A stretch of DNA of 64,000 nucleotides from Chitinivibrionales bacterium. Lineage in GTDB: Bacteria > Fibrobacterota > Chitinivibrionia > Chitinivibrionales > WJKA01. The notes under the pieces are model-generated. The model had not been told where the DNA came from. It was given only the letters and a program-made list of their open reading frames with translations, and made no database searches. The stretch spans positions 1 through 64,000 of the forward strand of contig WJLW01000130.1 in the NCBI GenBank assembly GCA_014728295.1. Direction: 5' to 3'. Position numbers and translations under genes: made by a program. Each line of letters starts with the position of its first letter. Positions within the stretch are counted from its first letter, which is position 1. Of this stretch, positions 1 through 64,000 are shown in pieces.

Positions 1-94
1 GTGTCACAACTGGCCCACTTGCTAACACAGGTTATTGCATATGGCCAGAAAAAATATCATTTATCATGGATAACTCAAGTGCAGGAGGAGTCTC

Positions 95-1588
95 ATGGAC
101 ATGCAAAAAGCAACCGCTATCGCTGTCGCACTGCTAGTGTCGAGCGTGGCATTTGCCAAATACGAAGACCAGTACGGTACCGACTTTGGCAGTCGCATAC
201 GGCAGATTACTCAGGGTACCGATTTCAAAGTAGTTTGGGGACGCAACAAAAACGCTTATGAGTTCAACAGCCTCATGATGTATGATTCCAAAGTGGACAG
301 TCTCATCGAGGTTATTGAGCATGTCCGCGATTGGCGCAAGGATCCGACATTGCTGCAGCGATTCCCCGACCTTCGACCTGCGCCAAGCAGACCAAGCGGT
401 CGATACAACTACGTTTCCCCGTTAGGTAATAAAGTAGTCTTCTGCATACGGGGTTTTCCGGATCCGTTCGGGCAATCGCATGGCGGCGGCGTAGAAGCCT
501 GGGTCTTTGATTTTGGTGACGGCGCCCTGAATAGCTTGCAGCCCGTTCCGGCGGAAGCAACCGGAGCAAATTGCTATGTGCTGTGTGTCGGGCTTGATCC
601 AAATACCAATAAGCAATGGGCCTACTATACCAATACCTATGATACGGGCAAAATGCTGCGCCGCTTTAACATTGATGATCCCAGCGAAGATCAGTTCGTA
701 GTTGATCGCGATCCCGGCCGCTATGGCTACCGTCATTTCGCCGGTGTGAGTGCAGATCTTAACGAGATGGTTGTGTCGCACCAGGACGGAGCCCTCTACT
801 ATAACTTTGCCGACGCTACAACTGCCGCAGACAGCGCCAAAGCCATCAATTTGAAAAATCAACCCGGCGGCGAACCGGTTGGCACCTGCAACATAGGTTT
901 TTCTCCCGATGCGGAGAAAAATGCTCTGTGGATAGGAAATTACAACTATGGAACCGGTAACACGCAGGGTGGCCCGCACAGTGCAATCGCCGTCAACAAA
1001 AACATTTTAGATGTCTCCACGCGCAAAGACCTCCTCGTGCCGAACAATCCGGATTTTCTGCTGCAAATGCAGGCCGATCCCAACCTGGCGGTTAATACGG
1101 CTATCTGCACACAATGGGCATTTGATCGCGAGGCCTGCCGGGTAGGCACGTATGTCGCCTGGTATGATTGCTACAACCGCTGCGATCGCAGACCGCGCGC
1201 TACGGCCATGCGCTTCAATGCTGAATTGACGGAGATAGCCGATTTCGAACAATTCATTCCTGCGGACAAAGACAATCTCAATGTCAAGGAATCCCGGCCG
1301 CACATGTGGATTTATCAAAATACTGTAGCAAATGCAACAGAGCTTCGCCTTGCTGCTCCTGGGCAATATGAGATCATACAGGCGCCTCGGTCAATCGCCA
1401 TTTCATTTTCTTCACCGGCCACGATAGAAGCGAAAATAGCCTCGCCGAAAGGTGCTGTCATAGCCGCAAGCACGGAAACTAGCAGCACCAATCTGGTGAT
1501 CAATCATCCGAAGCTGACTGCGGGGATGTACATACTCACGATCAAAGCAAACGGACAGTCCCGAAACGAGATAATTGTTAAGCAATAA
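95..1588 (+). CDS. secreted propeller-like protein with T9SS-type C-terminal tail
   Basis: 497-residue exported protein of unknown function. The first ~21 residues are a Sec signal peptide (short basic start, hydrophobic core, cleavage after VSSVAFA). The middle (about 40-410) contains strand-rich segments with SPDA/ADLNE-type turns and aromatic strands, in the manner of WD40/PD40 propeller blades. The last ~75 residues end in LTAGMYILTIKANGQ followed by a short basic strand. That is the form of T9SS (Por) sorting domains, so surface delivery is inferred; a PorU-like peptidase lies in this window. The ATG at 95 has a strong AGGAGGAG site 8 bases upstream, better placed than for the in-frame ATG at 101. 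No catalytic motif was recognised. It converges on the gene ending at 1683. Confidence 0.75.
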   Translation: MDMQKATAIAVALLVSSVAFAKYEDQYGTDFGSRIRQITQGTDFKVVWGRNKNAYEFNSLMMYDSKVDSLIEVIEHVRDWRKDPTLLQRFPDLRPAPSRPSGRYNYVSPLGNKVVFCIRGFPDPFGQSHGGGVEAWVFDFGDGALNSLQPVPAEATGANCYVLCVGLDPNTNKQWAYYTNTYDTGKMLRRFNIDDPSEDQFVVDRDPGRYGYRHFAGVSADLNEMVVSHQDGALYYNFADATTAADSAKAINLKNQPGGEPVGTCNIGFSPDAEKNALWIGNYNYGTGNTQGGPHSAIAVNKNILDVSTRKDLLVPNNPDFLLQMQADPNLAVNTAICTQWAFDREACRVGTYVAWYDCYNRCDRRPRATAMRFNAELTEIADFEQFIPADKDNLNVKESRPHMWIYQNTVANATELRLAAPGQYEIIQAPRSIAISFSSPATIEAKIASPKGAVIAASTETSSTNLVINHPKLTAGMYILTIKANGQSRNEIIVKQ

Positions 1589-1623
1589 TTGATGAGTGAG
1601 CTTAAGCCAAAAAACGCAATTAT

Positions 1624-1650
1624 GGGACGAACTTTTATTGTTTTATTGGC
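1624..1650. repeat. REP-like element, half copy (A)
   Basis: The 27-base stretch starting GGGACGAACTTTTATT matches the left arm of the palindromes at 5618-5689 and 7769-7825 with two changes (G for A in the T-rich part, GG for AG near the end). No matching right arm follows, so it is a single arm. It lies between two convergent genes, a usual position for REP elements. Confidence 0.7.
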
Positions 1651-1682
1651 ACTGTCATCCAGCTAAAATCGGCAGAATGATT

Positions 1683-2705
1683 TCACTCGAAATAATAAAT
1701 TCCAGTCACTGCTTTTATCGCCCGATCGGAAAAGAAATCACCAGCAGGATACAGCTTGAATCTTCCCTCGTGTTCCCCTTTCCTTGTCGTCACCAGCAGC
1801 GTTTCCGACTGATCATTGCGATTGGCTATTTCCGAATACGTGAATACGCCCCGGTAGCCATCAGCCGCCGCCACGACAAAATAGCCCGAGCTCAGACGTG
1901 ACGATGCTATCGGAAAATGCGGCAGAAGAATCTCTTTCAATGCAATACCCGTGAAAGTTGATATCCCGTGAATTCCTTTGCCTCTCCCGTAAAATACGTT
2001 GTCATAGGAGAACTCTTGCACAAAACCGGGTTTTTGTGCTACAGCCTCCACCAGCGAATCACCCCGGTAAATCGAGAAGGTATCGGCATAGAGCGGTTTA
2101 AGCCCCTTGCGTACTTTAAACTGTTTCTCAGATGAGCGAACCGTGATGGTGACTGGATTGGCAATATTTCTCTCGGTCAGAAGATCGTGTGCGCAAATAA
2201 GTCGTGCTTTTTCCGGTAGTGGCCAGAGTTCTCTGGTCCGGGAAGGAACGATGCGCATAACTTGCGTTGCAATAAGTATCTGATGTGGGTTTACCGGATA
2301 GAAAAGCTCGCCCCAACTGATCACAACTTCATCCCCGGCGTCATTTTCGACAACAATGAAGGCGTCAATTATCGGCTTGAATGCATTTGCGTTTTTCTTG
2401 TGAAGCGTCCTGGTGTTAAGAATATCATACAACGAATAGCCGTCATAGCGATATGCGCCGACAAAAGCGTCTTTTCCTTTGTCAAGAATCGCTTCTTTGA
2501 CAATGACCGTCCGCAGCGGCAGAAGGGTGAAGTCGACTTTTCCCGGGTGGTCAATTTCCCCGGATACCGTAACGGGATTGACTTTCAGGTGATGCGTTTT
2601 TTCGTTATCGTAGAAGTCGTTGGTTGCGTCAACGGAATCGGCGCTGTGCACCGTGCTCAGCAATACTGAGAATATCGTCACAGGGATAAACGTAAAAAGC
2701 TTCAT
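1683..2705 (-). CDS. exported protein with two SUOX/molybdopterin-oxidoreductase-like domains
   Basis: 340-residue protein with a signal peptide (~1-21, ending TVHSA). Two segments (about 45-200 and 205-340) each resemble the Oxidored_molyb (SUOX) fold pattern: a DGY or YDGYSLYDIL helix-start, then a strand reading V.A.DGY or V.ENDAGDEV followed by a short helix, and a terminal I.V/VTGIYY strand. No clear Mo-ligating Cys is visible, so a cofactor-free binding domain is as likely as an enzyme. It is the last gene of a minus-strand set (lipoprotein, TonB receptor, this gene) with only 19 bases to the receptor, so a role with the receptor's ligand is inferred. AAAGGA sits just upstream of the ATG. 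The fold assignment is by pattern and is moderate. Confidence 0.55.
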   Translation of the reverse strand: MKLFTFIPVTIFSVLLSTVHSADSVDATNDFYDNEKTHHLKVNPVTVSGEIDHPGKVDFTLLPLRTVIVKEAILDKGKDAFVGAYRYDGYSLYDILNTRTLHKKNANAFKPIIDAFIVVENDAGDEVVISWGELFYPVNPHQILIATQVMRIVPSRTRELWPLPEKARLICAHDLLTERNIANPVTITVRSSEKQFKVRKGLKPLYADTFSIYRGDSLVEAVAQKPGFVQEFSYDNVFYGRGKGIHGISTFTGIALKEILLPHFPIASSRLSSGYFVVAAADGYRGVFTYSEIANRNDQSETLLVTTRKGEHEGRFKLYPAGDFFSDRAIKAVTGIYYFE

Positions 2706-2724
2706 AGTATTCCTTTCGCTTTTT

Positions 2725-4710
2725 TCAGATATTCAACCGTCGGCCCAAGACAATCTCGAGGTCAAAGCGAAACGTTCTGCCCGGCATGGGATAGTATTTA
2801 TGTTCGGTTGAATAATCAGCATCAAAAAGATTGTCTACGGTAAATGCTGTTGAGAAAAAACGCCAATCAAAAGCGACCCGTATTTTGCCTGTGTAATAAT
2901 TCTCCATGTCATTACCACTCTCATCAGCTCTGCGAAGGGCTGCCCTTCCGGCATAGTAAAGCGTCAACGATTCGAAAAGGACCTGGTTGATTTCGTGCTT
3001 AAGTGAGTGCAGCGGAACATACGATAAGGATATATCTCGCTCTACATCTCGACTGAAATTCAGTGTATAGCCCACATCCACCCGCGGGCCCACCCGTTCG
3101 AACTGAAGCCCCAGCAGTACTTCGACACCTCTGCTCCACACCTCGAAGCGGTTGAAAAAGATGCGGGACTTATCAATTTGGTTGTAGTAACGATCAATCA
3201 TGTTACGATAATTCTCACTGAACGCAACGAATTGTGTTGTTGCAAGGCGCCGGAAAAGCACGAATTCCGCTCCAATCTCCACTTTTACCGTTCGTTCTGC
3301 TTCCAGATCGGGATTACCGCTCTCCTCGCTTGAAAGCTGCCGCAGGGTTGGATACCGCGTGTAAGCTCCGGCGCCGGCATACACCTGCAACATGTCACTT
3401 GCGGTAAGTCTGCTGCCGATTCTCCCGTCAACGGCGCGCGCTTTAAATCCGCCGGCAAGCTTGTCATCACCGAGTGCGCGGGATTCGGAGTATTGCAGAC
3501 CGGTCTCGACGGTCAAGGGTAGAGCAGACAGCGCGTAAGAATACTCCACGGTTGCCGAAGCGGTATGCATTCTGAATTCTTTCAGCGGCCCGGGCGGTTG
3601 ATTTGCTGCCGGGCGAAAACCTTCAGTGGACGCCTGCTCGGTTTTGCCGTGAATGCCAATATCAACCGCATGTCTGTCAATCGGAATATTTGCCAGCCAT
3701 AGCCCTCCGGCATCCCAGTGACGGTGAAAGCTGTCCCAGTTAAACGAAACAAAATCCGAATTCGCATAATCAATTAATTCATTGGCGAAATTGTCATAAT
3801 AGATTTTAGCCCTCGCGTGAACAGCGTCAAGCACGGTTAGTTTCGCAGTTGCTTCAGTAAACCATCTGTTCCAATCGACAAACCGCCGGTGCTGCGCTTC
3901 ATAAATATCTGAAGGGACGCCTTGTTCCTCCCGGTACATGCCAAAGCCGGCAGCCGCCTCATTTTCGCCGGTAAAGGAATAGCCGATTTTGCCATTGACA
4001 TTGAGTCGATCAAAATCGCTGTTATCACGCAGTCCGCCATTTTCATATGTTGCGGGAGTAAACGATCTTGCCAGTTGATATCCATTCGAGGCCGATCTGT
4101 GCAGCGAAGCGTAGGCATACCACTTACGCAGGCTTATCGAAGCGTCGGGCCCGACTCCCCAGGTCGAATTCGGCCCGGCAAACACTGTTGTGCCGGCCCA
4201 CAGGCTATCGCGTTCCATAGCGTTGCTTGTGACGATATTAACAACCCCTGCCGGCCCGTTGACCCCGTAGAGTAATGAGGGGCAGCCTTTGGTGACCACA
4301 ATGCGCGCAACATTGCCCAGTGGGATGGTTGACAAATCCACTTTGCCGTAATAAGGCATGTTCAATGGACGCCCGTCCAGCATGACAAGCACATGTCGTG
4401 AGCCGACGCCACGGATTTTCACATCAGTTTCGTTCTTGGGGCCAGAGCTTATTGTAATACCGGGAATACTTTCGAGTGCCCCGGTGACGGTGAGCTCTCC
4501 CTTGTGCATAGCACGTTCGGTATTGATTTCGTAAACAGTTGCCGGAGCATCGTTTCTCGGGGAGCGTACGACTATACGACCTAATTCGTAATCAATCCGG
4601 GTAGTATCGGACTCTTTTTCAGCCTGGGCGGAATTCCCGGATGCAGGGAGCACCAGTGCGAGCGCGAAACATGGGCTACACATCGTTTTGCAAAAGAGAT
4701 TTAAATGCAT
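2725..4710 (-). CDS. TonB-dependent outer membrane receptor
   Basis: 661-residue outer membrane receptor. A signal peptide (~1-30) is followed by a plug domain (about 55-175) with the usual landmarks: a LTVTGALESIPGI segment, KIRGVGSRHVLVMLDGRP, and GPAGVVNIVTSNA near the plug end. The rest (~190-661) is a transmembrane barrel of alternating aromatic strands, including the common DNLFDADYSTEHKYYPMPGR motif close to the C-terminus. It would import a ligand across the outer membrane using TonB-ExbBD energy. The ligand is not readable from sequence; metal chelates, corrinoids and glycans are all possible. It sits between an upstream lipoprotein (24 bases away) and a downstream exported protein, both with SUOX-like domains, so the three probably form one operon. 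No strong Shine-Dalgarno is seen at the chosen ATG; residue 10 is an alternative start. Confidence 0.9.
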   Translation of the reverse strand: MHLNLFCKTMCSPCFALALVLPASGNSAQAEKESDTTRIDYELGRIVVRSPRNDAPATVYEINTERAMHKGELTVTGALESIPGITISSGPKNETDVKIRGVGSRHVLVMLDGRPLNMPYYGKVDLSTIPLGNVARIVVTKGCPSLLYGVNGPAGVVNIVTSNAMERDSLWAGTTVFAGPNSTWGVGPDASISLRKWYAYASLHRSASNGYQLARSFTPATYENGGLRDNSDFDRLNVNGKIGYSFTGENEAAAGFGMYREEQGVPSDIYEAQHRRFVDWNRWFTEATAKLTVLDAVHARAKIYYDNFANELIDYANSDFVSFNWDSFHRHWDAGGLWLANIPIDRHAVDIGIHGKTEQASTEGFRPAANQPPGPLKEFRMHTASATVEYSYALSALPLTVETGLQYSESRALGDDKLAGGFKARAVDGRIGSRLTASDMLQVYAGAGAYTRYPTLRQLSSEESGNPDLEAERTVKVEIGAEFVLFRRLATTQFVAFSENYRNMIDRYYNQIDKSRIFFNRFEVWSRGVEVLLGLQFERVGPRVDVGYTLNFSRDVERDISLSYVPLHSLKHEINQVLFESLTLYYAGRAALRRADESGNDMENYYTGKIRVAFDWRFFSTAFTVDNLFDADYSTEHKYYPMPGRTFRFDLEIVLGRRLNI

Positions 4711-4734
4711 AAACGGATTGATAAATAAGGCTGA

Positions 4735-5508
4735 TTAGATCCGGGTCAAGGTAATTTTCAGAATATTCACGATTTCGGCTCCCCCCCCAAGACCGGGGTC
4801 AAAATGCATTCTATCTGAATCAAGCATCAGCGATCCGGTCTGAATCTGTGCCCAGGTGAAGTCTTTTTTGTACCCGTCAATCGCTTCGATAGAAAAAGAA
4901 TTTGTTTCGGGACTGGCAACGCCGGCCATCAGAGATGTGAGGCTAACGGCACTTTCGCCGGCTACTGTATCAGAATTCAAGTCAGCCAGCTCTACCATAT
5001 ATGAGGTGTCCGGTGAAATGACGTCAATCTTGCGATACACGCCAATCGTCGCAACATCGTCGACATAATACATGTTGGGCAAGCCGAGACCGTCGTCATA
5101 TCCTGCATTTCGATTTTCCTTTGCCAGGTAGCCAAGCTGCAAAGTGTCCCAGGTCAAATCCGGCTCTGCTTTTCGATCGTGGGTATTGTATCCGTCCGAT
5201 CCGGTTATGCGATAGGCATATAACGGCCGGCGATCATAGTCGTCACTGGCATCATCGGGTGTTTTGTTATCATACTTTGGAATAAGGTCGGAGGAAATGA
5301 TTTCGCTGAAATAAATCACCTCGCGATTATCGACCGTTGTAGACTGGACATTGTCGAATGCAACCGTCTCACTTCTGTCGAGCGCTTCGTCATATTCCAT
5401 CAGGTTAACAACTACCGATAAGCCAGTGGATGGATTATTTCCGGAATCATCGCAGGATATAAGCAAAAAGAAGAAAAGGCAGGTTAAAAGCAAAACAGCA
5501 GATTTCAT
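4735..5508 (-). CDS. lipoprotein with duplicated DGY (SUOX-like) segments
   Basis: 257-residue lipoprotein, first gene of the TonB-receptor operon. It has a lipoprotein signal with a lipobox ending LLISC, then a D/N-rich linker. Two segments carry the same local pattern as the third gene of the operon: YRITGSDGYNTH (about residue 95) and IEAIDGYKKDFTWAQIQ (about residue 210), each followed by a short helix and strand. This suggests two degenerate SUOX-like domains, probably binding rather than catalytic. A GTG at 5520 also opens the frame, but the bases GTGGAG there are better read as the ribosome-binding site of the ATG at 5508 (GGAG, 6-base spacing), so 5508 is taken as the start. A surface partner of the receptor, like other TonB-linked lipoproteins, is an inference. 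Confidence 0.7.
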   Translation of the reverse strand: MKSAVLLLTCLFFFLLISCDDSGNNPSTGLSVVVNLMEYDEALDRSETVAFDNVQSTTVDNREVIYFSEIISSDLIPKYDNKTPDDASDDYDRRPLYAYRITGSDGYNTHDRKAEPDLTWDTLQLGYLAKENRNAGYDDGLGLPNMYYVDDVATIGVYRKIDVISPDTSYMVELADLNSDTVAGESAVSLTSLMAGVASPETNSFSIEAIDGYKKDFTWAQIQTGSLMLDSDRMHFDPGLGGGAEIVNILKITLTRI

Positions 5509-5617
5509 GGAATACTCCACTTTTTAAGGTTTACCAGCCATCGATATGCACAGCCGAACATATCGGCATAAAATATCTCTCGCACCTCTATCCACGCAAC
5601 CCAAATTGGAGACGGAG

Positions 5618-5689
5618 GGGACGAACTTTTATTATTTTATTAGCAACGCAATGCATACATTTTTGCTAAAGCTAATAAAAGCTCGTCCC
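5618..5689. repeat. REP-like palindrome (B) directly upstream of the RAYT gene
   Basis: Imperfect palindrome. The left arm 5618-5645 begins GGGACGAACTTTTATTATTT and ends TTAGCA. The right arm 5664-5689 reads TGCTAAAGCTAATAAAAGCT followed by CGTCCC. The arms are separated by about 18 bases. The end lies 5 bases before the AGGAGA site of the transposase gene, so a folded RNA could cover or expose that site. Confidence 0.8.
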
Positions 5690-5706
5690 GATCCAGGAGA
5701 CCATCC

Positions 5707-6675
5707 TTGCCTCGAATAGCACGATTTGAATATCCCGGCGCAATGGTTCATATCATGTCACGCGGCTTGGATGGAATGAAAATCTTTCAAGATAGCATGG
5801 ATCGAGCGTTCTTTCTCAGCCACTTGCGTGACGGGCTTAAACGAACCGGCTACATGTGCTACGCCTGGACCTTGATGGATACCCATTATCACCTCTTTCT
5901 ACGCACCTCAGAACTTCCTATGAGCTTCCTCATGCGATCGCTGAACGGCTCATACGGTAAATACTACAATAAGAAATATCACCGCAGGGGCTATCTTTTT
6001 CAAGACAGATTCAAATCTATCCTCTGCTACGAGCAGGATTATGCGCGTCAAATGATTCGCTACATTCACCTCAACCCAGTTCGTGCCGGATTAGTTGAAG
6101 GTCTTGAAGAACTGGCTACCTGGGACTGGTGCGGACACGGGTTTTTGCTGAATGCTCCCAGGGCGACCGGAAGGAGCTTTCAAAACCGAGAAGAGGCACT
6201 GCGACGTTTCGGCAAAACCGAAAATGAAGCAATCGACGCTTATACATCATATCTTGTAGAGGGCTTAGAAAAAAACCGACAGAAAGCGGCTGGATCACTC
6301 AACTTTTTTCTCGGAAACGCTATGAAGCAATCCACCAAAGGCTTGCCGGCTATAATAGGAAACCCGGAATTTGTGCGCAATGCCCGGGAAAGAAATGCTC
6401 TGCGCTTATCTAATTTAAAGGCTTATCAGACAGATCCGGATTTGCTAAAAGAAATCGCTGACAATGTTTGCAGCAAATACGATATTACGCAACAAGAGCT
6501 GCTTCGACAGGGAAGAAACAATGCCAGATCAAAAGCCCGCAAAGATTTCATAATACGTGCGCATGTGCATCACCACATCCCGGTTTCAGCAATTGCCCAA
6601 TACCTGCACCTGACTCTTCCTCCTGTATCAATCATCTTGTCGAAGCACCGCCAGACATTGAATGAACGTTCATGA
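5707..6675 (+). CDS. REP-associated tyrosine transposase (RAYT, Y1_Tnp family)
   Basis: 322-residue Y1-type single-strand DNA transposase. The N-terminal ~160 residues carry the family hallmarks: PGAMVHIMSRG at the start, the HUH motif in LMDTHYHLFLRT (about residue 60), and the helix with the catalytic Tyr in QDYARQMIRYIHLNPVRAGL. The C-terminal part (about 230-320) is a DnaA-like/helix-turn-helix segment found in long RAYTs. RAYTs act on REP palindromes rather than on their own flanks, and REP-like elements occur at 1624, 5618 and 7769. The start is TTG at 5707 with AGGAGA 6 bases upstream. The 3' end runs 44 bases into the convergent gene ending at 6632. The reading frame is intact, so the enzyme may be active. 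Confidence 0.9.
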   Translation: MPRIARFEYPGAMVHIMSRGLDGMKIFQDSMDRAFFLSHLRDGLKRTGYMCYAWTLMDTHYHLFLRTSELPMSFLMRSLNGSYGKYYNKKYHRRGYLFQDRFKSILCYEQDYARQMIRYIHLNPVRAGLVEGLEELATWDWCGHGFLLNAPRATGRSFQNREEALRRFGKTENEAIDAYTSYLVEGLEKNRQKAAGSLNFFLGNAMKQSTKGLPAIIGNPEFVRNARERNALRLSNLKAYQTDPDLLKEIADNVCSKYDITQQELLRQGRNNARSKARKDFIIRAHVHHHIPVSAIAQYLHLTLPPVSIILSKHRQTLNERS

Positions 6676-7600
6676 AAGCGCCTGCTTGTCCGAAATAAAT
6701 GCCCGCAGGGCTGAAGTAGGGAAATGAGCCCGCCGGTAGAATTTTTCCGTCAGGCTTCACCAGCAATGCACTCGAGCTGTTCTGTCGACCGCGCATTACC
6801 GAAAAATGTACCGGTTTCTTGCGCTTGCCGTTTTGGATTCGGGTTGGATAATTTTGTTCCCAGGCCTGCCAGATTTCCCAGGCCGTGCGCTGCATCCACA
6901 CGACATCATCATCGGTCATGGTAAATTCCGGAGGAGTGTTGGGAGTATGCGCGCTTTTGCCTTCCGGACTCTCACCGGTCAGGTAGCAGTAGAACATAAG
7001 TGACCAGGTGTAGGCGCAAATGTCACTGCCGTGGATCGCATCGCGAATGATAATTTTCACATTATTATCGAATCGATTGATCACCAGGGCCTGCAACATG
7101 GATACTGGAATTGCCCTTCCGCCATAAGTTGCAAGACGATCTTCTATATCTTGACGTACCCGAGCAGTGTCTCGCGCACGGGCCGAATCTCGTATTTCAT
7201 ACTGCTTGAAAACCCAGGCAAACGCAACGCCAAGTTCATTAAATTTGTCAACAGCTCCTTCATACTCACGCAGCCAGGAGCCACTGAAATACACTCTCGG
7301 CGATGTTGATCCAACCATAATATAGTGTTGATATCCGGGTATTATCGAGTCGGTATAAATAGAGTCTGTTTGCTCATTGTGAATGCGCGGCACCATATCA
7401 TAAAAGGCACCTAGCGGTTGGAAGAGCTGATCAAAAAATTTATAAAAGCCGCCCCGCTCCCGTACTTGAATGCTGTGACCGTTCAGGCCGAGAATTTTTA
7501 TGGAATCACCGGAATCGAGTTGATCGAATTTCTGGGCGCATAATCCGACAGTGAGCAGAAAGAGGGCAGTGCACGCCCGCATGCGGTAAATAAAAGACAT
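6632..7600 (-). CDS. exported protein of unknown function
   Basis: 322-residue protein with a clear Sec signal peptide (MSFIYRMRACTALFLLTVG, cleavage near CAQ). The frame opens further upstream (7693), but AAGGAG sits 6 bases before the ATG at 7600 and the signal peptide begins there. The mature part has no motif I can name. It has a charged helical region around residues 130-180 (RDSARARDTARVRQDIE) and a C-terminal half containing two nearby W-rich helices (VVWMQRTAWEIWQAWEQN). The last 44 bases overlap the 3' end of the convergent transposase gene, which may mean the transposase arrived and borrowed this end. Extracytoplasmic location is well supported; function is unknown. Confidence 0.65.
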   Translation of the reverse strand: MSFIYRMRACTALFLLTVGLCAQKFDQLDSGDSIKILGLNGHSIQVRERGGFYKFFDQLFQPLGAFYDMVPRIHNEQTDSIYTDSIIPGYQHYIMVGSTSPRVYFSGSWLREYEGAVDKFNELGVAFAWVFKQYEIRDSARARDTARVRQDIEDRLATYGGRAIPVSMLQALVINRFDNNVKIIIRDAIHGSDICAYTWSLMFYCYLTGESPEGKSAHTPNTPPEFTMTDDDVVWMQRTAWEIWQAWEQNYPTRIQNGKRKKPVHFSVMRGRQNSSSALLVKPDGKILPAGSFPYFSPAGIYFGQAGAFMNVHSMSGGASTR

Positions 7601-7962
7601 GGATGACTCCTTGCGCTGAATAAAATGAAAAATTCCATCAGCACTATAGACAAATCCCCTTGAAATAGCAGTATACACCGACCTGAGACGCAAAAAAGTG
7701 ATTTTGTCAGGGGTAATTAAATAGATTTATAAGTTTTAAAACTTTACGCTAATTGAAATGGGTGAAATGGGACGAACTTTTATTATTTTATTAGCACTAC
7801 TAATAAAATAATAAAAGTTCGTCCCCAAAACTTATAAAATTATATCATACCACAATCTGATCATGATATCTCTCGCACATGCATACTGCGCACTTTCTAT
7901 ATTGCTGTTTCAATGTTTCAATGCTAATTTTTACTCTTCCTCAGTTATAAAGGACTGTCGGC
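7601..7962. other. intergenic region holding REP copy C
   Basis: 362 bases between divergent genes. It contains the perfect palindrome at 7769-7825, A/T-rich flanks, and a small direct repeat of TTTCAATG near 7912-7925. The sulfatase site AAAGGA lies 8 bases before the ATG at 7963. No small gene or structured RNA other than the palindrome was recognised. Confidence 0.6.
7769..7825. repeat. REP-like perfect palindrome (C)
   Basis: Two 26-base arms match exactly as an inverted repeat (left arm 7769-7794 beginning GGGACGAACTTTTATTATTT, right arm 7800-7825 ending AAAAGTTCGTCCC) around a 5-base loop CACTA. It would form a very stable hairpin in RNA or single-stranded DNA. It is the best preserved of three related copies near the RAYT gene. 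Confidence 0.85.
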
Positions 7963-9645
7963 ATGCTTACACGACGATCATTCCTGCACAAATCAGCACT
8001 CGGTGCTGCAGCGCTTACGACTTCATCGGCTTTGACATTTGCTCACGAACAACAGCATAAGCCCAACATCATTTTCATATTGTGCGACGACATGGGATAT
8101 GGCGACCTGGGATGCTTTGATCATCCGGATATCAAATCTCCCAACCTCGACGGATTAGCATCCGAGGGAATGAAACTGACGCAATGCTATGCTCCGGCGC
8201 CCGTTTGCTCTCCGGCACGGGCCGGATTTATGACGGGCAGAATTCCACAACGCACCGGCATCTACGATTACATCAAAAAGCTGTCCGACACGCACCTGCA
8301 CACCAGCGAATTGACCATTGCCGAATTGCTGAAAAGCGTCGGCTATGAAACCTGTTTTGTCGGCAAATGGCATCTTTGCGGCAAATTTCGCGAACTGACT
8401 TCCCAACCCATGCCCAGCGATCAGGGATTCGATTACTACATGGCTACCGAAAACAATGCCGGACCGAATCACTTGAATCCAGGCAATTTTGTGCGCAACG
8501 GAGTCAAGGTAGGCCAGATTCAGGGCTACTCCAGCGACATCATTGCAGCGGAGGCGTTAGACTGGCTGCAAAACAAGCGAGACGAAAGCAAGCCATATTT
8601 TCTGTTTGTCAGTTTTCACTCCCCGCACGAATACATAAAAACGGCGCAGGAATACAAAGATATGTACAGCTACAACACCGTCGCCGATCCGCTCAATCAT
8701 GGTGCATTTCCCTATCGCAAATACTGGGGCAATATAACCCAAATGGATAATGCCGCCGGACAGGTACTTAGCTATTTAGATACTTCCAACACCAAGGACA
8801 GCACCTTTATCATGTTTACAAGCGACAACGGGCCTGAAACCTATGTCCGCTATAGCGGCGCCTTTCAATCGGTCGGCTCAACCGGCGGATTGCGCGGCAG
8901 GAAGCTCGAGCTTTACGAAGGCGGCATACGCGTCCCCGGAATTATCCGCTGGCCCGGACATGTCACAGCCGGGTCCACGTCGCATGAGCCCCTCAACGGT
9001 GTTGATTTGCTGCCGACGCTGTGCGACATTTCCGGCGCAGAAATCCCCACCGACCGGGCAGTGGACGGGGTCAGCTTGCTTCCCGTTTTTTCGGGAAACT
9101 CACTGCAACGATCAACCCCGCTGTACTGGCAATTTGACCAAGCGAAGGTATGCGAACCGTTTACCGTCGGTGAGTGGCCCACCTGCGACGATCACGCCGG
9201 AGAATACAACCGTGCCCCGACAACCGTTATCCGCAGAGGCGACTGGAAATTACTTGCATGGAAAAACAATCGGACTATAGAATTGTATAACCTCAAAGAT
9301 GATCCTGCCGAATCACGTGATCTCTCAAGTGTCGAGACCCAACGCGCTCAAGACATGCTCGATGCACTAATTAAATTGAAAAATGAAGTTAGTGAGGAAG
9401 GCAGGCACAATGGCGTCATAATCAGAGATGTCAAGACTCTAAACAGCGTAGGACGTAAGCGAATCAACGGCTCTGCAACGATCGACCTTGTCTCGCTTGC
9501 CGGGAGAACCCTGCAGTCACTGCACACCCGTGCACGCACAGTTAACCTGCAAAGGCTCAATCTGCCCGGTGGTGTATTTATCGTGAAAGTAAATGGCCGC
9601 TTCAGGCAGTTTGCACATACCGCATCGATACTGAAAGTGAGGTAA
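7963..9645 (+). CDS. arylsulfatase-type sulfatase with Tat-like signal and T9SS-like tail
   Basis: 560-residue sulfatase, expected to hydrolyse a sulfate ester, perhaps on a sulfated glycan. The N-terminus carries twin arginines followed by SFLHKSALGAAAL, a Tat-type signal. The metal-binding start NIIFILCDDMGYGDLG is followed by the formylglycine motif CSPARAGFMTGR (Cys82), and further metal/sulfate residues lie in FTSDNGPE and GKWHLCG. The last ~60 residues leave the sulfatase fold and read as a T9SS sorting domain (SLAGRTLQSL, then LNLPGGVFIVKVNGR). Such a tail with a Tat-like leader is unusual. No formylglycine-generating enzyme is encoded in the window. AAAGGA upstream fixes the ATG at 7963. 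The next gene downstream is a second sulfatase. Confidence 0.92.
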   Translation: MLTRRSFLHKSALGAAALTTSSALTFAHEQQHKPNIIFILCDDMGYGDLGCFDHPDIKSPNLDGLASEGMKLTQCYAPAPVCSPARAGFMTGRIPQRTGIYDYIKKLSDTHLHTSELTIAELLKSVGYETCFVGKWHLCGKFRELTSQPMPSDQGFDYYMATENNAGPNHLNPGNFVRNGVKVGQIQGYSSDIIAAEALDWLQNKRDESKPYFLFVSFHSPHEYIKTAQEYKDMYSYNTVADPLNHGAFPYRKYWGNITQMDNAAGQVLSYLDTSNTKDSTFIMFTSDNGPETYVRYSGAFQSVGSTGGLRGRKLELYEGGIRVPGIIRWPGHVTAGSTSHEPLNGVDLLPTLCDISGAEIPTDRAVDGVSLLPVFSGNSLQRSTPLYWQFDQAKVCEPFTVGEWPTCDDHAGEYNRAPTTVIRRGDWKLLAWKNNRTIELYNLKDDPAESRDLSSVETQRAQDMLDALIKLKNEVSEEGRHNGVIIRDVKTLNSVGRKRINGSATIDLVSLAGRTLQSLHTRARTVNLQRLNLPGGVFIVKVNGRFRQFAHTASILKVR

Positions 9646-9781
9646 GAGAGAACAAAAAGGAGCAGAGAGCGCTGAGTTTCACAAAAATATCATTTCTGAA
9701 ATTCAATGCTTTCCTGCCCTATTTTTTGTTGCTGCAATGATATAGTTTGTATGAAACCCGCCAACATTGCGATTGTTGCAC

Positions 9782-11332
9782 ATGACACAACGGCCCAACA
9801 TTATTATTGTTACTTCCGATCAGCAACGCAAAGATACGCTCGGTTGCTACGGTGCTAGATACGCTGACACACCAAATCTTGATCGTCTTGCCGAAAACGG
9901 CATAGTTTGCGAACGCGCGTATTGCACTAATCCGGTCTGTTCACCCTCACGCGTCTCGCTGTTTACCGGACAGTCGGTCGGCAGACACGGATGCTGGAAT
10001 ATCGGCGTAAATACACCGCAAGATACGGTTACAATCGCACATCGCTTGAGAAATGCAGGCTACCGTTCACACTACATAGGCAAAATCCACTTTCAGGCAT
10101 GGCACAGTCCTCCCGAGCATTCCCGTGAGCATTGCTGGCATATCGTGCCCGGCTCCAAACCAAATCCCCGGCCGCCGCAACCACTTTTTTCCGGCCCCTA
10201 TTACGGATTCGAAACCATCGAATGGGCGTCCGGACATACGCGTATGGGGTTGACCGGACACTATGGCGAATGGGTCAGAGGACAGGTTGACGAACAACAG
10301 TTCGCATCATTCGCCCGACTGCATAAAATCACCGGCGCCAGCTTTGGCGCCGAGGCCTGCGACTGGGACCTTCCACACCATCTGCACAACAGCGTCTGGA
10401 CGGCGGATCGCACAATCGAATTTCTGCAGCGCCACGATGCTTCTCAACCATTCTTGCTGGCGGTCGGATTTCAGGATCCACATCATCCGCATGCGCTGCC
10501 GAAAGACTTTGCCAACCGCGTCACCCCCGACCAGACACCGATACCGTCTTTCCAGAAGGGCGAACTGCTCGATAAGCCGCCCCATTTTGCGCAGGCCCAG
10601 AAAGGCGAATATTGCTATCAGGGCGAGGATGATACCACAATTGACAACCGGCTGATGGGTCAGCTCAACGGATTCGATTATAGCAGCGTCAGCATTGATG
10701 ACGCCCGGTTGTCGCGATCATACTACTACAGTATGGTCAACCTCATGGATGAACAGCTCGGAAGGATTTTTGCCTGCCTTGACAAGCAGGGATTAGCCGG
10801 CAATACGATTATCATTTTCACCACCGATCACGGAGAGCTGCTCGGCGACCACGGCCTCTGGCTGAAGGGGCCATTCCACTACGAACAGTTGATAAATGTT
10901 CCGTTAATTATACGCTGGCCCGATGCTAAAGCTAAGCGCGTCAATTCACTGGTCAGTCTTGCGGATATTGCGCCGACGCTTTTGAGACGGAGTGGCGTTG
11001 CCTTTGGCGATCGAGAGCTCGACGGCGTCAGTCAGCTCCCGGTGATCCGGGGAGATGCTGATTCGGTCAGACGTTCTTTGCTCGTCGAATGCGTTGACAA
11101 TGAGCGGGATCTCAGACTGAAAACAATCGTCACCAAAGATCGCAAACTGACCTGGTATCATGGACGAAAGTATGGCGAGCTGTATCACCTGGATACCGAT
11201 CCAAATGAAATAACGAATTTATGGGATGAGCCTGATTGCTGTGCCGAGAGGGCGCAATTGCTGAGTGAGCTGCTCGGAAATCTCGAGTGTTTGGAATTTG
11301 ACAGGCGGGGCAGCAGGATGGGACCGGCCTGA
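9782..11332 (+). CDS. sulfatase without signal peptide (choline-sulfatase/iduronate-sulfatase type)
   Basis: 516-residue sulfatase. The start NIIIVTSDQQRKDTLGCYG supplies the first metal ligands, and CSPSRVSLFTGQ (Cys53) is the formylglycine motif. FTTDHGELLGDHGLWLKG is the second metal site and is typical of the choline-sulfatase/iduronate-2-sulfatase branch. No signal peptide or sorting tail is present, so it probably acts in the cytoplasm on an imported, already cleaved sulfated compound, complementing the exported sulfatase just upstream. A TTG at 9767 opens the frame earlier, but neither start has a strong ribosome-binding site; the ATG at 9782 fits the family start. The substrate cannot be read from the sequence. 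Confidence 0.92.
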   Translation: MTQRPNIIIVTSDQQRKDTLGCYGARYADTPNLDRLAENGIVCERAYCTNPVCSPSRVSLFTGQSVGRHGCWNIGVNTPQDTVTIAHRLRNAGYRSHYIGKIHFQAWHSPPEHSREHCWHIVPGSKPNPRPPQPLFSGPYYGFETIEWASGHTRMGLTGHYGEWVRGQVDEQQFASFARLHKITGASFGAEACDWDLPHHLHNSVWTADRTIEFLQRHDASQPFLLAVGFQDPHHPHALPKDFANRVTPDQTPIPSFQKGELLDKPPHFAQAQKGEYCYQGEDDTTIDNRLMGQLNGFDYSSVSIDDARLSRSYYYSMVNLMDEQLGRIFACLDKQGLAGNTIIIFTTDHGELLGDHGLWLKGPFHYEQLINVPLIIRWPDAKAKRVNSLVSLADIAPTLLRRSGVAFGDRELDGVSQLPVIRGDADSVRRSLLVECVDNERDLRLKTIVTKDRKLTWYHGRKYGELYHLDTDPNEITNLWDEPDCCAERAQLLSELLGNLECLEFDRRGSRMGPA

Positions 11333-11630
11333 TTTTGGCAAGCACTTGGATAGAGCGGCACAAAATTTTCTCTACATTATTTGCTGGCGGCAAGATAGGC
11401 CAGCCCCGCTTCTGCGACTCCCCTATCTAAAAGATAGAGGAGACGAGAACCGGGATCATCAGCATAAAAAGGGTATTCAGAAATTCTCAATTTGCATGCC
11501 TAACTTCGTATAAAATATACGCCCTACGCAATAATTTACCTACCCTGAAAAAGTCAACTTAATTGTAGCAAAAAATAAATTTATAATTTATGCTCTGTTT
11601 GTCCGTTCACCAGCCGGTCGAACCGGCACT
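11333..11630. other. intergenic region between convergent genes
   Basis: 298 bases, A/T-rich in the right half. It contains a short hairpin CTATCTAAAAGATAG near 11424 and GCCGGTCGAACCGGC near 11611, neither followed by a clear T-run. No gene, repeat or motif of known type was recognised. Confidence 0.5.
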
Positions 11631-12107
11631 TCATTTACCCGCTTCCACAATTCGTGCCGATAATCGTTGCGCAGCCTGCTTCACTTCGTGCTGATCAGTG
11701 CGCCACACGCACCTGATCGATTCACCTTCCACAACCTTTGCATTCAGCACCTCCAACATGTCGCTCATACGCTCCAGGGCCGTGCTGTTCAAAAAAGCGA
11801 GCGGTTTCCAGGCAACTGCAAACGCCGCAGCTATCTTGCCTTTCCACGAAACTTCCTCCTTCAGGTACGCCTGCACCACACGGGAGGAACCGACTACGGC
11901 CGGGCCGCCGATAATAATGCAGTCGTACTCCTCAGACTCGGGCGGGCGCACCAGATTGACGTTGAAATCCCACGGGTTCGGATTGCTTCGCTTGCGCAGC
12001 AACCTTATCTCGACATCATGATCCCTTTCGCGCAGCGCATCGGCAATGTGCCTGGCAAAAATACCGGCATGGTCGTAAGTGGTCTGGACAAAAATACCGA
12101 TTATCAT
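11631..12107 (-). CDS. flavodoxin-like protein
   Basis: 158-residue protein of the flavodoxin fold. The N-terminal phosphate-binding segment is GIFVQTTYDHAGIFARHIAD, followed by a strand and glycine turn in YDCIIIGGPAVVGSSRVVQAYL and by KIAAAFAVAWKPLAFLNS, all placed as in flavodoxin-like FMN proteins of the WrbA/flavodoxin-family type. The phosphate loop TTYDHAG is less canonical than T.TGNT, so FMN binding is likely but not certain. It follows the MFS transporter by 73 bases on the same strand. A redox role is inferred only from the fold. Confidence 0.7.
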   Translation of the reverse strand: MIIGIFVQTTYDHAGIFARHIADALRERDHDVEIRLLRKRSNPNPWDFNVNLVRPPESEEYDCIIIGGPAVVGSSRVVQAYLKEEVSWKGKIAAAFAVAWKPLAFLNSTALERMSDMLEVLNAKVVEGESIRCVWRTDQHEVKQAAQRLSARIVEAGK

Positions 12108-12180
12108 TTACTGGTCCTTTTTAAAGTGTCTGGCTCAAACGGATATTCCGGCGATTCGCTTCACTCACCAGCCGCTGCAA

Positions 12181-13365
12181 TCAGAATCGTTTTCCCATCT
12201 TGAGTAGCGGCAGCAACAGCAGCGTTGCGGCACATATCAGACAGGTTGAAATCAATCCGACAAACCGGATGGGGAAATAATTCAGATACCAGAACCCAAT
12301 CAGCGGGGCAAAGGTTCCGCGCACTCCGGTAAAAAAGATATGAATTGACATATACACATGCGATTGATTTTCAGGAGCAAGCCGGGTGACCCAGAGGTTC
12401 CACGCCAGTCGCGCCCCGGCCAAAGCAACCCCCTGCAGAAAGCTTCCCAGTCCGATTATAAAAATATTATCGGTAAGAAAAAAGAGGGGTATTCCCATCG
12501 CTAGAAAGAGATTCACTAACATCCGGACTTTAATGAAATTCGTCCGGTCGAATATGCCGGCCCAGATCCGGGTGAAAATGAGCCGCGCAATTTCGGGAAT
12601 AACGCCGACAAGCAGCATCACCAATTGCGGCGACAGGTTTAGGCCGCGCTCTTTCTCGGCAAGATAGACGACTTTGAGCGGCAGTACCCACAGGTTGGCC
12701 AGGCCGGTAAGAAACCACAGCGCCAGCACATAGCCGAACAGCTTATGCTTCCAGACCAGCGAGAGATTTCTGAGGGGATTGCGTGCCCCTTCCTGTTGCG
12801 GGCTTGAAGCAGGGATCAGCGCGGTTGCCACTGTTCCCACAACACCGGCAAAAGCAGTGAAAATGATGACATGCCGGTAATTGCGTAAGTCAACATCAAG
12901 AAGCTTACCAAATGCGAAATGACAGATGAAAGCCGTCACTATCGACAAGGTCAATGCCGTCGAAAACAGTCGGCCCCGACGCTCTGCGGCATAATTTTCT
13001 TCGTAAATGGCCGACATGAATGGCAGCCGCAAACTGGAGCACATGATCGCAAAGGTGATCCACAAAGCGTAGGCAAAACCTTCATTGACAAAAAGGATAG
13101 CTGCCGTTCCTGCCGCGGAAACCCCCATAGGCACTGCTGCGAGGGCGGATTTGCTGAAACGTGAATTAGCAAAACGAGCGCTGTACCACAGGGCGAAGAT
13201 ATGGCCGATAAAGGGAGCGGCAGAGATCAGTGCTTTGAGAGCATCCGATACATCAAACAGCTTGACCGCAACCAGCAGTGCAAATGGTTTGGCCGTTGCC
13301 TGCAGAACGCCGTCGGATGCACCGCGCCAGATTTCCAGCCGAAATGTCTTTTGTTCACGATTCAT
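12181..13365 (-). CDS. MFS transporter
   Basis: 394-residue inner membrane protein with about 12 hydrophobic segments in two halves, typical of the major facilitator superfamily. Examples are FALLVAVKLFDVSDALKAL and AAGTAAILFVNEGFAYALW in the first half, and LVMLLVGVIPEIARLIF with the following loop RIWAGIFDRTNF in the second half. The substrate is unknown. Its ATG lies only 11 bases downstream of the stop of the TssB-TssC-like gene with no own ribosome-binding site visible, so the two are probably translationally coupled. That makes it a possible functional partner of the sheath-like protein, but this is inference from position only. Confidence 0.85.
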   Translation of the reverse strand: MNREQKTFRLEIWRGASDGVLQATAKPFALLVAVKLFDVSDALKALISAAPFIGHIFALWYSARFANSRFSKSALAAVPMGVSAAGTAAILFVNEGFAYALWITFAIMCSSLRLPFMSAIYEENYAAERRGRLFSTALTLSIVTAFICHFAFGKLLDVDLRNYRHVIIFTAFAGVVGTVATALIPASSPQQEGARNPLRNLSLVWKHKLFGYVLALWFLTGLANLWVLPLKVVYLAEKERGLNLSPQLVMLLVGVIPEIARLIFTRIWAGIFDRTNFIKVRMLVNLFLAMGIPLFFLTDNIFIIGLGSFLQGVALAGARLAWNLWVTRLAPENQSHVYMSIHIFFTGVRGTFAPLIGFWYLNYFPIRFVGLISTCLICAATLLLLPLLKMGKRF

Positions 13366-13376
13366 TATGCATGATT

Positions 13377-15095
13377 CTAAAAGCCGAACCCGAATTGGAC
13401 CACGATTTCGTGCCCCATTACCCGGTAAGGAAGGCAGACGTGGACATAGCAGGCGCGTGCGCTGTCCTGAGCGGGATGCGGCCCAACACTGACCCCGACG
13501 GCATCAGGCGGTTTGGTGTCCATATCCGCGGCAATACGCTTGAGAATAGTCGCATAAATCAATTGCTGAAGCTGATCGTCGGGAAGCTTGCGTTTGGATT
13601 CGGCAATAGCCAGTGCCAGCCTGCTGAGGTAGCCGCCAATGACGGCACGTGGAATCGAGGCGCCATCCAATTTGCACGTTTTTGAGGCCGCCAGTACAAT
13701 TTCATCCAAATCCGGTTCGCCATAGAGCGGGGCCAAACCGGCATCGATCATTTCATGCACAAGCCCCTGCTGCCAGATATCGGCAAGCGGCGAGGCTACA
13801 GTTTTCGAATCGAGCTGCAGTCCGGACGGCGCCGGCAGATCTGCCACGCAGGCCTTGTCACCACTATCGTAAACGCGATCCGTTCCCAGCCTCCCGAGAT
13901 TTTCACTCAACATGAGTCCCGCCGCTACCGCTCCGGATGCACAGGGCAGTCGATCCCGGTCGGTCGATTCGTTATAGGCAATTGAGCTGATTCGAGCTGT
14001 CCGGCCTGAAAAAGGAAGACGCAGAGCAAATGCCCCTGCAACCAGTGCTAGCCAATCGGCTTCTTCCCGGGCAATGAAGTCGCGCCAGTGCACATAGCTT
14101 TGACGCTGCACCAGCGTCTGCACACTGCCCACGTTCGAGGCAATTTGTCGCCAGTGCTGAACGCCAAAAAATGCGGGAGCACACGCGCAGAGCATCAGCG
14201 TCTGAGTGCTCTGCCCCAACTTCGCAAGGTCTGCAATCAACTCCAGGTCCACAGCGGAAGCGGATAGCGGAAAAGAAAGGATAACCGCATCGGGAGCGGG
14301 CATACCTTCGCTCCAGGCAGGTTTGAACACATGCTGCACCAACAGATCGCGCAACGCCTCACGGCTACCGGCGAGCACCCGAACTTCCACACCGCGCTTA
14401 AAATCGGTACGCTCGACCAGCAGGGCAACCTCCCGCCAGACACGCTCGAGTTCAACAAACCCCGATTCATGCACAATCGCATCCAATTGACGACTTGCAA
14501 CTGCATCGATTTTTGAAAAAAGCTGCGCAACATCACCGGAAGCCGGCACCTTGGGCGCATCGCTTGCCGCTTTCGCCAGCGCCTCGACCGGGGATGATTC
14601 GGCTGGTGGCGTCGGTTCGGCATCATCCAACCCCATCATGCCGAGAATGTCGTCAACAGCGCAACTCGATCTGGACGCGTCGGTGCGCCCCGTCCCCAGC
14701 AATGAGCCGCAGGCTGCTCTGATTCGCGGGGGAAGGGTGAGCCCGGTAATTTTTCGGGCACATTCGTCGCGGGTGATCTTTGCCTTGTGAAATTTATCGA
14801 GTACTTCTTTCACCTCGACAAGCGCCCTGAGTTCGAGTACCTGCCGCATGAGACCATCCGGCTCGAAATCTTTGAGTTGGGTGAACAAAAGCTCAACATC
14901 AAGATTCGGCGCCGGCGTGCCCAGCTCGTTTTTGACCGGGATTGCAAGGGTCGGCTTGAGTGCCTTGAAAAGATCATTCAGACTGTATTTGTCAACCGAT
15001 TGCGCGGCGCCCCCACTCTTTCCGCCACAGAGATCGGCGACATAAACGATTTGCCATTTGGGCAATTTTGGCAGCACATGGCTGGTTGTCTCCAT
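13377..15095 (-). CDS. TssB-TssC fusion-like protein (orphan contractile sheath protein)
   Basis: 572-residue protein that reads as a fusion of the two T6SS sheath subunits. Residues ~10-110 match TssB/VipA: IVYVADLCGGKSG, then LDVELLFTQLKDFEPDGLM and QVLELRALVEVKEVLDKF. A Pro/Ala/Ser linker (~140-190) follows. Residues ~190-572 match TssC/VipB: IDAVASRQLDAIVHESGF then LERVWREVALLVERTDFK, LIADLAKLGQSTQTL, APAFFGVQHW, WRDFIAREEADWLALVAG, and the last strands CYVHVCLPYRVMGHEIVVQF. Canonical systems use two genes with an adjacent hcp, baseplate and ClpV; none is found here. A TTG at 15098 precedes the ATG at 15095, and GGGAGG lies just upstream. It forms a likely operon with the MFS gene. Assembly into a sheath is inferred. 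Confidence 0.75.
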   Translation of the reverse strand: METTSHVLPKLPKWQIVYVADLCGGKSGGAAQSVDKYSLNDLFKALKPTLAIPVKNELGTPAPNLDVELLFTQLKDFEPDGLMRQVLELRALVEVKEVLDKFHKAKITRDECARKITGLTLPPRIRAACGSLLGTGRTDASRSSCAVDDILGMMGLDDAEPTPPAESSPVEALAKAASDAPKVPASGDVAQLFSKIDAVASRQLDAIVHESGFVELERVWREVALLVERTDFKRGVEVRVLAGSREALRDLLVQHVFKPAWSEGMPAPDAVILSFPLSASAVDLELIADLAKLGQSTQTLMLCACAPAFFGVQHWRQIASNVGSVQTLVQRQSYVHWRDFIAREEADWLALVAGAFALRLPFSGRTARISSIAYNESTDRDRLPCASGAVAAGLMLSENLGRLGTDRVYDSGDKACVADLPAPSGLQLDSKTVASPLADIWQQGLVHEMIDAGLAPLYGEPDLDEIVLAASKTCKLDGASIPRAVIGGYLSRLALAIAESKRKLPDDQLQQLIYATILKRIAADMDTKPPDAVGVSVGPHPAQDSARACYVHVCLPYRVMGHEIVVQFGFGF

Positions 15096-15313
15096 CAATC
15101 CTCCCGGCTAATAATCTGTAATTACGATCCATGACAAAATAACATTAACGAAGCATTCTCCAACACTTTTAGATTCGTCTGCTGCGTTCATGCCCTTATC
15201 TCTTCTATTCTAATCGGCATTCGGACAACTGCATCATACCAGCTTTCATGCTCGCTTCGTGAAGCCTGCTTTGATGCAATTGTCGGGAACTATCAAGCAG
15301 TGGAGACCTTCTC

Positions 15314-16788
15314 ATGAAGATCACTTTTTGCGGCGGCGCACGTGAGGTTGGTGCAACCTGTTATCTCCTGCATATTGACAATCGCAAGCTTCTCATTGAT
15401 TGCTGCATTCGGATGAAAACAGGCAAGGATACCCTGCCGGCCTTTCCCGTGTACGTTGACGGAATGGTGCAATATATCAATCAGGTCTACAATGGGAATC
15501 CCAATTACTTGCGCGAAGCACTTTCCACAAAGATATTCCGCAATATTGACATATTCTATGACGACAATGTCAAACGCGTCCTGGACCGGGCGATGCGCGA
15601 AACGATAGTGCGCAGTAGCGAGTCGCTATGCGTCGTTGCCAGTTCGGGGATGCTGGCCGGCGGCCCAAGTGCATATTATGCCGAACAGTTTGCCGCAGAC
15701 AAGACCAATTACATTGCCATTACCGGCTATCAGGATGAAAAAGCCCCGACGCGCTCTATTCGATCGAGGAGCTGTCAATCGCGTGGAATGGCATCGAATC
15801 CATCAAGCAGGCCGAAGTGAGCAAGGTGCATGATATCGCCAACCAAAGCCCGTGGTTTGTTCTCGACAAGCGCAAGCTGTTTCTCTATCGCCCGGCAAAG
15901 AAGGAAGAGCTCGCCCGCAAAGATGACGGTACAATGGAGCTCAACGAGATGTTTGCGCTGGTTGGTAAATTGCTGCCTTCCGCTACCGGACTCTACAAAC
16001 GCGGTGCGAGAATCGAAGAGAAGAAATGCATACTTAATTTTAATTTCCCTCATGCAGCCTGAAGAAACTATGCCGCCATTATTGACAAATTGACATCTGA
16101 GACCGGATGGACATTCGAAATCAAGATGGAATGCAATATCACCGCCGGGCACGAATTAATCCACGAGCTATTGCCTGAAAATGAAGGAATCAACAAAGTT
16201 TCGTATTTCAGGGACGCCGGACAATTTTCGATCAGAATGGAAAACGACATTGCAGGCACGGAGTGCTTTGAAGAAAAATTTGCCAAAGCAACGGGTTTGA
16301 CGCTCAAAATTACACAGCCTTCCCAAGCGCATGAAAAAAAAGCGAAACCGCAGCTTTGCGACAAACCTGAAGGCATGCTCGAGCAGAATAAAGCGATGGC
16401 CCGTATTGAATGCGCATTCGGCACAACACCTCACTCGCTTTACAAAATGAGCCGAAAAATTTCCGACGGCATTCCCTATATCGAGTTGACCTTCATCTCT
16501 CCCGCCATTGGTGAGCTCTATTGCGGTCTGATCGAAGCGCTTGAACAAGAGACCGGCTGGCATATCCTGATTTCCTCGCGCGTCAACCAAACGGCAATGA
16601 TTCAGAAGGCAAAAGCGATCTGCAAGCGCAGCGGCATAGATATTGCCGGAAATCCCAGCATTTTTACCTCCGAAAATATTATCCGCATAAAAGCGTGTAC
16701 CGCAGTTGCGGATGGATTGAAAGCGGCGACAGCACAACGCGTCAGGGAAACAACGGGGTATGATGCTGAAATTATTGGCAATGCCTGA
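15314..16788 (+). pseudogene. decayed beta-CASP metallo-beta-lactamase RNase-like gene
   Basis: The frame starts as a MBL-fold nuclease (MKITFCGGAREVGATCYLL, LLIDCCIRMKTGKDTLP) but jumps directly to the beta-CASP part (AFPVYVDGMV, then SSGMLAGGPSAYYAEQF and ITGYQDE). The segment that should hold the HxHxDH zinc motif, several hundred bases, is absent. After ITGYQDE the frame shifts (around 15740-15790) and continues as ESIKQAEVSKVHDIANQS. An in-frame TGA at 16060-16062 then interrupts it, and the same frame goes on to 16788 as a C-terminal nucleic-acid-binding-like region. Three independent lesions make this a pseudogene. Read as separate genes, the pieces would be 15314-15820, 15817-16062 and 16090-16788. 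The ATG at 15314 follows AGTGGAGACC. Confidence 0.8.
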
Positions 16789-16823
16789 ATCGGCAAGTAT
16801 ATTTTTATTATCAGAGGACGGGA

Positions 16824-17666
16824 ATGCAATTCGCCAAACCTTTAGTTAACCGATTAATCAAGGCGTATCTCATGAAACGATCCCTTTCTCGCAATGCCGT
16901 TGTCTGCTGCGTGTTGACACTTGTCCTCATTCAATGCGAAAAGGAACAGCCAACCAACCCGGCCCCGGCCAATAGTGTGCCGGTAATTGCCCTTCCGTCC
17001 AGCCAGACGGTGTTTGCACATCAATCGTATCACCTCGAGCTGGTTGCCAACGATGCGGACAGTGATCAGATCAGTTGGCAAATACACGGCAATCCTCCCG
17101 CATCGACATTTAACGCGCAGGCGGGAGTGTTGTCCTGGCACCCCACACCGACGGACACCGGAAGCTATCAGATGTCAATCACGGCAACTGACGGTACTGA
17201 TACCGTATCACATGCATTGACCATAGATGTTGAGCACACAGCGGTTAGCCCAGCAAAACCGCTGTCGCTACTGGCACCCAAGGGAGGTGAGATGTATCGA
17301 GTGGGTGACACGATGAAGATTGCCTGGTATTTTGATGTGACGGTTTCGGATTATCTGAACGGTGTCGAGTTCTATCTTCTCGATGGTCTCGGTGATCGCC
17401 ATATCATACCGATGTTTGACACGAACGGAACCCCAATCGAACAAATCGACAAAATGCATGCATACTACGATGGGAATTCACCCCCGACATCTATGCTGGG
17501 CATATACCGATGGGTTATTTCGGCCTCGGTTCTGCACGAATTAAATCTCAATGAAGTATCAACCGTGCGGGATGACTGGGTGTTTGAAATTCTCTGCCCA
17601 TACTGCGTTCCAGGCTTTTATCGCGCTGTCAGTTCCGATTTCATATCTATCATGTCCGCACAGTAG
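16824..17666 (+). CDS. lipoprotein with Ig-like/cadherin-like domain
   Basis: 280-residue lipoprotein. The leader ends in a lipobox (LVLIQC), then a Pro/Asn linker. Residues ~55-135 form an Ig/cadherin-like domain (VPVIALPSSQTVFAHQSYHL, ANDADSDQISW, GVLSWHPTPTDTGSYQ, ITATDGTDTVSH), as in He_PIG domains of surface proteins. A second strand-rich region (SLLAPKGGEMYRVGDTMKI, then AWYF) follows. Function is unknown; outer membrane attachment is expected. GAGG stands 6 bases before the ATG at 16824, while an inner ATG at 16872 gives a more normal signal peptide (MKRSLSRNAVVCCVLTL). Both starts are possible. It begins 35 bases after the pseudogene. Confidence 0.7.
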   Translation: MQFAKPLVNRLIKAYLMKRSLSRNAVVCCVLTLVLIQCEKEQPTNPAPANSVPVIALPSSQTVFAHQSYHLELVANDADSDQISWQIHGNPPASTFNAQAGVLSWHPTPTDTGSYQMSITATDGTDTVSHALTIDVEHTAVSPAKPLSLLAPKGGEMYRVGDTMKIAWYFDVTVSDYLNGVEFYLLDGLGDRHIIPMFDTNGTPIEQIDKMHAYYDGNSPPTSMLGIYRWVISASVLHELNLNEVSTVRDDWVFEILCPYCVPGFYRAVSSDFISIMSAQ

Positions 17667-17823
17667 AAAGCAGGTTGTCAAGGATTAATTATCGCCTGGC
17701 ATTTTGCTTTTCCTTTTGTATATTTAATCCCTGATCTACATACACAACTATCCGGAAATCGCGAATTCGTCGCGTCCTTGACCGGTCGCGACGTTTTCTT
17801 TTTGCAGCAATGGAGGAGCAGAT

Positions 17824-19860
17824 TTGGCGAACTATCTTTCCGGTCTCAATGCCGGCCAGAAAATGGCCGTGCTGCACAACGAAGGTCCTTTGCTGGTTCT
17901 GGCAGGCGCCGGCAGCGGAAAGACCCGGGTTCTCACGTCCCGCATCGCTCGTTTGGTCAGGGACAAAAAATGCCGGCCTTCCGAAATCCTGGCCGTCACA
18001 TTTACCAACAAAGCGGCACGAGAAATGCGCGAGCGCATGGCCGGACTCGTCTCAAAACAGGCTGCTCAGGCAATGACGCTTTCGACCTTTCACAGCCTGG
18101 GCGCACGCATACTCAAGGAGGCGGGCAGGCATATCGGCTTGCAGAGAAACTTTTCGATACTTAGTGATTACGAACGCACGGCGTCCATCAAAGAAACCAT
18201 GCGTTCGATCGGCCGGGGCATGAAAAACGAAACGCACGAGTCCTTTGCCGCCGAAATCAGTCTGGCTAAAAGCGCCGACATCGATCCTGGCGCCTACACG
18301 GCCGATGAGGAACACAAAGTCAAAACCGCAAAAGTATACCGCCGATATCGAGATCTGCTTATGAAACGGCAATGCGTTGATTTTGACGACCTGCTTCTGC
18401 TTCCCCTGCGCCTCTTTGAGCGCTATTCAGAGGTACGCACATGCTACCAGAAGAAATTCACCTTTGTTTCGATTGATGAATTCCAGGATACGAATGCGGT
18501 GCAAATGAAGCTGGCAAAAATACTGGCCGCACCCCAAAACAACATCATGGTCGTGGGCGATGACGATCAGGGCATTTATTCCTGGCGCGGCGCCGAGATT
18601 GACAATATCCTCAATTTTGCCACAACATTTAAGAAGTGCAAGACCGTCATTCTCGACATAAACTACCGCTCGACCGAACAGATTCTGGAAGGTGCGCATG
18701 CGGTTGTTGCCCGAAATATCAAACGTAAAGCAAAGCACCTCACCTCGGCGTGCGGGTCGGGCAAGCCAATACAAACCTATAAAGCCGATGACGAACTGGA
18801 TGAAGCCGAGTGGATTGCGCAAACGATTAAGGAACACCTGGAGCACAACCGATACCGCTTCGGCGACCACGCGCTGCTTATGCGCACCAATGCGATGATG
18901 CGTCGCTTCGAAGAAGAGTTACGCCGCGCACGCATCCCCTATCGAACCGTTGGTGCAACCAGTTTTTTCGATCGCAAAGAGGTGCGCGATATCCTGGCCT
19001 ACCTGCGCTTTTTTGCCAATCCCGAAGATGAACTGAGTTTGACGCGTGTACTCAAGGTGCCCGAGAAAGGAATTTCCAAATCGGTGATCGAGTCGCTGGA
19101 CGATCTGGCCGGAGTGCGCAAGATTTCACTCTTTAAAGCAATGCTGCATGCCCGGGACGCCGTCGGCTTGTCGGATACCCAGATTGCACATATCGACGAT
19201 TTCGTTGCGTATTTCAGAAAATACCGAGAGCAGATTGCGTCTTGCGGACTGTCAAAATCTATCCGGGCAGCCCTTCAGGAGTGCGGATACTTCGCAATGG
19301 CGCAACGCGCGTTCAGAAATGAAGACGGCAGCAATCCCCGCCTTGAAAATATAGAGGAACTTCTCACCGGTCTGGAACAATTCGAGCGCAAAGCAAAGAG
19401 TAACAGGTCGGGGCTGGATGATTACCTGCGAGAGCTGAGCCTGCTGGCAAATGAAGCTTCGGAGGACGACCTCAAAACCGGCCCGAATCGCGTCACCTTA
19501 ATGACCTTGCACAAAGCCAAAGGGCTCGAATTTCCCGTTGTCTTCCTGGCGGGCCTTGATAATGCAGTGATCCCGTCACCGCGCAGTATCGAGGAAGGTA
19601 AAATCGATGAGGAGCGCCGTCTGTTTTACGTCGGGATGACCCGGGCCCGCAAAGAACTCATCCTCACCTATCCGGCAACAAAGCTATTCCGTTCTAAAAT
19701 GACGAAGGTACGCCCCTGCCAATTCCTGCACGAAATACCGCAAGCATACCTTGATGGGGCGCCGGGGGCAAAAGCCGAGGAAAACTATCAGGAATTCGTT
19801 AGTGACTTTTTTCATCACATGCAGGAGAAGCTGGGTAGCAACGCCGGTCAGTCCGCCTAG
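17824..19860 (+). CDS. UvrD/Rep/PcrA-family DNA helicase
   Basis: 678-residue superfamily 1A 3'-5' helicase. The motifs are in order: Q-motif region LNAGQKMAV, Walker A GAGSGKTRVL (~28-37), TFTNKAAREMRERM, Walker B IDEFQDTN, motif III GDDDQGIYSWRGA, motif IV ILDINYRSTEQIL, motif V VTLMTLHKAKGLEFPVVFL and motif VI RRLFYVGMTRARKEL. It would unwind DNA during repair or replication restart. The length fits Rep/UvrD. The start codon is TTG at 17824 with GGAGG 7 bases upstream; the frame opens earlier but without a better site. The C-terminus is short and lacks the Tudor-like extension of PcrA. Confidence 0.93.
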   Translation: MANYLSGLNAGQKMAVLHNEGPLLVLAGAGSGKTRVLTSRIARLVRDKKCRPSEILAVTFTNKAAREMRERMAGLVSKQAAQAMTLSTFHSLGARILKEAGRHIGLQRNFSILSDYERTASIKETMRSIGRGMKNETHESFAAEISLAKSADIDPGAYTADEEHKVKTAKVYRRYRDLLMKRQCVDFDDLLLLPLRLFERYSEVRTCYQKKFTFVSIDEFQDTNAVQMKLAKILAAPQNNIMVVGDDDQGIYSWRGAEIDNILNFATTFKKCKTVILDINYRSTEQILEGAHAVVARNIKRKAKHLTSACGSGKPIQTYKADDELDEAEWIAQTIKEHLEHNRYRFGDHALLMRTNAMMRRFEEELRRARIPYRTVGATSFFDRKEVRDILAYLRFFANPEDELSLTRVLKVPEKGISKSVIESLDDLAGVRKISLFKAMLHARDAVGLSDTQIAHIDDFVAYFRKYREQIASCGLSKSIRAALQECGYFAMAQRAFRNEDGSNPRLENIEELLTGLEQFERKAKSNRSGLDDYLRELSLLANEASEDDLKTGPNRVTLMTLHKAKGLEFPVVFLAGLDNAVIPSPRSIEEGKIDEERRLFYVGMTRARKELILTYPATKLFRSKMTKVRPCQFLHEIPQAYLDGAPGAKAEENYQEFVSDFFHHMQEKLGSNAGQSA

Positions 19861-19939
19861 CGCATGTAACTAATAAGAAACGGAAACAGTGATGAAAAGA
19901 GCCCGTTGAAGCATATTCGTATTTATATCATACAGCACA

Positions 19940-20290
19940 CTAGCTTGCCGGTTGAAGCAGTTCTTCGGAATCAACGATATTCAGCACTTTGTGCAGCTTC
20001 GTAACTTCGAAAAGCTGAATCATATACGCCATCGAATCCGGATTTTTGTTGAGGATATAAAGGGTGCGATTATCGCGTTGCAGCAACGAGTGGTAGTAAA
20101 CAATCGTGGCCAGTCCATAGCTGTCCATGAAATGGGTGCGGCTAATGTCAAGCACAATTGCCGACGGGTTTTTGCTGTTAACAATTTCCAGGCGCTGCGA
20201 AAGCAGATCGACATTGACATTGGTAAAGGTTCCCTGCATCTCGACGAAAGGAACTTCCCGATGGTTTCTCACACGTATTTTTGCCTTCAT
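19940..20290 (-). CDS. STAS-domain protein (anti-sigma factor antagonist-like)
   Basis: 116-residue single STAS domain. The strand-helix pattern FVEMQGTF, AIVLDISRTHFMDSYGLATI and LYILNKNPDSMAYMIQLFEV is diagnostic. In SpoIIAA-type antagonists the residue just before GLG is the phosphorylated Ser. Here the loop reads DSYGLA, so that position is Tyr and the previous Ser remains, which may alter or abolish partner-switch phosphorylation. A partner such as an RsbW-like kinase is not adjacent, but a receiver-HATPase protein lies at 63 kb. AAGGA sits 6 bases before the ATG. It stands alone, divergent from the coiled-coil gene. Confidence 0.8.
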   Translation of the reverse strand: MKAKIRVRNHREVPFVEMQGTFTNVNVDLLSQRLEIVNSKNPSAIVLDISRTHFMDSYGLATIVYYHSLLQRDNRTLYILNKNPDSMAYMIQLFEVTKLHKVLNIVDSEELLQPAS

Positions 20291-20617
20291 ACTACATCCT
20301 TAAGCGATTAAAATCATGGATGTGTCATCATGGGTGTATCGTAGCTAACTTGCCTTGCGAAACTTCTTCGTACCATTTCAAAGTAAAATATAATCAAATA
20401 TTCTGAAATGTAAAACCCGATCGCAAAAAGCTTCGGGCAGACATCCCTCTAAATGCTTTCAACCGGCGTCTTGCTTATCTGCTATGCATTTAGTATTTAT
20501 ATCTATAGATAGTTAATCGCTTATGTATCGCGACAATTCGCAGCACGCCAGGAGAGCAACAACGGATATTCAGCCCATAGCTGTTCACCACGCCACCATT
20601 TCAATTAAGGAGGGAAC
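20291..20617. other. intergenic region between divergent genes
   Basis: 327 bases. It holds the AAGGA site of the minus-strand STAS gene, a hairpin CCCGA-12-TCGGG near 20418-20440, A/T-rich promoter-like DNA near 20490-20515 (TATATCTATAGATAG) and the AAGGAGGG site of the gene at 20618. I could not assign a riboswitch. Confidence 0.5.
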
Positions 20618-21616
20618 ATGGCTGATGATACTAAAAAAGTCACCGATCCTGAAACAGATCTCTTTGATGCACTTGATACCATCAAAACGATTGTTCTCGG
20701 AGACGAATTCGAAGAGATAGCCAATACCATTTCGGAACAGGAAACATCGCTTATTGGAAGGATCAAAGATCTGAAGAGCGATTTGCAAAAGGAGATCAGC
20801 CTCAGAGTGGGTGATGTGAAAAAGGAGTTGGATGCTGCAACAGCAGCCATGAAAAAGGATCTCACCGCCGGATTGGACGAATTGCGCAAGAGCCTGGATA
20901 CATCGGTCGCCGACATCAAAAAAAATATTGGAGCCGACATCGATTCGGTAAAAAACATCGTCGCTTCCGAGGTAGGCGATGCCAGAAAAAGTGTCGATGC
21001 CGTCAAGGAAAGCACCGACAAGGCAGTCACCAATCTGGAAAACAGATTTGCCAAGTCCATTTCTGAAGTCAATGATACAATGCGCAACAGGCAAGAGGAT
21101 ATTACCCAAAGGCTTGAGGCGCAGAAGACGGATATTACCAAATCAATCAATTCCATGAAAAGCGAGATCGACGGCAATATTACCGGAATAAGCCGTCAGT
21201 TATCGGTACATTCGGCAGATCTTGAACAGCGCGCCAAGGAAAGCAAGCGCATTTCGAGCCTGTTATCGAACTTTGGTAAAATGTTTGCAGCCGACAGCGA
21301 AGAAGCCAGCGTACTGCAAGGCCAGCCGGTTCCGAAACAAAGCGGACCATCAACCACTCCCGTTCCACCGCCTCCTCCCCCGCCCAGGGCTGCTCCTCAG
21401 CCACCGGAAGCCAAAAAGCCTGTGCCGCCACCGCCTCAGCAGAAAAAACCGACGCCACCCAATCCACAACAGTCTGCAAAGGCAGCCAAAAATAACGATG
21501 AATTCGAAGTTCCCTCGCCCAAAAAAAAGCAGCCACCGCAGGATCCCAATTCCAATTTGCCGGGCGGTGGCGATATCATGGACAGTATCGACAACATGTT
21601 TAATCTCGAAAAGTAA
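20618..21616 (+). CDS. coiled-coil protein with polyproline C-terminal region
   Basis: 332-residue cytoplasmic protein. Residues ~40-225 are a long, highly charged helix with heptad/11-mer spacing (KSDLQKEISLRVGDVKKEL, then repeated D.KK and EV..AR.S motifs), predicted to form a coiled coil. Residues ~240-295 are proline-rich with runs such as TPVPPPPPPPRAAP, a typical ligand or spacer. The short tail ends DIMDSIDNMFNLEK, which could be a helix that binds a partner. No enzyme motif is present; a scaffold or cytoskeletal role is a guess from shape. It has a strong AAGGAGGG site and is followed by a good terminator, so it is probably monocistronic. Confidence 0.75.
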   Translation: MADDTKKVTDPETDLFDALDTIKTIVLGDEFEEIANTISEQETSLIGRIKDLKSDLQKEISLRVGDVKKELDAATAAMKKDLTAGLDELRKSLDTSVADIKKNIGADIDSVKNIVASEVGDARKSVDAVKESTDKAVTNLENRFAKSISEVNDTMRNRQEDITQRLEAQKTDITKSINSMKSEIDGNITGISRQLSVHSADLEQRAKESKRISSLLSNFGKMFAADSEEASVLQGQPVPKQSGPSTTPVPPPPPPPRAAPQPPEAKKPVPPPPQQKKPTPPNPQQSAKAAKNNDEFEVPSPKKKQPPQDPNSNLPGGGDIMDSIDNMFNLEK

Positions 21617-21623
21617 GTAGATG

Positions 21624-21664
21624 CAAAAAGCCCCATTCACCTTTCGATGAATGGGGCTTTTTAT
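21624..21664 (+). terminator. Rho-independent terminator after the coiled-coil gene
   Basis: Hairpin with arms AAAAGCCCCATTCA (21626-21639) and TGAATGGGGCTTTT (21648-21661), an 8-base loop and a T-run. It starts 8 bases after the stop codon and could also serve the convergent gene, since the opposite arm begins with A-runs. Confidence 0.9.
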
Positions 21665-21689
21665 AGTATAGTGATACGATTAAGGCTGA

Positions 21690-22256
21690 TCAATCATTTC
21701 GTGATCTTGCATTGTGCTTCTTGCGAGCGATATTTTTGTTGACACGATTCTGGGCCTTGTTGAAGCCCATTTTCTCTCTTTTGGTTAATTTCCCATCGCG
21801 CTTAGCTTTGATTTCGGCCTTGCGAATATTGTTTTGCTGCTGGACAAGACGACGGGCTTCCTGTTTTGTCAATTCACCATTGCGAACGCCGTGCTTGATG
21901 CGCTTGCGCTGGTCTTGCTGACGCTGATTAATTTGCTGTCCGCCGCGCATGCTGCGATTGTGCTTTGCCCTGACGAGGTGGCGGCTTGCCCTATCCTGCT
22001 TTCTTTTAAGGACCACACGCTCCTTTGGCGTTAGTTTATCATCGGCTTTGGCTTTGCGTTCCAGATTATTGAGCCGCTGCTGCTCCTTGAGCATTGCTTT
22101 TGCTTCTTCTCTGGTCAACGAGCCATTTTTGACACCTTCAATGATGCGTTTTTTCTGGTTTTCCTGCCGTTTGTCAACTCTGTCTTCGGCAAGTGTTGCC
22201 GACCCGGCGACGGCGACTGCAAGAAGTGCTGCTGCGCAGATTTTAAAGCGTGGCAT
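21690..22256 (-). CDS. periplasmic basic protein with two ~70-residue repeats
   Basis: 188-residue exported protein. The signal peptide is ~1-23 (core ALLAVAVAGSATLA). The mature protein is two copies of one module: QKKRIIEGVKNGSLTREEA, then QQRLNNLERKAKADDKLT and SRHLVRAKHN; and QRKRIKHGVRNGELTKQEA, then QQNNIRKAEIKAKRDGKLT and NKNIARKKHN. The DGKLTxxE turn looks like the tail of a degenerate EF-hand loop, so metal binding is possible but unproven. The protein is very Lys/Arg/Gln rich. The frame opens up to 22367, but AGGAGG lies 5 bases before the ATG at 22256, where the signal peptide begins. Function is unknown. Confidence 0.8.
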   Translation of the reverse strand: MPRFKICAAALLAVAVAGSATLAEDRVDKRQENQKKRIIEGVKNGSLTREEAKAMLKEQQRLNNLERKAKADDKLTPKERVVLKRKQDRASRHLVRAKHNRSMRGGQQINQRQQDQRKRIKHGVRNGELTKQEARRLVQQQNNIRKAEIKAKRDGKLTKREKMGFNKAQNRVNKNIARKKHNARSRND

Positions 22257-22468
22257 AATGCCTCCTGTTTTAATGATTTGGATTTTGGTTTCGCATTCCA
22301 AAATCAGCAAGTTGCAAGATATGTGCCAATGCGAGCCAATTGCCGGAAAGCAGCAAAAAAACTGCAATTTCGAAAGATATGGCGAATTTGTGTGACACCG
22401 GTCACTATCCGGCGAGATGCCGGCGTACCTGCACGTACCTTTTGTGTACGATCAGGTACACCGCCAGA

Positions 22469-23368
22469 TCAGACGCGCTTTTTCTCCTCGAGCTCCTCGG
22501 GAGTGCGGGGCCAGTCTTTTTTCAGCAGGCGGGACAACGAGCGGTCGGCCAGCAATTTCCCGCCGGTCTGGCACTTTGGGCAATAATTCGTTTCGTTGGA
22601 GGCATAACGAATCCTTTGAATAGCGGCGCCGCACCGCGGACAGGCCTTGCCGAACTTACCGTGCACGGTCATCCCCGGCCTGAAGGCGGTAACTTTTTCG
22701 GGAAATTTTTCTTTTACTTCAAGGCGCAATTTATCAGTCCATTCGGTCAGTATTTCCCTTGTTGCCGCATAGAGAGCCGAAATCTCTTCATCACGCAGTT
22801 TCTGCGTCATCTTGACGGGGGAAAGCTTTGCCTGATACAGGATTTCATCCGAATAGCTGTTGCCGATGCCGCTGAAGAGGCGGGGATCGGTCAATGCACG
22901 TTTGACTGTGTGATTTTCACTCTGCAGTCGGGTTTGAAATGCATCCAGTGTGACCTGTAATGGCTCCAGGCCCCCCGGATCGAATGCCTGCAGGCTTTGC
23001 AGGTCATTCACCAGATGAAGTGAGGCACGTTTTTTGGAACCGGCTTCCGTCAGCAGCAGCGAACCATGCTCGAAATCAAAGGCTGCACTTGCTCCGCGTG
23101 GCCCAATTGTACATGCAGCCTGCTTCCAGTGCAATCGACCGGCTACCATGAGATGCATGATGAGATAATAGTCTTTCTCAAAGTGCCAGACAATGCGCTT
23201 GCCCATGCGCGCAAAGCCGGCGACCGTCCTTGCATACAGGTCGCTGATCGGTGGCACGACTGTTCTGAGCAGAAGCGGGGATGCAATGCGAATTGACTTA
23301 AGTGAAGCACCGCTGAGAAGCTCTTCCAGCTTTTCGATATAGACGACGATATCGGGATGCTCCGGCAT
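22469..23368 (-). CDS. mutM: formamidopyrimidine-DNA glycosylase (Fpg/MutM family)
   Basis: 299-residue base-excision repair glycosylase/AP lyase. Mature protein starts MPEHPDI, placing the catalytic Pro2 and Glu3 exactly at the N-terminus; this fixes the ATG at 23368 although the frame opens earlier (23443). Other landmarks are GIGNSYSDEILYQAKLSP (helix-two-turns-helix) and a zinc finger C..C..C..C in the region PRCGAAIQRIRYASNETN followed by CPKCQTGG. The family normally ends just after the finger; here ~25 residues follow (RLLKKDWPRTPEELEEKK), a short extension. The upstream glycosyltransferase gene ends 34 bases before it on the same strand. It could be an Fpg-like paralogue rather than classical MutM. 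Confidence 0.88.
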   Translation of the reverse strand: MPEHPDIVVYIEKLEELLSGASLKSIRIASPLLLRTVVPPISDLYARTVAGFARMGKRIVWHFEKDYYLIMHLMVAGRLHWKQAACTIGPRGASAAFDFEHGSLLLTEAGSKKRASLHLVNDLQSLQAFDPGGLEPLQVTLDAFQTRLQSENHTVKRALTDPRLFSGIGNSYSDEILYQAKLSPVKMTQKLRDEEISALYAATREILTEWTDKLRLEVKEKFPEKVTAFRPGMTVHGKFGKACPRCGAAIQRIRYASNETNYCPKCQTGGKLLADRSLSRLLKKDWPRTPEELEEKKRV

Positions 23369-23402
23369 AATTAGGCCTGGTACAGGATTAATAAATATAG
23401 CA

Positions 23403-24401
23403 TCAGGCACAACAATAAAAATCGATTCCCTCGCGATACTCATGCATATTCAGATACGCTTTGATTCGTGCACGCGCGCCCCGGTTGCCGACATACACCA
23501 GAACAAATGCCCGTTCCCGAGCCGGCAAATCTTGATAATAAATAACCGGTAAAGAGGATGTGTCGATTTTACGCTTGTCCACGTCAATATATCCAGCGAG
23601 CGTCATACCATTTTCCTGCAGGTAGCGCGCCCTTTTCCGGGTAATTCTACCTGCGCCCCAGAGATAAACGGGACGATTGACATACGCTTTGATCCATCGG
23701 ACGAGATAATGTGCTTTGCAGCGATAAAACGCCTCAATCGAATACCGGCCCCCTTGCCGCGAAAGCCGCTGCGGATGATCACGCCAATGAAGCAGAGCCT
23801 CGGGCAGCTTGCGCATCACCACACCGGCTTCCAGCCACTTCAGCCACAAATCGTAATCTTCCGGAAAGGCGCCGTCACGGTACCCGCCGAATTGCTCCAG
23901 CAGGCTGCGACGAAACATGACCGACGGATGCGCAAACGGAGACTCGACAAATCGATTGCGGAAAATATCGTCATGCTCGAGCAATGAATTGGTCCAATCG
24001 ACGTAGCTTTGATGGCCCCGGTTGTTGAGCCCCGTACTCAGCAGCCAGACCTTGCTCGCAACCAGGCCCGTCTCAACATGTTTTGCAAAAAACTCAGCCT
24101 GCAGCAGCAGACGGCAGGGCAAGGAGATATCATCGGCATCCATCCGGGCAATCAACGGGGAGCGCGCAACTGCCAGCCCGGCACACAGAGCGGCAACGAT
24201 GCCGGCATGTTCTTGACGGAGGACAATAATCCTGTTGTCGGCACGATATGCTTCGATAATAGTACCGGTAGCATCTGCCGAGCCGTCGTCAACAATGATG
24301 CACTCGAAATCCTGCAGACTTTGAGCAAGAATGCTGTCAATGGCCTGTGCGATGGTAGCAGCGCTGTTGAAAGCAGGCATGACCACAGAAACACGCGGCA
24401 C
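23403..24401 (-). CDS. family 2 glycosyltransferase
   Basis: 332-residue GT-A glycosyltransferase. The fold start VSVVMPAFNSAATIAQAIDS, the nucleotide-binding VDDGSADAT, the metal DxD-like IARMDADDIS and the acceptor motif FPEDYDLWLKW (ED catalytic base) are all present. It would transfer a sugar from a nucleotide donor to a glycan or lipid acceptor, probably in surface polysaccharide synthesis. After ~240 residues a small Rossmann-like tail appears (RPVYLWGAGRITRKRARYL). The start is GTG at 24401 with AAGG upstream. It sits between the HDOD protein and fpg, with 7 bases separating it from the former, so an operon is likely. Confidence 0.88.
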   Translation of the reverse strand: MPRVSVVMPAFNSAATIAQAIDSILAQSLQDFECIIVDDGSADATGTIIEAYRADNRIIVLRQEHAGIVAALCAGLAVARSPLIARMDADDISLPCRLLLQAEFFAKHVETGLVASKVWLLSTGLNNRGHQSYVDWTNSLLEHDDIFRNRFVESPFAHPSVMFRRSLLEQFGGYRDGAFPEDYDLWLKWLEAGVVMRKLPEALLHWRDHPQRLSRQGGRYSIEAFYRCKAHYLVRWIKAYVNRPVYLWGAGRITRKRARYLQENGMTLAGYIDVDKRKIDTSSLPVIYYQDLPARERAFVLVYVGNRGARARIKAYLNMHEYREGIDFYCCA

Positions 24402-24408
24402 AATTACC

Positions 24409-26169
24409 TTACGCTGCTTTGGTAGCTTGCCGGGTACCCTGTGTCAATTCGATGAGTTTGGTTTGCAGCGTGCGCAGCTCGAATTGGGGCGGGACATAAT
24501 CTATCGAGTCAACACCGACGGCTCCGCGTGCCGGACACTCGGCAGGAAGCACCGCCAGCACGGGCGCAAACGGCGGATCTTCACCGGGCGGGAGCGCCCG
24601 GGAGTTTTTTTGCAGAATACCGCTCAGAGGTTCGAGCATAGCAGGCGTAACCTCCTGATTGCCCCAGGCAACAATGAAATCGAACTTCTGGTCATACTGT
24701 GAGAAATTTTCCAGCGCGTTCATCTTGACAATTTCAACTCCTTCTTTTGCCAGAAACAATGCCGGCGGCACAAAAATGTCACCGGCAAGATTGGCAATGC
24801 CTGCCGTTTTGCCGTCTGATTCGAGCGCATCATTGCCCTTTTCGGTAAAGTCCCGGTCCTCGAGTTTCAGGAAGCTTTTATACAGTTTCACCTCATTATA
24901 AATTTCCTCAATTACCTGATCGGTAAACCCGGTCTGCAGTTTTATCGCCTGGAACATCCAGTTGTCAAGCTTCCGGATCACTTGGTCGCACTCCCGGCCC
25001 AGCATGATCGTTTTCGCCAGCACATCGCCGACGGCAATGCACAATGCGATGCGTTTTCCCGGGGTGTCCAGATTCTCCTCGCTGGAGACAACTTCATACT
25101 GGCCGCAAACTCCCTCGATGATAGTATCGGGCATTTTCCAGTTGGTAAACAATTCCTTGACAATATCGTTATGGTGAATATTGATAAGCTCCTCTTCGAC
25201 TTCGATAAATATATCCGCCTTCTCCGAAGTTCGCTCCAACGCCCGGGTGAAAATAGAGGGATAAAACTCGTCCAGCAGGATAATTCCAAAATCGTGCAAC
25301 AGTCCGGCAAGAAACGCCTCTTCAATGGAAATATCCCGCATCCGTCTGGCAATGCGCTCGGCAATGATACCGACCGCCAGCGAATGATACCAGAAATCGA
25401 CACGATCGAAACCAAGGCTGTCGTTGTTTTTTTCGAAAATCTCCATAACCGACATGCCCATGACAATGCGCTTGGTCTCCCGAAATCCGATGCGTACGAT
25501 TGCATCTTTGATCGAGTTAATCTTGCGCGTCGCGCTTGCAAAGAAAACCGTATTGGAAACTTTCAGGATATTGGTGGCGATGCCGGGATCGGCTTCAATA
25601 ACCTTGGAGAGATCTCCGGCGCCCGACTTTTCACTTTCGGTGAGCTGCAGCACTTTCGTAACAGTGAAAGGAAATGCCAGAATTTTGCCGACATGCTTGA
25701 CCATCAATTCGATTTTCTGTTCCGGCATCGTTTCATCCGAAAGTATTTGCTTGATATCGCCTTCTTTATCGGTCTTTAGCGCAGGGATGTCGATAGTTTT
25801 GTTTTTATTCTTTGCTATTTGCTCCAGCGTCTTGAGCAGAACGGTAAATTTCAGCGGGCGATTGTAGTAATTCGCCACGCCCTGCTTGAGAATACCGTTA
25901 CGCATCGTATCGGCAATTGGATTGCCATAGCCGAATATCGGCGTGGATTTCGAGCGCTTGTGCTTCTTAACCAGGCCAATAAAATGTATCTGATCGGAGC
26001 ATAAGCGCGGCAGCTCGCACAATATTGCATCCGGCGTAAACTGGAGCAGCTTCATGAAATGTGCGTATGAAGCCTGCCCGAGGATCACCTGCGTGTGGCG
26101 CTGTTCAAAGGCCTGCTTGAGAATCTGCTGCTCGCGTACATTTGACGTGATTATCATTAAACAAAACAT
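24409..26169 (-). CDS. HDOD-domain protein with degenerate receiver-like N-terminus
   Basis: 586-residue signalling protein. Residues ~1-125 have a receiver-like fold (strands IITSNV and AILCELP, helix and NRPLKFTVLLK end), but the acidic pair at the start is missing and the phosphorylation Asp is replaced by Glu, so it looks like a pseudo-receiver. Residues ~150-350 are an HDOD domain: QKIELMVKHVGKILAFPFTV, NILKVSNTVFFASATRKINS, KDAIVRIGFRETKRI, and FLAGLLHDFGIILLDEFYP. The C-terminal ~150 residues are less defined and end in a charged tail. HDOD proteins bind nucleotide signals or act in stress and motility regulation. It leads the minus-strand set with the glycosyltransferase and fpg. A start at residue 5 is possible. 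Confidence 0.85.
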   Translation of the reverse strand: MFCLMIITSNVREQQILKQAFEQRHTQVILGQASYAHFMKLLQFTPDAILCELPRLCSDQIHFIGLVKKHKRSKSTPIFGYGNPIADTMRNGILKQGVANYYNRPLKFTVLLKTLEQIAKNKNKTIDIPALKTDKEGDIKQILSDETMPEQKIELMVKHVGKILAFPFTVTKVLQLTESEKSGAGDLSKVIEADPGIATNILKVSNTVFFASATRKINSIKDAIVRIGFRETKRIVMGMSVMEIFEKNNDSLGFDRVDFWYHSLAVGIIAERIARRMRDISIEEAFLAGLLHDFGIILLDEFYPSIFTRALERTSEKADIFIEVEEELINIHHNDIVKELFTNWKMPDTIIEGVCGQYEVVSSEENLDTPGKRIALCIAVGDVLAKTIMLGRECDQVIRKLDNWMFQAIKLQTGFTDQVIEEIYNEVKLYKSFLKLEDRDFTEKGNDALESDGKTAGIANLAGDIFVPPALFLAKEGVEIVKMNALENFSQYDQKFDFIVAWGNQEVTPAMLEPLSGILQKNSRALPPGEDPPFAPVLAVLPAECPARGAVGVDSIDYVPPQFELRTLQTKLIELTQGTRQATKAA

Positions 26170-26300
26170 GTTGACAACTCAAAATGTGGAAAAACAAACA
26201 GAAAAACAACCAGGACCCATGAACTTGATTATACTCTTTAGTCAGCTTTATATTCAACCAAATTCAATGTGCAAAGGACTTCACCCATATATGCCCATCT

Positions 26301-27083
26301 TTATATGCCATCCCACCCGACAACTTCCATGAGCACGCCGGCAAGCTTTGCGTTGGTAACAACCACGCCTAGCGAATCAAGCCTGAGGCGGTTGCCCATC
26401 CTGTCAAGACACACCCCGCCCGCTTCCTGCACAATTAACATACCGGCTGCATAGTCCCAGGGGCGCAGGTGATATTCAAAATATGCGTCGAGTTTCCCGC
26501 ATGCCACCCAACACAGATCTAGCGATGCCGTGCCGGTTCTGCGAATGCCGAGGACATTGCGATGAAACAAGTGTGTGATCGTATCACAGGTTTTCTCCAT
26601 AAGCCTGCCGCGATCGTAGTAAAATCCGGTCGCAATCAGGCACGCGGTCAAATCACGTTGCTGTGCCGGGCGTATCGGTTTGCCGTTACACAATGATCCG
26701 GCTCCCTTTGCCGCCGAGTAGAGCTGCCGGCGAAATACGTCAAGCACGGCCCCGGCGACGACCTCGCCCATACGAGCATAGGCCACGGACACGCCGACGT
26801 GTTCAATGCCGTGAGCATAATTCGTAGTGCCGTCAAGCGGATCGATGATCCAGACATGCTCGGCATTTGCGTCTGTTTCCGGGCTCTCTTCCTCACCGAG
26901 TACACGGTGATGCGGATAATGCTGCAGGATAAGTTCCCTGATCGCCTTTTCCGATTCGATATCCGCCTGAGTAACAAGATCATTAGTACCTTTCCAGCGA
27001 ACGTCGATCGATTCGGCATGTTTGCGAATGATTTTGCCGCCAAGTTGCGCGGCCTGTCTGGCAAGATCCGCCGGCTCTCTCAT
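26301..27083 (-). CDS. inositol-1-monophosphatase family phosphatase
   Basis: 260-residue Mg-dependent phosphatase. Motifs: VLGEEESPE, the metal site WIIDPLDGTTNYAHGIEHV, and the C-terminal WDYAAGMLIVQEAGG. It removes phosphate from inositol-1-phosphate or a related sugar/nucleotide phosphate (IMPase/SuhB class; CysQ/HisN alternatives cannot be excluded, and HisN is worth noting because hisB in this window is monofunctional). The frame opens to 27146, but GGGAG lies 5 bases before the ATG at 27083. It is divergent from maf. Confidence 0.9.
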   Translation of the reverse strand: MREPADLARQAAQLGGKIIRKHAESIDVRWKGTNDLVTQADIESEKAIRELILQHYPHHRVLGEEESPETDANAEHVWIIDPLDGTTNYAHGIEHVGVSVAYARMGEVVAGAVLDVFRRQLYSAAKGAGSLCNGKPIRPAQQRDLTACLIATGFYYDRGRLMEKTCDTITHLFHRNVLGIRRTGTASLDLCWVACGKLDAYFEYHLRPWDYAAGMLIVQEAGGVCLDRMGNRLRLDSLGVVVTNAKLAGVLMEVVGWDGI

Positions 27084-27280
27084 GGCTTCTCCCGATGCTT
27101 TTGAAAAATGGAACTGATAAAATAGCTTGTTGCAACGGGTTATCAAGCAGCAAACCCGCAGCGTACCTCATGGTTTCATTCGGTTCGGCTTGGATCGGTC
27201 TGCTCGCCTTTTGTATATTTCCTGTGGCGATTTTTTAACAATATAAAGTTTTCCCGCACGAGGATTTCTCAAACGCATCC

Positions 27281-27898
27281 ATGACAGACTGGAAAACACT
27301 AAACCGGCCCCTGATCCTTGCATCTCAATCACCACGCAGGCAAGAAATTCTTACCGGCATGGGGCTGAATTTTCAAATTGTCAAGCCATTGCTCGAAAAT
27401 GAAGCAGCCTGGATCGATTCGGACAATATCAGCCAATCGCTCGAGAAGCTGGCGCTGGCAAAAGCGCTCAGCGTTGCCGAGCATAATGCCGACGCACTGA
27501 TACTGGGCGCCGACACGGTGGTCATGATAAACGGCAGTATTCTGGGAAAACCGTCCGATGCCACGGATGCGAGCGCAATGTTGACGATGCTGTCGGGGGG
27601 CACGCATCAGGTATATTCTGCGGTGGCATTGCATTGTGCGGCAGAGAACTATCACGAAACAGCCTGTGTCTGCACAATGGTATATTTTAGAACAATTACA
27701 CGCAGCGAGATAGCAGATTACCTCGAACATTCCGAGTACCGGGACAAAGCCGGTGCCTATGCCATTCAAGGCAAAGCGATGACCTTTATCGAAAAAATTG
27801 ACGGATGTTACTACAATGTCGTTGGACTGCCCGTGGCAGTCACTATCGAGCTTTTCAGGAAGTATACTTTGCGAAAGGAACAGCAACATGCCCGATGA
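27281..27898 (+). CDS. maf: Maf-family nucleotide pyrophosphatase
   Basis: 205-residue septum-associated nucleoside triphosphate pyrophosphatase. The N-terminal SQSPRRQEILTGMG holds the characteristic SxSPRR loop, with later ILGADTVVMINGSILGKP and DKAGAYAIQGKA (the IxDG-type metal site region), and the C-terminal VDGCYYNVVGLPV. It removes non-canonical or modified nucleotides. It begins with an ATG and AGGA upstream. Its stop overlaps the start of the rodZ-like gene by 11 bases, so it heads the plus-strand operon maf-rodZ-tatD-hisCB. Confidence 0.93.
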   Translation: MTDWKTLNRPLILASQSPRRQEILTGMGLNFQIVKPLLENEAAWIDSDNISQSLEKLALAKALSVAEHNADALILGADTVVMINGSILGKPSDATDASAMLTMLSGGTHQVYSAVALHCAAENYHETACVCTMVYFRTITRSEIADYLEHSEYRDKAGAYAIQGKAMTFIEKIDGCYYNVVGLPVAVTIELFRKYTLRKEQQHAR

Positions 27899-28802
27899 GC
27901 ATACTTCAGCCGAACAGCAACGACCTGAACCTTCACCGGACACATTGGGTGATATACTCCGCAAAGAGCGCATTACCAAGCGCATAGCCGTCGAGACCAT
28001 TGCCAAAGACCTCAAGCTGAATGTCAAGTACATTAAGGCTCTGGAAGAAAACAAATACCGTGAGCTTCCCGCCGACCCCTACGTACGCGTCTACCTCATT
28101 TCAATTGCGAAATATCTGCTTTTGGACCCCGAAATGGTTTTGGAGAAATTTTATAAAGTGCGTGGCATCGATCACGAAAGCTATCAGGATGAAAGCGCCA
28201 CAAAACTGGACATGACCCGCGTCGAGTCGGAGCGCACGTACAAACCTTTGGTCGGGGTGGGCGCAGCAATTGTAATCCTGGCGATTCTCAGTCTGATTGC
28301 CGGGCGTATGGGCTGGATCAGTACAGGCGCCGAGGAAGCCGTCTCGCCTGCCGATACAACAGTTGTCCCGGAAGATTCCGCTGCGGTAGATTCACTCGAT
28401 GCAGAATTTATCGGCGATACGGGCACACCGATTTCCCAAGGGTCCGCGCAGGATGCGCCTGAAACCAAGACAATCCTGCCCGATACCCGGGGCGATGAGA
28501 CCCCCTCAGAACGGCTGGTGCTGGAAATCGAGGCTACCACAGATTCGGTTTGGTGTCAGGTTTTCTTTGACGGTGAATCATGGCGCAACTTCATCCATGA
28601 AACTCAGAGTCGAACCTTCGTGGCATATGACAGCCTGCATGTCAATGTCGGTAAAAATGCCAATGTGAGGTTTGTGCTCAACGGCAAACAACTTGATAAG
28701 CCCGACAAAAGCGGTGTAGCCCGTTTTAAAATCAAACCGGACGGCGCCATCCAACAGTGGACTCAATCCAAATGGGATCGTGTTTTCAAAGATCGCATGT
28801 AG
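27888..28802 (+). CDS. rodZ: RodZ-like cell shape/HTH membrane protein
   Basis: 304-residue bitopic membrane protein. The N-terminus holds a helix-turn-helix (TLGDILRKERITKRIAVETI, KALEENKYRELPADPYVRVY) typical of the RodZ HTH_25 domain, which binds MreB. A single transmembrane helix follows at ~120-143 (VGVGAAIVILAILSLIAG). The periplasmic part has an acidic linker and a C-terminal DUF4115-like domain (RLVLEIEATTDSVWCQVFFD). Its ATG at 27888 has AAGGA nearby, and it overlaps maf by 11 bases. The frame opens earlier at 27798, inside maf. The homology is good; a non-RodZ HTH membrane protein is the alternative. Confidence 0.88.
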   Translation: MPDEHTSAEQQRPEPSPDTLGDILRKERITKRIAVETIAKDLKLNVKYIKALEENKYRELPADPYVRVYLISIAKYLLLDPEMVLEKFYKVRGIDHESYQDESATKLDMTRVESERTYKPLVGVGAAIVILAILSLIAGRMGWISTGAEEAVSPADTTVVPEDSAAVDSLDAEFIGDTGTPISQGSAQDAPETKTILPDTRGDETPSERLVLEIEATTDSVWCQVFFDGESWRNFIHETQSRTFVAYDSLHVNVGKNANVRFVLNGKQLDKPDKSGVARFKIKPDGAIQQWTQSKWDRVFKDRM

Positions 28803-28808
28803 CTGCCG

Positions 28809-29570
28809 ATGTGGATTGACGCTCACGCTCACTGTTCAGATTTTTCCGCAGAACAACTGAAAAAAATTATCGACAGTGCCGGGACCGCCGGGATAACCCA
28901 TATTCTCAATACTGCAACCAACCTGACAGACGGGAAAACGGTACTGCGCCAGTGCGAGCAGTATCCGCAGCTCTTTGCCGCAGTTGGCATTTCCCCATTT
29001 GATGTGGAAGGATTGCCGGCGGACTGGGAATCACAATTAATCGATTTATGCAAACACCCTGACGTTATCGGTCTGGGTGAAACCGGCCTTGACGCAACCA
29101 ATCCGCGTTATCCCGCGCTGGGGCTACAGGAATCGATTTTAGCCGCCCACTTGCAGGTGGCAAAAGAGCACGACCTTCCGGCAATACTGCACACACGCGG
29201 GGCGGAACAGCGCGCAATCGATCTCTGCAAAGAAATTGGTGTCGACAAGGTCATGCTGCACTGCTTTACGGGAGACATACCGGCCATGCGATCGGCAATT
29301 GACGCCGGCTATTACCTCTCGATTTCAGGCATAGTGACGTTTCGCAACTCGCCATTGCCCCCGCTTGTGCAACAGGCTCCGCTTGACAGGTTGCTTATTG
29401 AAACCGACACGCCCTATCTCGCTCCCGTGCCGTATCGCGGCAAGCAGAATCAACCTGCCTGGGTAGCCGATACCGGCAAAGCCGTTGCGACACTCAAGGG
29501 GATTACTCCCGGGGAGTGCGCCCGCACGTTGCGAGACAATTTCAGCACACTTTTCGGAATGCATTTGTAA
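28809..29570 (+). CDS. tatD: TatD-family metal-dependent DNase
   Basis: 253-residue TIM-barrel hydrolase. Metal ligands are in the expected order: DAHAHCSDF at the N-terminus (HxH), GLGETGLDATN, ILHTRGAEQ, VMLHCFTGD and LLIETDTPYLAP. It trims DNA ends or processes DNA during repair; the TatD name does not imply involvement in Tat export. It starts 6 bases after the rodZ-like stop. No signal peptide is present. Confidence 0.92.
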   Translation: MWIDAHAHCSDFSAEQLKKIIDSAGTAGITHILNTATNLTDGKTVLRQCEQYPQLFAAVGISPFDVEGLPADWESQLIDLCKHPDVIGLGETGLDATNPRYPALGLQESILAAHLQVAKEHDLPAILHTRGAEQRAIDLCKEIGVDKVMLHCFTGDIPAMRSAIDAGYYLSISGIVTFRNSPLPPLVQQAPLDRLLIETDTPYLAPVPYRGKQNQPAWVADTGKAVATLKGITPGECARTLRDNFSTLFGMHL

Positions 29571-29678
29571 ATTTACGCCAGTGCGGTCTCTCTATCTCTG
29601 AAATGGTAGCGCCGTGTCGGCCAACAAGTGTATTTTCCTAACATTAGCCGACCTACGCCACTACAGCCGGACGTCGCC

Positions 29679-29855
29679 ATGTGGATTGTTTTTATTTCGA
29701 TTGCCATATTCGGTATCCTGGTGCTGGCCGTTCACCTCAACATTGAGCTGAACAGCCTTGACAAAAGCATCACCGGCATGACCGATGCCATAAGGAAACA
29801 CTATGAATCAAGCGCAGGCAGTGAACTTGATACGGCAGAGCGTGAAGAAGCTTGA
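29679..29855 (+). CDS. small single-span membrane protein
   Basis: 58-residue protein: one transmembrane helix (MWIVFISIAIFGILVLAVHL) followed by a short charged helix (NSLDKSITGMTDAIRKHYES) and an acidic tail. It lies between tatD and hisC and its 3' end overlaps hisC by 53 bases. A similar small protein occurs at 43184. No family was recognised. The overlap and lack of a strong ribosome-binding site lower confidence. Confidence 0.5.
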   Translation: MWIVFISIAIFGILVLAVHLNIELNSLDKSITGMTDAIRKHYESSAGSELDTAEREEA

Positions 29856-30879
29856 CGCATACCATCTGGCGCAGGATGAGTGTGCGATAAAACTCAATCA
29901 GAACGAAAATCCGTTCGACTGGCCGCAGGAAATTAAAGAAGAAGCGGCTGCATTTTGCACGCAACGTGCCTGGAACCGGTATCCGCCCTTTATTTCCGAT
30001 CAACTCAAATCATCGCTCGCCGCATATGCGGGTGTTCGTCCCGAGCAAGTTATTGCCGGCAACGGTTCCAACGAAATGCTGCTGGTACTGATGCTATCGC
30101 TGCTCGACACACAGCGACCGGTAATTATCTGTGAGCCCACGTTTACGGTTTACCGTCTCCTGGCCCGCGGCATGGAAGGCAGTGTTTGCCGGGTGCAGCT
30201 TAACCGGGATTTAACCTATGCTGTCGACGGCATCATCGCTGCCTGCAAAAAGCATCCGCAATCCATATTTATTTGCGCCTCGCCCAACAATCCGACCGGG
30301 AAATCTCTTGACAAAGAAGAGCTCTGCTCGATACTCGATGCGCACGGCGGATTTTGTATTCTGGATCAGGCATACGTTGAATTCGGCGGATACAATGCTG
30401 TTCGATTGCTCGATCAATACCCCAACCTGGTAATCACCCGGACCTTTTCCAAGGCACTGGGCGGCGCAGGATTCAGAATCGGCTATATGCTCGGAAATGC
30501 CGCCGTCATGAATGAAATGAACAAAATTAAATTGCCGTACAATATCAATTTTTTCTCCGAACATGTTGCCCGCCTGCTGCTGAGCCATGCCGATGTCATA
30601 TCCGCCCGCCTGGTAGCATTGCGTGCGGAGCGCGACCGAATGTACGCTTGTCTCCGGCAGCTCCCTTTCGATACCTGCTTTGCTTCGGACGCCAACTTCA
30701 TTCTGGTACGCACACCCCGGCACCGTGAGCTTATCGAATCATTAAAAAAACAGAGTATATTAGTAAGAGACGTATCGGGCTATCCGATGCTTGATCAGTG
30801 CATCCGGATCAGCGTCGGCACTCCCGATGAAAATTCTGTTTTAGAAAATGCACTTTCGGCTTTTTTCAGCATCGCGTAA
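29803..30879 (+). CDS. hisC: histidinol-phosphate aminotransferase
   Basis: 358-residue PLP enzyme of the aminotransferase I/II fold. It converts imidazole-acetol phosphate and glutamate to histidinol phosphate. Visible: NQNENPFDWP near the N-terminus, GNGSNEMLLVLML (cofactor phosphate site), FICASPNNPTGK, FCILDQAYVEFGGY (Asp/Tyr of the cofactor) and TRTFSKALGGAGFRIGYML, with the Schiff-base Lys. The ATG at 29803 has AAGGA upstream. hisB follows 26 bases later; hisD is separate at 54 kb. Confidence 0.93.
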   Translation: MNQAQAVNLIRQSVKKLDAYHLAQDECAIKLNQNENPFDWPQEIKEEAAAFCTQRAWNRYPPFISDQLKSSLAAYAGVRPEQVIAGNGSNEMLLVLMLSLLDTQRPVIICEPTFTVYRLLARGMEGSVCRVQLNRDLTYAVDGIIAACKKHPQSIFICASPNNPTGKSLDKEELCSILDAHGGFCILDQAYVEFGGYNAVRLLDQYPNLVITRTFSKALGGAGFRIGYMLGNAAVMNEMNKIKLPYNINFFSEHVARLLLSHADVISARLVALRAERDRMYACLRQLPFDTCFASDANFILVRTPRHRELIESLKKQSILVRDVSGYPMLDQCIRISVGTPDENSVLENALSAFFSIA

Positions 30880-30905
30880 CCAGCACCGGCATCAAGGATT
30901 CGGCC

Positions 30906-31499
30906 ATGAAACAACGTACCGCCAAAGTAGCGCGGAAAACCAAAGAGACCGACATCACACTTGCGTTCACCATCGACGGCAAAGGCAAGGCCGAAATTGA
31001 CACGGGCAACGGCTTCATGGATCACATGCTGACGCTTTTTGCCCGGCATGGTCTGTTCGATATGCAGGTAAAGTGTTCGGGAGATCTTGAGGTTGACTTT
31101 CATCACAGCGCTGAGGATATTGGTATTTGCCTCGGGCAGGCCGCCAAAAAAGCGCTCGGTGACATGCGGGGCATTATTCGCTACGCGCATGCCTACGTTC
31201 CTATGGATGAATCACTGGCCAGAGTTTGTCTTGACATTTGCGGCAGAACCAACCTTTCTTATCAAGTCGGCCTGACCGACCGGGTTATCAACAATTTTGA
31301 GTGCGATCTGGTCGAAGACTTTCTCAAAGCTTTTTGCGACAACGCCTTTATAACCATGCACGTCGACCTTTTGCGCGGCCGCAACAGTCATCATTCCATC
31401 GAAGCACTCTTCAAAGCATTCGGCCGGGCGCTTACGCAAGCATGCGCTATCAATGCCCGAGCCCGTACCCAGTTACCGTCGACAAAGGGAGTCCTGTAG
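30906..31499 (+). CDS. hisB: imidazoleglycerol-phosphate dehydratase
   Basis: 197-residue monofunctional HisB (no fused histidinol-phosphatase). Metal-binding and catalytic motifs: GNGFMDHMLTLFARHG, DFHHSAEDIGICLG, VPMDESLARVCLDICGR and the C-terminal HHSIEALFKAFGRAL. It converts imidazole-glycerol phosphate to imidazole-acetol phosphate. Follows hisC, consistent with the last steps of histidine synthesis. The separate phosphatase (HisN/HisB-N) is not identified. Confidence 0.95.
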   Translation: MKQRTAKVARKTKETDITLAFTIDGKGKAEIDTGNGFMDHMLTLFARHGLFDMQVKCSGDLEVDFHHSAEDIGICLGQAAKKALGDMRGIIRYAHAYVPMDESLARVCLDICGRTNLSYQVGLTDRVINNFECDLVEDFLKAFCDNAFITMHVDLLRGRNSHHSIEALFKAFGRALTQACAINARARTQLPSTKGVL

Positions 31500-31502
31500 C
31501 CA

Positions 31503-32588
31503 GTGGCGATCCCCAAAGTTTTGCGAACCTTCCTGTTTATTTTGGGGGCATCAGGCGTTACCGGTTCAACGGTATCGGCAGACGGGTATGAACTCTTGCG
31601 CGCAATCCCTTCCCCCATCGTATTGCTCAAACCGCATTTTCCCCGCGGCTATCGCGCACAAGTGCAATTATCCGGCGATGTTGCCGCCGAAATCAAACAG
31701 GCATTTGGCAACATGCAGATGCCCGATCCGGAGTTTGTGGAAATACTGGACAAACGGGGACGTTTACGCTTAATTCTAGCCAACCGGAATTATCCCGAAA
31801 AAACACGCGAGCTGCTGAGCGGAATGATCAATCCGACCGAAATGATGGATATGGTCATTGCCTCGGTTACCAGATACAAGGGGGTTGACCAGCTCAAAAA
31901 GCTGCGCAAACAAACCAACCTCTCGAGCAAGGACACTACATGGAATTCCCGGCCTGCAATTGAGATTGTCCTCACACCAACCGGCAAACGCTTCGGCTAC
32001 CTGTATGAAGACCTGGGCGCCTACGTGCAGGAGTCCTGGCTGACGAAAGTACGTTTTGTCGTAGACCGGCGAAATCACCTCGTATATACCATGAATTTCA
32101 CCCGGCACGCCCGTACCCTGACGGCAAATCAACAGAGCCCGCCCCAAACCATCGCGTCACAACACGCCTATACTATAGCCTATCAGCAGGTTGACAATCA
32201 CCCGCTGCCTGTTTCGTTACACGTACATATCGACAAGAAGCCGGCTTTGCTCATAGAGGTTACCTACCGCAAGGAAAATAAGCATTTGGTGTTTGACAAA
32301 CGCGTCATCACATACACGTATCGCAATGGAAGTGAGGCAACCTTATCGATGGACTATAAGGAATATTCATTTAAGAATATTCCTCGATCAGCCGGTACCA
32401 AAAACAGCACCGGCAAATACGGCAAACGCCTGGCCAAAGCGGCCGAACTGTCACGCAAAGCCGCCAGCGCCCTGGAGGAAGGGGATATTACGGCAGCATT
32501 GCGTCACCTCCATCATCTTGCGGAAAGCTATCCCGAAACTCCCCATGCAGTTGAGGCCAAAAAGCTACTGGCGAGTCTGCCGGAGTAA
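31503..32588 (+). CDS. exported protein of unknown function
   Basis: 361-residue protein starting with GTG 3 bases after hisB stops. The N-terminus is a signal-type segment (VLRTFLFILGASGVTGSTV, cleavage near VSA). The middle is strand-rich (AQVQLSGDVAAEIKQAFG, RLRLILANRNYP, IEIVLTPTGKRFGYLYEDL, VRFVVDRRNHLVYTMNFTR), resembling the half-barrel style of LolA/LolB- or outer-membrane-lipoprotein-sorting-like proteins, but not clearly enough to name. The tail (~325-361) is a TPR-like repeat (LEEGDITAALRHLHHLAES). Function is unknown; an envelope role is inferred. Confidence 0.7.
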   Translation: MAIPKVLRTFLFILGASGVTGSTVSADGYELLRAIPSPIVLLKPHFPRGYRAQVQLSGDVAAEIKQAFGNMQMPDPEFVEILDKRGRLRLILANRNYPEKTRELLSGMINPTEMMDMVIASVTRYKGVDQLKKLRKQTNLSSKDTTWNSRPAIEIVLTPTGKRFGYLYEDLGAYVQESWLTKVRFVVDRRNHLVYTMNFTRHARTLTANQQSPPQTIASQHAYTIAYQQVDNHPLPVSLHVHIDKKPALLIEVTYRKENKHLVFDKRVITYTYRNGSEATLSMDYKEYSFKNIPRSAGTKNSTGKYGKRLAKAAELSRKAASALEEGDITAALRHLHHLAESYPETPHAVEAKKLLASLPE

Positions 32589-32679
32589 AATGTCGCGTGT
32601 CAATCAGCAAAGCACGCATACGTATATCACTAACGACTCAGCTCAGCGGTATAATTTTGATAAAACCATAGCATTTTGC

Positions 32680-32708
32680 TTGAACCTATTGTAAATTTTA
32701 TATACAAT
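32680..32708 (+). promoter_or_regulatory. likely sigma-70-type promoter before the SPOR lipoprotein gene
   Basis: TTGAAC (32680-32685) and TACAAT (32703-32708) are separated by 17 bases, about 74 bases before the ATG. A TATAAT also occurs at 32650-32655 but has no good partner -35. Inferred from consensus only. Confidence 0.45.
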
Positions 32709-32781
32709 TAGAACTAACGTAACTTATTCTCACTTGGGAAATTAGCATGTGGTCAACACTTCATGCTTAGAAGGAGGAGCT

Positions 32782-33750
32782 ATGAATGGCTTGAGGATGT
32801 TGCTCGTACTTCTACTGGTGGCTGGTGCACTTATTAGCTGCGGCGACAAAAAAGAGGGCCTTGCCGATGATGAGTTCAAGCAATTGGCCGAAACCAAAGC
32901 CGATTCAGCCAATAAAGATGAGTACGATATTTTTGATGAGTTTTACAGCGAAGAAGACCAGGCGGGAACGCAAAAAAGCAGCTCCTTTACAAATAAAGAA
33001 ACATTCTCTCCAGTTGCCTCATCAGGGACGTTTGCGGATGACGGACGCTACGTTGTGCAGATATCATGTGTACGATCCCAACGCTTTGCCAACAGCCTGG
33101 TCAACAAACTGGAGCAAAAAGGATATCCCGCCTATGTCGCAGAAGTAAGCGACCCAACTCCTTCACTCAGCGGCACGTATTATCGTGTTCGTATCGGCGG
33201 TTTCACCGGTGTTTCGGCGGCCAGATCATTTGGAGAAAATACGCTGGTTCCCGATGGTTATGAATACTGGGTCGATAACAAATCCAACGACAATGTCGGC
33301 ATGGAGGGCTACGGGCTGGGCAGCGGCTCCTCTTACAGCTCCGATTACGAAGAGTACGGCTCCGAGAGTTTTGCGCCCACTTCCACACCAACACAGTCCG
33401 AGCCCGAACCGGCAGCAACCACCTCACAATGGGAAGCGCAACCCGAACCAGCCCCACCGGCTCCGGAGCCTGAGCCTGAACTCGAAACTCCCGCTCAAAG
33501 CCCTCCCGCCCAGACAGCCGAAACACCGCCCCCTCAACCGGTCGCAAGCAAGCAGCCTGACCAAACCGAATCACAACCATCAGCAGAATCTGCGGCTGAA
33601 TCTGCTCCCGAATCCGCCTCGTCCGCAACCCCGCCCCCACCCCGGGAAGAACCTGCTCAGCAGGAAGAGACCAACCAGGATACTCAGGAAGATGCATGGG
33701 GTGACGATAATTGGGGAGATGACTGGGGATCCGGAGATTCCGACTGGTAG
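32782..33750 (+). CDS. lipoprotein with SPOR domain and Pro/Glu-rich tail
   Basis: 322-residue lipoprotein. The leader ends in a lipobox (VAGALISC). Residues ~85-165 are a SPOR domain, the peptidoglycan-binding fold of cell division proteins: GRYVVQISCVRSQRFANSLV and KLEQKGYPAYVAEV, then YYRVRIGGFTGVSAARSF. A long Pro/Glu/Ala/Ser tail follows and the end is a WGDDNWGDDWGSGDSDW run. AGGAGG stands 4 bases before the ATG at 32782. It probably sits in the outer membrane with the SPOR domain in the periplasm, bound to denuded septal glycans. Confidence 0.85.
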   Translation: MNGLRMLLVLLLVAGALISCGDKKEGLADDEFKQLAETKADSANKDEYDIFDEFYSEEDQAGTQKSSSFTNKETFSPVASSGTFADDGRYVVQISCVRSQRFANSLVNKLEQKGYPAYVAEVSDPTPSLSGTYYRVRIGGFTGVSAARSFGENTLVPDGYEYWVDNKSNDNVGMEGYGLGSGSSYSSDYEEYGSESFAPTSTPTQSEPEPAATTSQWEAQPEPAPPAPEPEPELETPAQSPPAQTAETPPPQPVASKQPDQTESQPSAESAAESAPESASSATPPPPREEPAQQEETNQDTQEDAWGDDNWGDDWGSGDSDW

Positions 33751-33978
33751 ACAATTTTTTTTCGAAATAGTGAATATGCAGGGGACTCGAATCGTAAGTT
33801 CCTTTTTTTCGTCTGTCGGGACGTTACCGCTGATGCCGGGAAAATGGCACTAAACGGAGTCCAGTGTGCTTGACTTTTGCACGTACCCGACGTATATTTG
33901 AGAGTTTATTCATCCATGCCGAGAACAGCAGCATCCCTTTGCCGGCAAGCACTCTCAGACCAAAAGAGGAGTCTCGAA

Positions 33979-34326
33979 ATGCCGACTTATGAATACGAAT
34001 GCGAAAAGTGCGGACATATCTTCGAAGAATTTCAATCTATTTCCGCAAATCCTTTAACCAACTGTCCTAAAGACGAATGTTCAGGCAAGGTCAGACGCCT
34101 GCTTTCTGCCGGCGCCGGTTTCCTTTTCAAGGGAAGTGGTTTTTACATAACCGACTATCGCTCTGATTCATACCAAAAAGCAGCAAAGGCAGAAAGCGGC
34201 GGCGGTTCAGCCGGCTCCGAGGCCGGTTCACCGGGCGCGGCGCCCAAAGACTCAGCACCAGCAAAAGCCGGACAGACCGGCTCCTCAGGCTCCGGCGCAT
34301 CCTCAGGAGACACAAAGAAATCCTGA
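33979..34326 (+). CDS. FmdB-type zinc-ribbon protein
   Basis: 115-residue protein of the FmdB/CxxC_CXXC_SSSS family. The N-terminus MPTYEYECEKCGHIFEEFQS and the second Cys pair in NCPKDEC form a zinc ribbon; GSGFYITDYRSDSY is the family's second conserved block. The rest is a Gly/Ser/Ala-rich tail. Cellular role is unclear. The frame opens at 33877, but GAGGAG lies before the ATG at 33979. It is 35 bases upstream of obg. Confidence 0.88.
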   Translation: MPTYEYECEKCGHIFEEFQSISANPLTNCPKDECSGKVRRLLSAGAGFLFKGSGFYITDYRSDSYQKAAKAESGGGSAGSEAGSPGAAPKDSAPAKAGQTGSSGSGASSGDTKKS

Positions 34327-34361
34327 TCATGTCCGGGCAGGTTCCTCCGTCCCACTAGTTC

Positions 34362-35357
34362 ATGTTTATTGACGAAACGACAATACAGGTCACAGCCGGT
34401 GACGGCGGCAATGGCTGCTACGCTCACGATCGTCAGAAATATCGTCCGAAAGGCCCCCCCAGCGGCGGCAGTGGCGGCAGTGGCGGCAGTGTGTATGTCA
34501 TCGGCAATCCCCACATGCATACGCTGCAGGATGCATCCTACCGCAAAACATACAAGGCAGAGCGCGGCGCGCATGGCAAGGGCTCGTTCAAAGACGGCAA
34601 AAACGGCCGGGACATTACAATCCAGGTTCCTCTGGGTACTATTCTCAGCGATACTGAAGCGAAAAAAATTGTCTGCGATGTCGTCTCGACCGAGAAGAGA
34701 TATCTGATTGCCAAAGGAGGCCGGGGAGGACGCGGCAACCACGCGCTGGCCTGCAGGCGCGACCCAAATCCACAGCACGTCGAACCCGGCAAGACCGGCC
34801 GCCGGCGCAAGCTGCACCTCGAACTCAAGGTACTGGCAGACGTCGGTCTGGTGGGGAGGCCCAATGCCGGAAAATCTACATTGCTGGCGCGCATATCCAA
34901 AGCGCACCCCAAGGTTGCCGACTACCCCTTCACCACCAAAGAGCCGCATCTGGGTATTGTGAAAACCCGTGATGGATTCGGTAGTTTTGTCGTGGCCGAT
35001 ATTCCCGGCCTTATCGAAGGTTCGCATACAGGCAGGGGTCTGGGGGTCCGCTTCCTGCGCCATATCGAGCGTACGCGTGTTCTGGCAATCATGGTTGAGG
35101 CGTCATCACCTGATCCACGCGCCGAAGCCGACGTACTCCTCAACGAATTGGGCCGCTACAGCCCCAGACTAACCGAAAAACCCAAGTGCTTTATTTTAAG
35201 CAAAAAGGACATCCTCGGCTCACGGCATGCATGCCCGGAGGGCTGGATATGCATTTCCTCGATAACCGGAGATGCCATCTCTGAGCTGCTGACAGCCTTC
35301 GAAAGCCTTTTGCGTGAAGATTCCGCTGTGTCAACCGCTACCGGGGAGGGTGAATGA
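34362..35357 (+). CDS. obg: Obg-family GTPase (ribosome assembly)
   Basis: 331-residue Obg/CgtA. The N-terminal Obg fold is a glycine-rich region (VTAGDGGNGCYAHDRQKY and KGPPSGGSGGSGGSVYVIGN), followed by the G domain: G1 GRPNAGKSTLLARI, G2 YPFTTKEPH, G3 VVADIPGLIEGSHTGRGLG and G5 SSITGDAI. In the usual NKxD (G4) the Asn is Ser (ILSKKDIL). In the glycine loop the Asp residues typical of GGPDGGDGGDGG are Ser, and the bases there are a 9-base tandem repeat. The C-terminus is short, without an OCT-type domain. It converges on porU with a 20-base overlap. Confidence 0.92.
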   Translation: MFIDETTIQVTAGDGGNGCYAHDRQKYRPKGPPSGGSGGSGGSVYVIGNPHMHTLQDASYRKTYKAERGAHGKGSFKDGKNGRDITIQVPLGTILSDTEAKKIVCDVVSTEKRYLIAKGGRGGRGNHALACRRDPNPQHVEPGKTGRRRKLHLELKVLADVGLVGRPNAGKSTLLARISKAHPKVADYPFTTKEPHLGIVKTRDGFGSFVVADIPGLIEGSHTGRGLGVRFLRHIERTRVLAIMVEASSPDPRAEADVLLNELGRYSPRLTEKPKCFILSKKDILGSRHACPEGWICISSITGDAISELLTAFESLLREDSAVSTATGEGE

Positions 35358-38300
35358 CCAACTTTTGTATCGTGCGCTTTTTCTCTTTGCGCTGCATCTT
35401 CTGACCTTCAATACGATAATCCAGCGAATACAGATAGATGTTTGGCCCCAACCGGCTACCGTACTCGTCTCTGCCGTCCCAGGCGATCCCATTTTCGGCG
35501 CCGTATTCCTGTGTGTCAAGAACCCGCAGCAGTCTGCCGGACAGCGAATAAATTTTTATACGCGCATACACGGCACTAACAATCTCAGCCGGATTATTCT
35601 CACGGTTATACAAGGTCGGGCCGGAGGCAAGATAGAAGTAAAAGTGCGTCTTTTCGCCAACCCGCATGGGATTCGGGTAGTTGAACACCCGCAAATGCAC
35701 GGGATATGCCCCATCATCCTCTAGTATCGTGAGATCAATTTTTTTAAGCGATTTGTTGTCAAGCAGGTCCTGGGCAATTATATGCAATTGGTAGTGTCCT
35801 GCGGCCATAGTTCCTTTGTCAAGCAATACCGACGCCGTCCCGGTGGTAAAAGTGCCTGATTTAAGCACAAAATCCTGATTGATGTTTCGCCTGTTCAAGG
35901 CACCCGGAATTTCTATATTGAGTCCTTCATCCGGCGCCGAGCCTACCAGATCAATGCCGCTGTTATCTTGTACCGTCAGTTCCAGCTTGATCGGGAGGGT
36001 GACTACAACCTCATTATCAAATGCCGCATCGGCGTTTTTCCACTCAACAGGATTGCCTCTATCGTCAAGATAGACCGGGCGCACGGCTACGCTCGGCCCC
36101 AGGCTGTCGCCGCTCAGTGAGGTGTCGGTACCGTGAAAAATGATGCTGTCGATATAGCCGACGGCTGCAGACCGCCCGTACCAGGCATAGGCAGTCAGCT
36201 TGGCGCCATACTGATTGAACGTAACATTCTGCGGAATGAGCAGTTCCTGCTCGAAGCTACCGTTGATCAGCGCTGATTGTCCCATAAAAATCGAATTGCC
36301 GGGCAGGGTATAGGGGCTGTGTTTGGTGATGAGCGCATTACCGCCGTCTTTGCGCTGCACTGTGTCGGGCGGATTGAAAAAAGCGATTTGAATTCTGGCA
36401 GGTTGCGATTGACTGCCGAAGGCCGGATCGGCGGCCTTGCTCAGCATCGTCGAATCTTTTGTTACAACCCGGCCACGCACGCTAATTTTTTGCAGCGCCA
36501 TCAGTGTATCGACGGGTGTGCCCTTAGAGTCGGCGATCTCAAGGAGAATGCGGTGGGCTGGCTTGAAATAGGCCAGGGCGGGATCACCAAGCAGGCAGTA
36601 CGACTTTTGCTGCAGATTGACCGACATGGCCTCACGATACGCCTCTCCGAATGAGCGCCCCGCAGTTGTATCAAACAAAAAATCAAAGAAGCTCAGCGCC
36701 AGCGCCTCATTGGATGAGGCGTATGCCAGCCGCGTGCTTGAAACGCAGGCGAGCGCCCCTGCATCGGGGAGCCGCACGAGTGCACTTGACATACTCGAAT
36801 GTCCCGGTTGATCAAAGCGCCCGACATTACAGGAAAATGAGCAGAAAACCGGGTAATGTAATTTGTTTGAGAACCGATTGAGGTTGTCATTTGCCAGTAT
36901 GTGCTCATCGGCCCAGAGCACATCTGAGCCGTGGCCGAAATAATTAACATAGGTGACCCCATTGTTGATCTCATTGACCAGTGCCTGAGTCGCTGCCGGT
37001 TTTTCAAAAAGCTCATCCCATTTATACTCAAAGAGGTACACTTTGCGTATATCGGTTGCCGGAGAATTTCTGGTGATGGTGGCGGCAACATTTTCGGAGC
37101 TGACATGATGATTTTTTATATCATCCGGCTTGCTTCCCTGCATATCATCATCGGCGATGAGCAGCACCCGGTTGCGCCAGGCGCCCATATCGGCTATCTG
37201 CGGGTCTTCGGTCTGGATAATTTTTGAGACCATATTTGCGGCTTCTTCAGCCGAAAGTGCCGGCAGCCGGCCGAGGAATATATCGGGAACTGCATGATAT
37301 GATTCACCGGAATCAAGACAGGCATAATAATCTTCGGCGCACTTCTGACTCTCTCTGGTCTCAAACTGGGCCGTAGGGATATACATCTCCTCATGGTGAA
37401 AAATATTCTTGTAATCGTAGTGTCCGCATCCCAATAGCAACACATATTCCGGATTGACGGACCACGCTTTCGCCGCATACAGTATGAAATTGCGCAACCC
37501 GGCGGGATCGACCATCCCCCCCGAAAATTCTCGATACACATCGCTCATATATACGTAAACAGGGTGTGCGAATCTGCCAATCTTGACTTTATGATCCGCC
37601 AGTTTGCGCGCGGCATCCGCAAATTCTTCATCAGTGATGATGAGGTAATCGGCGCGATTGCCGGGCCTTCTCAACTGCGAGATCCGCCGCCCGGCGCTGG
37701 TGTTTACGGTAGAGGATTTGATACCAAGCTGCGGTGAAGCAATTGCCGAGCGCTCCATTACAAGGTATCTGGCTCCCCACGGTGCAGCATCCGTCCAGAT
37801 GCAGTTACCGTCAGCATCAAATGTATACTCGACATTCCAGCAATCTGTGCCGCTGTTTCGGGATTTAAGTATAATCAGATTTTTGGAGGGATATCCGGTG
37901 AGCTGGTACTTGACAGGCGCGGAGTCGACGGGAGCAAAAATTTCGAGACTTGCGGCATTTTGCATATCGAGCCGACGCGTATATACGACTTCAAAATGGC
38001 TTAACTCATAGTAATCGGTACCGGTCATGCTAAATTGGATCTCGGTCTTAGCCCCCTTTTGATTCCAGGACCCGAAAGTAAACCATGAAGATGAGCTGCA
38101 GTTGGAGCACAACGTCGAATCCCCAACACGCAGTGTCATTTCTCCCGAGTAGGCGGCAAAACCGCCAAAACGAATGCGGCCGGGCACTCCGGTTGCGACA
38201 CCGGGAAACGCAAACCGCTCCTTGAACTCATCATGCTTTTCGGTAAGCTTGCGCCAGATGCGATCGATACCACCTTCCCAGTGATAGGGCATTTGCCGTG

Positions 38301-39483
38301 ATTGCTTAAAGTAGATGCGATTGCGAAATGTGGCATGAGCACTGTTGAGGGAATTGTCATATTCGAGCAGCGGGGCGCTGCGGGAATTCCCCCCGGTCGC
38401 CTTTTTTATCCAGTAGCAGCGATAGTCGGTAAATCGATTCAGCCGGAATCGAAAGCCGTTTTCATCGCTGGAATAGCCTTGTGCGGTATCAAAGACCCAA
38501 TCCGAAGCGCCCGTGACATAGAGCAGAAGCGTGTCTTCAGCGTCGAGCCGACCGATGGCTCCACGGTCAATCCGAACCGCGGCCATCTCGGTTGCCCTGT
38601 GAGGAATTTCGCCCAAACCGGGCGTCTTTACCGGCATCTCTCCAACCCCGGCCGCGTAGCATCGGATATCGCTGAGGCTGGTCCGGCTTGAAACGCCGCT
38701 TAAATTGCTGATAATATCATTTCCCGTGATACAAACAATCGTATTCTCATCTGTAAACCCTTCATTATACCCGTTATGACCGTCGCCAACCCTGAATTGC
38801 AAAAAGGAGCCGTCGGTCAGAGGCGAGGGCGCGGCAGCCTGGGTTTTCGCAAGCCTGCTCACGGGTTTATGCCACCGGCTTGCAATGCCATAGTTGATAA
38901 CCAATCGCTGCATCATGGACTCAAAATCAGACCGCGAGCCGTTAACCTTAGATCCGGGGCGCGAAGCCGGAAACCTGATCGTGCAACTCCCCCGTTTTAA
39001 TATGCGGATTGCATTATCAGCCGCACGGTAAGAAACCGGTGCAATGACGCAGTAGGCGACTCGTACGCCGCGCATATGCGAATAACGGATAACGTTCATC
39101 CACGGATTGGGCCGGGCTTCTGCACCTGCCCCTTCATGCATCTGCTCAGGAATGCGGCGAAGAGGAGCCGCAAGTGTTCTGGTCTCGACATCAGTGGAAT
39201 TAAATTGCCAGGAGACCTCTCCCCTTTGTGGTACGCCTACAAAAAAACCTGTTGCCGGTAACCTGGGCTGTCCCGAAGTACCGATCTCGGTATTTGCGCC
39301 ATCAAAATGAACAGCAACAGATTTATCACCATGTTCAAACGCCGTCCTTATTTCGACTTCATCGAGCTGCCAGGTGAAGGTCAACTGAGCAGGCGTGCTC
39401 TGAACAACACTGATTTGTGAGCGTATGCTCGTCAGCAGGCCGGCGACAATACAGACCGACAGGATGAGTGATTGCTTTGACAT
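35338..39483 (-). CDS. porU: PorU-like C25 peptidase (type IX secretion sortase)
   Basis: 1381-residue secreted peptidase. It has a signal peptide (~1-20), a long N-terminal propeptide-like part, and a C25 (gingipain-type) domain. The catalytic His is in VNYFGHGSDVLWADEH (~residue 850) and the Cys in PVFCSFSCNVGRFD (~885), with SYCLLGDPALAYF downstream. PorU-type proteins cut the C-terminal sorting signals of T9SS cargo and attach them to the cell surface. The end is an FlgD-like Ig domain (VFNYPNPMRVGEKTHFYFYL, GIAWDGRDEYGSRLGPNIYL). It is larger than Porphyromonas PorU because of inserts. It is downstream of metK, which has its own terminator, so it probably has its own promoter. No other T9SS gene is near. 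Confidence 0.9.
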   Translation of the reverse strand: MSKQSLILSVCIVAGLLTSIRSQISVVQSTPAQLTFTWQLDEVEIRTAFEHGDKSVAVHFDGANTEIGTSGQPRLPATGFFVGVPQRGEVSWQFNSTDVETRTLAAPLRRIPEQMHEGAGAEARPNPWMNVIRYSHMRGVRVAYCVIAPVSYRAADNAIRILKRGSCTIRFPASRPGSKVNGSRSDFESMMQRLVINYGIASRWHKPVSRLAKTQAAAPSPLTDGSFLQFRVGDGHNGYNEGFTDENTIVCITGNDIISNLSGVSSRTSLSDIRCYAAGVGEMPVKTPGLGEIPHRATEMAAVRIDRGAIGRLDAEDTLLLYVTGASDWVFDTAQGYSSDENGFRFRLNRFTDYRCYWIKKATGGNSRSAPLLEYDNSLNSAHATFRNRIYFKQSRQMPYHWEGGIDRIWRKLTEKHDEFKERFAFPGVATGVPGRIRFGGFAAYSGEMTLRVGDSTLCSNCSSSSWFTFGSWNQKGAKTEIQFSMTGTDYYELSHFEVVYTRRLDMQNAASLEIFAPVDSAPVKYQLTGYPSKNLIILKSRNSGTDCWNVEYTFDADGNCIWTDAAPWGARYLVMERSAIASPQLGIKSSTVNTSAGRRISQLRRPGNRADYLIITDEEFADAARKLADHKVKIGRFAHPVYVYMSDVYREFSGGMVDPAGLRNFILYAAKAWSVNPEYVLLLGCGHYDYKNIFHHEEMYIPTAQFETRESQKCAEDYYACLDSGESYHAVPDIFLGRLPALSAEEAANMVSKIIQTEDPQIADMGAWRNRVLLIADDDMQGSKPDDIKNHHVSSENVAATITRNSPATDIRKVYLFEYKWDELFEKPAATQALVNEINNGVTYVNYFGHGSDVLWADEHILANDNLNRFSNKLHYPVFCSFSCNVGRFDQPGHSSMSSALVRLPDAGALACVSSTRLAYASSNEALALSFFDFLFDTTAGRSFGEAYREAMSVNLQQKSYCLLGDPALAYFKPAHRILLEIADSKGTPVDTLMALQKISVRGRVVTKDSTMLSKAADPAFGSQSQPARIQIAFFNPPDTVQRKDGGNALITKHSPYTLPGNSIFMGQSALINGSFEQELLIPQNVTFNQYGAKLTAYAWYGRSAAVGYIDSIIFHGTDTSLSGDSLGPSVAVRPVYLDDRGNPVEWKNADAAFDNEVVVTLPIKLELTVQDNSGIDLVGSAPDEGLNIEIPGALNRRNINQDFVLKSGTFTTGTASVLLDKGTMAAGHYQLHIIAQDLLDNKSLKKIDLTILEDDGAYPVHLRVFNYPNPMRVGEKTHFYFYLASGPTLYNRENNPAEIVSAVYARIKIYSLSGRLLRVLDTQEYGAENGIAWDGRDEYGSRLGPNIYLYSLDYRIEGQKMQRKEKKRTIQKLVIHPPR

Positions 39484-39553
39484 GTGCTATTCCGAATTGC
39501 CAAGTCGTTTAAAGCGATTAAAACTCCCCCGGTTCACCGGCACCGTAACCATA

Positions 39554-39580
39554 GAAAAAGGGGCATGAACTGATGCCCCT
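39554..39580 (-). terminator. Rho-independent terminator of metK
   Basis: On the minus strand a hairpin with arms GGGGCAT and ATGCCCC around a 6-base loop is followed by TTTTT. It lies ~37 bases after the metK stop and before porU, separating the two genes. Confidence 0.85.
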
Positions 39581-39616
39581 CCAACACGAATAATATAATA
39601 CTTTTTTGCTACTGAA

Positions 39617-40780
39617 TTAGTCCAATTTTGCCGCAGTACGGATTTCATCGACTTTATCGAGCTTTTCCCAGGTGAAATTTTTAAGATTACGACCGAAATG
39701 ACCGTTTCTTGCAGTTTCGCGGAAAATGGGTTTTTTCAGGTCAAGGGCATCGATAATTGCAGCGGGTCTCAGGTCAAATACCTTTTCAACAATTTTGGCA
39801 ATTTTATCATCTGAAATTACTCCACTTCCGTAACTGTTGACATTTACCGACAGCGGTTTGGCAACACCAATGGCATAGGAAACCTGCACCAGACAGTGCG
39901 TCGCCAGTTTTGCTGCCACCAGATTTTTAGCTACCCAGCGAGCAGCGTATGCCGCGCTGCGGTCAACCTTTGAGGGGTCTTTGCCCGAAAAAGCGCCGCC
40001 GCCATGCGCGCCGTATCCGCCATAGGTATCTACAATAATCTTGCGTCCGGTCAGTCCGCAGTCGCCTTTGGGCCCGCCGACGACAAATTTTCCGGTAGGA
40101 TTGATGTGGTATATCGTTTTGTTATCGAGATATTTAGCGGGAACGACCTTGTTTATGACTTTTTCGATCAAGTCTTTTTTAATGGTCGCATGCTTTGCAT
40201 CCGGGCCATGCTGCGTAGAGATAACGACAGTATGCACCCGAACAGGTTTTTCGCCGTCATATTCCACGGTGACCTGAGATTTGCTATCGGGGCGCAGATA
40301 CGGGATGGTCTTCTTTTCGCGGGCTTTGGTCAATTCCTCAACAATTCGATGAGCCAGATGGATTGCCAACGGCATATAGGTCTTGGTCTCATTGCAGGCA
40401 TAACCGAACATGAGGCCCTGATCACCGGCGCCCTGCTCTTTGTGCAATCCCGTGCCGGCCGTAACACCTTGAGAGATATCGGGCGATTGCTTATCCAGTG
40501 AGACCAGTACCGCGCAATTCTCGCCGTCAAAGCCGATGGTCGGATCGGTATAGCCGATCTCCTTGATGGTTTTGCGAACGACATCCTGTATATCTACAAT
40601 TGCTTTTGTCGTAATTTCACCTGCGACAACGGTTAAGCCGGTTGAAACCATGGTTTCACAGGCAACACGGGAGTTCGGATCCTGAGCAAGCATAGCGTCT
40701 AATACAGCATCGGAAATTTGATCGGCTACTTTATCCGGATGACCCTGAGAAACACTCTCAGATGTAAACAGATGTTTCAT
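39617..40780 (-). CDS. metK: S-adenosylmethionine synthetase
   Basis: 387-residue MetK that makes AdoMet from ATP and methionine. Hallmarks: [20 protein letters not shown] (ATP and Mg), [16 protein letters not shown], and [20 protein letters not shown] (P-loop), plus [18 protein letters not shown]. The frame opens to 40828, but AGGAGG sits 4 bases before the ATG at 40780. No SAM riboswitch was seen in the leader. A terminator follows. larC ends 93 bases upstream on the same strand. Confidence 0.97.
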
Positions 40781-40873
40781 TACACCTCCTGAAATAATGG
40801 TAAAACTGAGCACAATAGAACCGCCCAAAATAGTTCATTATCTGCGGTTATCCAAATCCTGGTGCGTTGTCAA

Positions 40874-42046
40874 TCAGGGTAAGTGGTTTTGCTTTCTGAT
40901 GTAATCTTCTGCTATTTCCTGAAATGGACGCTTCTGCGAACGTGCAAGCTCAGCAAGATCTTCATATTCGATTTTGGTGAAAGCATACTCCCCTATCCGG
41001 CAGTATTTTTCGGTAATTTTCTGTCCGTCAAATTCCCCGTGTTGCAGTCTGCGCCAGGCGGTGTGGCGACGAACCGGCAACTCACGAACTCCCAGCGTGC
41101 GCGTCTCAATCATAATTTCGTTTATGAAGTACTCTGTGTTCCCGGTTGCGCAGATGACCGACAGCCGGTAGCCGGGACGACCCTTTTTCATGAATAATGG
41201 CGACCAGGATACATCCAACGCTCCGTTGTCGAGCAGCTTTTGAGCTACATACCCCATTGTCTCACCGCAGATATGATCCATGTCGCTTTCGAGTAAAACG
41301 ACATTATTGTCTTGCGCAACAGCTCCCGAATCCACGTCAATAAGCGCAACCCGCAACACATTGGGTACAGCTTTTATGTCACGTGAACCGGCGCCATAGC
41401 CCCAGCCAAGCAAATGCCCCTGCGGCATGGCGCGCGATTGCTTTCCCAGGGTAGTGAGAATGGCGGCACCGGTAGGCGTAAGGATTTCGGTGTTGACCTC
41501 ACGCTGGGCAATGCGGTGTCCGGCGATCAGGGCCGCTGTTGCGGGAGCCGGAACGGGCAATACGCCATGCTGACAGGTAACCGTTCCCGAGCCGACGGTC
41601 AGGTCGCCGAAAAGGATTTCTTCAATGTCAAGGTACTCAAAGCCAATGCAGGCTCCTACAATATCGACCAGCGAATCAAGGGCGCCAACTTCATGAAAAT
41701 GAACCTTGGTGATATCTATGCCATGCACCTTTGCTTCGGCATGACCGAGACGCTCAAAAACGGCTTTGCTGTGCGAAGCGATTCTTTCAGACAAGCCTGC
41801 ATTATCTATTATGCGCAGGATTTGCGGCAAATGCCGGCTGGTGTGTTGCTCTGGCGCCGGTACCTCAACGTTGGTTGCGGCGATGCCGTTGACCGATTTA
41901 GTGCTGCAAGAGACAACAACACCCGAAAGCGACAACTTGGCAAGTTGTTTATTGAGCAAATCCAGCGGAACGCCTGCACTAATCAGGGATGCCAGAATCA
42001 TGTCACCGCTGGCGCCGCAGAGAAGATCGAAATAGGCAGTTCGCAT
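40874..42046 (-). CDS. larC: nickel insertion protein LarC
   Basis: 390-residue LarC, which inserts nickel into the pyridinium bisthiocarboxylate nucleotide cofactor of lactate racemase-type enzymes. Family blocks: AYFDLLCGASGDMILASLIS at the N-terminus, VHGIDITKVHFHEVGALDSL (His-rich), VGSGTVTCQHGVLPVPAPAT and TEILTPTGAAIL. The homology is clear. LarB and LarE are not in the window, so the pathway is incomplete locally. The ATG at 42046 (preceded by GGATCAGTC) is taken as the start; 42082 is an alternative. It is divergent from rsgA. Confidence 0.92.
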   Translation of the reverse strand: MRTAYFDLLCGASGDMILASLISAGVPLDLLNKQLAKLSLSGVVVSCSTKSVNGIAATNVEVPAPEQHTSRHLPQILRIIDNAGLSERIASHSKAVFERLGHAEAKVHGIDITKVHFHEVGALDSLVDIVGACIGFEYLDIEEILFGDLTVGSGTVTCQHGVLPVPAPATAALIAGHRIAQREVNTEILTPTGAAILTTLGKQSRAMPQGHLLGWGYGAGSRDIKAVPNVLRVALIDVDSGAVAQDNNVVLLESDMDHICGETMGYVAQKLLDNGALDVSWSPLFMKKGRPGYRLSVICATGNTEYFINEIMIETRTLGVRELPVRRHTAWRRLQHGEFDGQKITEKYCRIGEYAFTKIEYEDLAELARSQKRPFQEIAEDYIRKQNHLP

Positions 42047-42157
42047 GACTGATCCAGGAGTACTTGTTAGATTGCGGAACATGTAGTAGATTGATAAAAT
42101 ACATCCGGTTCACTAGCTTCTGAACACGGATACCGTTATCGCCCACCAGTTGAAAGC

Positions 42158-43078
42158 ATGCACAATCAGCCGACCGAATCCCGAAATGAACGCCCCATTA
42201 CCGGTCGGGTAGTGAGGCAGCATAAAAAACACTATCTGGTCAACAGCACCGGGGGAAAAATGGTGTGCACCGCTCGCGGGAATGTTGCCAAACGCAGCAA
42301 CATTTACGTCGGCGACATTGTCACCTGCCGGCGGATGAACCGGGAACCTGCCGAGGGGATTATCACGCGGGTGCATAAACGCAGCAATGTTCTGCAACGC
42401 CCGGTTGTTGCCAATATAGGCAAGTTGCTGCTCGTATTCAGCTACGTAGACCCCGATTTAGATCTGGAACTGATCGACAGGTGCCTCTTTCATGCAGAAT
42501 TCCATCACCTGCCGGGCCTGATTATCTTTAACAAACAGGATCTACTCAATGCCGCCCAGCGGACTTCATTACACTCTATTTGCGAAATGTACCACAAGAT
42601 AAACTACCAGGTGATGCTTACCTCTGCGACGACCGGCGAGGGAATACAGGAGTTGGCAAAAGCTTGTAAAAATGAAGTAGCATCAATGGCTGGGCCTTCA
42701 GGTTCAGGCAAGAGCTCCCTGTTGAATGCACTTTTTCCCCACATCAGCCTGCCCACGGCGCAGACATCCCGGAAAATCAAGCGCGGCACGCACACCACCA
42801 GTTCCGCCGGATTGATTCAGCTGCCGGCAGGCGGCTATATAGCGGATACACCCGGTTTCAGCGTGCTGGATATGCCGCGTCTGGATGCAACAGACGCCTA
42901 CTCCTGCTTTCCGGAACTGGCGGATCTGGTTGGCAAATGCCGCTTCAACAATTGCAGACATATCGACGAGCCCAGTTGTGAGGCAAAAGCCAGGCTTGAG
43001 CAGGGCACAATTGCGCAATCCCGGTATGAACATTATATTACTTTTTACCAGGAATTGTCGAACGCGCGAGACAATTGA
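42158..43078 (+). CDS. rsgA: ribosome small-subunit-dependent GTPase A
   Basis: 306-residue RsgA/YjeQ, a circularly permuted GTPase that helps 30S maturation. An OB-fold (~15-80: RPITGRVVRQHKKHYLV) is followed by G4 IIFNKQDLLN before G1 GPSGSGKSSLLNALF, then G3-like YIADTPGFSVL and the zinc part CRFNNCRHIDEPSCEAKARL. The order G4-G1-G3 is the family's hallmark. No clear ribosome-binding site is visible at 42158. It is divergent from larC. Confidence 0.95.
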   Translation: MHNQPTESRNERPITGRVVRQHKKHYLVNSTGGKMVCTARGNVAKRSNIYVGDIVTCRRMNREPAEGIITRVHKRSNVLQRPVVANIGKLLLVFSYVDPDLDLELIDRCLFHAEFHHLPGLIIFNKQDLLNAAQRTSLHSICEMYHKINYQVMLTSATTGEGIQELAKACKNEVASMAGPSGSGKSSLLNALFPHISLPTAQTSRKIKRGTHTTSSAGLIQLPAGGYIADTPGFSVLDMPRLDATDAYSCFPELADLVGKCRFNNCRHIDEPSCEAKARLEQGTIAQSRYEHYITFYQELSNARDN

Positions 43079-43183
43079 AAATATAGGGCCCGAAGGCAAA
43101 TTACTTGCTTTGCCGCCGCGCCCCAACATATCTTGTAAGGCCGATCAGAGGTTACCTGTGCTTGAATCTCCCGGGGGGCATCT

Positions 43184-43366
43184 GTGCAAATAGTCAAGCT
43201 CATCTGGATTGTTGATTTTTTCTTTTTTGCATTGACGCTCTTCTTCATGTGGAGTAAAATTAGTATAATTACCAGAAAAATGAGCATCTTACAACCCCTG
43301 ATCGCAGAAATGACAAACAACAAAGACTTGCCGTCACCGGCGAAAACGGAAGAGACTCCCGAGTAG
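43184..43366 (+). CDS. small single-span membrane protein
   Basis: 60-residue protein starting with GTG. One hydrophobic helix (WIVDFFFFALTLFFMW) is followed by a basic step and a polar, Pro/Glu-rich tail (KDLPSPAKTEETPE). It recalls the protein at 29679 only in layout. No family recognised. Its start is preceded by a G-rich stretch (CCCGGGGGG) that may act as a ribosome-binding site. Confidence 0.5.
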   Translation: MQIVKLIWIVDFFFFALTLFFMWSKISIITRKMSILQPLIAEMTNNKDLPSPAKTEETPE

Positions 43367-43631
43367 TCTTCGAATCCTTTGCTTCTTCCGGCTCTTTGAT
43401 ATTTTTGCTACCTGGAATACGCACCTGTTTTAACGACGGAATTTCCAGCCTATCACCTGCAGAGACAGAATCGACAGCCATGAATAAGCAGCAGCTTTTG
43501 TGCCCGTGATATGAAAGGGCGATTGCGTCGCCGGGCTGGAAAAAAGCGCATGAGCACAACCCGAAACGACATCCGAGAGATATGTGCACAAGCAATAAAC
43601 CTAATCAATTATCAATGGAGAATATCTAATT
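43367..43631. other. intergenic region with possible LysM-like remnant
   Basis: 265 bases. On the minus strand (about 43600-43380) a frame reads FQPGDAIALSYHGHK, then AVDSVSAGDRLEIPSLKQV, resembling the two ends of a LysM domain, but with no signal peptide or ribosome-binding site. It could be a remnant or chance. Confidence 0.3.
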
Positions 43632-44495
43632 ATGGATACAGCAATACTAGTAGCATCAGCTTGCCTTGTGGTGCAGGCGATAACACTGCTGCTGCTGATT
43701 TCTACAAAAGGGAAAGTTTCAAAACTTTCTTCTGCGCTTCGCGAAATAAAAGAAGCACTTGAAAGCGGTCAACAACGCAAACCCTATCGCCAGGACCGAA
43801 ACGATAGAAATCGCAGGAGTAATCAGGACCCACGATCTCGCAACCAGAAACAACAACCCTCTAAAAAAGGCGATGATTCCATTGATCAATCGCTCAGGGA
43901 TATCAACTTACGGCTAAAATCGGCGGAACGGGATCAGGAAAAAGCCCGCAAGGAAGTCAAAGGAACCTATGACAACCAATCGGACAGATCGGACAGATCG
44001 GACAGATCGGACAAATCGGACAGAGACAGAAGCCGGAGACGAGGCAATCGGAATAATAAAAATCGCCGGGGCAACAACAATCAGCGTCCACGCCGAGACG
44101 ATCGCGAACGATCGCGCAGATCCGGTAATTTCGACTCTTCGTCGACGGAGTCTTCGAACGCACAAACAACCGAATCCAAAAGCTCATCTTCACCATCGAC
44201 TTCTCACCATCCGGCAACGGAGGAAAAACCGATCGAACAACCGACACAGGTTGTTGCTGAAGAGCAAACCGAAGCAACCGTTGAGCAAACGGTAAGTGAG
44301 GATCAGGAATCCTCTGATTTGCAGCACGGTCGCAAAATTACCGTCAAGCGCCGCCGGTTGGCTCCGGGAGAAGAAGAGCAAGGTTCAGAAAATCAGTCTG
44401 ATCAAGAGAATTCAACGCCGACTTTCGAAGCTGAAGAGGCTCCGGCCGAATCAGCTCAAGCCCCAAACGAGCCGACCTCGTTTGGCAGGCGATAG
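43632..44495 (+). CDS. membrane-anchored charged low-complexity protein
   Basis: 287-residue protein. An N-terminal transmembrane helix (ILVASACLVVQAITLLLL) is followed by a short coiled-coil (KLSSALREIKEALESG), then a very basic Arg/Asn/Asp/Gln-rich stretch. This includes a near-perfect SDR tripeptide repeat (residues ~117-131) encoded by 9-base tandem repeats. Then come Ser/Thr-rich and Glu-rich parts (EEKPIEQPTQVVAEEQTEAT), and a short conserved-looking tail HGRKITVKRRRLAPGEE. Probably disordered outside the helix and able to bind nucleic acid or partners by charge. No family recognised. AATGGAGAAT precedes the ATG; a terminator follows. Confidence 0.75.
   Translation: MDTAILVASACLVVQAITLLLLISTKGKVSKLSSALREIKEALESGQQRKPYRQDRNDRNRRSNQDPRSRNQKQQPSKKGDDSIDQSLRDINLRLKSAERDQEKARKEVKGTYDNQSDRSDRSDRSDKSDRDRSRRRGNRNNKNRRGNNNQRPRRDDRERSRRSGNFDSSSTESSNAQTTESKSSSSPSTSHHPATEEKPIEQPTQVVAEEQTEATVEQTVSEDQESSDLQHGRKITVKRRRLAPGEEEQGSENQSDQENSTPTFEAEEAPAESAQAPNEPTSFGRR
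43980..44024 (+). repeat. 9-base tandem repeat inside the charged protein gene
   Basis: About five copies of TCGGACAGA (one with AAA for AGA), coding for Ser-Asp-Arg/Lys. Copy number could vary by slippage in steps of three codons, preserving the frame. Confidence 0.8.
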
Positions 44496-44529
44496 CTTCT
44501 CAATTAGCACACGCAAAGGATTCACATAA

Positions 44530-44558
44530 GGCCGATAGCAATATCGGCCTTTTTTTTA
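44530..44558 (+). terminator. Rho-independent terminator
   Basis: Hairpin GGCCGATA-GCAA-TATCGGCC followed by a run of eight T, 34 bases after the stop of the charged protein gene. Confidence 0.93.
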
Positions 44559-44583
44559 TGGCAATCAAAAAAGAGGGATCTGC

Positions 44584-44799
44584 TTAGAAGGCAAGCCTAG
44601 CCAGCAAATGCTGAAATTCTGAGGTAAGCGGCAGAAAAACATCTCCTACCCCTAAGAAAATGAGGGTTATGTTCAGGGCGAAAAGCGCTGCTGCACCAAT
44701 GAGCAGATTGCTGAGTAAAACAAGTACGCCTTGGCGAACATTTTTATGACGACGGCTGATAACCAGGTTTTTGCTTAAGCGTATAATATACTCGGACAT
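44584..44799 (-). CDS. small membrane protein
   Basis: 71-residue protein. A short basic N-terminus (RLSKNLVISRRHKNVRQG) is followed by a long hydrophobic region (VLVLLSNLLIGAAALFALNI) that could span the membrane once or twice. GGAG lies 7 bases before the ATG at 44799. No family recognised. It ends 26 bases after a terminator on the other strand. Confidence 0.55.
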   Translation of the reverse strand: MSEYIIRLSKNLVISRRHKNVRQGVLVLLSNLLIGAAALFALNITLIFLGVGDVFLPLTSEFQHLLARLAF

Positions 44800-44971
44800 A
44801 GCCAAACTCCGTTTGAGACACCTGCTAGTAACTCTTCACTGCAATATGAACCGCACGCGTCCCTAAAGCAATGAAACAGTTTAAAATACACCATGAGCAC
44901 TGCGGAAAAAAGAGGCGGGTATGACGCAGAAATCGGGTTGCGGATAAGAAAGCAGCTTTGGCGGCCGGCAC

Positions 44972-46186
44972 TTAATTAAACTGGACCCGCTTTGCCAATC
45001 GCAAATTGTCTCCATCAGTAATATGCGCCTGATACATTTTCACTATCGAGAGTGTGCTTGATCCGTGTTGGACATTTACCACGCAGGCCAGTGCGGACGG
45101 TTCGGTGACGATTTCATCTTTGCCGGGATAAACCATAAAAATATCTCCCATGCGCACTCCATCTTTGTCACCCACATCCGCAAGAAATGATTGAAACAGA
45201 AATGGACTCTCAGTCTGTTCTATGCGCTGAAAAACTTTTCCCTGCAACGCTGCGCCGGCATCCGCTACATCACTGATTGACCGATAATGGGAGTGATTTA
45301 CTTTTGTGACACGATCGCGGCACCGGATAAGGTCCCAGGCCTTAATCAGGCGAACTACCGCCACGCCCCCGTCTATGCTCTGAATAACAGCGCGCCCGGT
45401 TCGGCGGATGAGATTTGCCGTCTGTTGTTCAAACTTCACGAAGCGGTCGGAATGCATGATATCAAGTGTATCTCCTGCGACACAATTATTGCCGACATAC
45501 AAAGAGACCGGGAACTCGTCAAACTGGCGATAAACGGTGGTTTTTTTGCACATGTCAACAACGCCGATACCCGGATATATCTTGCCTTTCGGGTCTTTGT
45601 CGAACCAGAGGAAAGCCGCTTTTGCCATATGTTGAGGGGAGAAGAATCCCTTTGAAATCAACGTCCTTCTCAATTGCCGGTTCTCTTCAATGCCCTTCTG
45701 AGCGTCATTGTCATCCGCCTTCTCACTTTCCAGGCCTTCTGTCTTATCGCTAAATTGCTGCTTACTGCTCTCCGGTGAGGTCTCTTCCGCCGCAGCTTGC
45801 ATGCCCGGAAGCACCAATGGATCGCCGGGAAAAATCAAATCGGGATTGGCGATATGTGGATTGATATCCCAGATATCACGCCAGCGAAAAGGATCTGCAA
45901 GAAACTGATGTGACAAATCCCAGAGCGTATCCCAGCGCTTGATAATGTACTTGCCCTGCGATACATTTCGGGTTATGTCCTGTACCGCAGGTTCAGCCTG
46001 CAGGTCGGCGCCGGTTTCGTCAACATTTTTCCTTAGCATTCCGGCGCCGTCTTGTTCTTCAATATCAACAGTTTCGAAAGACTCGGTGTCGTCCCAGTCT
46101 TCCCACTCGTCTTGCTGACCGGTGGCAATGCCGGTTGCAAGAAATCCAACCAAAGCTACTTGGATCAGCAGATGTGCATTCGTCAC
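44972..46186 (-). CDS. LysM-domain cell-wall protein
   Basis: 404-residue exported protein. The signal peptide is HLLIQVALVGFLATGIATG; a GTG at 46186 with AAAGG upstream is taken as the start, although the frame opens to 46279 with no signal-like N-terminus. After an acidic stretch, residues ~80-130 are a LysM domain: GKYIIKRWDTLWDLSHQFL and WRDIWDINPHIANPDLIFPG, ending DPLVLPG. The C-terminal half has strand-rich segments (GDIFMVYPGKDEIVTEPSAL) of a conserved type found with LysM in FCB bacteria. It likely binds peptidoglycan. It is divergent from argJ. Confidence 0.82.
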   Translation of the reverse strand: MTNAHLLIQVALVGFLATGIATGQQDEWEDWDDTESFETVDIEEQDGAGMLRKNVDETGADLQAEPAVQDITRNVSQGKYIIKRWDTLWDLSHQFLADPFRWRDIWDINPHIANPDLIFPGDPLVLPGMQAAAEETSPESSKQQFSDKTEGLESEKADDNDAQKGIEENRQLRRTLISKGFFSPQHMAKAAFLWFDKDPKGKIYPGIGVVDMCKKTTVYRQFDEFPVSLYVGNNCVAGDTLDIMHSDRFVKFEQQTANLIRRTGRAVIQSIDGGVAVVRLIKAWDLIRCRDRVTKVNHSHYRSISDVADAGAALQGKVFQRIEQTESPFLFQSFLADVGDKDGVRMGDIFMVYPGKDEIVTEPSALACVVNVQHGSSTLSIVKMYQAHITDGDNLRLAKRVQFN

Positions 46187-46423
46187 GTCGTTATACCTTT
46201 TGTAAAGTAACAACTTTTCAAAGATGCTATTCAGACCCTTTGCTGCAATGAAAATACGATTATTGCGCGCCGGCAACATTTGTAATTAGTATACAGATAT
46301 GCGCTGTGCGTGTCAACTTACCTGCACAAGATCAAGCGTTTAGCGCCTTCGGTTAACAAACCGGTTTAAGGCATCGAGCTCAACATCAACCGCAACGGGA
46401 GCGTATGTTATTTTACATCCTGT

Positions 46424-47647
46424 ATGAAGGATGATCACGGTTTGGTAATAATGCAAGCAAGCGGCGGCATCACCGCCGCGCACGGCTTTGGTGCATGTTC
46501 CGCAACATCGCATATCAAACAATCTGACTTGCCGGATCTCGGGCTTATTTATACGAAGAACCCAGCAACCGCCGCCGGTGCATTCACGAGGAACGCCGTA
46601 CGCGCCTCATGCGTAGACCGCAACCGGACTTCGCTGCCGTCCCGCGCTATTCGGGCAATCGTCTGCAACAGCGGTAATGCCAATGCCTGTACCGGTCCAC
46701 AAGGAGTGCGCGACAACCAGGAAATTGCCGACATTGCAGCAAAAAGCCTGGGTGTCGATCCCGCCTCAGTCCTGACCGCTTCAACCGGCATTATCGGAGA
46801 GAAGTTGCCAATGCCAAAGCTTCGCAAGGCAATTCCCCGGCTCTGCCTGAATAAGTCGCACCATGCAGCCGCTGCCTTTGCGCGGGCAATTATGACAACC
46901 GATACCAGACCCAAACAATTTGCAATTCGGGTCGACACGCCCGGCTTACCGTACAGGATCGGTGGCGCGGCAAAAGGTTCGGGTATGATTCATCCGAATA
47001 TGGCAACAATGCTTGGCTTCATTACTACCGATGCGGAAATAGCACCGGCGCAATTACGGCGTTCGCTTCGCAAGGTCGTCGACTGGACATTCAACAACCT
47101 CACAATCGATGGAGACACGTCCACCAACGACATGGTCCTGGTGCTGGCAAATGGTCGTTCAGGTGCGCTGATCGACAGCACCGAGTCCATTTCCTTGTTT
47201 GAAAAAGCACTATTCGCTGTTGCCAACAATCTCTGTGCGCAAATCGCGGCCGACGGGGAAGGAGCCACCAAGCGCATTGAGATCAATGTCTACGGAGCGC
47301 AAACAGAAAAGGATGCGCGTAAGATAGCGCAATCGGTTGCCCGGTCCAACCTGGTCAAGACCGCCATCTTTGGCAACGATCCCAATTGGGGGCGGATTCT
47401 GTGTGCAATTGGCTATTCCGGCGCACCATTTTCACTCGAAGATTTGAAGGTATACCTTTGCAAGCAATTGGTCTGTAGCGCTACGACACCTGTTGCGTTT
47501 TCTCGCTCACGGATGAGAAATGCGTTGCAGCGCAAGGTTGTGGAGATCGATATCGATGTGGGATTTGATGGTGAAGCCTGCGCAGTGGCGCACACGTGCG
47601 ACCTGACCTACAGATACGTCAAGATCAATGCGCAATATCATACCTGA
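46424..47647 (+). CDS. argJ: bifunctional glutamate N-acetyltransferase/amino-acid acetyltransferase
   Basis: 407-residue ArgJ of arginine synthesis. It moves the acetyl group from N-acetylornithine to glutamate. The self-cleavage site is in AAKGSGMIHPNMATMLGFIT, between Ala and the nucleophile Thr of MATML. Other motifs are SGNANACTG, LTASTGIIGEKLP and DPNWGRILCAIGYSG. The ATG at 46424 has no obvious ribosome-binding site; an ATG at 46451 would give a more usual N-terminus (MQASGGITAAHGF). It is followed by tRNA-Lys and stands away from other arginine genes. Confidence 0.93.
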   Translation: MKDDHGLVIMQASGGITAAHGFGACSATSHIKQSDLPDLGLIYTKNPATAAGAFTRNAVRASCVDRNRTSLPSRAIRAIVCNSGNANACTGPQGVRDNQEIADIAAKSLGVDPASVLTASTGIIGEKLPMPKLRKAIPRLCLNKSHHAAAAFARAIMTTDTRPKQFAIRVDTPGLPYRIGGAAKGSGMIHPNMATMLGFITTDAEIAPAQLRRSLRKVVDWTFNNLTIDGDTSTNDMVLVLANGRSGALIDSTESISLFEKALFAVANNLCAQIAADGEGATKRIEINVYGAQTEKDARKIAQSVARSNLVKTAIFGNDPNWGRILCAIGYSGAPFSLEDLKVYLCKQLVCSATTPVAFSRSRMRNALQRKVVEIDIDVGFDGEACAVAHTCDLTYRYVKINAQYHT

Positions 47648-47803
47648 CTCGCAGGAAACATCCAGTATTCCTTGACGATCGGGATATCTGTTAGTATTTT
47701 ACTTAGCTATACAGAAGCCATTTTTTAGATTCTCCCGAGTGCGACCGGCTTAATGGTTTGCTTTCTCGAAGGTATCTGGAATTATCAGCGGCTCAAATAA
47801 ATC

Positions 47804-47876
<73 letters not shown>

Positions 47877-47880
47877 TAGG

Positions 47881-47915
47881 AAGCGTCTCTCAGCAGCTTG
47901 GGAGGCGTTTTTTTA
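47881..47915 (+). terminator. terminator after tRNA-Lys
   Basis: Imperfect hairpin with CGTCTC paired to GAGGCG followed by a T-run of seven, just after the tRNA. Confidence 0.6.
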
Positions 47916-48006
47916 TTTGTATGCGAAAGGTTCGATCCGTAGCACAAGACGTGCGAAGGAGAGCCCGAAGGGCCCCGCAAGGGTGCGCAGCAGGAAGCGA
48001 AGCATC

Positions 48007-48059
48007 AATCCTTGATGGTGTAAAGCAAGCCTCTCTCAGATCGGTTGAGAGACGTTTTT
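48007..48059 (+). repeat. second copy of the tRNA-Lys 3' end and terminator
   Basis: AATCCTTGATGGTGTA at 48007-48022 is identical to the tRNA 3' end at 47861-47876, and the next bases (CTCTCTCA-GATCGG-TTGAGAGA then TTTTT) again form a terminator like the first. About 130 G/C-rich bases separate the two. It looks like the footprint of an integrated element that left, or a tandem duplication, but no integrase is present. Confidence 0.7.
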
Positions 48060-48097
48060 CGTAAATGCGCGGGAAGATTCTATCGGCAGCATGGCAC

Positions 48098-49273
48098 TTA
48101 ACCACCATCTGGATGCATATATTCAAGCAGCAATCCACTCTCCAAATGATGCGTCTGCGGATATAAATCAAACAGAGCCGCGCGCTTGATCCGGTAGCCG
48201 CATTTATTAACAAAATAGCCGGCGTCCCGGGCCTGAGTTGCGGGATTACAGGCGATATAGAGAATCTGAGACGGCTTGCTTTTTGCAATAGAGAGACGAA
48301 CACGACGCGTCAGCCCCGGACGTGGCGGATCGACAATCAGCGTATCAATTTGCTTGCGTTCGGCGGCAAGGTACTTTTCTGCAGTCATAGATTTGGCGAC
48401 AAAGTTGTTAAGTCTGTTTGCAGAGAAATTACGCTTTGCCAGCGTTACCTGATTATTGACACATTCAACCAGCACCCCCTGTGCAAATTTTTCTCCGTGC
48501 ATCAACGAAAAGAGGCCGACGCCGCCGTATAGATCGACACAGAGCTTTCCGCCAAGATCTTCATGCGCCCACGTGCCGAGTTTTTCAAGCAGAAATAAAT
48601 TGCTCTGGAAAAAGCTGTGCCCGCCAACCCGCATGGTTTTATCCGACACCTTAATAGTTGTATGCGCGTGACAGCCGGCAAGGTATCCGGCCACGTCCGA
48701 AGCGACGAACTTATCACCGGCAAGGCAACGAACCTCGGTGAGATCGCGTGAAAGGCTGTTCGCAATTTCACGGCGCTGTAACAGTATGCTATTGAGGGCG
48801 GGAACTAATAGCGGACAGGTTTCTAGGTCGACGACCTGGTTACTCGCCCGGCGAAAAAAGCCGACAGCCCCGGCATCGTGATCTACTTTGAATTGAACCC
48901 GAATACGATATGCCCACTCCTTGTCGGCGTACACTTCGACTTCCGGCCATGATGCAAGTTTACCTTGACGTCGCAGGCACTCTTCGAAAATAAGCTTCTT
49001 CTGGCGCACCTGTTCGTCATATGACATGAATTGCCAGTCGCAGCCGCCGCATGAATCGAAATACTTGCACGGTGGATCAATGCGCGACGGGGACACTCGA
49101 TCAAATCGCACAATTTCGGCAAACGGACAGTGCGCACGCATGCCGGTCTGCTGAGCGTCAACTATTTCGCCGGGAATTACCCGGGCAACAAAAATAACGT
49201 TTTCATCCGATCGTGCCAGTCCCCATCCGCCGTAGACCAGCTTTTCAATGGCGAGTCGTTTCCATTCCTGCAT
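48098..49273 (-). CDS. rlmD: 23S rRNA (uracil-5-)-methyltransferase RumA/RlmD-like
   Basis: 391-residue AdoMet-dependent RNA methyltransferase. A TRAM-like N-terminus (IEKLVYGGWGLARSDENVIF, VARVIPGEIVDAQ) precedes a four-Cys iron-sulfur motif (Cys pair in PCKYFDSCGGCDWQFM, then LETCPLL), the AdoMet site LCVDLYGGVGLFSL, VDPPRPGLT and the catalytic Cys in YIACNPATQARDAGY. This is the RlmD/RumA layout, with RlmC/TrmA as the alternative. The stop of the solute-binding gene is 6 bases upstream, so they are co-transcribed. Confidence 0.92.
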   Translation of the reverse strand: MQEWKRLAIEKLVYGGWGLARSDENVIFVARVIPGEIVDAQQTGMRAHCPFAEIVRFDRVSPSRIDPPCKYFDSCGGCDWQFMSYDEQVRQKKLIFEECLRRQGKLASWPEVEVYADKEWAYRIRVQFKVDHDAGAVGFFRRASNQVVDLETCPLLVPALNSILLQRREIANSLSRDLTEVRCLAGDKFVASDVAGYLAGCHAHTTIKVSDKTMRVGGHSFFQSNLFLLEKLGTWAHEDLGGKLCVDLYGGVGLFSLMHGEKFAQGVLVECVNNQVTLAKRNFSANRLNNFVAKSMTAEKYLAAERKQIDTLIVDPPRPGLTRRVRLSIAKSKPSQILYIACNPATQARDAGYFVNKCGYRIKRAALFDLYPQTHHLESGLLLEYMHPDGG

Positions 49274-49279
49274 GACAAA

Positions 49280-50965
49280 CTACAGGGAATCAGTCAGATG
49301 AATGCCGACCAGCCGGTCTTGGTACAGATTCAGTTTCTTTTTGCACAGAAGATATTGAGTAATACTGAAAAGGGGGATCTCATAGCGTGAGCTGATGCGG
49401 CTGATCTCATCGGCTTCATCGCCGAACCATATTGTCGCTACACGAAGCTGCTCGGCAACATCACCGGTAATCGATTCGGGCGCCCAACCAATTGCGATGT
49501 CATAGCCACGGTTTATCAAAGCCTGCTCGTAGGCATTGCCGGACTTGCCCGTTAATTCACATGGCACACCGGCGCTGGTTAGATCGGCCAGCAGTTTGTC
49601 AGCAATCATAACCGAAGGACGATCGTCCTGACGATAGAGAATTCGCAGTGCTGTCGATACAAACGGCGCCTGCGGCAGGGCACTACCGGCGCCAGACACA
49701 TTCAGAAGCAGGGTATCGGCATACAATGCCTTCACCACGCGCCCCTCCATTTTTACATAGGAGTTCAGCAGCTCATTGGGCTTGACGATTGCATGCAGGA
49801 AGGAGCGCGTTGCTTTGTCCTGCAGGTTGAGCGCCAGAAAATAGCGATTGTGGGAAATCGGCAGGAGCTGGGCGCCATCCGCAAACTTCGATCGGGCATA
49901 CTCGAGATCCCTGGTCTGCTGAAGCGTGATGGCATCGTAAGCATTCAGCGAATAGGAAAGAAAGGCGTTTTCCTCTATCCCGTAGGCCAATTTGCATTTG
50001 TCCAGAAAGGGTCTTCCTGCCGGATAGTGTGAATTGGCCTGCAGCAGCAGCTTTCCTTCCTTTCCTTTTGCAATATAGTACGGACCGGCTTTGCACGCTG
50101 CCGGAATCAGGCGAATGTTTTGCAGGCGAGTGAACACCCGGGGATCAGGCCGGCGCAAGTGCAAGGTAATAGTATGTTCGTCAACGACCTGAATGCCGGG
50201 GATAATTGCCTCTTCGCCGCGCAAAAGCGCTTCCATGCCTTTAACATAACGAAATATGGCCTTGCTTTCGGCGGGATGCTTTTTTGCGTACTTGTTCCAG
50301 GCATCAACCAGATCAAATGCAGAAAATGATTTTCCATCACCCGACTTTGCATTGTCTTTAAGCTTCAAAACGATGCGTACCGGTGAGCTGGCCGAGGCAG
50401 AGAGGTAGGCATCCCTTGATCGGATGTTTACGATAGTATCGCCAAATCCGTTTTGCCGCGGTGCCGTAGCTAATGCCAGGGATTTGCCGACCAGTAACCG
50501 CCCAAATGCAATATCGAGATAGTGTTTATGTGAATAGAGCGAGGCTATGCCGCCAAATTCGGGCAGCGCAGCCGTATCCGACAGGCTGTCGGCGCCTGCT
50601 GTATCCGAGGCAGTATCACGGCTGATTATCGATTCCTCAATGGTATCCTCACCCACGCGGGCAATGATGATGCTGTCGGCTTTGGTGCCGCGGGAGTCGG
50701 GTATTAGAAAGTGGACGTAGTGTCGCACCGTATCAACGGCGATTTTCCTCCCGGCTTTCCTGCGCAGATATTCGTCCAGCCCGGCCAGGAATTTTGTGCG
50801 CTCCTTTTCATTGGCAAATTCGACAATAACATGCGCGGTATCGCCCCGGGAGCGGATGACAACGGTTCGCGTGTCTTCAGGGACGGCAGTTGTTTTTTTT
50901 GTGGTAATTGGCGAACAACTCAAAAAGCTCAACACACACAACAGCACAGCAACATTAATCCGCAT
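49280..50965 (-). CDS. extracellular solute-binding lipoprotein (SBP family 5-like)
   Basis: 561-residue lipoprotein. The leader ends in a lipobox (LLCVLSFLSC). The frame reads as a large family-5 (peptide/nickel) binding protein: YLDIAFGRLLVGKSLAL, PVRIVLKLKDNAKSGDGKSF, FSAFDLVDAWNKYAKKHPAE, VDEHTITLHLRRPDPRVF and a C-terminal IAIGWAPESITGDVAEQL. No permease genes adjoin it, so it may feed an uptake system elsewhere or bind peptides. A GGGGAG ribosome-binding site precedes the ATG at 50965 (the frame opens to 50986). Confidence 0.8.
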   Translation of the reverse strand: MRINVAVLLCVLSFLSCSPITTKKTTAVPEDTRTVVIRSRGDTAHVIVEFANEKERTKFLAGLDEYLRRKAGRKIAVDTVRHYVHFLIPDSRGTKADSIIIARVGEDTIEESIISRDTASDTAGADSLSDTAALPEFGGIASLYSHKHYLDIAFGRLLVGKSLALATAPRQNGFGDTIVNIRSRDAYLSASASSPVRIVLKLKDNAKSGDGKSFSAFDLVDAWNKYAKKHPAESKAIFRYVKGMEALLRGEEAIIPGIQVVDEHTITLHLRRPDPRVFTRLQNIRLIPAACKAGPYYIAKGKEGKLLLQANSHYPAGRPFLDKCKLAYGIEENAFLSYSLNAYDAITLQQTRDLEYARSKFADGAQLLPISHNRYFLALNLQDKATRSFLHAIVKPNELLNSYVKMEGRVVKALYADTLLLNVSGAGSALPQAPFVSTALRILYRQDDRPSVMIADKLLADLTSAGVPCELTGKSGNAYEQALINRGYDIAIGWAPESITGDVAEQLRVATIWFGDEADEISRISSRYEIPLFSITQYLLCKKKLNLYQDRLVGIHLTDSL

Positions 50966-51080
50966 AGATTCTCCCCGTAGCGACAAAATAAAGGTTTACA
51001 GGCGGGACTTTGCCGGGAAGCAGATATTCGTTATTGCAAAATAATCGACACTTTCAGCACCGGGCTAATTGCCCCGGCGC

Positions 51081-52010
51081 CTATTTAATAGGCCACTTTT
51101 TATTCCACAAAACCAGCGTCGGGCTCGCGATGAAAATGGACGAATAGGTTCCGAAGATAATACCAATGATTAATGCCAGCGAGAAATCTCTGATGACGAC
51201 GCCAGAATTAGCAAATGCGCCAAACAGAGCGACAACCACAATAAACGTCGTCACCGAGGTGATGATAGTTCTTGACAAACACTGATTGATGCTGGAGTTG
51301 ACTTTATCTTCAAAGCTCTTTTTCACAACCGAGCCGCCCAGGTTTTCACGAATGCGGTCGAACACGACAATGGTATCGTTGAGCGAATAGCCGACAATAG
51401 TCAGAATGGCGGCAATGATAGGAATAGAAAATTCGATATCAATCACAACGTCAAGCATTGAAAATGCGCCCAGCGTAATTATGACATCGTGAAAGAGCGC
51501 AACGATCGAGGCGATTCCAAACGGGAAGTGGAACCGTATACCGATGTAAATGACAATAGCGAGCAGTGAAAAAATAACGGCCAAAAAGGCGTTTTTCTGG
51601 AGTTCAGCACCGATTTTGGGGCCGATTTTCTCCTGCCGACGCAGTTGGAATGGATTCTGAGAATAGTGCTGCTTCAGCGCCTCTTTGATACGGTCACTCA
51701 CATAGGTGCCTTCGCTCTTTTTCTCTTTTACCGTAATCATAATCTCGTTATCATCAGGCCTGCCGATTTTCTTCACTTCCGGCTTACCAAAGTCAAGCTC
51801 GGATACGATTCCGCGAATTTTAGCGAGCTCATCGGTGATGGGCTTGTCAAACTTGAGTTGCACCACCGTTCCGCCGACAAAATCTATGGACATATTCAAT
51901 CCTTTAACCGCCAGTGAAATGATTGAGGCCAGAAGCAAAATGCCCGAAAACACAAACGCTTTATTGCGATTGCCGATAAAATTAAAGTTGGCTTTACTGA
52001 AAATTTGCAT
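51081..52010 (-). CDS. secF: protein translocase subunit SecF
   Basis: 309-residue inner membrane protein of the SecDF complex. Six transmembrane helices are visible, with family blocks MSIDFVGGTVVQLKFDKP, IGPKIGAELQKNAFLAVIF, ALFHDVIITLGAFSMLDV and VGYSLNDTIVVFDRIRENL. It uses the proton gradient to pull proteins across the membrane, supporting the window's many exported proteins. It follows secD by 26 bases. No yajC is in front. Confidence 0.95.
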   Translation of the reverse strand: MQIFSKANFNFIGNRNKAFVFSGILLLASIISLAVKGLNMSIDFVGGTVVQLKFDKPITDELAKIRGIVSELDFGKPEVKKIGRPDDNEIMITVKEKKSEGTYVSDRIKEALKQHYSQNPFQLRRQEKIGPKIGAELQKNAFLAVIFSLLAIVIYIGIRFHFPFGIASIVALFHDVIITLGAFSMLDVVIDIEFSIPIIAAILTIVGYSLNDTIVVFDRIRENLGGSVVKKSFEDKVNSSINQCLSRTIITSVTTFIVVVALFGAFANSGVVIRDFSLALIIGIIFGTYSSIFIASPTLVLWNKKWPIK

Positions 52011-52036
52011 GCTTTATTTCCTCTTGGGTAATGATA

Positions 52037-53746
52037 TCAGATACTCAATTTCGATATTTTAGGTGCACTGGTGATAAGATTGAAAATGACGCGAGTAATA
52101 TACAGTGCCGTAAACAATGATACGACAATACCCGCCATAAGCGTTACGGCAAATCCCCGGATGGGACCGGTGCCGACGTAGTAGAGAATAACGGCAGTAA
52201 TCAACGTAGTGATATTCGCATCCATAATGGTAAGAAACGCGCGTGAATATCCGGCATCGATGGCGCTACGCACGGTTTTGCCTATAGACAGCTCTTCGCG
52301 TATGCGCTCAAAAATAATCACGTTGGCATCTACCGACATGCCGACGATCAAAATCAACCCGGCGATACCCGGCAGCGTCAGCGTGGCGTTAAATCCGGCC
52401 ATGATCGCCATAACAAACAGCAAATTAAGAAAAAGCGCAATATCAGCAATGATGCCGGCGACCTTGTAATAGAAAACCATAAATATGATTACCAGTATGA
52501 GCCCGATTGCCAGGGCGACGTTGGCAATTCTGATCGAGTCGGCGCCCAGAGACGGACCTACGGTACGCTCTTCGATAATGGTAACCGGCGCAGGGAGCGC
52601 ACCGGCACGCAGTACCGTTGCCAGAATCTTTGCCTCTTCCATGGAGAATGAGCCTTCGATCTGTGCGGTGCCGCCGGATATTTTTTGCCGGATAACCGGA
52701 GCAGAATAAATCGTGCTGTCAAGCGCTATTGCGAGGTATTTATTGACGTTAGCGGCGGTTACCCGTTTGAAGCGGCTGGCGCCTTTGCGATCGAATTCAA
52801 GAGTAACGATGGCATTACCCGCCGACATGCCGCCGCGTCCGATAGTCGCTTCGGCGTCTTTGAGCCGGTCACCTTTCAGCTCGGCACGCGCTTTGACAAA
52901 AAAGAGCTGGCGATAGGTTACGGCTTCCTGCTCTATTTTTTCATAACCCCACAAAAATTGACTGTTGCCCAACCCGGCACGCTGCAAAGCATCACGGACA
53001 TCCTTGCGAACCAGGATTTCTTTTACTTTCGCTACATTTTCTTCGGCGATGCCAAGCTGATTTTCCAGCCCGACCAGCAGCTCGGAAAAGGATTCCGGCT
53101 CTTGCTCATCTTTCCCGGCTTCTGCCGTTTTTGTCGTATCAGACGGCGTATCCCCCTCCTCAGCCTGACCTTCAAAGAGCATTTTTGCCTTTTCCTGTGC
53201 TTCTTTCTCTTTGATGGCGGTTGTGTCTTCGACACCGGCGGTGTCGGTTGCTGCGATGTCGGCTTCGGCTTCGCCGGTAACTGCTTTGTCTATAACCTGC
53301 ACAGCACGGGCCAGTTCACCCGGCTCACGAACCAGTTTGAATTCAAGCTGGGCCGTCGACCCGAGCACCTCTTTGGCGGTCTGCTCATCGCTCAAGCCGG
53401 GCAACTCGACGATAATGCGGTCTTTGCCCTGCTTTTGGATCGATGGCTCAGCCACACCCAGGCCGTTGATCCGGTTTTCGATGATAGTATAAGCACGGTC
53501 GAGCACGTCCTTTTTGGCATCTTCGGAGAGCTTGGAGCGGTCAATTTCGAGAACCAGCCGCATACCGCCCTGCAAGTCCAATCCCAGATTGAATATTCGT
53601 TTGAAAATGTTGGGATCGTTTTGGGCAAACGTTCTGCGCTGCTGCAAATCTTTGGAGTAGTATACGAAACTGTCCTTCAAAAAGAAGGCGGCCGCAATAA
53701 CCACCACTCCTATGAGTATCATATGAACGGGATTAACTTTTTTCAT
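52037..53746 (-). CDS. secD: protein translocase subunit SecD
   Basis: 569-residue SecD. The first transmembrane helix is HMILIGVVVIAAAFFLKDSF, then the P1 head has LGLDLQGGMRLVLEIDRSKL and the later IVELPGLSDEQTAKEVLGST. The C-terminal membrane part contains VGPSLGADSIRIANVALAIG and LPGIAGLILIVGMSVDANVI. Between residues ~140 and ~245 is an Ala/Glu/Thr-rich acidic insert (EAEADIAATDTAGVEDTTAI and on) that is longer than usual. It pairs with SecF. The adjacent response regulator gene is 40 bases upstream. Confidence 0.95.
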   Translation of the reverse strand: MKKVNPVHMILIGVVVIAAAFFLKDSFVYYSKDLQQRRTFAQNDPNIFKRIFNLGLDLQGGMRLVLEIDRSKLSEDAKKDVLDRAYTIIENRINGLGVAEPSIQKQGKDRIIVELPGLSDEQTAKEVLGSTAQLEFKLVREPGELARAVQVIDKAVTGEAEADIAATDTAGVEDTTAIKEKEAQEKAKMLFEGQAEEGDTPSDTTKTAEAGKDEQEPESFSELLVGLENQLGIAEENVAKVKEILVRKDVRDALQRAGLGNSQFLWGYEKIEQEAVTYRQLFFVKARAELKGDRLKDAEATIGRGGMSAGNAIVTLEFDRKGASRFKRVTAANVNKYLAIALDSTIYSAPVIRQKISGGTAQIEGSFSMEEAKILATVLRAGALPAPVTIIEERTVGPSLGADSIRIANVALAIGLILVIIFMVFYYKVAGIIADIALFLNLLFVMAIMAGFNATLTLPGIAGLILIVGMSVDANVIIFERIREELSIGKTVRSAIDAGYSRAFLTIMDANITTLITAVILYYVGTGPIRGFAVTLMAGIVVSLFTALYITRVIFNLITSAPKISKLSI

Positions 53747-53786
53747 GTTTTCCGGGGTTTCCTTTCACACGGATTGCAAGAGTAAA

Positions 53787-54179
53787 TTACGGTTGATCGG
53801 ATTCCAGCTTTTTCAGGTATTCATTGACTTTTTCGACAATGTCTTTAGGATTTTGGGGTTTTGTCAGGTAGAGATTGCAGCCCACACGCTGGCCTTCGCG
53901 ATAATCCTGATTCTGATTAAGGGCGGTAAAGAGAAAAACAATTATATCTTGCGTTTCCGGATTGCCTTTTATCCATTCACAGACGTCAAAACCGGTCTGT
54001 CCGCACAAAATCACATCCAGGATAACCAGATGCGGCTTTTCCTTTTTAATAACCTGCATGGCCTGATTGGCTGTAATCGCTTCGAAAATCTGAAAGCCTT
54101 CCAGCTCCAGAAACAAGCGCAGAATTTTTCGAATTCCGGGCTCATCATCAACGAGCAATATTCTGTAAGGTTTTTGCAT
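53787..54179 (-). CDS. single-domain response regulator receiver
   Basis: 130-residue CheY-like receiver. The acidic pair is in ILLVDDEPGIRKIL, the phosphorylation Asp in VILDVILCGQTGF, Thr in FLFTALNQ and Lys in LYLTKPQNP. No output domain is present. It lies directly upstream of secD on the same strand; its kinase is unknown. The ATG at 54179 is preferred over 54209 because it places the receiver fold directly. Confidence 0.9.
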   Translation of the reverse strand: MQKPYRILLVDDEPGIRKILRLFLELEGFQIFEAITANQAMQVIKKEKPHLVILDVILCGQTGFDVCEWIKGNPETQDIIVFLFTALNQNQDYREGQRVGCNLYLTKPQNPKDIVEKVNEYLKKLESDQP

Positions 54180-54420
54180 AGAAATGCTGTCAACTCGTTG
54201 CCTGCCCATGCAGGCATCAAATGGGCAAATTCTACCGTTTAGAAACCATCAAAGATACATTTTTTTGTCGGCACCACGCAATTGTTGGCTGCAAGTATCA
54301 TAGATTTATAGACAGTCCGACACAATTCAATCAGGAACCCGGCATATGAACCGCGCTTTTTGAATGCATTTGCCTGCTGTTGTATGTTATTTTAGCAAAC
54401 TTACTATTGAGGAGCCGCTT

Positions 54421-55743
54421 ATGAAGTTCAAGCCACATATTCCCATTCTGCCCTACCCGGGCAAACAGGCAAAGCGAATTCTGGAAGGATTATCCGCATC
54501 TGCTATTGACGACGATTCAACGCTTGCACGAAATGTGCGCAAGATCGTCAACTCAATTCGCGCCGAAGGCGATGCCGCGCTGTTTGACTGCATCAAAGCC
54601 TACGATGGACGCGCAACCGCGCGCACAACCCTGCGTGCGAAGCCTGCCTACATCCGCCGCCAAGCCGCAAAAGTTTCGCCAGACCTCGAAAAAACCATCA
54701 AGGCATCGGCCAGGCGCATCAAGGAATTCCATCGCCTGCAGCAGCCTGCTTCGTTTACTTTTGCGGCACGTGAGGGCAAACTGACCCAGTCGGTCACCCC
54801 CCTGAGTTCCGCAGGCGTTTATATTCCCGGCGGGTATACGGTCTACCCTTCGTCGGTATTGATGAACGTCATTCCGGCCAGAATTGCCGGGGTGGCGCGC
54901 ATTGCAGCCGTTACACCGCCACGCAACGAACTCGATCCGGGCATTGCCTGTGCGCTGCAATTGCTCGATGTTGACGAAGTATATCTTATGGGTGGGGCAC
55001 ATGCAATTGCCGCACTTGCTTACGGAACGCAATCGGTACCATCGGTTGACAAGATCGTCGGCCCCGGCAATGCCTTTGTCGCCTGTGCAAAAAAGCAGGT
55101 TTTCGGCCGCGTAGACATCGATTCGATTGCCGGTCCGAGCGAAGTCGTTGTGGTGGTTGATACTTCGGTCAAACCGGAGTGGGTGGCGCACGATCTGCTT
55201 GCCCAGGCCGAACACGGCAGCGGAGATGAAACTGCGCTCTGCATTACCGAATCGCAATCGGTTGCCCATGCTATCCAGGCCGCATTGTGCACCGAAATCG
55301 AACGGTCACCGGTCAAGGATATTTTTGGCAGGCTTTCCGAAAATGCACTGGCAATATTCGTTACGCCCGATCGCCGTACTTCCCTCGACCTTGTCAATTT
55401 GTGCGCGCCCGAGCACCTGCAAGTCATGACCAGAACCTGCCGCTCGGATGTCAAGCACATCACGAATGCCGGTGCAATCTTTCTGGGCGCCCATACTCCG
55501 GTTGCGCTGGGGGATTATTATATCGGCACCAACCATGTATTGCCGACCGGACGAGCCGCCCGGTATGCCTCTGCGCTGGGGGTTGAAGATTTTGTCAAAC
55601 GAACCTCAATTGCCCGGCTCTCGGCAACCGAGCTCAAACGGGCGGCTCCACATGTTTCGGTATTTGCGAGGGCCGAAAAGTTTGTCCACCACGCCATGAG
55701 TGTGGAGCGGCGTGCGGGAATCGATTCGCCGGATCAGCCGTAA
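54421..55743 (+). CDS. hisD: histidinol dehydrogenase
   Basis: 440-residue enzyme making histidine from histidinol with two NAD. Blocks: GVYIPGGYTVYPSSVLMNVI, VYLMGGAHAIAALAYGTQSV, VDKIVGPGNAFVACAKKQVF, SIAGPSEVVVVVD, DLLAQAEHGSGDETALCI, and the zinc/general base in INAGAIFLG-like AGAIFLGAHTPVALGDYYIG. GAGGAG precedes the ATG at 54421. It is monocistronic here and its stop overlaps recO by 10 bases. hisC and hisB are 23 kb upstream. Confidence 0.96.
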   Translation: MKFKPHIPILPYPGKQAKRILEGLSASAIDDDSTLARNVRKIVNSIRAEGDAALFDCIKAYDGRATARTTLRAKPAYIRRQAAKVSPDLEKTIKASARRIKEFHRLQQPASFTFAAREGKLTQSVTPLSSAGVYIPGGYTVYPSSVLMNVIPARIAGVARIAAVTPPRNELDPGIACALQLLDVDEVYLMGGAHAIAALAYGTQSVPSVDKIVGPGNAFVACAKKQVFGRVDIDSIAGPSEVVVVVDTSVKPEWVAHDLLAQAEHGSGDETALCITESQSVAHAIQAALCTEIERSPVKDIFGRLSENALAIFVTPDRRTSLDLVNLCAPEHLQVMTRTCRSDVKHITNAGAIFLGAHTPVALGDYYIGTNHVLPTGRAARYASALGVEDFVKRTSIARLSATELKRAAPHVSVFARAEKFVHHAMSVERRAGIDSPDQP

Positions 55744-56504
55744 CAGACGCCGAACACATCTTCCAGAAATGCAAGCGACGCCGCTTCGGCTCTAAATTCG
55801 AAGTGGTGACCACAGTATCCGATGAGCAGCCGCGTTATGCGCAATGCGTGTGCGGCCGCGATCTCACGTTTGACGACCCTTTCGTCAATTTTGTTCGCAC
55901 CCAATACGCGCAGTGATGCAGGCGGAAGGTAGCGCGCAGGGCCAGGCTCGCTACAGGTGCTACACACAATTGCGCCCCGCTCGTAGTGCAACGTACCGCC
56001 GGTCTGCGCCAGATGATCGGCCCCGCAACGCGCGCAGATGCGTGTATCGATGCCGTATCCCAGAAGCCGCACATGTACGTCAATCCATCGCCACAGGGCA
56101 AAAGGAAATATGGTAGCCGGCTCAGATGCGTTCAGTTCGGTAAGCAAACCGATTAACGCGTCGTACAGTTCGGGATGCGGATCCGGATCCCGAACCGATT
56201 TCAACATAATTTCGAAGGCAACGTCACGCAGCGCACTTTTGCCCAGATCGGTCCGGATTGACTTGAAAAACAGGGCGGGCTGGATTGATCCAAGTGTGTG
56301 CAGCTCTCTGCCGGGCTTGCTGTAGACGAGCGCCTCAACGATACTGCCGCGTTCGATAACCGTGCCGGTTTTTTTGGCGCGGCGGATCCCTTTTGCCAGG
56401 CAGTGCAGTAGCCCGTGCGCATGCGAAAAGCAGTAGACGAGAAAGCTTGATTCACGCCAGGGATGCACATCCAGAATGATGAGCGTGGTCTTTTCGCCGG
56501 GCAT
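55734..56504 (-). CDS. recO: recombination mediator RecO
   Basis: 256-residue RecO, which loads RecA with RecR on SSB-coated DNA. OB-fold start LIILDVHPWRESSFLVYCF, then GIRRAKKTGTVIERGSIVEA, a helical middle, and the zinc finger ICARCGADHLAQTGGTLHYE followed by IVCSTC. The last gene of the operon dprA-ftsB-DUF502-recO, 2 bases after DUF502. Converges with hisD. Confidence 0.9.
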   Translation of the reverse strand: MPGEKTTLIILDVHPWRESSFLVYCFSHAHGLLHCLAKGIRRAKKTGTVIERGSIVEALVYSKPGRELHTLGSIQPALFFKSIRTDLGKSALRDVAFEIMLKSVRDPDPHPELYDALIGLLTELNASEPATIFPFALWRWIDVHVRLLGYGIDTRICARCGADHLAQTGGTLHYERGAIVCSTCSEPGPARYLPPASLRVLGANKIDERVVKREIAAAHALRITRLLIGYCGHHFEFRAEAASLAFLEDVFGVCYG

Positions 56505-56506
56505 GA

Positions 56507-57226
56507 CTAGTCGCGCGGATCGTGCGGGAAATCGGATTTGCGGTTGCGGCGCAGGTTTTTCAGCCAGTTGAAATTTTTCAGCGTTTTGGGAACAGCATAG
56601 AGATGTTGCGTTCCCTTGATATCTTCGGCGGATAGTACCCCGGCCGACATAACTGCCTTGATTGCCGTTTCGACATTCATATCCAGCTCAATAATGTCGC
56701 TGGTCGGGATATACAAAAGAAACCCTGACGTCGGGTTCGGCGTTGTCGGGACAAATACACTGACCAGTTCGGTTCCCACCTTGTTCCTGATTTCGCCCCC
56801 GGTGTAGGACGTTACAAAGCCGATGCAGTATGAGCCTTCTTTGGGATATTGCAACAGAATTGCTTTATCGAATACCTTATTTTTCTGTCCGGCCACCACG
56901 TCAACAATCTGTTGAATGAGCAGATAAATTTTGTTGATGAGCGGGATATTGGCGATGACTCCATTGCCGATTTCGATAATTTTCTTGCCGAAATAGTTTT
57001 TTGCTGCCAGGCCGGTAAAATATGCCAGCACCAGGGTAACGATGATACCCAGAAACCAGGGCCAACGTTCCGGCAGGCTGGGAAAAATGCCGTGCAACAC
57101 TTTGGGAAGAGCCGAATCTACCCAGACAAAGACTTTCAATGCCAGATAGATCGTAGCAACGGCCGGCAGTACCACAAAGGTCCCCGAGATGATATTCGAC
57201 GCAATCTGCCGAAATAATCTGTTCAT
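56507..57226 (-). CDS. DUF502 membrane protein
   Basis: 239-residue inner membrane protein of the DUF502 family. Two transmembrane helices (ISGTFVVLPAVATIYLALKV, LGIIVTLVLAYFTGLAAKN) precede a conserved soluble part: ANIPLINKIYLLIQQIVDVV, VLLQYP-like AILLQYPKEGSYCIGFVTSY, VFVPTTPNPTSGFLLYIP and DIIELDMNVETAIKAVMSAG. Function is not known. It is 4 bases from ftsB and 2 from recO. Confidence 0.9.
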   Translation of the reverse strand: MNRLFRQIASNIISGTFVVLPAVATIYLALKVFVWVDSALPKVLHGIFPSLPERWPWFLGIIVTLVLAYFTGLAAKNYFGKKIIEIGNGVIANIPLINKIYLLIQQIVDVVAGQKNKVFDKAILLQYPKEGSYCIGFVTSYTGGEIRNKVGTELVSVFVPTTPNPTSGFLLYIPTSDIIELDMNVETAIKAVMSAGVLSAEDIKGTQHLYAVPKTLKNFNWLKNLRRNRKSDFPHDPRD

Positions 57227-57230
57227 GCAA

Positions 57231-57539
57231 TCAGTCCTTTTCCTCTACAAATTTATAGACCTTTTCTCCACGCGTCATGCCCAGCTTTTCGCGTGCAAAT
57301 TTTTCGATGTAGGCAGTATCGTGTTGAAGGCGGTAAATTTCATTGTGCAATGAATCAACTACAGTATGCATTTGTGTAATCTCGTTTTGCAACCTCTTTT
57401 GCTCTTTATACGTTTTATATACATTAATTATTCCGTATTCACTCGAAAATGAAAAAGTGATCAGCGCAACGAGCAACGCCGCCAGAAGCGGCAATATAAC
57501 CAGGCGACCGATCATTTTTTTTCTGGTTAGCTGAGCCAT
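57231..57539 (-). CDS. ftsB: FtsB/DivIC-like septum formation initiator
   Basis: 102-residue protein with a single transmembrane helix (LVILPLLAALLVALITFSFS) followed by a coiled coil (YKTYKEQKRLQNEITQMHTV, LHNEIYRLQHDTAYIEKFAR) and the family-typical EKLGMTRGEKVY end. It belongs to the FtsBLQ division complex. The ATG at 57539 follows GGGA. 9 bases after dprA. Confidence 0.88.
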   Translation of the reverse strand: MAQLTRKKMIGRLVILPLLAALLVALITFSFSSEYGIINVYKTYKEQKRLQNEITQMHTVVDSLHNEIYRLQHDTAYIEKFAREKLGMTRGEKVYKFVEEKD

Positions 57540-57548
57540 AGTTCCCAA

Positions 57549-58664
57549 TCAGGTGCGTACGAAATGCTGTCCGGCCTGCTGCTTGACATATCCCTTAATT
57601 TCCAGATTGAGCAGAATCGACATGATTTCGCCGACGCTAAGCGCGCATTTTTCGCCAAGCTGATCCAGACGCAGCGGCTCTGCGCTTAACGCCGCGCAAA
57701 CCGTCTTTTCATGAGTTGACAAAAGCTCCATGCCAAGCCGTTGCACAGGCGTAGCGTCGATCGCCGGCGGAGGACTAACGGTTATCGTGCGTATTGCATC
57801 GATGATGTCGGCCGCATCTCGAACCGGCGTTGCGCCGTTTTTAATAAGCATGTGCGTGCCTGCGCTCTTTTCGGAGAATATCGATCCCGGAACGGCAAAA
57901 ACATCCCGGTTCTGCTGGATTGCATAGTGCGAGGTTATAAGGGCGCCGCTTTTTGCTGCCGCTTCCACAACGACAACACCCGCCGACAAGCCGCTGATAA
58001 TGCGGTTGCGCCGCGGGAAATTGTATGCTTCCGGCGGGGTGTTCAACGGGAATTCCGAGACCAGCAGGCCGTCGTCGACAATGCGCTCGGACAGCCGTTT
58101 GTTCACGGCCGGGTATATTGTGTCAAGCCCGCATCCCAGCACGGCCAGAGTGGGAGTTCCCTGCTCAAGACAACGCTGATGGGCTTCGGTATCGATACCC
58201 AGCGCAAGTCCGGAAACTATCGCAATCCCCTGTGCGGCAAGCTCACGTGACACAAATGCGGCCGCACTTTTGCCGTATTGGCTGGGTCGCCGCGTGCCGA
58301 CTATCGCAACGGCATGCTTATCGAATGCGTCCAGCCGCCCCTTGACATAGAGCACCGGCGGCGGGGCAAAAATATTTTTGAGCTGTACGGGGTATGCCGG
58401 ATGATCTATGGTGAGTATTTCAATCCTCTGAAGATCCGCCTGCTTGAGCTGCTCATCGATACTCTGCAGATAGTTGCCGTCGAAGATCTGTTCGGCCGCA
58501 CTTTGTGAGATTCCCGCAAGCAGAGCAATTGTTGCAGCAGATTCTTTTATTACCTCGTCGGGAGAACCGAATTTCTCCAGCAAGTGATTGATTTTAACCG
58601 GCCCGAGACCTTTTATTCCATTAAGAATTAGCCATGACCTCTGAACATCCTGCGTAATAACCAT
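57549..58664 (-). CDS. dprA: DNA processing protein DprA
   Basis: 371-residue DprA, which protects incoming single-stranded DNA and loads RecA during transformation. A helix-hairpin-helix-like start (LNGIKGLGPVKINHLLEKFG) precedes the Rossmann core: VAIVGTRRPSQYGKSAAAFV, IVSGLALGIDTEAHQRCLEQ, TLAVLGCGLDTIYP, FPRRNRIISGLSAGVVVVEA, KSGALITSHYAIQQNRDVFA and VPGSIFSEKSAGTHMLIKNG. The C-terminal winged helix is also visible (LRLDQLGEKCALSVGEIM). First gene of the minus-strand operon. Confidence 0.95.
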   Translation of the reverse strand: MVITQDVQRSWLILNGIKGLGPVKINHLLEKFGSPDEVIKESAATIALLAGISQSAAEQIFDGNYLQSIDEQLKQADLQRIEILTIDHPAYPVQLKNIFAPPPVLYVKGRLDAFDKHAVAIVGTRRPSQYGKSAAAFVSRELAAQGIAIVSGLALGIDTEAHQRCLEQGTPTLAVLGCGLDTIYPAVNKRLSERIVDDGLLVSEFPLNTPPEAYNFPRRNRIISGLSAGVVVVEAAAKSGALITSHYAIQQNRDVFAVPGSIFSEKSAGTHMLIKNGATPVRDAADIIDAIRTITVSPPPAIDATPVQRLGMELLSTHEKTVCAALSAEPLRLDQLGEKCALSVGEIMSILLNLEIKGYVKQQAGQHFVRT

Positions 58665-58798
58665 AAACCTTCCTGCAAATTTCTTACAAAATATATCAGG
58701 GCTTGGCCAGGCACCGGCCGTTTTCTTGCGGACACAACAGGCACATTATGATACAATCAAAGTACACTGACCCGGCAATTAATGTTACGGGATAAACC

Positions 58799-58882
58799 AT
58801 GAAATGCCCGGCGGAAAAGCATTATTGCACATCAGAAAGCGGCGACCAGCCCCAAACACAAACCTGCCCGGACCTGCTTTGA
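58799..58882 (+). CDS. possible 27-residue Cys-containing small protein before the STAS gene
   Basis: The frame MKCPAEKHYCTSESGDQPQT then QTCPDLL ends in TGA one base before the ATG of the STAS gene. It contains three Cys. No strong ribosome-binding site is seen. The one-base gap would allow translational coupling, but a chance frame is equally possible. Confidence 0.25.
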   Translation: MKCPAEKHYCTSESGDQPQTQTCPDLL

Positions 58883-58883
58883 A

Positions 58884-59522
58884 ATGATGGATCGTGAATC
58901 CGGAGTGACAGCCGATTTTGAAGGCGACCTGGCGCTGATCACCTGCGAGGGCGTCATCAACAACGAAAAGACCCGCGGACTTGCCTCGGTGTGGCATATG
59001 CTCAAACAGGCAACACATACGCGTGTGCTGCTGGACCTGTCAAACACCAACAACATTTACTCGTGCGGTCTGGGGGTATTGTTGCGAATGCACAAAGAGG
59101 CGGAAGAGTCCGGCGGCATGTTGGTGATATCCGGTGCGCAGGGCTATGTCAAAACGATTTTCGAAAGCACGAAAGTCAATCGTGTCTTACATTTGGCGCC
59201 CGACAACCGGTTGGCCCGGGAGCTGTTTGGCGCTCAACGCAACCGGTATCATACCCAAGAGAGCGCAGACCGGGCCCCTCAGCAAACACCTGCACAACAG
59301 CATCACCCGGCATACTGGGAGTTTCGGCAGCATCATAGTCGGCGCGACGGGCACGCGTGTGTGCAATGCAAGTATGCAGGCGGGAATCCACAGCTTCCCT
59401 GCTGGATTGTCGAGGGAGAAATCGAAGGCGTGTCTTTTCGGTATATTAATGAAGATTGCGAAAAATGTGATTACTTCAAAAATTACGGGACGGCGGCACA
59501 GCCAGATAATTCTTCCAGCTAA
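58884..59522 (+). CDS. STAS-domain protein with Cys-rich two-CW-like tail
   Basis: 212-residue protein. Residues ~1-115 are a STAS domain (ALITCEGVINNEKTRGLASV, VLLDLSNTNNIYSCGLGVLL, LVISGAQGYVKTIFESTKVN). The residue before GLG, phosphorylated Ser in SpoIIAA, is Cys here. The C-terminal ~75 residues carry YWEF, then CVQCKYAG, CWIVEGEIEGVSF and CEKCDYFKNYG, i.e. C-x2-C-x10-C-x18-C-x2-C. This resembles the two-CW motif found near bacterial sensors, with the first CW changed to YW. The Cys set may bind a metal or iron-sulfur cluster. No enzyme motif is present. It overlaps the uvrC stop by 4 bases, convergent. Confidence 0.8.
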   Translation: MMDRESGVTADFEGDLALITCEGVINNEKTRGLASVWHMLKQATHTRVLLDLSNTNNIYSCGLGVLLRMHKEAEESGGMLVISGAQGYVKTIFESTKVNRVLHLAPDNRLARELFGAQRNRYHTQESADRAPQQTPAQQHHPAYWEFRQHHSRRDGHACVQCKYAGGNPQLPCWIVEGEIEGVSFRYINEDCEKCDYFKNYGTAAQPDNSSS

Positions 59523-61330
59523 ACGCCGTTAGCCAGTGCCTGGTGAATGCGCCCCGCTAGTTCATCCGAAATCCCCGGTACCTGCGCGATATGCTCAACG
59601 GCGGCTGCCTGCACCTTTTGCACGGACCCAAACGTAGTCAACAGCGCACGCGCCCGCGCCGATCCCACACCGGCAATCGATTCGAGACGGGATCTGCGAA
59701 ACTGACGGCCACGGCTTGACCGATGAAACGTGATCGCCCGGCGGTGGACCTCATCGCGGATGCGCTGCACCAACCTGCGTGCCGGATGCGTTTCGTTTAA
59801 CCGCACCGGTTGGGGCAGGTACGGAGAATGAATCAACTCCTCCTTTTTTGCAAGCGAGACTATCATCGGCGGATTTTCGTATGCCTGCAAAGGATGCATG
59901 GCCGCACCGAGCTGCCCCTTGCCGCCGTCAATCAACAGGAGGTCGGGAAACGGCTTTTCCTCACGATGCAGCCGCTCAAGTCTTCGGGTAACCGCCTCCA
60001 TCATCATGGCAAAATCATTCTGCCCCTCGACGGTTTTAATTTTGTAGCTCCGGTAAAGGCTCTTATCCGGTTTGCCGTTGCCAAATCGCACCATGCCCGC
60101 CACGGCATAGTTTTCCCCCAGATTCGAGATGTCAAATGCTTCGATATTCATGGGCGTGCGCGGCAGATTGCAAACTTTTTGCAGATCTTCGATATCCTGC
60201 CGGGGATCCTCGGGCGTTTTCTGGGCGAGGTATAATTTTCCGTTGCTCATGGCCAGTTCAATCAAAGATTTGCGAACCCCTTTTTGCGGCTTGAAAATCG
60301 CCACTTTATGGCCGGCCTGACCGGTGGCCCAGAGCTCGAGGAGGTCGCGATTGAACACATCGCTGTCGGGGATCAGGATCTCAGCCGGCAACTCCATGTC
60401 CGCCCCGGCGTAAAACTGCACGACAACATCGTCATGCGAAGTCCCGTTATGCAGCCAGGTTGCCTTCTCTATAACGAAATGACGCGTGCCCATCATAAGC
60501 CCTTCCCTGAACTGCAGCACGGTCAGGCAGAGATTACGATCGCCTTCAAAAAGGCCGAAAACATCGCAGTCCACATCCGCCAGCTTCAAATCAACCCGCT
60601 GCATTCCGGAGGCCGACTGCATCAGTTTGATCTGATCACGCAACGACGCCGCTTCCTCAAAAGCCAGCCGATCGGATGCGCGCAGCATACGCCCCGTCAA
60701 TTCCCCTATGAGATCCTTGCGTTTCCCGCTCAGAAATTTGAGCAGCATGTCGACATTATCGCGATAGGCTTGCTGCGAGATTTTGTTTGCGCACGCGCCC
60801 GAGCAGCGTCCCATTTCGTAGTTGATACAGGGTCTGATCGGTTTGGCCAAAGGCAGCTTTTTCTTACAATCGCGCAGCTTGAAAATGCGGTGTGCAAAGT
60901 TCATAATCCGGCGCATGGCACGTACCTCGGTATAGGGACCAAAATAGCGTGACCCGTCTTTGACGACCCGGCGGGTGACAATCAGCCGAGGGAAGGGTTC
61001 GTTCAAGGTGACTTTGAGATAGGGAAAATGCTTGTCATCCTTGAGTTCGACATTAAAAGCCGGCTTGTGAGCGCGAACAAGATTGGCCTCGAGTATCAAC
61101 GCTTCGGTATCGTTACTGGTGGCTATCCAGTCTATAGAATGCAGCCGACGCAGCATGAAGGGAATCTGGTGCCGGTCTGCATGCGTGTCCAGAAAGTAGG
61201 AGCGCACCCTGCTTTTTAGATTTGACGCTTTGCCGATATAAATGGGAGTCCCCTGCGTATTTTTCATAATATAGACGCCGGGGCTGGTCGGGAATCGCCC
61301 GGTAAGGGCAAGAAAATGCTGACTATTCAT
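59519..61330 (-). CDS. uvrC: excinuclease ABC subunit C
   Basis: 603-residue UvrC of nucleotide excision repair. The N-terminal GIY-YIG nuclease is SPGVYIMKNTQGTPIYIGKA, the UvrB-binding UVR motif is RLAFEEAASLRDQIKLM, the RNase H-like second nuclease includes FDISNLGENYAVAG and LLLIDGGKGQLGAAMHPL, and the C-terminal HhH pair is LESIAGVGSARARALLTTFG and IAQVPGISDELAGRIHQAL. A Cys-rich block CINYEMGRCSGACANKIS lies after the first nuclease. The ATG at 61330 (GGA upstream) is preferred; 61345 gives five more residues. Confidence 0.96.
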   Translation of the reverse strand: MNSQHFLALTGRFPTSPGVYIMKNTQGTPIYIGKASNLKSRVRSYFLDTHADRHQIPFMLRRLHSIDWIATSNDTEALILEANLVRAHKPAFNVELKDDKHFPYLKVTLNEPFPRLIVTRRVVKDGSRYFGPYTEVRAMRRIMNFAHRIFKLRDCKKKLPLAKPIRPCINYEMGRCSGACANKISQQAYRDNVDMLLKFLSGKRKDLIGELTGRMLRASDRLAFEEAASLRDQIKLMQSASGMQRVDLKLADVDCDVFGLFEGDRNLCLTVLQFREGLMMGTRHFVIEKATWLHNGTSHDDVVVQFYAGADMELPAEILIPDSDVFNRDLLELWATGQAGHKVAIFKPQKGVRKSLIELAMSNGKLYLAQKTPEDPRQDIEDLQKVCNLPRTPMNIEAFDISNLGENYAVAGMVRFGNGKPDKSLYRSYKIKTVEGQNDFAMMMEAVTRRLERLHREEKPFPDLLLIDGGKGQLGAAMHPLQAYENPPMIVSLAKKEELIHSPYLPQPVRLNETHPARRLVQRIRDEVHRRAITFHRSSRGRQFRRSRLESIAGVGSARARALLTTFGSVQKVQAAAVEHIAQVPGISDELAGRIHQALANGV

Positions 61331-61528
61331 ATATTCGTTCCGCATTACGGCACGGGCGGGCCACTGACAGCAAAAATAATTCGTACTACAGAATACTGTT
61401 TTCGAGCCTTAATTATTTTATGAACCGCACGGTGGATTGCCCTTGCCCTTTACCGGCAGAGGTATCCGCATTTACTCCGGTATGGGTTTGCCGCCCGCCC
61501 GCAGCGCTGAGCACGCGCAATAAAGCTT

Positions 61529-62392
61529 ATGGGAACGAGTCGTTTTTTTTCATGGATGCCCCTGCTGGCGATGATTGTGAATCTGACGTCCATCTTTGCA
61601 GCCAACGTTGATTATAAATGGCGGGATGCAGAGCCGGAAACCGACATTCTTGCTTATACTCATGAGTACCGTGATTCTTTGTATAATGGCTTTGGCGTCA
61701 CCTTTCAGCAAGGAATGCGCACCTTCACTACCGGCAAGTTTCTTGATAACGAAGTTCTGGTATTCGAGGGGTCGTGGGGCTTTATGAGCGCGGGATGGGC
61801 CAAGCTAGTGCTCGACCGGGACACCACCAATTCACGCTTGCTGATTTCTGCCAAAGCCATGACCAATCCCTTTGTCAGCGCATTTTACAAGGTGCGTGAT
61901 TATATGTACTGCATTGCGGATCTGGAAGGGATGTATCCTTTCTTTTTTGAAGAGCACTTGCGCGAGGGCCGCTATGCCGACGATCGCTGGATTCTCTTTG
62001 ACAATCAAAATCAGCTCGTGTATACACACAAAAAAAACAAACGAAAAGTTGAAGTCCCACCCTTCTCACACAGTGTCATGACTTTGCTGTATGCGATAAG
62101 AGCCCGTGAACTCAAGCCGGGAAACCGTTTCACCATCAATGCATTCGTCCAGAAAAAGAACTACCCCATCCGGTTTACCTGCCGGTGCAAAGACAGAGTC
62201 ACTACCGATGCCGGCGAATTCGATTGCATTATGATCGAGCCCCAACTGGTGGGAAAGGGACGGGTCTTTACCAAAAAGGATAAAATCAGAATGTACTTCA
62301 CCGATGATGAATACCACATGCCGGTGCAGGTAAAAATCAAAATTGCAGTCGGATCGATCTACATCAAACTCATCCACTATGAGCGGCCCTGA
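61529..62392 (+). CDS. DUF3108-family exported protein
   Basis: 287-residue exported protein with a signal peptide (WMPLLAMIVNLTSIFA). The mature part fits DUF3108: GFMSAGWAKLVLDRDTTNSR, VSAFYKVRDYMYCIADLEGM, and the conserved C-terminal TTDAGEFDCIMIEPQLVGKG and YFTDDEYHMPVQVKIKIAVG. Strand-rich; function unknown. A PAP2 phosphatase gene follows 32 bases later, suggesting an envelope role. Confidence 0.85.
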   Translation: MGTSRFFSWMPLLAMIVNLTSIFAANVDYKWRDAEPETDILAYTHEYRDSLYNGFGVTFQQGMRTFTTGKFLDNEVLVFEGSWGFMSAGWAKLVLDRDTTNSRLLISAKAMTNPFVSAFYKVRDYMYCIADLEGMYPFFFEEHLREGRYADDRWILFDNQNQLVYTHKKNKRKVEVPPFSHSVMTLLYAIRARELKPGNRFTINAFVQKKNYPIRFTCRCKDRVTTDAGEFDCIMIEPQLVGKGRVFTKKDKIRMYFTDDEYHMPVQVKIKIAVGSIYIKLIHYERP

Positions 62393-62424
62393 ATCATCAC
62401 CATCTCTTATGGAGCGACGCCTCA

Positions 62425-63018
62425 TTGCTTGAAATTCTGGAGAATATCGACATTGCGCTTTTCCTCATTCTCAATAATGTATTTGCCAATCCGGTTCTTG
62501 ATGGGTTCTTTATCGTCGTCACCGACTTTGACAACTGGATTCTGCCGGCGCTTTTTGCATGCGGATTCTTTATCTACTACGAGCGTAAAAAAGCACTGCT
62601 GATCATCGGCCTGGCGCTGCTAACCGTAGCAATAACCGACCCGCTGTGCTATCGGGTGCTCAAGCCGTTTTTCGGACGACTACGTCCCTGCCATCCGCGC
62701 GAGTTTATCGAGGGAGGACGCTTTCTGCTGGGCTTGCGGACGTCGCTGTCCTTTCCCTCCGCGCACGCCATGAATATCTTTGCGCAAGCGGCGCTATTTG
62801 GTTGGTTCTATCCCGGACGTATCATCTGGTTTGCCCTGTTTGCGGGCATCATCGGCTATTCCCGCATTTATGTTGGCGTGCACTTTCCCTTCGATGCGGC
62901 CGCCGGGGCGGTGTTTGGGATTTGTGCGGGAAGTGGTGTATTTTTGGCATTTTATTTCACCAAGCGCAACCTGACCGCCAAACAGGAGAGAGCCGGTTCA
63001 CTCGATTCCCCCAACTAA
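62425..63018 (+). CDS. PAP2-family membrane phosphatase
   Basis: 197-residue multi-span protein with the three phosphatidic acid phosphatase motifs: KPFFGRLRP (KxxxxxxRP), PSAH in SFPSAHAMNIF, and SRIYVGVHFPFD (SRxxxxxHxxxD). It dephosphorylates a lipid such as undecaprenyl or phosphatidyl phosphate. The start is TTG with TGGAG upstream. The next gene starts 5 bases after its stop. Confidence 0.92.
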   Translation: MLEILENIDIALFLILNNVFANPVLDGFFIVVTDFDNWILPALFACGFFIYYERKKALLIIGLALLTVAITDPLCYRVLKPFFGRLRPCHPREFIEGGRFLLGLRTSLSFPSAHAMNIFAQAALFGWFYPGRIIWFALFAGIIGYSRIYVGVHFPFDAAAGAVFGICAGSGVFLAFYFTKRNLTAKQERAGSLDSPN

Positions 63019-63023
63019 CTGCA

Positions 63024-63929
63024 ATGCCACACATTCTCTTTGTTGACGACAATAAAAATATTCGAACTCTGATGCGCGATTTTTTTCGGATGCGCAACTA
63101 CGCGGTCAGCACTGCAGGCGATGCGCGTGAGGCGCTTGAGAAGTGCCGCAACGAACCATTCGATATGGTTATCTCCGATATCAACATGCCCGGCATGAAG
63201 GGACATGCGCTGCTCAAAGAAGTACGCGCCTTACTTCCCCGGGCCAGAACCATGCTGATGACTTCGTATGCCATTGACGATTATATCACAGTGGCCAAAC
63301 GCTTTCACATTTCCAGTATCATTCCCAAAACCGTACCGATCAATTTCAAAGAACTACAGGCACTGGTTGACGGCATTCTCACCGGCAAAATTTTCGGCCT
63401 GCAGCGCTATCTGCTCGACGACGGAGAAATGAGCGAAACTTATTGTATTCGCTCATCGGTCGAGGCGCGCCGCACGCGGGATGAAATCGTCGAACTCTTC
63501 ATCTCCCGCTGCGGGACGGCCGGTGATATGAAGCTGGTGCTGGATGAAGCAATTACCAATGCCATCTATCATGCCCCGCAACTTGACAACGGCGAGCGCA
63601 AATACCGGGAGCTCAGCGATGTTACCCTGACCGAAAATGAATACGTCTATGTCGAGTGCGGCAGAGATTCCGAAAAATACGGCGTTGCCGTTTGCGATAT
63701 GCAGGGCAACCTCAACAAAGGGACTGTGCTGGAACGCTTCGAGCGCCACATAACCGGGCGGGGCATTATGGACGAGTCCGGCAGGGGAATCCACATGAGC
63801 CGCGTCTTTGCGGATACCATGGTAATAAATATCAATCCCGGTGTGCGCACCGAAGTTATTTTACTCAACTATTTATCCCGGAAATATAAAGGCTATAAAC
63901 CCATTTACATCAACGAGCTTGACGCATAA
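63024..63929 (+). CDS. receiver-HATPase fusion (anti-sigma/partner-switch kinase-like)
   Basis: 301-residue cytoplasmic protein. Residues ~1-120 are a full receiver (acidic pair in ILFVDDNKNIRTLM, phosphorylation Asp in VISDINMPGMKGH, Lys in IIPKTVP). Residues ~150-290 read as a GHKL/HATPase_c domain in the RsbW style: KLVLDEAITNAIYHA (N box), GVAVCDMQGNLNKG (G1), and GRGIMDESGRGIHMSRVFAD (G2 region). It would phosphorylate or bind a STAS antagonist, controlled by the receiver. Two STAS proteins are in the window (19940, 58884). No clear ribosome-binding site is seen; it may be coupled to the PAP2 gene. Confidence 0.85.
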   Translation: MPHILFVDDNKNIRTLMRDFFRMRNYAVSTAGDAREALEKCRNEPFDMVISDINMPGMKGHALLKEVRALLPRARTMLMTSYAIDDYITVAKRFHISSIIPKTVPINFKELQALVDGILTGKIFGLQRYLLDDGEMSETYCIRSSVEARRTRDEIVELFISRCGTAGDMKLVLDEAITNAIYHAPQLDNGERKYRELSDVTLTENEYVYVECGRDSEKYGVAVCDMQGNLNKGTVLERFERHITGRGIMDESGRGIHMSRVFADTMVININPGVRTEVILLNYLSRKYKGYKPIYINELDA

Positions 63930-63951
63930 CATCCCGGACAAGGACATTGCC

Positions 63952-64000
63952 GTGCTGAAATCATGCCGTGGGCGAAAAATAAAGCTTGAAGGCTTCAATA
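63952..64000 (+). CDS. start of a further gene (partial)
   Basis: An open frame from GTG at 63952 continues off the window (MLKSCRGRKIKLEGFN). AAGGA lies 7 bases upstream, a good ribosome-binding site. Too short to name. Confidence 0.35.
   Translation, partial: MLKSCRGRKIKLEGFN

What the first reader, a model, noticed from the sequence alone, without database searches (positions are those of the whole stretch)
13377..15095. Orphan TssB-TssC fusion: a one-gene contractile sheath?
One 572-residue frame carries both sheath subunits. The TssB pattern (LDVELLFTQLKDFEPDGLM, QVLELRALVEVKEVL) is followed, after a Pro/Ser linker, by the TssC pattern (QLDAIVHESGF, LERVWREVALLVERTDFK, WRDFIAREEADWLALVAG and the final strand CYVHVCLPYRVMGHEIVVQF). 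Known T6SS encode them as separate genes with hcp, baseplate and ClpV nearby; none is here. The C-terminal strand needed for sheath interlocking is kept, so a sheath, a closed particle or an evolved non-contractile scaffold are all possible. An MFS transporter is probably coupled to it.
Basis: partly seen in the sequence, partly recalled or inferred. Interest (0 to 1): 0.78.

Follow-up and report, generated by a model that had tools for sequence, protein, structure and literature searches.

The report
Single-chain TssB-TssC sheath relative
A bacterium of the Fibrobacterota carries, besides its ordinary type VI secretion 'spear gun', an extra gene in which the two building blocks of the contracting sheath are joined into one fast-evolving protein; it has lost parts needed to build a normal sheath but keeps a handle for the recycling motor, so it looks like a new accessory part of the machine rather than a second sheath.

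Summary
In detail: one 572-residue gene (minus strand, 13377-15095) joins a TssB-like and a TssC-like sheath domain. Pfam, profile-to-PDB and AlphaFold/Foldseek all point to T6SS sheath. It is not an orphan: the same genome has a T6SS with separate tssA-B-C-hcp, tssE-F-G-clpV and tssK-L-M on other contigs. Nor is it a decayed copy: full-length fusions occur in 15 of 40 genomes of the order (Chitinivibrionales), all T6SS-positive, dN/dS about 0.2. Half of them sit in the kinase/FHA operon that elsewhere flanks tssA. A bulk sheath is unlikely: the window protein has no room for the TssB donor strand, the conserved TssC inner-domain block is gone, and it evolves far faster than the separate TssC. 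Its most conserved spot is a D-x-I-L-x-M motif in a disordered linker, at the place of the TssC ClpV-docking helix (LLDEII); the separate TssC of this order lacks it, and the fusion largely tracks ClpV. Best reading: a sheath-derived accessory acting with ClpV on the normal sheath. Biochemistry is untested.

The parts
13377..15095 (-). fused TssB-TssC gene, 572 aa, ATG start, TAG stop
   Evidence: RBS GGGAGG 15105-15100, in-frame stop 15108-15110
14772..15002 (-). TssB/VipA-like domain core (Pfam PF05591 profile positions 53-129 of 155; the N-terminal part that holds the donor strand is missing)
   Evidence: strand/helix core predicted at residues 14-133
14547..14690 (-). low-confidence (disordered) linker, residues 136-183
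   Evidence: pLDDT about 30-37
14637..14657 (-). VDDILGM motif (residues 147-153): D-x-I-[LM]-x-M, with D, I and M invariant in 15/15 fused proteins; aligns with the TssC/VipB N-terminal ClpV-docking helix
13674..14522 (-). TssC/VipB-like domain (PF05943)
   Evidence: Foldseek to 3j9g, 5urx, 5n8n
13383..13499 (-). C-terminal strands equivalent to TssC beta11-beta13 (handshake acceptors and donor)
   Evidence: model strands 533-539, 547-559, 562-571; role from PMC5807055
12181..13365 (-). MFS transporter gene 11 bp downstream; conserved next to the fusion only in the same family (G001, G002)

Best explanation
[quoted passage not shown] Shown: fold, fusion, conservation, company of a T6SS with separate TssB/TssC, association of one half of the family with the T6SS-flanking kinase operon. 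Inferred: it does not build the long sheath but binds canonical TssB/TssC (through its TssC-type C-terminal strand and/or its middle domain) as a minor subunit, at an end of the sheath or on freed sheath subunits, and offers ClpV an LLDEII-type docking motif in its flexible linker, so helping to start, place or time ClpV-driven sheath recycling. In effect it would do with a sheath relative what TagJ/HsiE is proposed to do in the H1-T6SS of Pseudomonas.
For: T6SS link: all 15 fusion-bearing genomes have TssC and TssF; 10 of 40 genomes have neither T6SS nor fusion. In 8 of 8 clade-B genomes the gene lies directly upstream of the CHASE2-kinase operon, mostly with LysM-FecR, FHA-SLT and radical-SAM genes; the same operon lies divergent to tssA in G000, and FHA-SLT is beside tssA in G022, G025, G029, G037. 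ClpV link: motif h-D-x-I-[LIM] in 15/15 fusions at the profile-aligned position of VipB LDEIM and Myxococcus TssC LLDEIL, invariant inside an otherwise variable, disordered linker; the 16 separate TssC N-termini of the order that were read have G-L-x-Y-I-Y instead. ClpV of these genomes has the uncharged V. cholerae-type groove (Ile6, Leu10, Ser/Ala/Thr86, Phe87 in 8 of 8), the type that goes with LLDEII (PMC4239648). ClpV is present in 14/15 fusion genomes vs 2/15 T6SS+ genomes without fusion (Fisher 2e-5; genus level 0.0004-0.0025). G029 lacks ClpV from an otherwise intact tssABC-hcp-EFG-M operon and lacks the fusion, though nested among genomes that have both. Not bulk sheath: no TssB donor strand possible in 6 of 7 clade-A genes read to the upstream stop, inner block lost, fast evolution.
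Against: The ClpV correlation rests on few independent events: two clean joint absences (G029; the G019/G032 + g5/g10 clade) against three exceptions (G004 fusion without ClpV; G007 and, by a fragment, G035 ClpV without fusion). The G-L-x-Y-I-Y helix of the separate TssC may itself bind ClpV (EAEC TssC1 binds without LLDEII, PMC5048182), and it is kept in ClpV-less genomes. No interaction was modelled or measured. In clade A the gene is not near T6SS genes. Clade B keeps an N-terminal S-x-I-x-S-x-x-V-S-L-G segment that may be a donor strand.
Confidence: 0.42

Rival explanations
1. Sheath cap or adaptor: the fusion forms one ring (distal end or baseplate side) of the canonical sheath; unable to give a TssB strand to its neighbour, it ends or starts polymerisation. 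The ClpV motif is incidental.
For: Clade A keeps the TssC C-terminal donor strand but has no TssB donor strand; V. cholerae sheaths have a distinct distal-end complex of unclear protein composition, and VipA-N3 sheaths are joined to the previous ring through the VipB linker only (PMC5813253).
Against: Clade B seems to keep the TssB strand. Inner-domain residues shared by separate TssCs are lost. T6SS+ relatives without it exist.
Confidence: 0.2
2. Soluble regulator or decoy: it titrates ClpV or free TssB/TssC, under control of the linked CHASE2 kinase/FHA module, and so restrains firing or recycling.
For: Linked kinase, FHA and FecR genes in clade B; loss of polymer contacts; fast evolution.
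Against: No direct evidence of regulation; clade A is not linked to the kinase operon.
Confidence: 0.2
3. Second, independent one-gene contractile sheath or closed particle.
For: Both domains and the C-terminal strands are there; phage and eCIS sheaths are single chains.
Against: No hcp or baseplate gene beside it; TssB donor strand absent, inner-domain block absent, best structural match to T6SS rather than single-chain sheaths.
Confidence: 0.07
4. Decayed duplicate, or recruited to an unrelated role (for example with the MFS transporter).
For: Gene is remote from the T6SS in clade A; low identity between relatives.
Against: Intact in 15 genomes, dN/dS about 0.2 in clade B, invariant motif, always with a T6SS. 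MFS only in one family.
Confidence: 0.08

Closest known systems
TssB/VipA + TssC/VipB sheath heterodimer (PDB 3j9g, 5urw, 5n8n)
   Same: Both domains, fold, C-terminal strands, position of the ClpV-docking helix
   Different: One chain; no TssB N-terminal donor strand in clade A; conserved TssC inner-domain block lost; far faster divergence; below both NCBIfam equivalog cut-offs
TssC40/TssC41 of Agrobacterium (two non-redundant TssC homologues, PMC3702570)
   Same: A second TssC-like protein beside the working sheath pair, not redundant with it
   Different: TssC40 is a separate TssC homologue inside the T6SS cluster, not a TssB-TssC fusion
TagJ/HsiE (PMC4239648)
   Same: Proposed way of working: an accessory that touches both the sheath and ClpV
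   Different: Different protein family; PF07024 not found in the fusion; TagJ goes with charged-groove ClpV, while these ClpVs have the uncharged groove
Single-chain sheaths of phages and eCIS (gp18, Afp/Pvc, Streptomyces CIS)
   Same: One polypeptide per protomer
   Different: Weaker structural match (E 5e-6 or worse vs 8e-21); part of complete particles with their own tube and baseplate genes

Membership tests
TssC/VipB (PF05943, TIGR03355) | Pfam domain above curated cut-off | tested here: met
   104 bits vs 27
TssC/VipB (PF05943, TIGR03355) | NCBIfam equivalog cut-off (functional TssC) | tested here: not met
   98.5 vs 271.5 bits; the genome's separate TssC scores 670.9
TssC/VipB (PF05943, TIGR03355) | Conserved inner-domain block (AN..L.Y..R.AHY.KV..R..G) | tested here: not met
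   Conserved in separate TssCs, absent in the aligned clade-A fusions; R-I-[AS]-H-Y in 0 of 15 fusions, 17 of 26 TssCs
TssC/VipB (PF05943, TIGR03355) | C-terminal handshake strands beta11-13 | tested here: met
   Predicted at 533-571; prediction only
TssC/VipB (PF05943, TIGR03355) | N-terminal ClpV-docking helix, LLDEII type | tested here: met
   Sequence only: motif in 15/15, profile-aligned to 5mxn and 5urw; binding not tested
TssB/VipA (PF05591, TIGR03358) | Pfam domain above curated cut-off | tested here: met
   53.4 bits vs 24
TssB/VipA (PF05591, TIGR03358) | NCBIfam equivalog cut-off | tested here: not met
   52.4 vs 97.25 bits
TssB/VipA (PF05591, TIGR03358) | N-terminal donor strand beta1 for the handshake | tested here: not met
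   Only 13 residues before the first core strand and a stop codon 5 codons upstream; clade B may keep it
T6SS contractile sheath | Polymerises around Hcp and contracts | not testable with these tools
   Needs purification and electron microscopy
T6SS (whole system) | Core tss genes in the same genome | tested here: met
   TssA,B,C,Hcp on C46; TssE,F,G,ClpV on C128; TssK,L,M on C83
TagJ/HsiE (ImpE) | PF07024 domain | tested here: not met
   Not among the Pfam hits of the fusion
Phage/eCIS single-chain sheath | Closest structural match to single-chain sheaths | tested here: not met
   The top nine Foldseek hits are T6SS chains

The most novel reading that the evidence does not exclude
A new T6SS component: a sheath-derived, single-chain ClpV adaptor or cap that carries the LLDEII-type docking motif which the main sheath of these bacteria lacks, so that sheath recycling is started from special subunits rather than from every sheath subunit.
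Probability: 0.3. Interest if true: 0.78.

Novelty: new variant of a known kind. Interest (0 to 1): 0.6.

Why it matters
The make-up of the sheath's distal end (reported as unclear in PMC5813253) and the way ClpV is brought to the sheath in different T6SS classes (PMC4239648) are open questions. A natural TssB-TssC fusion, kept beside the normal pair across an order, gives a candidate dedicated subunit and a set of natural gains and losses of ClpV against which to test it. It also shows that the two-gene T6SS sheath unit can be turned back into one chain, as in phage tails.

Tried and rejected
Decayed duplicate: rejected by conservation and dN/dS. Independent contractile system: no dedicated partners found. 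MFS coupling: only in one family. First genome-contig scan with the single protein found nothing; an alignment of all members had no block conserved enough; the second scan gave three Chitinivibrionales/Fibrobacterota relatives and one Salinivenus record that proved to be an ordinary TssC with a separate TssB. Plasmid tblastn gave no fused gene among the hits listed; the annotated top hits are adjacent, separate tssB and tssC. A search in Bacteroidota could not be centred. The apparent fusions in G156, G159, G045 and G049 contain in-frame stops, that is, they are adjacent separate genes. Literature searches for natural TssB-TssC fusions found none (open-licence papers only; one further query was malformed). 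The Pfam TagJ search of the order (0 of 40) is weak because no control genome rang. Single origin of clades A and B is not excluded but not proven: long branches.

Full report
Observation. The frame is real and lies on the minus strand (13377-15095). Pfam finds T6SS_VipA (E 3.4e-14) followed by VipB (E 9.5e-30), both over their curated cut-offs. A profile of 13 relatives finds only T6SS sheath chains (TssC/VipB and TssB/VipA types) among solved structures, at best 1e-45 and 4e-16. AlphaFold gives pLDDT 82, and Foldseek puts nine T6SS sheath chains first. This is far beyond chance.

Not an orphan. The genome (Fibrobacterota; relatives by record title Chitinivibrionales) has separate tssA, tssB, tssC and hcp at the end of contig C46, tssE, tssF, tssG and clpV on C128, and tssK, tssL, tssM on C83. 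Its separate TssC scores 670.9 bits on TIGR03355, the fusion 98.5.

A conserved family. Searching 40 genomes of the order gives 15 full-length one-frame fusions. All 15 genomes also have TssC and TssF; ten genomes have none of the three. In 168 genomes of the phylum no further fusion was found; four apparent ones contain stops between adjacent tssB and tssC. The fusions form two groups, A (7, with the window) and B (8), each a clade and apart from the separate TssCs; branches are long. Same-genome comparison: A pairs are 28-34% identical (one pair 47%), while their separate TssCs are 75-89%; B pairs are 25-32% vs 72-89%. dN/dS in a near B pair (83% identity) is about 0.22. So the gene is under selection but much less constrained than a sheath subunit.

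Neighbours. In all eight B genomes the fusion lies just upstream of the CHASE2 Ser/Thr kinase operon, in most with LysM-FecR, FHA-transglycosylase and radical-SAM genes (in L031, L034 and L086 part of the set is missing or cut). In G000 this very operon lies divergent to tssA on C46; the FHA-transglycosylase gene is also beside tssA in G022, G025, G029 and G037. In clade A the neighbours differ: MFS in G000, G001, G002; hisD in G003 and G009, with a CsgG-like gene.

Anatomy against sheath function. In sheaths, two TssC strands receive one strand from a neighbouring TssC C-terminus and one from a neighbouring TssB N-terminus (PMC5807055); the length of the VipA N-terminal linker controls contraction (PMC5797969). 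The window protein has 13 residues before its first core strand and an in-frame stop 5 codons upstream, so no TssB donor strand is possible; upstream reading in the other A genes gives the same picture except G022, where the upstream frame is open but an ATG lies at the same place. B proteins have about 25 more residues with S-x-I-x-S-x-x-V-S-L-G, a possible donor strand (inference). The C-terminal strands are kept. The block AN..L.Y..R.AHY.KV..R..G, shared by separate TssCs in the inner domain, is gone.

ClpV. In V. cholerae ClpV docks on the TssC N-terminal helix LLDEIM; TssCs with this motif go with ClpVs of uncharged groove, and systems without it tend to have TagJ (PMC4239648). The fusion linker is predicted disordered (pLDDT about 30), varies in length, yet D, I and M of D-x-I-[LM]-x-M are invariant in all 15, and HMMER aligns it to LDEIM of VipB and LLDEIL of Myxococcus TssC. 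The regular form h-D-x-I-[LIM] is in 15/15 fusions and in none of the 16 separate TssC N-termini of the main T6SS type of the order, which read G-L-x-Y-I-Y with few variants. ClpV groove residues in eight genomes are of the uncharged type. ClpV (TIGR03345 over cut-off, or fragments that score higher on ClpV than ClpB) is in 14/15 fusion genomes and 2/15 T6SS genomes without fusion. Relatedness inflates the p-value: on the TssC tree there are two clean joint absences (G029; G019/G032 with genera g5 and g10) and three exceptions (G004, G007, G035). This is suggestive, not proof.

Mechanism. I take it as an accessory of the T6SS, binding the normal sheath or its freed subunits and offering a ClpV docking motif (confidence 0.42). 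Cap/adaptor, decoy/regulator, relic and independent sheath are rivals. None of the interactions is shown.

Novelty. No report of a natural TssB-TssC fusion was found in the papers available, which exclude most subscription journals; fusions outside Fibrobacterota were hardly tested. It is a new variant of a known kind: homologous to both sheath proteins, yet a member of neither functional family by the curated equivalog cut-offs.

Noticed in passing
L092 (G029:C35); also G005, G012, G015, G017, G019, G023, G024, G032, G033, G034, G036, G038 and G004: T6SS gene sets without a recognisable ClpV, in G029 with tssG followed directly by tssM; the Clp ATPases checked in five of these genomes are ClpB. 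How these sheaths are recycled is unclear.
   Followed up: partly
L023:6004-12282 and L032:2071-8245: A conserved LysM-FecR / CHASE2-Ser/Thr kinase / FHA-lytic transglycosylase / radical-SAM operon beside the T6SS genes (or the fusion) in Chitinivibrionales; candidate signalling module for T6SS firing.
   Followed up: partly
window 15314-15820 (+): Beta-CASP protein gene whose translation seems to jump from a metallo-beta-lactamase-like N-terminus straight to the beta-CASP domain, as if the metal-binding middle were deleted.
   Followed up: no
L037, L038, L039 (G012, G026, G037): A second, different T6SS type with TssC of about 495 aa and 42% identity to the main TssC, beside the main one in G026 and G037.
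   Followed up: no
window 20618-21616 (+): 332-aa protein: long coiled coil (apolipoprotein-like, below Pfam cut-off) followed by a proline-rich tail.
   Followed up: no
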